IMG/VR virus record: IMGVR_UViG_3300022853_000125
Span: 1-20,216 of that record
DNA length: 20,216 nucleotides
Strand: one strand, 5' to 3'
From: a virus
Below are positions 1 through 20,216 of this stretch, piece by piece. Numbering within the stretch: position 1 is the stretch's first letter; each line of letters opens with the position of its first letter. A model generated the notes under the pieces. The model was given only the letters and a program-made list of their open reading frames with translations. It had not been told where the DNA came from and searched no databases. Position numbers and translations under genes: made by a program.

Positions 1-272
1 ATCTTTATAATAATAAACCATTACAAAAGAGTTATAATAATAGCTATAGCCTGGCAGAGAAGATTGAAATTAATAAATACATTCAATCAGACTTTGAAAA
101 TGGAATGCTTTCATTTGAGCAAATGTACCTAATTATTAATGATGGATTATTTGGATCTTACACTTGCCAAACTATAATTGATGATTTACTTTTTAAAGGT
201 AAATTAAAGCATAATCCCATTACACTAAATAAGAGAAGTTTTAAGCCTAAAAAGAAACCTTTTGATTTGTAA
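1..272 (+). CDS. 3' end of an unrecognised phage gene (5' truncated)
   Basis: An open frame enters from the left edge (first full codon at 3) and stops with TAA at 270-272, giving 89 residues. The visible part is Asn/Lys/Tyr rich, with a helical middle (AEKIEINKYIQSDFENG) and a basic tail ending KPKKKPFDL. I see no Met start inside that would make it a complete gene, so it is read as a C-terminal fragment. It lies upstream of the packaging genes on the same strand and is separated from them by a 161-base gap with its own signals, so it may belong to the preceding (middle or early) block. I do not recognise the family and assign no function. Confidence 0.6.
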   Translation, partial: LYNNKPLQKSYNNSYSLAEKIEINKYIQSDFENGMLSFEQMYLIINDGLFGSYTCQTIIDDLLFKGKLKHNPITLNKRSFKPKKKPFDL

Positions 273-279
273 TATACCA

Positions 280-285
280 TATAAT
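280..285 (+). promoter_or_regulatory. TATAAT box, candidate -10 element
   Basis: This is an exact bacterial sigma70-type -10 hexamer, eight bases after the stop of the upstream gene. No good -35 lies 16-18 bases upstream; TTGATT at 262-267 is only 12 bases away. Transcription from it would begin near 291-293, just before the folded element at 301-390. In AT-rich DNA a TATAAT can occur by chance, so only the position is suggestive. Confidence 0.35.
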
Positions 286-300
286 GTGTTAAGTAAATTC

Positions 301-390
301 TAGGCTACTAGCTCCCTTAAGCTTTGGTCTATTAGTTATATAACTGTTGCCGGTGGAGTTTTCCCTTTCCTTTCTATCTCTGCCGGTAAC
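301..390 (+). ncRNA. Structured RNA or DNA element upstream of the small terminase
   Basis: Three inverted repeats follow one another. The first stem is 301-307 with 325-331 (7 pairs, two or three G-U), capping an inner AGCT stem 310-313/320-323. Next is the perfect 12-base palindrome AGTTATATAACT at 334-345. The third stem is 346-358 with 378-390, 13 pairs without a bulge, ten Watson-Crick and three G-U. All three G-U pairs are legal only in the + strand RNA, which argues for an RNA made rightward. The last loop (359-377) is 18/19 pyrimidine with a UUCCCUUUCC core. The stretch is much richer in G and C than its surroundings and has no credible reading frame. It could be a leader RNA for the terminase message, a small RNA, or part of a packaging site. 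I know of no named family matching it. Confidence 0.45.
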
Positions 391-409
391 CCTATAAATA
401 TTATTATGG

Positions 410-425
410 CTTTACTAAAGTAAAG
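410..425. promoter_or_regulatory. Perfect 6-bp hairpin just upstream of terS
   Basis: CTTTAC at 410-415 and GTAAAG at 420-425 pair perfectly around the loop TAAA. The dyad ends eight bases before the small terminase ATG, where a Shine-Dalgarno sequence would be; no strong one is visible. It may occlude ribosome entry, or be a protein-binding dyad. Confidence 0.3.
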
Positions 426-433
426 AAATTGAC

Positions 434-862
434 ATGGCAGGAAGAAAAAAGAAATTAACAGAAAAACTATTTGATAAGCTTTTAAATCTTATTGCAGATG
501 GTTTAACAATTAGAGAAGTATTCTCAAGAGATGATGTAGATTTTACCTGGCAATCTTTTAGAAACTATTTAATTAAAGATAATGTTTTAATGGATAGATA
601 TATCAAAGCAAAAGAATTGGCAGTTGATCTAAGACTTTCAGAGCTGGAAGACAAAAGAAAAGAACTAGAAATTAAAATAGAGTCTGGTGAATTAGATCCA
701 AAGGCAGCTCAGAACTTAGTAAACCTATATAAAATAATCGTTGCTAGTTCTCAATGGTCTGCAAGTAAGCTAAATGCTAAGAGATATGGTAAATCTGCAG
801 AGGTTTTAAGCATTAACTCTGATAAGAATCAACCATTAACCATCTCATGGTCTAAACCATAG
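434..862 (+). CDS. terS: Terminase small subunit, Sf6 gp1-like
   Basis: 142 residues, very close to the usual length of the Sf6-type small terminase (about 140). The small subunit forms a ring that recognises the packaging start site in concatemeric DNA and hands it to the large subunit. Residues 8-50 form a helix-turn-helix-like N-terminus (LFDKLLNLIADGLTIREVF, then WQSFRNYL), residues 55-105 a long charged helical oligomerisation region, and SKLNAKRYGKS (111-121) matches the conserved R-x-x-A-x-x-x-N-P-R-K-Y-G signature late in Sf6 gp1. Position directly before the large terminase supports the call. No strong ribosome binding site precedes the ATG, which follows a small hairpin. The assignment is from motif resemblance and context. 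Confidence 0.85.
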   Translation: MAGRKKKLTEKLFDKLLNLIADGLTIREVFSRDDVDFTWQSFRNYLIKDNVLMDRYIKAKELAVDLRLSELEDKRKELEIKIESGELDPKAAQNLVNLYKIIVASSQWSASKLNAKRYGKSAEVLSINSDKNQPLTISWSKP

Positions 863-908
863 TGGTAAATATGTCACAAATACAGTTAAGTGTGATAAAT
901 ATGTCACA
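861..908. promoter_or_regulatory. Two tandem operator-like dyads (TGTGA-N8-TCACA type)
   Basis: A 17-base direct repeat, GTGRTAAATATGTCACA, occurs at 862-878 and 892-908 with one mismatch. The downstream copy extends to a perfect dyad TGTGA-N8-TCACA (891-908); the upstream copy has AGTGG in its left arm. The copies are spaced 30 bases start to start, close to three helical turns, so proteins bound to both would lie on nearly the same face. The arms equal CRP/FNR-type half-sites, but the spacer is eight rather than six. They start at the terS stop codon. Candidate binders are a phage or host regulator, or TerS itself. Confidence 0.4.
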
Positions 909-927
909 GTATTATGGACTAGAAGTA

Positions 928-954
928 TTGAAGTATATAAGAATGTTATATAAA
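928..954 (+). promoter_or_regulatory. Weak sigma70-like promoter candidate
   Basis: TTGAAG (928-933, four of six to TTGACA) is followed after 15 bases by TATAAA (949-954, five of six to TATAAT); an alternative -10 TAAATT at 951 gives a 17-base spacer. It sits just downstream of the two tandem dyads, where an upstream-bound activator could act. The AT richness of the stretch makes chance matches likely. Confidence 0.2.
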
Positions 955-1050
955 TTACACATAAAAAATAGATATATCTTATACGTATATAATATATATA
1001 TAAAATATATAAGTAATATGAAAGGAATACAGGAACATTAAGAGAACATT

Positions 1051-1071
1051 CCGATAACTATTAATTATCGG
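1051..1071. repeat. Perfect 7-bp inverted repeat CCGATAA/TTATCGG
   Basis: CCGATAA (1051-1057) and TTATCGG (1065-1071) pair perfectly around the loop CTATTAA. No T run follows, so it does not look like an intrinsic terminator. It may be an operator or a terminase-binding dyad. The right arm overlaps a GGTAAATAGG copy. Confidence 0.45.
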
Positions 1072-1217
1072 TAAATAGGTAACGATAGTCTTAAATTATC
1101 ACTATAAAAGTATAGGTTGTATTTGAACCTTAATTGGTAAATAGGGGGGGTTTATAAGTGCCTATACCCATTTTTTGAACTACCTCTTAGAATAATGTTG
1201 ATGTATGGTACAAACAC

Positions 1218-1403
1218 ATGGATGATAAATTCTTAAAAACAACAATCTTTATAGTCAAAAATAAGACTACAAAAAAACCAATAGTTATTACTCACTTTGA
1301 AGGGTTCAGGGATAAAGCTGATGCTGAAGACTTTTCATTGTTTATTAAAGAACAGTTTGTCCTGGAAGAAGATTTTTTAAATCAAAACAAAACTTTACAT
1401 TAG
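1218..1403 (+). CDS. Small hypothetical protein between terS and terL
   Basis: 61 residues with a beta-rich N-terminus (TTIFIVKNKTTKKPIVITHF), then an acidic amphipathic helix (KADAEDFSLFIKEQFVLEEDFLNQ). The start is the first ATG in frame; no clear ribosome binding site precedes it. The stop TAG at 1401-1403 runs directly into a tract of eight G. It has the codon style of its neighbours and a clean frame from start to stop, but is too short to be certain. I do not recognise it. Placement suggests a packaging accessory or a moron-like small protein, which is inference from context only. Confidence 0.55.
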   Translation: MDDKFLKTTIFIVKNKTTKKPIVITHFEGFRDKADAEDFSLFIKEQFVLEEDFLNQNKTLH

Positions 1404-1412
1404 GGGGGGGTG
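1403..1412 (+). promoter_or_regulatory. G-run ribosome binding site of terL
   Basis: Eight G followed by TG lie 11 bases before the terL ATG. GGGGGTG can pair with the 16S tail CACCUCC with one G-U pair, so the tract may serve as an unusual Shine-Dalgarno sequence. No other purine-rich site lies in the gap. Confidence 0.35.
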
Positions 1413-1423
1413 CTTTTTAAAAT

Positions 1424-2695
1424 ATGAAACAAATAGTAATTCCATACGCACCAAGAGAAATCCAAAATTTTTTGCATGAAAAATGCGACACAAACCGTTT
1501 TAACGTAGTCATCGTTCATCGAAGGGGGGGTAAGACTGTGTTTGCTATCAACCACCTAATCAGAGCGGCTCTAACGTCCAGTAAACCCTATCCTAGATAC
1601 GCTTTCATCTCTCCATTCCGTCTGCAAGGCAAAAGTACAGCTTGGGACTATATGAAACAATTTTCTGCCACAATTCCAGGAGTTAAGTTTAATGAGTCAG
1701 AATTAAGAGTTGACTTTCCAATTAACAATTCCAGAATACAGATATTAGGTGGTGAGAATAGTGCTGCCATAAGAGGTCAATACTTTGATGGTATAGTTTG
1801 TGATGAAACTCAGAATCTTTCGCCAGACCTTTTTGATACTGTTTTAAGACCATGCCTCTCCGACAGAAAAGGTTTTGCAATATTTATTGGTACTCCAATG
1901 GGAAGAAATTGGTTCTATGAATTACATGAGAAAGCAAAATCAAACAAAGACTGGTTCACAGCTGTTTTCAAAGCTTCAGAGACTAAGATTATAGCTCAAG
2001 ACGAACTAGACGCTGCGAAACAAACTATGTCTCCAGAAAGTTATGCTCAGGAATTTGAGTGTTCTTTCCAAGCTGGAATAAGTGGTTCTTACTTTGGATC
2101 TACGATTGAAGAATTAGAGAAGAAAGGCAATATTACTAATTTTGATATAGAGGATGATTTGGAAGTTGAAACCTGGTGGGACTTAGGAATGAATGACAGT
2201 ACCGTAATAACTTTTGCACAACGAAGACCTAGTGGCGAAATTAGAATTATTGATTGTTATGAGAACTCAGGAGAGGGTTTAGAACACTACATTAATATCA
2301 TAGATAGTAAACCTTACAAATATTCAAAACATATTGCACCCCATGATATTAGAGTTAGGGAGATTGGCACTAATAAATCAAGATGGGAAACAGCAAAAGA
2401 ATTAGGACTAGAATTTGACATAGCACCCAAACTTAGTGTAGAAGACGGTATTGAACAAGTTAGAAGAATGTTGCCTAAATGCTACTTTCATAAAAACAAT
2501 TGCAATAAGCTTGTAGAAGCGTTAAAGTCATATTGTAAACGTTGGGATGAAAAAAATAATTGCTTTAGAAATAAACCTCTACACAATTGGGCATCTCACT
2601 TTTGTGATTCGATAAGATATGGTGCTGTTACAGAACCTATAGAAAGATCGGATTGGAAAAAGCCGATAAGAATTAATACAAATTATATAGTTTAA
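1424..2695 (+). CDS. terL: Terminase large subunit (packaging ATPase and nuclease)
   Basis: 423 residues, a normal to slightly short length. This motor cuts concatemeric DNA and pumps it through the portal. The N-terminal ATPase shows a Walker A-type loop HRRGGKT (32-38), Walker B with catalytic Glu IVCDE (124-128) and the coupling motif GTP (156-158). The C-terminal RNase H-like nuclease shows WWDLG with Asp253, HD at 307-308, and Asp395 in HFCDSIRYG, the usual acidic metal ligands. The frame is intact. The Walker A loop is encoded partly by seven consecutive G (1524-1530). It stops one base before the portal start and is preceded by the terS region, a standard packaging cassette. Confidence 0.95.
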   Translation: MKQIVIPYAPREIQNFLHEKCDTNRFNVVIVHRRGGKTVFAINHLIRAALTSSKPYPRYAFISPFRLQGKSTAWDYMKQFSATIPGVKFNESELRVDFPINNSRIQILGGENSAAIRGQYFDGIVCDETQNLSPDLFDTVLRPCLSDRKGFAIFIGTPMGRNWFYELHEKAKSNKDWFTAVFKASETKIIAQDELDAAKQTMSPESYAQEFECSFQAGISGSYFGSTIEELEKKGNITNFDIEDDLEVETWWDLGMNDSTVITFAQRRPSGEIRIIDCYENSGEGLEHYINIIDSKPYKYSKHIAPHDIRVREIGTNKSRWETAKELGLEFDIAPKLSVEDGIEQVRRMLPKCYFHKNNCNKLVEALKSYCKRWDEKNNCFRNKPLHNWASHFCDSIRYGAVTEPIERSDWKKPIRINTNYIV

Positions 2696-2696
2696 T

Positions 2697-4937
2697 ATGG
2701 CAAAAAAAAATAAAGATCAAAAAGAAAAATCAGATATAGAATTAAAAAGTTTAATAAGCAACCAGATCACAAATGGATTAGGTTATTTAGGTGGACAGCT
2801 TTCAGAGCAAAGAAAGAAATCTTTAGAATATTATTTAGGTGATAAACTTGGAACAGAGATAGATGGTCGTTCACAAGTAGTAAGTACAGATGTATCTGAT
2901 ACGATTGAAAGTCTATTACCAAATCTATTAAGAGTATTCACAGCTTCCGATAATGTTGTTCGTTGCGAACCTATGACTGGTGAAGATGTTCCTATGGCAG
3001 ACCAAGCGACAGCTTATTTAAATCATGTATTCTACAAAGAAAATAATGGTTTCCAATTATTATATAATTTTTTTAAAGATGCTCTAATAGAAAAAAATGG
3101 TTTCCTAAAAATTTATTGGGACGACTCTGAAAAAGTTGAATACGAAACTTACGAAAATTTATCACCTCAAGAAAAAGAAGATTTAGAAAATACTAAAGAC
3201 GAAATAGAATTTGTTGAAGAAGAAGTTTTTGAAGATGAAGATGCTAGAGAACAATTTGAAGCAACTTTAGAACAATATAAATTACAAGGTATGGACACAA
3301 GCCAAGTTCAAGAACCTAATTTTGATTTATATAATTGTAAAATTAAAAGAATTAAAAAAACAGGTAAAGTAAAAATTGAAAGTGTTCCGCCAGAAGAATT
3401 TTTAATTGAAAGAAATGCTAAGACGATTGATGATGCAAATTTTGTAGCTCATAAAGTTTTAATGACAAGATCAGATTTAGTTTCGATGGGTTATCCACAA
3501 GATGAAGTTGATGAATTACCAAAATCAAGTTTAGATGTTTTCAATACTGAGCAAGTTGTAAGGATGAGAGATATAGACGATTATCCAACTAGCACTTCAA
3601 CAGATAGTTCAACAGAAAAAGTTTTAGTTTATGAGTGTTATGTAAAATATGATTATGATGGTGATGGTATTGCAGAGTTAAGAAAAGTTGTAGCAGCTGG
3701 AGATCAAGGTTCTAATATCCTATCTAATACACCTTGTGATAATGCACCTTTTGTTACAGTAACTCCTATTCCTATGCCACACAGATTTTATGGCAGATCA
3801 ATTTCAGAATTAGTTGAAGATGTTCAATTAATGAAATCTACTGTGATGCGACAGTTGTTAGACAATATGTATTTAACAAATAACAACAGAGTTGCAATCA
3901 TGGATGGTATGGTTAATATGGATGACCTACTTACGACTAGACCTGGTGGAATCGTTAGAACTAAACAACCACCTAACCAAGTTTTACAACCCCTACAAGC
4001 TCAACCAATTTCACAACAAGCTTTTCCTTTATTAAGTTATTTAGATTCAGTTAGAGAAGGTAGAACTGGTGTTTCAAAAGAAGCTCAAGGTTTAAGTCCT
4101 GATACATTAAATGCTAAAACTGCAACTGGTGTAAATGCTTTGATGACGCAAACTCAAATGAGATCAGAATTGATTGCTAGAGTCTTTGCAGAAACAGGTG
4201 TTAAAGAATTATTTAAAAAAATATTTGAACTAATGGTTAAGTATCAAGATAAAGAAAAAATTATTATGATGAGTAACCAATACATTCCAGTTAGACCTAC
4301 TGAGTGGAAAGATAGATTTAATATATCAATCGTTGTAGGATTAGGAACTGGTTCTAAAGAACAACAAACTATAATGTTAAATTCTATTTTAGAAAGACAA
4401 ATTCAAGCCTTCCAATTACAAGGAGGTAGAGAATTACCAATGGTGAGTCTTAAAAATATATATAATACTTTAACGAAGATGGTTGAAAACGCTGGACTTA
4501 AAAATGTAGATACTTACTTTGTTAATCCAGATGTGGGTAAACAAATGATGCCACCCCCACAACCACCTGAACCATCTCCAATTGAAAAAATTGAATTTAC
4601 TAGAATTGATGCTGAGAATAAAAGAAAAATGGCAGATATTGAAATTAAATATAAAGAGTTAGAGCAAGATAATAAAAAATTAATGTTAGATTTTGAAGCT
4701 AAAATGAAAGAAATGTCTTTGAAATATAATACTCAATTAGATAGTGCAAAAATTAAAGCAGATGCAGAGATGGAAAAGATAGTATTTTCAGAACAAAGTA
4801 AAATCCTTGACCAAGCACAAAAATCAACTAATATGTTTCAACAACAAGTAAAAGGATTAAATGGAAACGAAAGACCAGACGGACAGAGCGGTGGAAGTGA
4901 GCCGATCGAACGAAGCGAAACAAATATTGGGGAGTAA
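2697..4937 (+). CDS. Portal protein, SU10-like
   Basis: 746 residues, in the size range of large podovirus portals. The dodecameric portal forms the DNA channel at one vertex and docks the terminase, then the adaptor. The N-terminal block with LGDKLGTEIDGRSQ (48-61) and SDTIESLLPNLLRVF is typical of the SU10/P22-type portal family. Residues about 148-210 form a strongly acidic insert. PPPQPPEPSP near 620 separates the core from a long charged coiled-coil (about 630-715) that could form the barrel or interact with scaffold. The last 25 residues (NGNERPDGQSGG onward) are encoded in DNA that also encodes the start of the next gene. It starts one base after the terL stop. Confidence 0.88.
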   Translation: MAKKNKDQKEKSDIELKSLISNQITNGLGYLGGQLSEQRKKSLEYYLGDKLGTEIDGRSQVVSTDVSDTIESLLPNLLRVFTASDNVVRCEPMTGEDVPMADQATAYLNHVFYKENNGFQLLYNFFKDALIEKNGFLKIYWDDSEKVEYETYENLSPQEKEDLENTKDEIEFVEEEVFEDEDAREQFEATLEQYKLQGMDTSQVQEPNFDLYNCKIKRIKKTGKVKIESVPPEEFLIERNAKTIDDANFVAHKVLMTRSDLVSMGYPQDEVDELPKSSLDVFNTEQVVRMRDIDDYPTSTSTDSSTEKVLVYECYVKYDYDGDGIAELRKVVAAGDQGSNILSNTPCDNAPFVTVTPIPMPHRFYGRSISELVEDVQLMKSTVMRQLLDNMYLTNNNRVAIMDGMVNMDDLLTTRPGGIVRTKQPPNQVLQPLQAQPISQQAFPLLSYLDSVREGRTGVSKEAQGLSPDTLNAKTATGVNALMTQTQMRSELIARVFAETGVKELFKKIFELMVKYQDKEKIIMMSNQYIPVRPTEWKDRFNISIVVGLGTGSKEQQTIMLNSILERQIQAFQLQGGRELPMVSLKNIYNTLTKMVENAGLKNVDTYFVNPDVGKQMMPPPQPPEPSPIEKIEFTRIDAENKRKMADIEIKYKELEQDNKKLMLDFEAKMKEMSLKYNTQLDSAKIKADAEMEKIVFSEQSKILDQAQKSTNMFQQQVKGLNGNERPDGQSGGSEPIERSETNIGE

Positions 4938-5157
4938 ACTTTTTCAAGAGAGTATAGAAACTCTTAAAAAAATTTATTCTGAAGCACTACTTTTAAAAAC
5001 AGGTGCTGATGAAAGTGATACTAGAGAAAAACTTTGGATCGCTTATAATGTTGTAGGTAAAGTTGAGCAACACTTACATACAATAGTTGAGACTGGAAAA
5101 CTAGCTTCGAAACAGTTAGAAGATTTCAGACAACAACAGAATAACACAAAATTTTAA
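4861..5157 (+). CDS. Small conserved helical protein overlapping the portal gene
   Basis: 98 residues, almost wholly alpha helical. The core SKLFQESIETLKKIYSEALLLKTG, then EKLWIAYNVVGKVEQHLHTIVETG, resembles a small protein often found next to the portal gene in tailed phages; its function is not established. The start at 4861 is favoured by AAGGA at 4852-4856; it gives a 77-base overlap with the portal in another frame. GTG (4891, 4897) and TTG (4927) are later alternatives. The overlapped stretch is about half G+C, far above the surroundings, which is what two constrained frames would produce. It lies immediately before the scaffold gene. Confidence 0.8.
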   Translation: METKDQTDRAVEVSRSNEAKQILGSKLFQESIETLKKIYSEALLLKTGADESDTREKLWIAYNVVGKVEQHLHTIVETGKLASKQLEDFRQQQNNTKF

Positions 5158-5172
5158 CCATTAAGGTTAGAA

Positions 5173-5196
5173 TAAGCCAAGTCGAAAGACAGCTTA
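5173..5196 (+). promoter_or_regulatory. Hairpin with GAAA tetraloop upstream of the scaffold gene
   Basis: TAAGC (5173-5177) pairs with GCTTA (5192-5196). Inside, GTC (5181-5183) pairs with GAC (5188-5190) closing a GAAA tetraloop of the stable GNRA class. It ends three bases before the strong ribosome site AGGAGAAG (5200-5207) of the scaffold gene, so it may protect or tune that start, or be an RNA processing site. Confidence 0.4.
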
Positions 5197-5212
5197 ACTA
5201 GGAGAAGACTAT

Positions 5213-6193
5213 ATGTCTAACGGAAACCCCTTGCTGAACAAAGAGTCAGTACAAGGTGCAGCTAAAACTATTGAAGGTTTGATGGACTCTAATGGAGTTA
5301 TCAACAAATCTACAAAAGAAGCAGCACCAGTTGAACCAGAAGAAACTACAGAAGTAGAATCTGAGGTTGAACAAAAACCAGAAGCTCAACTTGATGAAAC
5401 TCAAGAAGTTGATGAAGAAGAACAAGCATCAGAAGATGAAAATGCAATTGAAGAAAAAGCAACCGATCTACACCAGGTTACAGTTAATGGTGAAAAGATT
5501 GATGTTGACCTTGATGAATTAAAAGCAGGTTATCAAAAGGATGCCGACTACAGACGAAAAACTGAAGAAATAGCAATCGAAAAAAGAGAGCTTAAATCTG
5601 AGGAAGATCGTTTGAAGAATCAGTATTCAACTAAAATGGATGATTTAAATTCATTAGTAGTTACTTTAAATGCTGAGATTAACAATGATATGAATTCTAA
5701 GGAGCTTGATGCTCTTTGGGATGAAGATCCAACTGAAGCTGCTAGAGTTGATCGTAAGATGACTAAAAGAAAACAAACGATTCAACAAGCACAGCAAAGA
5801 TTGAGAGAACATCAAAATGCTCAATTTCAGGAAGTGTTAAAAAGTGAACAAAAAAAACTTCACTTAAAACATCCTGTACTTGCTGATCCTATGAAGGGTA
5901 ATGCAGTTAAGTCAAATATTATGAACTACCTAAGTTCTAAAGGATTCTCAAATGAGGATGTTTCTAGGATTTATGATTCAAGATATTTTGATGTGATTAT
6001 GGATGGAATGAAAGCTAATGCAGTTAAAACTAATTTAGTAAGTAAAAAAGTTAAACCATCTAAATTTGTTAGGTCAGGCGTTAAAACTACTAAAGAAGAT
6101 ATAAATAGCCAAACTAGGTTGAATCAGATTAAGACGTTGAAGAAATCAGGAAGCACAAAAGATGCTACCGATTTATTGATGCGTTATCTATAA
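5213..6193 (+). CDS. Capsid scaffolding (head assembly) protein
   Basis: 326 residues. The N-terminal 85 residues are highly acidic (EPEETTEVESEVEQKPEAQ and following), followed by a short conserved block (TVNGEKIDVDLDELKAGYQKD) seen in phage scaffolds. A charged coiled-coil lies at about 115-210 (IEKRELKSEEDRLKNQ; RKQTIQQAQQRLREHQ), and there is a basic C-terminal region that would bind the capsid shell. Position between portal and major capsid fits. Scaffolds guide procapsid assembly and leave or are cleaved before packaging; no protease gene is seen. AGGAGAAG six bases before the ATG is one of the strongest ribosome sites in the window, fitting high expression. Confidence 0.82.
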   Translation: MSNGNPLLNKESVQGAAKTIEGLMDSNGVINKSTKEAAPVEPEETTEVESEVEQKPEAQLDETQEVDEEEQASEDENAIEEKATDLHQVTVNGEKIDVDLDELKAGYQKDADYRRKTEEIAIEKRELKSEEDRLKNQYSTKMDDLNSLVVTLNAEINNDMNSKELDALWDEDPTEAARVDRKMTKRKQTIQQAQQRLREHQNAQFQEVLKSEQKKLHLKHPVLADPMKGNAVKSNIMNYLSSKGFSNEDVSRIYDSRYFDVIMDGMKANAVKTNLVSKKVKPSKFVRSGVKTTKEDINSQTRLNQIKTLKKSGSTKDATDLLMRYL

Positions 6194-6218
6194 ACAATAA
6201 CCTAACGGAGAAAATAAA

Positions 6219-7169
6219 ATGGCTACATATCAAACATACCAAGCTATAGGAAACAGAGAAGACCTATCGGATATTATATATTCGATCAGTCCAACTGAAA
6301 CTCCTTTTATGTCTGGAATTGCGAAAACAAAAGCAACAAACACACTACATGAATGGCAAACTGATGCACTAGCTGACGTTGCTGCAAATGCTGCTATTGA
6401 AGGAGCTAGTATAAGTTATGCAACTCTAACACCATCAGTTAAAGAAACTAACTACACTCAAATTTCTACTAAAGGAATTAAAGTTTCAGGAACGCAAGAT
6501 TCTGTAACTTCTGCTGGAAGAAATAATGAGTTAGCTTACCAAGTTGCAAAAAGTGCTAAAGAGTTAAAAAGAGATATGGAAGTAGCTCTTTTAACTAATA
6601 TCGCTAAAGCAGCAGGTAATGCTACTACAGCTAGAAAACTTGGAGGAGCTCAAACTTGGTTTGAAACTAATGTTGACGCTGGTGCAGGTGGATCAGGTGC
6701 TGGTAATGGTGCAATCAGAACAGATGGTACTCAAAGAGCATTTACTGAAGCACAATTAAAAGGTGTTCTAGTATCTTGTTACAATGAAGGCGGAAACCCT
6801 AACATGATTATGGTTAATGCTTTTAACAAACAAAAACTATCTGGATTTACTGGTGGTTCTACTAGATTTGACGCTGCAGAAGATAGAAGATTAATTACTT
6901 CTATTGATGTATATGAGTCAGATTTTGGAACTATGCAAGTATCTCCTAATAGATTCATAAGAGGTGCTAATGCTACTTCTGCTAAAATAGGTCAAGATGC
7001 ACTTATTTTAGATATGGAATACTGGGCTTGTTCTTTCTTAAGAGACTTCTCACTACAAACTCCTGCACAAGACGCTGATGCAGATCAGAGATTTATGGTT
7101 GCTGAATACACTCTTGAGTCAAGAAATGAAAAAGCAAGTGGTTTAATCACAGATTTAACTACTTCATAA
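6219..7169 (+). CDS. Major capsid protein, SU10/DUF5309-like HK97 fold
   Basis: 316 residues, usual for this family. The N-terminus (QAIGNREDLSDIIYSISPTETPF) is the hallmark of the DUF5309/SU10-type major head proteins; it is followed by HEWQTDALA and VKETNYTQISTKGIKVSGTQ. The glycine-rich stretch at about 148-160 is probably a flexible loop. The C-terminus (FMVAEYTLESRNEKASGLI) matches the family's closing strand and helix. Several hundred copies build the shell, so expression should be high; GGAG at 6207-6210 is a good ribosome site. A 31-base hairpin follows shortly after the stop. Confidence 0.9.
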   Translation: MATYQTYQAIGNREDLSDIIYSISPTETPFMSGIAKTKATNTLHEWQTDALADVAANAAIEGASISYATLTPSVKETNYTQISTKGIKVSGTQDSVTSAGRNNELAYQVAKSAKELKRDMEVALLTNIAKAAGNATTARKLGGAQTWFETNVDAGAGGSGAGNGAIRTDGTQRAFTEAQLKGVLVSCYNEGGNPNMIMVNAFNKQKLSGFTGGSTRFDAAEDRRLITSIDVYESDFGTMQVSPNRFIRGANATSAKIGQDALILDMEYWACSFLRDFSLQTPAQDADADQRFMVAEYTLESRNEKASGLITDLTTS

Positions 7170-7182
7170 TAAATAAATTTGC

Positions 7183-7213
7183 TTGGGGTGTAACCTAAAA
7201 AAATGCACCCCAG
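7183..7213 (+). terminator. Stem-loop after the major capsid gene (terminator-like, no U run)
   Basis: TGGGGTG (7184-7190) pairs with CACCCCA (7206-7212). It extends outward by T-G (7183/7213) and inward by T-G and A-T, giving about ten pairs around an A-rich loop. No T tract follows on either strand, so classic intrinsic termination is doubtful; partial termination, 3'-end protection or RNA processing of the capsid message is likelier. Confidence 0.5.
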
Positions 7214-7278
7214 TCAATTAAACAAAACGTTGAAATCTTAATAAGGTTATAGATGGAACAACAAATGGAGAAAACACA

Positions 7279-7620
7279 ATGAGAACATTAAACGATTACT
7301 TTTTAACATCAGCAATACCTGACGTATCAACTGCATCATCTACTTTTGTAGTTATACCAGACGCTGGTAGAATAGTTAAAATATTTGCTCACAACAAAGC
7401 AACCACTACTGGAACTGCAGCTGTTACTTTTGAAATAGACGGTGTAGCTTGTACTTCTGGTGCAATAAGTCATATTGCAACAGCTTCAGCTGGAAAACAA
7501 TATGAAGTAGAACCTACAGCATTAAATAATGTAAATGAAGGTTCAGCACTTGAATGTATTACAGATGGTGGATCTACAAACGCTTCTAAAATGGAAATAA
7601 CTTTTGTTATTAGAAGATAA
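7279..7620 (+). CDS. Putative head decoration or small virion structural protein
   Basis: 113 residues, Ala/Thr rich, almost all beta strand. It resembles small beta-sandwich phage surface proteins: a hydrophobic start with PDAGRIVKIFAHN, a central ATTTGTAAVTFEIDGVA, and a final KMEITFVIRR. It lies directly after the major capsid gene with a hairpin on each side of it, the usual place for decoration or cement proteins. GGAG at 7267-7270 serves the ATG. The same general layout (PAGR-V near the N-terminus, a final -EI- strand) recalls the small proteins at 12965 and 18843, but similarity is weak. Function is inferred from place and composition. Confidence 0.6.
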   Translation: MRTLNDYFLTSAIPDVSTASSTFVVIPDAGRIVKIFAHNKATTTGTAAVTFEIDGVACTSGAISHIATASAGKQYEVEPTALNNVNEGSALECITDGGSTNASKMEITFVIRR

Positions 7621-7638
7621 TAAGATATAACAATATTT

Positions 7639-7667
7639 GGGGGATCTTACCTAGCGGTACTTCCCCC
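7639..7667 (+). terminator. Stem-loop between the two small head genes (no U run)
   Basis: GGGGGA (7639-7644) pairs with TCCCCC (7662-7667). Inside it TACC (7648-7651) pairs with GGTA (7656-7659) around TAGC. It is GC-rich in an AT-rich gap, but is followed by TTACTAAC rather than a T run. Like the hairpin after the capsid gene it is probably an mRNA end or processing structure. Confidence 0.5.
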
Positions 7668-7690
7668 TTACTAACTAATGGAGAAATAAA

Positions 7691-7975
7691 ATGAGTTTTA
7701 ATTACGGACTAAGACCTATAACACATCAAGGTAAAACAAGTGATGGAACATCTGCTCAATCTAGTGCTTTTGGAACACAAACTGAATATGTAAGAATAGC
7801 AGCAACTGCTGATGTTTATATTTTATTCGGTGCAAACCCAACTGCTGTTGCAACTGCTGATTCATCAACTATCTTTATACCTGCTGACCAACCTGAAATT
7901 TTTAAAGTTTCACCAGGTGAAAAAGTAGCTTTTATTGGTACTGCTGAAATTTCTATTACTGAAATGTCTGGCTAA
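7691..7975 (+). CDS. Small beta-rich virion protein (head surface candidate)
   Basis: 94 residues without charged clusters, beta-rich: TEYVRIAATADVYILFGANPTA, then FIPADQPEIFKVSPGEKVAFIG. The pattern of a hydrophobic strand, polar loop and P-A-D-Q-P-E-I-F turn is typical of small phage virion proteins near the head genes. The ribosome site GGAG in the shared ATGGAGAA context precedes the ATG, as for the gene at 7279. Its stop TAA shares an A with the ATG of the next gene. The exact role (decoration, head completion) cannot be read from sequence. Confidence 0.6.
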   Translation: MSFNYGLRPITHQGKTSDGTSAQSSAFGTQTEYVRIAATADVYILFGANPTAVATADSSTIFIPADQPEIFKVSPGEKVAFIGTAEISITEMSG

Positions 7976-8109
7976 TGGCTAAACAAAATTTTGCATTTTA
8001 TGTAAAAAGAGATCAGAATAAAAAACGACCAGGTTGCCATAAGAAATCTCAGAACAAATCTGAGTGTAGGCAAAAAAGTCAGAATAGATATAAAGGTCAA
8101 GGCAGATGA
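7975..8109 (+). CDS. 44-residue highly basic protein, overlapped at both ends
   Basis: The frame encodes 44 residues starting MAKQNFAFYVKRDQNKKRPG and ending YKGQGR. It is very rich in Lys, Arg, Gln and Asn, with Cys and His (GCHKK, ECRQK). It begins in a TAATG overlap with the upstream gene and ends in an ATGA overlap with the downstream one, which is strong evidence that it is translated. A KRPG start with a RGQGR-like ending recalls small basic proteins I associate with marine phage head regions. Its charge suggests nucleic acid or capsid-interior binding. No function is established. Confidence 0.65.
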   Translation: MAKQNFAFYVKRDQNKKRPGCHKKSQNKSECRQKSQNRYKGQGR

Positions 8110-8438
8110 GAAAAGATACAGTATTAGATGGATTACAAAAAACTACTTACATGCAAGATGACATGGAAGGTAAAATTATTACTAAGGAAGAAGTTGATAT
8201 AACTCCTCACTTAGATCATAATAAAAAACTACTAAATTTAAATGATGGTTATTCTAAATCAAGAGATTTAAAAAGAGTTGCTAGTATTCCAACTTTAGCT
8301 TTAAGTGTCTGGGCAAAAGAGTATAATGGTAGTAATAATTGGTTTGGTTTACCACAAGAAGTACAGAATAAAATATTAAAAACAAAATTGAATAGTAATG
8401 AGTTTCAATACTTTAAAACAGCAGAAGGTAATATATAA
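8106..8438 (+). CDS. Conserved small phage protein of unknown function (head-neck region)
   Basis: 110 residues. The C-terminal part, RVASIPTLALSVWAKEY followed by PQEVQNKILKTKLNSNEFQYFKT, matches a pattern I recall from many marine phages (R-V-A-S-I-P, a W, then L-N-D-P-E-N-x-F-F-R-T). The N-terminal part is charged (YMQDDMEGKIITKEEVDITP). It starts in an ATGA overlap and ends in a TAATG overlap, so it is translated with its neighbours. Its place between head and adaptor genes suggests a virion or head-completion role; this is inference. Confidence 0.7.
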   Translation: MRKDTVLDGLQKTTYMQDDMEGKIITKEEVDITPHLDHNKKLLNLNDGYSKSRDLKRVASIPTLALSVWAKEYNGSNNWFGLPQEVQNKILKTKLNSNEFQYFKTAEGNI

Positions 8439-9115
8439 TGGCATTAGCAACTTACTCAGATTTAAAAACATCACTTGCAAATTGGTTAAATAGAACTGAT
8501 CTAACAACAGAGATAGCGGAAGACTTTATTGTCTTAGCAGAAAAAGATTTTAATTCTAAATTAAGAGTTAGAAAAATGATTACTCAATCTTCAATTACAG
8601 TTGATTCTGAATTAGTAACTTTACCAACAGGATTTTTACAAGTAAGAGATTTTTATATTTTACAAGGTGGAGTTAAGTATGCTTTAAATTATATTACTCC
8701 ATCTCAAATGGATCAGATTAAAGGAACATCATCAACTGGTATGCCTTCTACTTATACAATCTTAGGAGATAATTTAAGATTTGCTCCAGTACCATCATCT
8801 TCATATTCAGGAATTATAAATCACTATAAAGAATTTGATCCACTATCAGTTACAAACACTTCAAATTATATTTTAACAAATCACCCAGCTATTTATTTAT
8901 ATGGTTCATTATATCATGCTTCTAATTTCTTAGGTGGTATTGAGCCTAATCAAGCTGGACAATGGGAAAAAATGTATCAAACGGCTTTGGAAAGACTTGA
9001 TAGAAATGACAAAGAAGATTCTTATGGTAATGCACCTTTACAACAAAGATCAGATGTAAGTGTAGCAGGTTCATTTAATGATATAAGTAGATTTTCTACA
9101 AACAACAACGTTTAG
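8438..9115 (+). CDS. Head-tail adaptor protein, SU10-adaptor-like
   Basis: 225 residues. The N-terminal helices (TYSDLKTSLANWLNRTDLT, then AEDFIVLAEKDFNSKLRVR) are characteristic of the podovirus adaptor family that includes SU10 and the gp4-type proteins. This is followed by beta segments (SSITVDSELVTLPTGFLQV) and a helical C-terminus (WEKMYQTALERLDRND). A ring of twelve copies would extend the portal channel and receive the nozzle protein encoded next. AGAAGG precedes the ATG. The C-terminal tail after residue 195 is polar and probably flexible. Confidence 0.82.
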   Translation: MALATYSDLKTSLANWLNRTDLTTEIAEDFIVLAEKDFNSKLRVRKMITQSSITVDSELVTLPTGFLQVRDFYILQGGVKYALNYITPSQMDQIKGTSSTGMPSTYTILGDNLRFAPVPSSSYSGIINHYKEFDPLSVTNTSNYILTNHPAIYLYGSLYHASNFLGGIEPNQAGQWEKMYQTALERLDRNDKEDSYGNAPLQQRSDVSVAGSFNDISRFSTNNNV

Positions 9116-9123
9116 GAATATTA

Positions 9124-10935
9124 ATGCAAGTACCCTTTGGCGAATGGCTACCAGATCAACCAGAACATAATAATCCTGGTGCTAATGTAGCTAACAATGT
9201 TTACTATGCTTTAAATTCTTATAAAAGATTTCCCTCTCTAGTTAATTATTCTACTAATGCTCTACCAAAAGATTCAAGAGGAGCTGGTTCTTTTAGAGAT
9301 AATTCTAATACCGTTTTTAATTTCGTAGCAACACAAGATACTCTCTATACTTTAACTGGAGGAGCATTTAATGAGTTAGGTGCTAGTGGATTATTATTAT
9401 CTACTGCTAAAGCTTCATGTACAATTACAGTTTCTGATTATGGAAATATAGCTGATGGAAAAACTATTACTTTAACTAAAAATGATGCTTCAACTATTGT
9501 ATTTACTTCAACGTCTAGTTCTCCATCTACAAATGAATTTCAAGTACAAACAAATAATAATACTACAGCAACAAATTTACAAACTGCTATTCATGCTCAT
9601 GCCGATTTTACAGCAACAGTTACGGATGCAGTTGTTACAGTAACAAGAGCAACTATTGGTAGAGAAAATTTAACCAATGTTTCAACAGATACTGTAAGAT
9701 TAACAACAACAAATTTTATTGGTGGAACACCTTTAACAGGAGCTTCAACAGATTATATAACTTTTACTCAATTTGGAAATTATGTAATTGCAAGTAATGG
9801 TGTAGATGCACCTCAATATTATTTAATGGGTACGTCAACTGTTTTTGCAAATCTATCTAACATTGCAACATCAGGTACAGTTCCAATATTTAAAGTTTCA
9901 GGAGTAGTAAGAGATTTTTTAGTAACTGGAAATGATTTAACAGCTTCAAATAAAATACAATGGTCTGGAATTAATGATTTAGCAACTTGGGAAGCAGGAA
10001 CTAAACAATCAGATAGTCAACAACTTCCTGGTTCTGGTGGACAAATTACTCATATAACATCTGGAGAAATTAGTTATGTATTCAGACAAAATTCTATAAT
10101 TAGAATGGATTATGTTGGTGGTTCAACTGTATTTAGATTGTCAATGATCTCACCAAATAGAGGAGCTGTTTATGGAAGAACAGTTTGTCAAGATAATCGT
10201 AGAGTATTTTTTTATGCTGATGATGGATTTTTTGAAATTAATGGAGATACAGTAAAAGCTATTGGTGCAGAAAAAGTAAATAGATTTTTTGATATTAATT
10301 TAAACAAAGCATATTCAGATAGAATTTGTGCTGCTGTAGATCCTTTTAATCAATTAGCAATTTGGCTTTACCCCTCATCTTCTGACACAGCAAATATTAC
10401 TGGAATTTGTGATAAAGTTTTAATTTATAATTATGCTACTGAGAAATGGTCATCTGCTAATGCTAATGCTAGTACAATATTTTCTCAATTCGTTGGAGCT
10501 TATACGGTTGAGTTGATGGATATTATTTCTGAAAATTTAGATAATATTAATATTTCTTTAGACACAGATTTTTGGAATGGTGGACAATTAGCTTTAGGTG
10601 GTATAGATAGTGATTATAAAGCTGCTATTTTTTCAGGAACAGAAAATGTTGGAGAAATAGAAACTACAGAATTAGAGTTGTTTCCTGGACTAAGATCGTC
10701 TATAACAAGTGTAAGACCAATTGTAGATGCTGCAGCGACAGTAACTATTAAGACAAGAGATAGACTTACAGATGCAGTTACTGAATCAACTACTTCAAGT
10801 ATGAACTCTACAGGTGTTAATCCAGTACGACAATCTGGAAGATACGTTAAAGTAAATATTAAAATACCAAGTGGTGGAGCTTGGAAGGATGCTCAAGGAA
10901 TAGATTTAATTGCATCAAAATCAGGTTTGAGATGA
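9124..10935 (+). CDS. Tail nozzle-like protein (podovirus tail tube/stabilisation)
   Basis: 603 residues. The N-terminus (QVPFGEWLPDQPEHNNPGANVANNVYY) and the repeated short strand pairs (SYVFRQNSIIRMDYVGG; VFFYADDGFFEINGDTVKAIG; KVLIYNYATEKWSSA) are typical of beta-propeller nozzle proteins of short-tailed phages. Residues about 95-200 are Thr/Asn-rich and look like a separate immunoglobulin-like insert (ITVSDYGNIADGKTITLTKND onward). It follows the adaptor gene and precedes the fibre genes, which is the order in which the tail is built. AGGA at 9114-9117 serves the start. Its stop overlaps the next ATG (ATGA). Confidence 0.78.
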   Translation: MQVPFGEWLPDQPEHNNPGANVANNVYYALNSYKRFPSLVNYSTNALPKDSRGAGSFRDNSNTVFNFVATQDTLYTLTGGAFNELGASGLLLSTAKASCTITVSDYGNIADGKTITLTKNDASTIVFTSTSSSPSTNEFQVQTNNNTTATNLQTAIHAHADFTATVTDAVVTVTRATIGRENLTNVSTDTVRLTTTNFIGGTPLTGASTDYITFTQFGNYVIASNGVDAPQYYLMGTSTVFANLSNIATSGTVPIFKVSGVVRDFLVTGNDLTASNKIQWSGINDLATWEAGTKQSDSQQLPGSGGQITHITSGEISYVFRQNSIIRMDYVGGSTVFRLSMISPNRGAVYGRTVCQDNRRVFFYADDGFFEINGDTVKAIGAEKVNRFFDINLNKAYSDRICAAVDPFNQLAIWLYPSSSDTANITGICDKVLIYNYATEKWSSANANASTIFSQFVGAYTVELMDIISENLDNINISLDTDFWNGGQLALGGIDSDYKAAIFSGTENVGEIETTELELFPGLRSSITSVRPIVDAAATVTIKTRDRLTDAVTESTTSSMNSTGVNPVRQSGRYVKVNIKIPSGGAWKDAQGIDLIASKSGLR

Positions 10936-11081
10936 CAGATAAAAGTGATATAGATAACGTAAGATATAGTTTTGAAACACAAGAATTTTTTCAAAGACAA
11001 ATTGAAGAAGCAATTAACGCATTAATAAACGAAAAAAATCAAGAAAATAATAAAGCTTATGCTTGGTTTTTAGGAGATTAA
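10932..11081 (+). CDS. 49-residue helical protein before the main fibre
   Basis: I place the start at 10932, where ATGA overlaps the stop of the nozzle gene. This gives 49 residues beginning MTDKSDIDNVRYSFETQ. An upstream ATG at 10881 would add 17 residues that lie wholly inside the nozzle gene and look like a shadow. The protein is acidic to neutral and predicted helical (FFQRQIEEAINALINEKNQEN), ending YAWFLGD. The next gene starts after AGGAGA, part of which lies in its last codons. I do not recognise it; small helical proteins here may be tail-fibre connectors. Confidence 0.65.
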   Translation: MTDKSDIDNVRYSFETQEFFQRQIEEAINALINEKNQENNKAYAWFLGD

Positions 11082-11084
11082 ATT

Positions 11085-12950
11085 ATGGCAGGAATAAAAG
11101 ATTACTCAACAACCCAAGCTAACAACATAGATTTAAATGGTATAAGTACAGCTGAGGGAATGTTACCTTCTAATCTGAATAATGCAATAAGAGCATTGAT
11201 GAAGAATACTAGAGAATGGTATAATGATAGTCAATGGGTTGAGTACGGAGATGGTGATGCAGCTTTTACAGCAGCTTATGCAAGTGGAACTTCATTTACA
11301 ATTGCTGGTGTTAATGTTACAGCAATTTATCATGCTGGAAGAAGAATTAAATTAACAGCTTCTACTCCAGGAACAATTTATGGAACTATTTCTAGTTCAA
11401 CTTTTTCTACAAACACTACTATAAATGTAACTTGGGATAGTGGTTCATTATCAAGTGAAGCTATTACAAATGTTTATATTGGTGCTTTATCAAAAACAAA
11501 TAATTCTATTCCAACAGGAATTATATCAACTGCTATTCTTGCAGACGGATCAGTTACAACTGTTAAACTTGCAGATGATGCGGTTACAGTTGATAAGATG
11601 GCAGTTAATTCTGTTGACTCTGACCAGTATGTAGATGGTTCAATAGATACAATTCATATTGCAGACTCACAAATTACAGTTGCTAAAATGGCAGTTAACT
11701 CTATTGACTCAGATCAATATGTTGATGGTTCAATTGATACAATTCATATTGGAGATGACCAAGTTACAACAGCTAAGATTCCTGATTCAGCAATTACTTC
11801 TGCTAAGATTTTAGATGGTGCAATTGTTAATGCAGATATAAATGCTTCTGCTGCAATTTCTTTATCTAAATTAGAAAATCTTACAACCGCTAGAGCTTTA
11901 GTATCTGATGGTAGTGGAGATGTATCTGTTAGTGCCGTTACTTCAACTGAAGTAGGTTATCTTGATGGAGTATCATCTGCTATACAAACTCAAATTGATG
12001 CTAAACAAGATAGTGATGCAGACTTAACTGCAATTGCAGCTTTAGCAAAAACAGATGGAAATTTAATTGTTGGTAATGGATCAACTTGGGTAGCCGAAAG
12101 TGGAGCTACTGCTAGAACTTCTTTAGGATTAGGAACTATTGCAACACAAGCAGCAAACAATGTTTCAGTAACTGGTGGATCAATTACAGGATTAGGTGAA
12201 CCATCTGCTAACTCAGACGCATCTACTAAATCTTATGTTGACCAAGCTGTTGCAGGATTAAGAACTAGAATTATTGCAGAGGCAGCTACGACAGCTAATA
12301 TAGATTTAACTGCTGATCTTCAAAATGGTGATACTTTAGATGGTGTAACATTAGTTACTGGAGATAGAGTTTTAGTTAAAGACCAATCAGATGCAACTGC
12401 AAATGGTTTATATATTGTTGTAGCTAGTGGTACTGCTAGTAGAGATCCACAATTTGACACAATAGCTGAACTATCAGGTCAGATGATTGTTGTTAATCAA
12501 GGAAGCACTAATGATAATAAAATATTTTTATGTACTACAGATAGTGATGCAACATTAGGATCAACTTCAATTACTTATACTATAATTACACCAAGTAATG
12601 TTGGAACTGTTACTTCTATAGGAGTTGCTGATTCAGGTGCAGGAGAATTTACAGTTGGCAATACACCTATTACATCATCAGGAAATATTACACTTGCAAT
12701 CAATAGTATTGCAGACACAAAATTAGGAACAATCGCAACTGCAAACAAAGTTTCTTTAACAGCATTAAATGTTGATGGTGGCTCAGATATTGGAGCAGAC
12801 TTAACAACATCAGATTTAATGATTGTTGATGATGGAGCTGGTGGAACTAATAGAAAAGCTGCTTTATCAAGAGTGGTAACTTTAATCAATAACAACGCAA
12901 GTTTTGCATCTGTTGACACAGCAACAGCTTTAGCAATTGCTTTAGGATAA
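11085..12950 (+). CDS. Tail fibre protein with 30-residue repeats
   Basis: 621 residues. The N-terminus (GMLPSNLNNAIRALMKNTREWYND, 25-48) is the usual virion-attachment motif of marine phage fibres. Residues about 145-265 are beta-helical 'TAK' repeats (TTVKLADDAVTVDKM; TTAKIPDSAITSAKI), including two almost perfect 30-residue copies at 166-195 and 196-225. The middle contains EVGYLDGVSSAIQTQIDAKQ (typical trimeric fibre helix), and GLGTIATQAANNVSVTGGSI. The C-terminus (LMIVDDGAGGTNRKAALSRV) resembles fibre stem ends. It probably forms a trimeric stem anchored to the tail and carrying receptor-binding tips made by downstream genes. AGGAGA (11072-11077) is the ribosome site. Confidence 0.82.
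   Translation: MAGIKDYSTTQANNIDLNGISTAEGMLPSNLNNAIRALMKNTREWYNDSQWVEYGDGDAAFTAAYASGTSFTIAGVNVTAIYHAGRRIKLTASTPGTIYGTISSSTFSTNTTINVTWDSGSLSSEAITNVYIGALSKTNNSIPTGIISTAILADGSVTTVKLADDAVTVDKMAVNSVDSDQYVDGSIDTIHIADSQITVAKMAVNSIDSDQYVDGSIDTIHIGDDQVTTAKIPDSAITSAKILDGAIVNADINASAAISLSKLENLTTARALVSDGSGDVSVSAVTSTEVGYLDGVSSAIQTQIDAKQDSDADLTAIAALAKTDGNLIVGNGSTWVAESGATARTSLGLGTIATQAANNVSVTGGSITGLGEPSANSDASTKSYVDQAVAGLRTRIIAEAATTANIDLTADLQNGDTLDGVTLVTGDRVLVKDQSDATANGLYIVVASGTASRDPQFDTIAELSGQMIVVNQGSTNDNKIFLCTTDSDATLGSTSITYTIITPSNVGTVTSIGVADSGAGEFTVGNTPITSSGNITLAINSIADTKLGTIATANKVSLTALNVDGGSDIGADLTTSDLMIVDDGAGGTNRKAALSRVVTLINNNASFASVDTATALAIALG
11580..11759 (+). repeat. Two 90-base repeat units within the tail fibre gene
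   Basis: Units at 11580-11669 and 11670-11759 encode the same 30-residue block (core DSDQYVDGSIDTIHI) with only a few changes, some silent. A degenerate third unit follows from 11760. Such units can vary in number by slippage or recombination and change stem length. Confidence 0.75.
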
Positions 12951-12964
12951 TAGGAGAAACATAA

Positions 12965-13315
12965 ATGGCAAATATATTTAAAATAAAAACCAATGGTGCA
13001 ATGCCAGCAAGTGCTGGAACACCATTAACTTTATACACAGGAAAAGCAAGTACAACAGCAGTAGTATTAGGATTAATACTTTGTAATATTCACACATCAG
13101 CAGTAACAGCAACAGTTCAAATTGAGTCTGATACAGTAGATACAGAAACAAACGAAACTGTAAAAGTAGTTAATGATGTAAGTATTCCAGCTGGAAGTTC
13201 TTTAGAAGTTTTATCAGGTTCAAAAGTAATTATTCAAGCAACAGATGTTTTAAAAATAGACTGTTCAGTGGCAGCTAAAATTGACGCTTCATTATCAGTA
13301 ATGGAAATAACATAG
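12965..13315 (+). CDS. Small beta protein, tail-region virion family (first paralogue)
   Basis: 116 residues, all beta. Layout MANIFKIKTNGAMPA, LTLYTGKASTTAVVLGLILCN, AVTATVQIES, LSVMEIT. The same layout (MANIYKNAGFAI, YTVPAGRTTIVKNIQISN, VEVSVTDS, VSYLEIF) is seen in the gene at 18843, so the two are paralogues of a family common in marine phages. It probably caps or decorates a tail or fibre part; the exact role is unknown. AGGAG at 12952-12956 is the ribosome site; the stop TAG lies seven bases before the next start. Confidence 0.7.
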   Translation: MANIFKIKTNGAMPASAGTPLTLYTGKASTTAVVLGLILCNIHTSAVTATVQIESDTVDTETNETVKVVNDVSIPAGSSLEVLSGSKVIIQATDVLKIDCSVAAKIDASLSVMEIT

Positions 13316-13322
13316 GATTAAT

Positions 13323-14489
13323 ATGGCATATATAGGTTCTTCACCAGCAAACAAACCATTAACAAGTTCTGATATAACAGATGGAATTATTAGTACAGCA
13401 AAAATAGCAGATAGTTCTGTTACAGCAGAAAAAATAATTGCTGATACAAACTTTAGAAACATCATCATCAATGGTGATATGAGTATTTCTCAAAGAGCAA
13501 CTTCTACTGCATCTATTACTGGTAATGGTTATCACACAGTGGATAGAATGTTTCTTGGCTTAACATCTGCTGGAACTTGGACACAATCACAAGATACAGA
13601 TGTTCCATCAGCTCAAGGTTTTGCTACATCTTTAAAAATGGATAATACAACAGCAGATGGAAGTTTAGCTGCTGGAGATAATTGCATACTTCAACAAAAA
13701 GTTGAAGGTCAAAACTTACAGTATTTAAAAAAAGGTACAGCTTCTGCTGAAAGTACAACCGTTTCTTTTTGGGTAAAAGCAACAAAAACTGGAACAAATA
13801 TTTGTGAGTTATATGATGCAGATAACACAAGACAAATTTCTACTGCTTATACAATTTCAGTAGCCAATACTTGGGAAAAGAAAACTATAACTTTTGCTGG
13901 AGATACATCTGGTGCTTTTGGAAATGATAATGGCGTTTCTTTAACTTTATTATTTTGGTTAGCGGCTGGAAGTAATTATACATCAGGAACTTTATCAACT
14001 ACTTGGACTTCAGTTACAACTGCAAACAGAGCAGTAGGACAAGTTAATCATGCAGACAATGTAGCTAATAACTTTTGGATTACAGGAGTGCAATTTGAAG
14101 CTGGAACAGTAGCATCTGATTTTGAGTTCTTACCTGTTGATGTGAATTTAGAAAGGTGTCAGAGGTATTATTTACAATGGGTTAATGATGACCAACAAAC
14201 AATCGCTTCTGGTGCATATTATTCTAGTTCTGACGTTAGAATGATTGTTTCATTTCCAACTGCAATGAGAAATGGACCATCTTTAATTTCTTCTGATGTA
14301 AGCGATTGTTTTAGAGTTCAAAGAGATAGTGCAGATGATACTTTTAATGTACTTAAAGATGGTGGACCAAAAAATATTTATTCAATGCTTGTGTTTGGTA
14401 ATACAAATCTTTCAGGAACTGCTGGACAAGGTGGTTGGATAGGAACTAACAATTCAAGTGCATCTTTAGCATTTAATTCGGAGTTATAA
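13323..14489 (+). CDS. Tail fibre with carbohydrate-binding-like domain
   Basis: 388 residues. It opens with MAYIGSSPANKPLTSSDITD and a short TAK repeat (STAKIADSSVTAEKI, 24-38), the attachment part of fibres. A conserved module then begins with NFRNIIINGDMSISQR (43-58), which in marine phage fibres introduces a lectin- or CBM-like beta sandwich. Here that sandwich spans about 60-270 (VSFWVKATKTGTNICELY; NNFWITGVQFEAGT). The region from about 270 has ERCQRYYLQW and a Ser/Asn-rich end, perhaps a receptor-binding tip. It likely binds host surface glycans. The MAYIG start recurs in the two genes downstream. Confidence 0.78.
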   Translation: MAYIGSSPANKPLTSSDITDGIISTAKIADSSVTAEKIIADTNFRNIIINGDMSISQRATSTASITGNGYHTVDRMFLGLTSAGTWTQSQDTDVPSAQGFATSLKMDNTTADGSLAAGDNCILQQKVEGQNLQYLKKGTASAESTTVSFWVKATKTGTNICELYDADNTRQISTAYTISVANTWEKKTITFAGDTSGAFGNDNGVSLTLLFWLAAGSNYTSGTLSTTWTSVTTANRAVGQVNHADNVANNFWITGVQFEAGTVASDFEFLPVDVNLERCQRYYLQWVNDDQQTIASGAYYSSSDVRMIVSFPTAMRNGPSLISSDVSDCFRVQRDSADDTFNVLKDGGPKNIYSMLVFGNTNLSGTAGQGGWIGTNNSSASLAFNSEL

Positions 14490-14490
14490 A

Positions 14491-14658
14491 ATGATGTATA
14501 AACTTTATATTAATACTTTAGGTCAAACTCAAATAATGAAAATTAAAGATGGGTATGTAACTACTTTTTCAAAAGATTTAGCTAATTCAGATTATCAAGA
14601 ATATTTAGATTGGTTAGAAAAAGGAAATACTCCTCTTCCAGTAGAGGAAAATGAATAA
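14491..14658 (+). CDS. 55-residue fibre-associated small protein
   Basis: The frame opens with two adjacent ATG codons one base after the fibre stop and encodes 55 residues starting MMYKLYINTLGQTQIMKIKDG. Its C-terminal half, ANSDYQEYLDWLEKGNTPLP, is a motif found in small proteins encoded beside marine phage tail fibres, some of which act in fibre assembly. It ends in a TAATG overlap with the next small gene, which carries a degenerate copy of the same motif. No known catalytic features. Confidence that it is a real gene is good; its role as a chaperone or tip protein is a guess. Confidence 0.7.
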   Translation: MMYKLYINTLGQTQIMKIKDGYVTTFSKDLANSDYQEYLDWLEKGNTPLPVEENE

Positions 14659-14759
14659 TGATTAATATACCACTAAACGAAGCAAACACAGATTACCAAG
14701 CAATCCAAGAATGGATAGCTGATGGTGGAACAATAATAGATAATGGAGGTGGCGAATAA
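14658..14759 (+). CDS. 33-residue protein, paralogue of the preceding small gene
   Basis: This is a 33-residue frame, MINIPLNEANTDYQAIQEW and onward, ending DNGGGE. Residues 8-26 align with the preceding gene's motif: AN-[ST]-DYQ, then W-[LI], then a G and T. It starts in a TAATG overlap with the upstream gene and its stop TAA shares its last A with the ATG of the HNH gene, so it sits in an unbroken coupled chain. It looks like a truncated or minimal version of the same fibre-associated family. Confidence 0.6.
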   Translation: MINIPLNEANTDYQAIQEWIADGGTIIDNGGGE

Positions 14760-15607
14760 TGGCTTATATAGGCAGAGATATTTTTATAAACAATAAGTAT
14801 AAAACTTGGCATGATAATATTATAGCTAAAGCTAAAAACAGAACATTAGAAGGATATAAAGAAGTTCATCATATTATACCTAAAAGCTGTGGTGGAACTA
14901 ATGATAAATCTAACTTAGTACCTTTGGCTGCTAGAGAACATTATATAATCCATATGTTATTACCATATTTTACAGCAGGTCAAATTAAACATAAAATGTT
15001 AAATGCCTTTATATTTATGACTGCTAAATCTAAAGCTTGTAAAAGAGATTATAAAATTAACTCAAGAGTATATGAAAAATTAAAAAGTGAATTTAGTAAA
15101 TCATTAAAAGGAAGAAGATTAACTCCTGAATGGAAAGCAAAAATATCTAAAACATTAACAGGAACTAAATTACCAGAATATGTTAAAAGAAAAATTAGCT
15201 TAGGAAATATGGGTAGAAAAGTTAGCGAAAAAAACAAATTAGCTACTACTCTTCGTAATATGGGTAATAAATATAGTCTTGGAAAAAAAGTATCATTAGA
15301 AACTAGGAAAAAAATATCTATAGCACATACTGGTAAAAAACTTACAGAAGAAACTAAAGCTAAAATTAAATATGCTAGACAATTTCAAGTATGCTCTGAT
15401 GAACAAAGAAAAAATTATAGTAAAATATATTCAAATCTTATCTGGGTTAATAAAGACAATAAATCTAAAAGAGTTAATAAAGAATTGAAAAAAGATTATT
15501 TAAGTAATGGATATAAACTTGGTAGAAATATGTCTTATATGACAGGCGAAACTAGAAACTTATTATCTCAAAAAACAAAAGCCTATTGGCAAAGGAAGGT
15601 AGCATAG
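14759..15607 (+). CDS. HNH homing endonuclease with NUMOD3 repeats
   Basis: 282 residues, very basic. The HNH nuclease motif is clear: HH at 37-38 with IIPK, the central N52 with LVPL, and REH at 59-61 with a further H65. The region about 115-215 carries NUMOD3-like DNA-binding repeats (TPEWKAKISKTLTGTKL; GRKVSEKNK; SLETRKKISIAHTGKKLTEETKAKI). Such free-standing genes cut alleles lacking them and copy themselves. It starts MAYIGRD, nearly the same as the fibre starts at 13323 (MAYIGS) and 15608 (MSYIGR), although HNH proteins do not need this, so its 5' end may have been captured from a fibre gene. It ends exactly at the base before the next ATG. Confidence 0.92.
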   Translation: MAYIGRDIFINNKYKTWHDNIIAKAKNRTLEGYKEVHHIIPKSCGGTNDKSNLVPLAAREHYIIHMLLPYFTAGQIKHKMLNAFIFMTAKSKACKRDYKINSRVYEKLKSEFSKSLKGRRLTPEWKAKISKTLTGTKLPEYVKRKISLGNMGRKVSEKNKLATTLRNMGNKYSLGKKVSLETRKKISIAHTGKKLTEETKAKIKYARQFQVCSDEQRKNYSKIYSNLIWVNKDNKSKRVNKELKKDYLSNGYKLGRNMSYMTGETRNLLSQKTKAYWQRKVA

Positions 15608-16387
15608 ATGTCTTATATCGGACGTACACCTCAGAGTGGGAATTTTCAAGTTTGTGATACAATAGCAGTAGTTAATGACCAAGCTGCATACACTATGCAA
15701 GTTAGTTCTGTAGATGTAATTCCAGAAACAGCTAATCATATGCTGGTATCTTTAAATGGAATTTTACAAGCACCTACAAGTTCATACACAGTTAGTGGTT
15801 CTACAATTACCTTTGCTAGTAACCTTATTACTGGTGATGTAATTAACTTTATTCAGATACTAGGTTCAGTTTTAGATTTAGGTGTACCAAGTGATGGTAC
15901 TGTTACACCAGCAAAATTATCTGGTGTTACTGAAGGAATTAAAGAAGCTGACCAATGGAGATTAACTGCAACTAAAACAGATGCCACAGATATTACAGCA
16001 AATTTAGAAAGAAATGATACTAATTTTTCTGTAATTGGTTCTGGAATGTCGGAAAGTTCAGGAATATTTACTTTTCCTCAAACTGGAATTTATTTAATTA
16101 CAGCACAAGGTCGTTGGATTTCTAATGGCTCTGCTTCTTTATATATGGGACTTTTAATAAAAATGACGACAGATAATTCAAGTTATGTAAATGTTGCAAC
16201 AGTTTATGATAGTGCATCTACAAATGCTTATGCAAATACTTATATAAATTCTATAGTAGATATAACTAATACTTCAACTCATAAACTTAAATTTACAAGA
16301 GATGCAGCTGGTACACAATCTCAACTTCAAGGTGATACAGATGCTAATCATACTGCATTTACATTTATTAGATTAGGAGACACATAG
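15608..16387 (+). CDS. Tail fibre with C1q/TNF-like tip
   Basis: 259 residues. The N-terminal module (MSYIGRTPQSGNF, then HMLVSLNGILQAPTSSY and ITGDVINFIQILGS) is a standard marine phage fibre attachment domain, followed by a linker with a single TAK-like repeat (DGTVTPAKLSG). The C-terminal 145 residues look like a C1q/TNF-type jelly roll: GIFTFPQTGIYLITAQGRW (152-170), KLKFTRDAAGTQS, and the closing strand FTFIRLGD. This domain forms trimers and often binds ligands at fibre ends. AAGGAAGG (15592-15599), inside the end of the HNH gene, is its ribosome site, so its translation depends on HNH gene sequence. Confidence 0.8.
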   Translation: MSYIGRTPQSGNFQVCDTIAVVNDQAAYTMQVSSVDVIPETANHMLVSLNGILQAPTSSYTVSGSTITFASNLITGDVINFIQILGSVLDLGVPSDGTVTPAKLSGVTEGIKEADQWRLTATKTDATDITANLERNDTNFSVIGSGMSESSGIFTFPQTGIYLITAQGRWISNGSASLYMGLLIKMTTDNSSYVNVATVYDSASTNAYANTYINSIVDITNTSTHKLKFTRDAAGTQSQLQGDTDANHTAFTFIRLGDT

Positions 16388-16388
16388 A

Positions 16389-16679
16389 ATGGATTATTTA
16401 CAAAACGCATTACAAACTTTTAATGGTGGCAACTGGTATGGTTGGAAAAAATATAATGATGATGGAACTAAAATTCCTAACGACCAAAGAATGACTTACG
16501 CAAATATTGAAGTCATTAAAGATGGTGCAACAATACCTAGTGAAGCTGATGTTAATGCAAAGATACAAGAATTAAAAGATGCAGAAGCAGACGCAATAGC
16601 TAAAAAAGCATCTGGCAAACAAAAACTTTTAGACTTAGGTTTATCAGAAGAAGAAGTACAAGCACTTATAGGAGTTTAA
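16389..16679 (+). CDS. Small tail-associated protein
   Basis: 96 residues. The N-terminus (LQTFNGGNWYGWKKYNDDG) is aromatic-rich, then a beta turn (MTYANIEVIKDGATIPSEADV), an acidic helix (VNAKIQELKDAEADAIAKKASGKQ) and a C-terminal hook (LLDLGLSEEEVQALIGV). The last part resembles the C-terminal helix of small proteins encoded next to fibres across marine and enteric phages (L-x-x-L-G-L-T-x-x-E). GGAG at 16377-16380 is the ribosome site. The role may be fibre assembly or accessory tail protein; not established. Confidence 0.7.
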   Translation: MDYLQNALQTFNGGNWYGWKKYNDDGTKIPNDQRMTYANIEVIKDGATIPSEADVNAKIQELKDAEADAIAKKASGKQKLLDLGLSEEEVQALIGV

Positions 16680-16682
16680 TCA

Positions 16683-17285
16683 ATGGCTATTAACCTTGCC
16701 AACAATAACTCTCTTGCTAGTATAACAGCATTACCAGCTAGTGTTTCTGGTGGTGCAATGACTTTAATATCCACAGCAACTGCATCTAGTTCAGCTACAC
16801 TTTCTTTTACAGATATTGATGACACTTATGATGAGTATGTATTTAAGTTTATAAATATACACCCAGCTACTGATGCTCAAACTTTTCAATTTAATTTAAG
16901 TACAGATGGTGGTTCAAATTATAACGTAACTAAAACATCAACTTGGTTTCAATCTTTTCATAATGAAGCTGATTCTGCTGCTAGTTTATCATACGAAAAT
17001 GGTTATGACCTTGCTCAATCAACAAGCGACCAACCAATAGTATATCAAGTTGGAAATGGAAATGACGAACAAGTTAGTGGTATGATACAATTATTTAATC
17101 CAGCTTCCACAACTTTTGTAAAACACTTTATAGGTAGATGTAGTTCATATTATTATACTAATGGAAACTTATGTGGTCATTTTGCTGGTTATGGAAACAC
17201 AACAAGTGCAGTAAACGCAGTTATTTTTAAGATGTCATCAGGCAACATAGATAGTGGAGTAATAAAATTATATGGCATTAGTTAA
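16683..17285 (+). CDS. Fibre/receptor-binding protein, tandem paralogue 1
   Basis: 200 residues, beta-rich, Ser/Thr/Asn heavy. Conserved landmarks shared with the next two genes are TASSSATLSFTD, then F-x-NIHPATDAQTFQF, LSTDGGSNYNVTKTSTWF, a GYDLAQST block, STTFVKHFIGR, a glycine-rich AGYGNTTSAVNA, and the ending SGNIDSGVIKLYGIS. The family appears in marine phage fibre loci and resembles a jelly-roll tip. GGAG at 16671-16674 is the ribosome site. Its last 14 bases are shared with the next gene, whose ATG lies inside the codons for YGIS. Role as a tip is inferred from the locus and composition. Confidence 0.72.
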   Translation: MAINLANNNSLASITALPASVSGGAMTLISTATASSSATLSFTDIDDTYDEYVFKFINIHPATDAQTFQFNLSTDGGSNYNVTKTSTWFQSFHNEADSAASLSYENGYDLAQSTSDQPIVYQVGNGNDEQVSGMIQLFNPASTTFVKHFIGRCSSYYYTNGNLCGHFAGYGNTTSAVNAVIFKMSSGNIDSGVIKLYGIS

Positions 17286-17892
17286 ATATAATAACAATAG
17301 CATAAGTGCTGTTACTGCAACTGGATTAGCAAGTGGTGCTATGACACATATTAAAACTTTAACTGCTAGTAGTTCAGCTACATTAAGTTTTGTTGATGGT
17401 ACAGATAGTGTGGTATTGGATTCAACTTATCCTATTTATGTTTTTAAGTTTATTAATATGCACCCAGCTAATGCTGATGTTTTATTAATGATGAATTTAA
17501 GTACAGATAGTGGTTCTAATTATAATGTTACAAAGACTACTACTCTTTTTTATGCTGGTAATAATGAAGCAGATTCAGCAACATCTTTAAGTTATTATGC
17601 CAGTAAAGATTTAGCACAAGGAACAGGATTTCAAGCAATATCATTACATCCTGGTGATGATAATGACCAATCATGTAGTGGAGAATTTACTTTATATAAT
17701 CCATCTTCAACTACTTTTGTAAAACACTTTATAAGTAGAATTTCTGCAAATACTTATAATGATTATGCTTACGATACTTATTGTGCTGGTTATGCAAATA
17801 CAACATCAGCAGTAGATGCTATTAGATTTCAAGTAGAAAGTGGCAACATAGACGCTGGTCAAATCAAACTCTACGGAATAAAGGATAGTTAA
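17272..17892 (+). CDS. Fibre/receptor-binding protein, tandem paralogue 2
   Basis: 206 residues, sharing the landmarks of its neighbours: TASSSATLSFVDGTD, a MHPANADVLLMM block, LSTDSGSNYNVTKTTTLF, SKDLAQGT, STTFVKHFISR, YANTTSAVDAIRFQ and ESGNIDAGQIKLYGI. It is closer to copy 3 than to copy 1 around VDGTDSVVLD, a stretch missing from copy 1. The start at 17272 is supported because MALVKYNNNSIS aligns with MAIVKLNNKAVS of copy 3. Between the conserved strands the residues differ strongly, as expected for loops under host-range selection. It ends in a TAATG overlap with copy 3. Confidence 0.72.
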   Translation: MALVKYNNNSISAVTATGLASGAMTHIKTLTASSSATLSFVDGTDSVVLDSTYPIYVFKFINMHPANADVLLMMNLSTDSGSNYNVTKTTTLFYAGNNEADSATSLSYYASKDLAQGTGFQAISLHPGDDNDQSCSGEFTLYNPSSTTFVKHFISRISANTYNDYAYDTYCAGYANTTSAVDAIRFQVESGNIDAGQIKLYGIKDS

Positions 17893-18518
17893 TGGCAATA
17901 GTTAAACTAAATAATAAAGCTGTAAGTAACGCAACAGCATTTGGAAGTATTACTGGATTAGGTAGTATGGTATTTATTAAAAAGCTAACAGCTTCTAGTT
18001 CTGCTACTTTATCTTTTGTAGATGGTACTGATGGTGTGGTGTTAGATGATACTTATAAAGAGTATGTATTTACATTTAATAATATGCACCCAGCAACAGA
18101 TGGTGCAAAATTCACTTTTAATGTTAGTTCTGATGGTGGTTCTAATTATAATGTAACAAAAACAACTACATATTTTACAACTTATCATCAAGAAGATGAT
18201 GGTTCTCCACTTATTCAATATGAAGCTGGATTTGATTTAGCACAAAGTACAGCTTTTCAAAATTTATCTGCAAACATGGGTAACAACAATGATGATAATT
18301 TATGTGGAGAACTTAAAATATTTAATCCATCTTCAACTACTTTTGTAAAACATTTTATAGCAAATAATAATCATGTTCATCAAACATCTGCTCCAGCTTC
18401 AGTAGAACCTTTTGCTGCAGGATATTGTAATACAACTTCGGCAGTAGATGCAGTTAGATTTCAAATGAGTTCAGGTAACATAGATGCTGGAGATATTTGC
18501 CTATATGGTATTGCTTAA
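17892..18518 (+). CDS. Fibre/receptor-binding protein, tandem paralogue 3
   Basis: 208 residues, with the same plan: TASSSATLSFVDGTDGVVLD, NMHPATDGAKFTF, SSDGGSNYNVTKTTTYF, GFDLAQST, SSTTFVKHFI, YCNTTSAVDAVRFQ and MSSGNIDAGDICLYGIA. Compared with copy 2 it has an insertion near 158-168 (HVHQTSAPASVEPF). A stretch of 30 identical bases is shared with copy 2 (17697-17726 and 18323-18352), enough to support recombination between copies. Its stop codon lies within the first arm of the alternative hairpins that follow. Confidence 0.72.
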   Translation: MAIVKLNNKAVSNATAFGSITGLGSMVFIKKLTASSSATLSFVDGTDGVVLDDTYKEYVFTFNNMHPATDGAKFTFNVSSDGGSNYNVTKTTTYFTTYHQEDDGSPLIQYEAGFDLAQSTAFQNLSANMGNNNDDNLCGELKIFNPSSTTFVKHFIANNNHVHQTSAPASVEPFAAGYCNTTSAVDAVRFQMSSGNIDAGDICLYGIA

Positions 18519-18547
18519 CATTCAATGCTGTTAGGCATTGCTTAACA
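18507..18547 (+). promoter_or_regulatory. Two mutually exclusive hairpins at the end of the fibre triplet
   Basis: A 14-base direct repeat (GGYATTGCTTAACA, 18507-18520 and 18534-18547, one mismatch) flanks the sequence TGTTAGGC (18529-18536), which can pair with GCTTAACA of either copy. Pairing with the first copy gives a 9-bp stem with an 8-base loop over the stop codon. Pairing with the second gives an 8-bp stem with a 3-base loop. Both include one G-U pair. No T run follows. It precedes GGAG (18557-18560) and the ATG at 18572. Confidence 0.45.
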
Positions 18548-18571
18548 ATTAACAATGGAGTATAAGAAATT

Positions 18572-18850
18572 ATGACAAGACATCACAATATTAATGGAAA
18601 CATAGTACCTTTTACAGCAGCAGAAGAAGCAGCTAGAGATATAGAAGAAGCAGCTATTGCAAAACAACAAAAAGCAATAGTACCAATTGCAGCTCATATA
18701 GGTAAAAGAAAATTAGCTTACCCAACAATGGGAGATCAGCTAGATATGCTATGGCATTCTATAGATCAAGATCCTACATTAAAATCTAAGTATTTTACTT
18801 TCTATGAAGCTATAAAAGCAGTTAAGGTAAAGAATCCTAAGAATGGCTAA
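18572..18850 (+). CDS. Small conserved tail-region protein (XkdW-like part)
   Basis: 92 residues. The N-terminal half is an Ala-rich helix (TAAEEAARDIEEAAIAKQQKA). The C-terminal half, AYPTMGDQLDMLWHSIDQDP, then KSKYFTFYEAIKAVKVKNPKNG, matches the pattern Y-P-[ST]-[IM]-x-[DE]-Q-L-D-x-[IL]-[WY]-H common in small phage tail proteins, including part of the XkdW family. Its biochemical role is unknown; it usually lies near the fibre or tail end. GGAG at 18557-18560 is 11 bases before the start. It overlaps the next gene by eight bases. Confidence 0.7.
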   Translation: MTRHHNINGNIVPFTAAEEAARDIEEAAIAKQQKAIVPIAAHIGKRKLAYPTMGDQLDMLWHSIDQDPTLKSKYFTFYEAIKAVKVKNPKNG

Positions 18851-19181
18851 TATATATAAAAACGCAGGGTTTGCAATAAGCACAACAGATCTTACAACTA
18901 TCTATACAGTACCTGCTGGAAGAACAACAATTGTTAAAAATATACAAATTAGTAATGAACATGCTTCAAACAATCTTGTAGAAGTATCTGTAACTGATAG
19001 TTCAGCTTCAGCTACTTTTGAAGTATATCATAAAGATTTATCTTCTGGAGAAACAGTTAATGCTGCATTATCTCCTATTGTTTTAGAGTCAGCAGATATA
19101 CTTAAAATACAAGTAGGAACAGTAGATACCATTGAAGGTATGGTTAGTTACTTAGAAATATTTGACGAAAAGAGTTCTTAG
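18843..19181 (+). CDS. Small beta protein, tail-region virion family (second paralogue)
   Basis: 112 residues, beta-rich: MANIYKNAGFAISTTDL, IYTVPAGRTTIVKNIQISNEH, EVSVTDSSASATFEVY, LESADILKIQVG, MVSYLEIFDE. This fits the family seen often in marine phages (M-A-N-x-Y-K, Y-T-V-P-A, S-Y-L-E-I), and it is the closer match; the gene at 12965 is its divergent paralogue. It starts inside the end of the preceding gene, eight bases overlapped, suggesting coupled translation. Probably a virion surface or tail protein. After its stop is the first real gap since the fibre region, 35 bases. Confidence 0.75.
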   Translation: MANIYKNAGFAISTTDLTTIYTVPAGRTTIVKNIQISNEHASNNLVEVSVTDSSASATFEVYHKDLSSGETVNAALSPIVLESADILKIQVGTVDTIEGMVSYLEIFDEKSS

Positions 19182-19190
19182 ATATACATT
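19162..19190 (+). promoter_or_regulatory. Promoter candidate ahead of the GNAT gene
   Basis: TTGACG (19162-19167, five of six to TTGACA) is followed after exactly 17 bases by TACATT (19185-19190, four of six to TATAAT); TATACA at 19183 is an alternative with shorter spacing. It would start transcription about 20 bases before the GNAT ATG, which has no ribosome site. It overlaps the end of the preceding gene. Confidence 0.22.
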
Positions 19191-19216
19191 GATTTTAATT
19201 AGTTTATATAGTATTT

Positions 19217-19669
19217 ATGGAATTAGTACGAATACCAATTATAGAACTTGATAAAGTTTGGTCATTAGTAGAAAAAGATATTAAATCTGCTTTAGCTTAT
19301 TCAGGTCAACTTACCGATTCAGATTATGTCTTTGAGACTGCTAAAGAAGATAAATTTCAAGTCTGGGTTATTTGGGATAAAAAAGAAAAACAAACATCTG
19401 ATAAATATTTTGGTGTAGTAGTTACTGAAATAATAAAAAGAAAACATGGTAAAGTCTGTCATGTCTATATTGTGACTGGAAGGCAAATGTCTAAATGGCA
19501 ACACTTAATAAGTAGAGTTGAAGAATTTGCTAAAAATGAAGGTTGCAAGATGATGGAATTAATTGCTAGACCAGGTTGGCAAAAAGTCTATAATAATCAT
19601 GGTTATAAAAAAACCCATGTTGTTTTAGAAAAACAAATTAAACAAGAGGAGAATAAAGATGTCAAGTAA
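19217..19669 (+). CDS. GNAT-like acetyltransferase fold protein
   Basis: 150 residues. The strand-turn layout (FQVWVIWDKKEKQ, KYFGVVVTEIIKRK, CHVYIVTGRQMSKWQHLI) and the C-terminal block MELIARPGWQKVYNNHGYKK match phage GNAT-like proteins located among virion genes. These keep the fold, with the final aromatic G-Y motif, but their acetyl-CoA site is often not clear. Here I do not see a canonical R/Q-x-x-G-x-G/A loop, so catalytic activity is uncertain. The substrate is unknown. It starts without a Shine-Dalgarno sequence after a 35-base gap and overlaps the next start by 11 bases. Confidence 0.7.
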   Translation: MELVRIPIIELDKVWSLVEKDIKSALAYSGQLTDSDYVFETAKEDKFQVWVIWDKKEKQTSDKYFGVVVTEIIKRKHGKVCHVYIVTGRQMSKWQHLISRVEEFAKNEGCKMMELIARPGWQKVYNNHGYKKTHVVLEKQIKQEENKDVK

Positions 19670-19850
19670 AGTAAATCAATATTTTAAAAACAAAATTAGT
19701 AGCATGAAAGGTTCAATTTCTGATAAAGAAAAAGAACTTCTTGAAAATAGTGTTCCTGATATGTCTAATGTTCCTGATATGTCTAATTTTACAGGTTCTG
19801 TATCAGATAAAGAAATAGAATTTTTGAAAAAATTATTACCAAACAAATAA
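19659..19850 (+). CDS. 63-residue protein with internal duplication
   Basis: 63 residues with two copies of a helical motif, GSISDKEKELLEN (18-30) and GSVSDKEIEFLKK (46-58), joined by an exact double VPDMSN (32-43). The N-terminus is basic (SSKVNQYFKNKISS). It has a strong ribosome site AGAGGAGAA (19646-19653) inside the end of the GNAT gene. I do not recognise the family. Its place before a probable internal virion protein suggests a small virion or assembly protein. Confidence 0.65.
   Translation: MSSKVNQYFKNKISSMKGSISDKEKELLENSVPDMSNVPDMSNFTGSVSDKEIEFLKKLLPNK
19752..19787 (+). repeat. Exact 18-bp tandem duplication
   Basis: The unit gttcctgatatgtctaat occurs twice in a row (19752-19769 and 19770-19787) with no mismatch, encoding VPDMSN twice in frame. 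The identity suggests a recent duplication by slippage. Confidence 0.85.
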
Positions 19851-19867
19851 TAACAATAGGATAAAAT

Positions 19868-20216
19868 ATGAGTTTTGGCGGAGGATCATCAGGCGGTAAT
19901 CAACAAACAACACAAGGGGTAACACCTTATGCACCAGCACAACCTGCATTAAATCAAATACTATCAGAATCTGGAAACTTATATAATCAAGGTGTAGGTG
20001 CTTCAGGTTATGTAGCTCCATCACAACAAACATTAAGTGGTCTTGCTCAACAAGAACAATTAGGTACAGCTGCAAATCAACAAATGGCAGCAACACTTGG
20101 TGGACAATATTTAAATCCTTTTTTATCACCTTTATTACAACAAACTGCTGGAAATATTTATACTAATGTAGCACAACAATTTAGTGGAGCAGGTAGAACA
20201 CCAGGTTCTCCAATGA
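19868..20216 (+). CDS. N-terminal part of a probable internal virion/DNA ejection protein (3' truncated)
   Basis: 116 codons are visible before the window ends. The protein begins MSFGGGSSGGNQQTT and is very rich in Gln, Gly and Ala: GVTPYAPAQPALNQIL, SQQTLSGLAQQEQLG, GQYLNPFLSPLLQQT and QQFSGAGRTPGSP. A Gly/Ser start, an N-P-[FY]-x-x-x-L block and a closing S-x-A-G-R-x-x-G-S motif are typical of long internal or ejection proteins in marine and other podoviruses. These travel with the DNA to form the channel into the host. AGGA about eight bases before the ATG is the ribosome site. No transmembrane segment lies in the visible part. Confidence 0.7.
   Translation, partial: MSFGGGSSGGNQQTTQGVTPYAPAQPALNQILSESGNLYNQGVGASGYVAPSQQTLSGLAQQEQLGTAANQQMAATLGGQYLNPFLSPLLQQTAGNIYTNVAQQFSGAGRTPGSPM

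Follow-up and report, generated by a model that had tools for sequence, protein, structure and literature searches.

The small terminase gene terS of a virus related to Pelagibacter phage HTVC106P is preceded by a gap of 161 bases, and the question raised by this locus is what kind of element fills the gap and on what it acts. The original prediction had placed a folded RNA here, which could be a phage small RNA, a leader controlling terS, or a packaging RNA or site. We analysed the entire stretch of DNA, a viral record from IMG/VR of 20,216 bases (hereafter the window), which shares about 78% identity with its nearest relative HTVC106P across 59% of its length. The gap length was confirmed, with the upstream ORF ending at 272 and terS (434-862, plus strand; Sf6_terminase, PF20901) starting at 434. 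Further downstream, in this order, follow terL (1424-2695), a portal gene and a capsid protein gene, both of SU10 type. The genes of HTVC106P are divided between the strands, those that look early (gp01-23) lying opposite to those for packaging and the virion; gp21 is an HTH_3 regulator, and gp70, two genes ahead of terS, encodes a winged-helix protein resembling replication initiators (PF13730, phrog_270). The window also encodes, among its tail-region genes, an HNH endonuclease with a NUMOD3 motif (14759-15607), a probable free-standing homing endonuclease. Three adjacent ORFs of about 200 aa each (16683-17285, 17272-17892 and 17892-18518) resemble tandem copies.

Positions 301-390 of the window are a plus-strand RNA element, consisting of hairpin 1, a palindrome and hairpin 2, directly ahead of terS. 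Stems had been predicted at 301-331, 334-345 and 346-390, and self-complementary sequence was found at all three positions; the middle one is not an ordinary hairpin, being a perfect 12-nt palindrome (AGTTATATAACT) immediately 5' of hairpin 2. Hairpin 1 (301-331) has a 7-bp stem (TAGGCTA/TGGTCTA) and a C-rich loop with CUCCCUU at 312-318. Hairpin 2 (346-390) has a 13-bp stem including three G-U pairs, with a tandem U-G/G-U at pairs 9-10, and a 19-nt loop (359-377) in which 18 positions are pyrimidines and which contains the conserved motif UUUCCUUUCU (UUYCCUUUCU) at 366-375. Compared with 200 dinucleotide shuffles, the plus strand of 280-425 folded at -38.9 kcal/mol (z -3.8), and hairpin 2 alone at -18.8 kcal/mol (z -6.3 against shuffles). 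Because the minus strand folded no better than chance (z +0.1), the claim that the RNA of the plus strand is under selection holds. At the gathering threshold Rfam 15 gave no match in the window, permissive Rfam scans of the leader and 14 relatives showed nothing credible at the element, and no report of it was found in the literature searched. Two related phage contigs contain type II hammerhead-like matches (L035 404-467 and L048 1479-1542, both minus strand) that score 30 bits against a family threshold of 37.

For comparison we used 109 usable distinct leaders of homologous terS genes from four terS-query scans of viral contigs, the most distant of which precedes a terS with 58% protein identity. 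A single terS relative was encountered in bacterial genome contigs (L334), and its leader carries the element as well. Hairpin 2 around a pyrimidine loop was present in all 109 leaders, always some 15-50 nt upstream of the terS start, and nearly all loops showed a CCUUUCU-like core. The stems were wholly replaced between clades with pairing retained. The near-identical phages L064 (GTGGCGTT/AACGCCAC) and L069 (AGGCGCTA/TAGCGCCT) differ by a swap of the entire inner hairpin 2 stem, 5' and 3' arm alike, which may point to selection for divergent stems. When G-U and C-A were scored equally, 48 distinct stems contained 57 G-U and 7 C-A pairs, and selection is therefore on plus-strand RNA and not on duplex DNA. 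A covariance model of hairpin 2 (R1) was built from eight sequences whose loops had been trimmed to one length for the seed alignment, since MAFFT alone misaligned the 3' arms. Sixty of its 61 matches were located just upstream of terS, i.e. in most loci, the remaining one being weak (window 15992-16035, minus strand). The absence of compensatory changes in the 346-390 stem would have spoken against the prediction; instead, two-sided changes were seen in all 13 pairs, 94.8% of cells were paired (37-41% for slid pairings) and the covariation score was 0.866 (about 0.1 for slid pairings), counts that were made on untrimmed R1 matches, which still lean to the R1 structure, with the G-U/C-A count as an independent check. 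A pattern search with one stem type retrieved 43 contigs, 40 of them with terS and the other three ending inside or just past the element. R1 did not find the element in HTVC010P, Greip, Lederberg, Skadi-2, HTVC028P or Venkman. We regard a structured RNA family in pelagiphages, not catalogued in Rfam, as strongly supported.

Hairpin 1 was detected in 104 of 105 leaders scanned, with 51 distinct stems, a median score of 16 against a control of 10, and a loop that keeps CCC across leaders; its statistics (22 G-U and 12 C-A pairs) are weaker than those of hairpin 2. Upstream of it, the supposed perfect -10 box TATAAT (280-285) did not survive alignment. It is the middle of an inverted repeat with the consensus ACnAnATnTnGT (276-287), conserved in column counts over 64 distinct leaders, and it reads TATATT, GATATT or TATCTT in relatives. 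The repeat is followed by GTGnTA, in many clades as part of an extended -10, TGnTATAAT, and in the same column counts the best -10 of the relatives aligns with window 290-295, within a segment reading TGTTAAGTA in the window (287-295). A simple promoter scan at the leader gave no sigma-70 consensus pair, so the promoter assignment is based on conservation, from which we predict a transcription start near 302, at the base of hairpin 1. The fourth stem predicted at 410-425 was likewise rejected as a part of the conserved element, as it lies in a 28-nt insertion (406-433) with a mini-ORF encoding MALLK and a stop (406-423) that is missing from close relatives such as L003, L004, L005 and L007. 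Only a few close relatives have this insertion ahead of terS.

The freely changing stems are not uniform in every respect. Many hairpin 2 stems had either a tandem U-G/G-U at pairs 9-10 or a single bulge, regardless of the remaining stem, and such a conserved irregularity could indicate a protein-binding RNA heading the late operon, be it a nut- or put-like site through which RNA polymerase ignores terminators along the long operon or the site of a phage regulator that recognises the loop together with the tandem or bulge. Its location, where a very long operon is predicted to begin, and the single copy per genome, with no credible second copy elsewhere in the genomes, would also suit such a site. 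However, a stem contacted by protein does not usually tolerate wholesale replacement, and no second copy was seen at an early promoter. The lambda late leader (6S RNA) and the nut and put antitermination sites are structured RNAs at the start of phage operons, but the pelagiphage leader matched them neither in sequence nor in structure, and no boxA/boxB or put architecture was seen; the Rfam scans gave no match to known antitermination RNAs. We consider a protein-binding site improbable.

The palindrome is as constant as hairpin 2. Each of the 109 leaders contained a 10- or 12-nt perfect palindrome, in most of them 0-3 nt from hairpin 2, with 17 sequences and eight self-complementary centres overall, whereas a palindrome of 10 nt or more occurred in about 4% of shuffled sequence. 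A repeated DNA operator would have a fixed half-site and spacing and several copies; with 17 sequences, lengths of 10-12, a variable centre and one copy per genome this explanation was rejected. Because palindrome length and centre vary while self-complementarity persists, pairing between the RNAs of two leaders is a better fit than an operator of fixed sequence. Cofolding of two leader copies from ten genomes predicted a dimer in all ten, in which both hairpins were kept, palindrome paired with palindrome, and the energy was 5-17 kcal/mol below that of two monomers. Such strong constraint on pairing without constraint on sequence is unusual and, if true, would represent a clear case of natural RNA dimerisation.

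A predicted dimer next to terS might also recall a packaging function. The phi29 pRNA, for example, is a phage RNA encoded beside packaging genes and able to multimerise. It does so through complementary loops, however, whereas the leader has a palindrome, the phage has a normal TerS of the Sf6 type, and Rfam gave no match. In favour of a packaging RNA or DNA site (pRNA, pac or cos) one could further point to contigs L367 and L386, whose ends coincide exactly with the final base of hairpin 2 and probably reflect assembly breaks. Against this reading, the G-U bias speaks for RNA rather than duplex DNA, and contig ends upstream of terS clustered at 800-1000 nt (hand tally from the tables of the four terS scans), outside the leader and with no pile-up in it, in agreement with the HTVC106P record, which ends 952 nt upstream of terS. 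A likelier place for packaging is the conserved tract GGGGGG-UUUU...UAUACCC in the interval from terS to terL, where G-runs occur in 72 of 73 loci; this tract is reminiscent of C-rich stretches preceding terL in HTVC010P, Lederberg and Skadi-2. In the window the interval shows two conserved G-runs (1144-1150 and 1403-1410), mostly followed by U-rich sequence, the first of them noncoding and with ...TATACCCA after it. Judging from sequence, the tract at 1144-1150 is a better packaging-site candidate than the leader, and the packaging role that had been offered for the leader now appears very unlikely.

The 3' end of alphaproteobacterial 16S rRNA is CACCUCCUUUCU, which resembles the loop motif UUYCCUUUCU, although this consensus is that of Alphaproteobacteria and may not be that of SAR11. 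The pyrimidine loop had been thought able to pair with purine-rich ribosome sites, and predicted pairings are in line with this. In ten long genomes with 50 ortholog families we compared loops with gene-start regions, picking gene starts by a simple rule and assigning early and late from strand alone. The best partner of the hairpin 2 loop was the replication-initiator-like gene (mean z -1.98), followed by the HTH_3 regulator (-1.53); in 40 loop shuffles, whose statistics overstate independence as the ten genomes are related, the best family had a mean of -1.24 and never passed -1.57, and the second best never passed -1.30. For the hairpin 1 loop the best partner was terL (z -2.24; best of shuffled loops -1.35 on average, minimum -1.97), with the G-run of the terL ribosome site (1403-1410, plus strand) as the predicted pairing partner. 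Mean pairing of the hairpin 2 loop was stronger with early-strand than with late-strand gene starts in ten of ten genomes. This bias is partly just a matter of stronger ribosome sites, because the 16S tail, too, pairs better with early genes. The initiator site paired poorly in some clades (the L277, L188 and L226 groups). Swapping loops between genomes did not weaken HTH_3 pairing (43/60) and weakened initiator pairing only mildly (4/60); there is thus little loop-target co-evolution, as swapped loops pair nearly as well.

The pairing survey also bears on the possibility that the leader acts in cis only, its hairpins protecting or processing the late mRNA or helping ribosomes to load on terS via the single-stranded pyrimidine loop, with no pairing to other mRNAs. 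In favour of this, the element lies shortly before terS in every leader, a ribosome site cannot be recognised for many terS genes of the HTVC106P clade, and the G002 clade shows a 9-bp pairing between the hairpin 2 loop and the site of terS itself. As a general rule, however, pairing with the region upstream of terS was rejected, since it ranked 15-62 in the other nine genomes, and stability alone leaves the conserved loop letters and the perfect palindrome unexplained. We judge a leader acting solely in cis to be unlikely, if less so than a protein-binding site. Of the earlier suggestion that a leader controls terS, the leader or riboregulatory RNA remains the best fit, while the ribosome-binding site of terS is no consistent target. 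The element could also be a phage small RNA; no terminator follows hairpin 2.

A similar design is known from bacteria. The alpha-r14/NfeR1/cuckoo (CcsR) sRNAs of Alphaproteobacteria have hairpins with highly divergent stems and loops with an ultraconserved CU-rich anti-Shine-Dalgarno motif, by which mRNAs are silenced at their start regions (PMC10746234). The leader shares with them the series of hairpins, the freely varying stems and the conserved CU-rich loops. Their motif CCUCCUCCC is identical in three loops, whereas the leader loops differ from each other, with CUCCCU or ACCCUU in one and UUYCCUUUCU in the other; moreover, they are free sRNAs in bacterial genomes, while the leader stands at the head of a phage operon, carries a palindrome and shows no terminator downstream of hairpin 2. 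Because the defining CCUCCUCCC is missing from its loops, the leader is not a member of this family by sequence, and the resemblance is one of design and not homology; by analogy it may nevertheless work like the alpha-r14 sRNAs. Structured RNA candidates have also been described in Candidatus Pelagibacter ubique, as host motifs preceding ffh, pntA and further genes (PMC2704228). The marine SAR11 setting is common to both, and the main text of that study does not contain the words 'phage' or 'terminase' (PMC2704228).

Taking these observations together, we tentatively favour, at a little less than an even chance, a structured 5' leader of the late operon (packaging and virion genes) whose CU-rich loops pair with ribosome-binding sites, and on the same tentative footing we regard regulation through loop pairing as the most likely mechanism. 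A regulated promoter would probably start transcription at the base of hairpin 1, and both stems would serve as interchangeable scaffolds presenting CU-rich loops that mimic the 16S rRNA 3' end. As late transcripts accumulate, these loops would bind ribosome-binding sites rich in purines. Hairpin 2 would target the sites of the replication initiator and of the Cro-like regulator, by which early functions would be shut off, and hairpin 1 the G-run ahead of terL, by which the packaging motor might be timed. The palindrome could join two leaders head to head in a symmetric dimer, which would display more loops. A bolder version, which we consider speculative and rather improbable, is that a self-dimerising leader with two kinds of 16S-tail-mimicking loops would let rising late transcription directly shift translation away from the genes for replication and early regulators and towards packaging, and that palindrome and stems diverge so that related phages avoid mutual interference.

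The element belongs to a large group of phages of ocean SAR11 bacteria, in which it stands ahead of the DNA-packaging genes. Pelagiphages are among the most abundant ocean viruses, and to our knowledge almost nothing is known about the timing of their gene expression. The contrast between conserved loops and freely rewritten stems provides a base-pairing hypothesis that is directly testable in the cultured phage HTVC106P.

Follow-up and report, generated by a model that had tools for sequence, protein, structure and literature searches.

Shine-Dalgarno elements are usually spaced about 5-9 nt from the start codon, and the O iterons of phage lambda sit inside the O gene. The packaging cut of phage SPP1 is said, in the title of a cited work, to be precise without a requirement for sequence specificity. 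According to the available part of one paper, the small terminase subunit TerS of SPP1 binds pacL and pacR, and the large subunit TerL cuts in pacC (PMC6316719). In the available parts of two other papers, the 20-mer of the PaP3 cos site contains CCCC (PMC9611059, a review), and the Skadi phages carry a 125-bp direct terminal repeat within which the authors place terL (PMC10504331).

The window analysed here is the whole stretch of 20,216 bases that makes up the virus record IMGVR_UViG_3300022853_000125, itself a fragment of that length. It is akin to Pelagibacter phage HTVC106P (Table 1), and its TerL is about 50% identical to those of the HTVC010P-type pelagiphages, referred to below as the sister group. 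The recorded hosts of HTVC010P- and HTVC106P-type phages are SAR11 bacteria, and phages of both types are among the commonest of the ocean. A search of the open-access literature on pelagiphage packaging, cohesive ends, poly-G cos sites and G-run ribosome-binding sites, with subscription journals outside its scope, found neither a description of the elements reported below nor the packaging or replication start of these phages, and the available parts of PMC10504331, PMC8163748, PMC6316719, PMC3310771 and PMC9611059 contain no account of the elements.

Results

Three G runs in the terminase region

The gene order in this part of the window is terS, a non-coding gap with run 1 (site A), a 61-codon ORF, run 2 (site B), terL with run 3, portal and capsid. 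An earlier note on this DNA had described the three runs, each with A before it and T after it, as the only ones of their length, and recounting confirmed their positions, flanks and uniqueness: there is no other G or C run of at least six in the window, the next longest being G5 at 7639 and C5 at 4554 and 7663. With G at 17.8% of the bases, the number of G7 stretches expected per window is 0.12 from base composition, 0.16 from dinucleotides and 0.005 from trinucleotides, so that three within 390 bases are far from chance, as the note had supposed. The placements that it gave were also correct. Run 1 lies inside the non-coding gap 3' of terS, run 2 begins on the final stop-codon base of the 61-codon ORF, with 13 nt between its end and the terL ATG, and run 3 codes for Arg-Gly-Gly in the Walker A motif of TerL.

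Table 1. Features around the G runs, in positions of the window
Feature	Position	Strand	Basis
terS (terminase small subunit, Sf6-type)	434..862	+	PHROG 1482, E 6.8e-11; Pfam PF20901 Sf6_terminase, 41 bits (cut-off 27)
Dyad 1, CCGATAA-N7-TTATCGG	1051..1071	.	Read in the sequence
Second dyad, degenerate, GATAG-N7-TTATC	1084..1100	.	Read in the sequence
Run 1 (site A), G7 then TTT	1144..1150	+	66 of 67 rows with at least G4; 56 of 67 continuing with TTT
Core of site A, CCTATACCC; matches (G or C)n-TATACCCC, the core in the HTVC010P group	1161..1169	.	Alignments
61-codon ORF between sites A and B	1218..1403	+	Kept by both phage groups; M1, G29 and the C-terminal H61 do not vary among 39 sequences
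Run 2 (site B), G8; probably the Shine-Dalgarno element of terL	1403..1410	+	Conservation, fixed spacing, anti-SD pairing
terL (terminase large subunit)	1424..2695	+	88.4% identity to HTVC106P TerL; PHROG 2, E 3.2e-30
Run 3	1524..1530	+	Walker A codons CGA AGG GGG GGT; run of at least six in 4 of 96 rows; coincidental

The earlier note had proposed a role at the DNA level common to all three runs and had asked whether relatives keep them. This was borne out in part: sites A and B are both conserved and have the 10-mer GGGGGGTTTT in common, and run 3 falls outside the set. The Walker A motif could be read in 96 terL genes of the clade, and the longest G stretch there is 2 in 49, 4 in 8, 5 in 35 and 7 in 4, namely the window and L001-L003, and the run was dropped as a member of any signal. 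GGG is scarce in the window (5 of the 384 Gly codons in the ORFs counted), and GGG GGT at the Walker A place is common across the clade. Run 3 is by all appearances a coincidence of codon choice and not part of a signal, seven G being reached because a small clade joined AGG to the GGG GGT codons. The cluster as a whole is thus probably made up of two conserved cis-signals (site B, a ribosome-binding site of terL; site A, a non-coding element for which packaging is the leading guess) and one coincidence.

Two other places in the window drew our attention. An HNH-type homing endonuclease lies amid tail-region genes at 14759-15607 (PHROG 655, E 5.5e-40), and a GGGGG/CCCCC inverted pair, 19 nt apart, lies between two structural genes at 7639-7667; several relatives carry G6/C6 at the place matching the latter, about 6.2 kb past the terL start.

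Site B and the start of terL

In 79 of 81 rows, the 40 nt that precede the terL ATG contain a run of five or more G (L034, which has too little upstream sequence, and L089 and other repeats of the same contigs were left out), with a length of six in 52 rows, five in 13, seven in 9 and eight in 5. The distance from the end of the run to the ATG is 12 nt in 73 rows, 13 in 4 and 11 in 2. In the complete genome of HTVC106P (36,945 bases), the G6 of site B is the sole G run of at least six.

Like a Shine-Dalgarno element, site B is complementary to the 3' end of 16S rRNA. With 14 further loci added to the set (n = 95), the best duplex was -10.4 to -12.7 kcal/mol in 92 rows, scored on the general bacterial anti-SD CCUCC and not on one read from a SAR11 genome. 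Runs broken by an A keep the pairing (GAGAGGGG in L017, -10.4; GAGGGAGGG in L062, -12.2); strong pairing is lost in L091-L093 (-4.2). Among the 69 genes of HTVC106P that were scored, terL has in site B the third strongest Shine-Dalgarno element. The sister group is without the site B tract and none of its 79 terL rows reaches a pairing of -8 or below, so that the strong ribosome-binding site belongs to the window's clade. The best-pairing stretch ends 11 nt from the start codon in 83 of the 95 rows and 10-13 nt in the rest, which is outside the usual range, and most strong Shine-Dalgarno elements of HTVC106P sit 2-9 nt from the start compared with a spacer of 11-13 nt at site B.

In some relatives three kinds of gene are found between the 61-codon ORF and terL: an N6_N4 methylase (PF01555) and MT-A70-like genes of two kinds. 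All nine insertion loci read have kept a G tract, then T, about 12 nt before terL, in L017 in the A-broken form given above. That the G tract stays locked to the terL start, whatever stands upstream, argues more strongly than anything else for a translation signal at site B. Several insertion loci also retain a G run after the 61-codon ORF; a TTG a few bases behind that run may be the start codon of the methylase.

The place directly before terL is a hotspot at which methyltransferase genes of at least three kinds (PF01555, PF05063) have been inserted (e.g. L003, L004, L005, L006, L017, L019, L029, L044 and L065), and the sister-group phage HTVC100P has an annotated adenine methyltransferase near the same place. 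Three MT-A70-like genes carry an in-frame TGA at the Trp of the DPPW motif (L382:3943; L116:1972, on the contig of L065; L135:1972, on the contig of L029), with 158 codons open after it, and three other copies read TGG; recoding, a restart or shared decay could account for the TGA.

Site B is conserved, holds its distance to terL, preserves its pairing and is retained after insertions, and we infer that ribosomes bind it. The best reading of these sequence data is an unusually strong and unusually distant ribosome-binding site of terL, in which five to eight G followed by T would pair with the 3' end of 16S rRNA (ACCUCC), and the end of the run, adjoining the stop codon of the upstream ORF, would be held 11-13 nt before the start. 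It counts against this reading that GGAGG would serve as a Shine-Dalgarno element and yet G runs are kept almost exclusively; in addition, poly-G 18-mers make poor ribosome-binding sites in E. coli, according to the available part of PMC3310771. The same 10-mer and a similar anti-SD pairing at site A, where no gene start follows, are also left unexplained.

Site A and the non-coding region after terS

Across the 67 rows compared (rows with less than 120 nt upstream or without an ATG were left out), the run at site A is 3 G long in 1, 4 in 9, 5 in 21, 6 in 32 and 7 in 4, and HTVC106P has only G4. About 10-20 nt past the run, the alignment shows a core such as CCTATACCC or GGTATACCC and then T's. 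A matching element lies at about -300 to -440 from terL in the HTVC010P group, where a G or C tract followed by TATACCCC stands in constant surroundings. The tract of this sister-group core is C in 70, G in 21 and other in 13 of 104 distinct segments, the last class being set by the search pattern and including L185, which has a G tract and a different right half, and L277, a GC-rich hit unrelated to the element. Its GC stretches of at least five are mostly pure G or pure C; the isolate Lederberg has C7TATACCCC, and in the isolate HTVC203P the tract is absent and only ATACCCC is left. Because the tract flips strand, an RNA role is unlikely in the HTVC010P group, and the tract looks selected as a GC duplex. 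Run 1 of the window would be either the homologue of this tract or an extra G6T4 beside the core, which in the alignment of the window's clade lies after run 1.

Dyads of the form GATAA-N5-8-TTATC are concentrated in the same region. In the window's clade there are 64 in 61 regions as against 3 in the remaining 469,128 bases of the same loci, and in the HTVC010P group 66 in 104 regions as against 2 in 577 kb. In both groups they mostly have a 7-nt spacer and lie just upstream of the GC-tract element; two exact dyads, with starts about 30-33 nt apart, are present in 14 of the 61 regions. Site A is part of a conserved non-coding element that lies between terS and the 61-codon ORF. A search of the window and ten relatives against Rfam gave no match at gathering thresholds. 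The 61-codon ORF was found in 76 of 82 rows, and the predicted fold of its protein (two strands followed by a helix, at a mean pLDDT of 74) had no PDB match at E 0.001 or better.

An element resembling a type II hammerhead ribozyme was seen in 13 distinct copies, upstream of terS and on the strand opposite to it, with a CTGATGA and GAAA core and varying stems (L010:33-98, minus strand; L046, L142, L358, L363, L364, L366, L375, L385, L410, L411, L412 and L418). The L010 copy scores 33 bits against RF02276, below the gathering score of 37 (E 2.4e-5); L015 has no match of this type, and the core pattern was not found in the window. Many relatives have a run of six or seven C some 1.3 kb upstream of terL; it was set aside, since it reads as Pro codons of an upstream ORF and is absent in the window.

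A possible packaging start or replication origin

Our leading guess for site A is a candidate packaging start of the terminase, with the GC tract as cutting core between conserved flanks; recognition by the terminase, which the earlier note had also raised, is possible for site A and not for site B. As with pac and cos sites, site A adjoins the terminase genes, lying between terS and terL in the window and in HTVC106P, and a variable core stands there between conserved flanks. Contig ends fall in the core in 3 of 30 HTVC010P-type cases and in one window-type case (L039), although breaks at a variable tract would look alike. The 30 ends are those within 700 nt of terL, counted by hand from ranges, and exclude L187, whose locus stops short of the contig end. 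Of these contigs, L172 and L236 begin alike with GGTATACCCC, the start of L433 lies a few nt further inside, and L039 begins with ACCCC. On the terS side, none of 23 contig ends falls in the core (41 of 80 terS loci were entered, and 23 truly end within 1000 nt of terS). The packaging type was not settled by TerL relatives found with tblastn, and since the Skadi authors, in the part of the paper available, place terL within the terminal repeat, that repeat cannot be mapped to site A.

An origin bound by a phage O-like initiator is almost as likely for site A as packaging. Taken as the sole function, with the dyads bound by the O-like protein beside an AT-rich stretch and the GC tract, and no packaging site, we rate it as unlikely. 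It fits the confinement of the dyads, mostly with a 7-nt spacer, to this region in both groups, the O-like initiator gene upstream in HTVC106P, the weak O-like match that HTVC010P has upstream in addition to terS, and the cumulative GC skew of HTVC010P, which is lowest in the first kilobase, where the site lies. Skew also follows gene direction, however; only one or two dyads are present, the lambda O iterons sit inside the O gene, and the window's clade has no cluster of DnaA boxes. A DnaA-type origin was rejected, with TTATCCACA in 2 of 64 regions of that clade; it occurs in 15 of 70 HTVC010P-clade regions, one box each, probably shared by descent.

One signal at both sites, and other readings

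In the records of 28 relatives (563,436 bases; picked from 80 loci, mostly longer records), GGGGGGTTTT occurs at 34 places, and all 34 are at site A or B on the terL strand. This is the strongest support for a shared signal, one to which neither the Walker A run nor a G-quadruplex nor slippage would belong. The 10-mer is missing from 4 of the 28 records, the window's three nearest relatives included, because the T tract differs. Site A also pairs with the anti-SD (median -10.5), so that ribosomes might touch the same mRNA at this second place; no gene start consistently follows it. That A and B form one DNA or RNA signal, e.g. two terminase or regulator sites flanking the 61-codon ORF with the Shine-Dalgarno match being incidental, is nevertheless unlikely. 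The 34 places on one strand, the TTT after most site A runs and the A sites that read GGGGGTTTTGTTTT, like B, would all agree with it, but B stays about 12 nt from the terL start after unrelated gene insertions, tolerates changes that keep anti-SD pairing and is missing in the sister group, while 11 of 67 A rows have no TTT after the run and HTVC106P has four G there.

A more specific and quite doubtful proposal is that the terminase of these SAR11 podophages cuts in a strand-indifferent GC homopolymer. Pure G or pure C would be kept since only the composition of the duplex counts, e.g. for cohesive ends that are stable in an AT-rich genome; the flanking dyads and the TATACCCC half would provide recognition, and the same G6T4 word would have been reused before terL as a ribosome-binding site.

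We hold it improbable that site A is an intrinsic transcription terminator in which the G run pairs with CCC ahead of a T run. CCC and then T's do follow shortly past the run in most rows, and the window reads GGGTTTATAAGTGCCTATACCCATTTTTT, but only 46 of 67 rows have ACCC or TCCC within 26 nt, no such hairpin can form in the C-type cores that make up 70 of 104 in the sister group, and folding hardly beats shuffled sequences (z averages -0.45 across 45 distinct sites and is below -1.5 at 11). A stable GC hairpin before a U tract was therefore not found at site A.

Two suggestions of the earlier note found no support. No set of four G2 or G3 tracts with loops of 1-12 nt starts in 1100-1560, which disposes of a G-quadruplex half. 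As for a slippage hotspot, no conserved frame crosses run 1 and run 2 sits between two ORFs; a hidden frame or frameshift through site A was rejected too, the region being codon-like near the 61-codon ORF in one subclade and every frame containing stops across the 67 rows, with all three frames stopped upstream of that ORF in many of them. That all three runs are chance or sequencing artefacts has next to no probability, for while run 3 lacks conservation and homopolymers are prone to error, runs 1 and 2 recur across dozens of independent contigs, run 2 is G6 in the isolate HTVC106P and the homologous tract of the isolate Lederberg is C7, so that the artefact reading, which the earlier note had allowed for, is refuted for runs 1 and 2.

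Discussion

Site A offers a compact, testable candidate that is common to both phage groups and whose G-or-C tract fits no simple RNA model. Site B, if it is a ribosome-binding site, would be a strong but distant signal kept for the gene of the packaging motor. Compared with a Shine-Dalgarno ribosome-binding site, site B shares the purine tract 5' of the start and a strong anti-SD match kept through A/G changes (in two rows); it differs in being a near-pure G run in an AT-rich genome and in its spacer of 11-13 nt.

Site A resembles pac of SPP1 (pacL-pacC-pacR) in lying at the terminase genes and in having a variable core between more conserved flanks, but it lies after terS and not at the terS start, and in the sister group its core consists of a G or C tract. 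Like cos of PaP3 it would be a GC-rich terminase site, whereas the virion-end evidence at site A is limited to a few contig ends. Lambdoid-type origins with O-protein iterons have in common with it the dyad-symmetric repeats and an O-like gene in the same cluster; in contrast, site A has one or two dyads, which stand far from the O-like gene, beyond terS.
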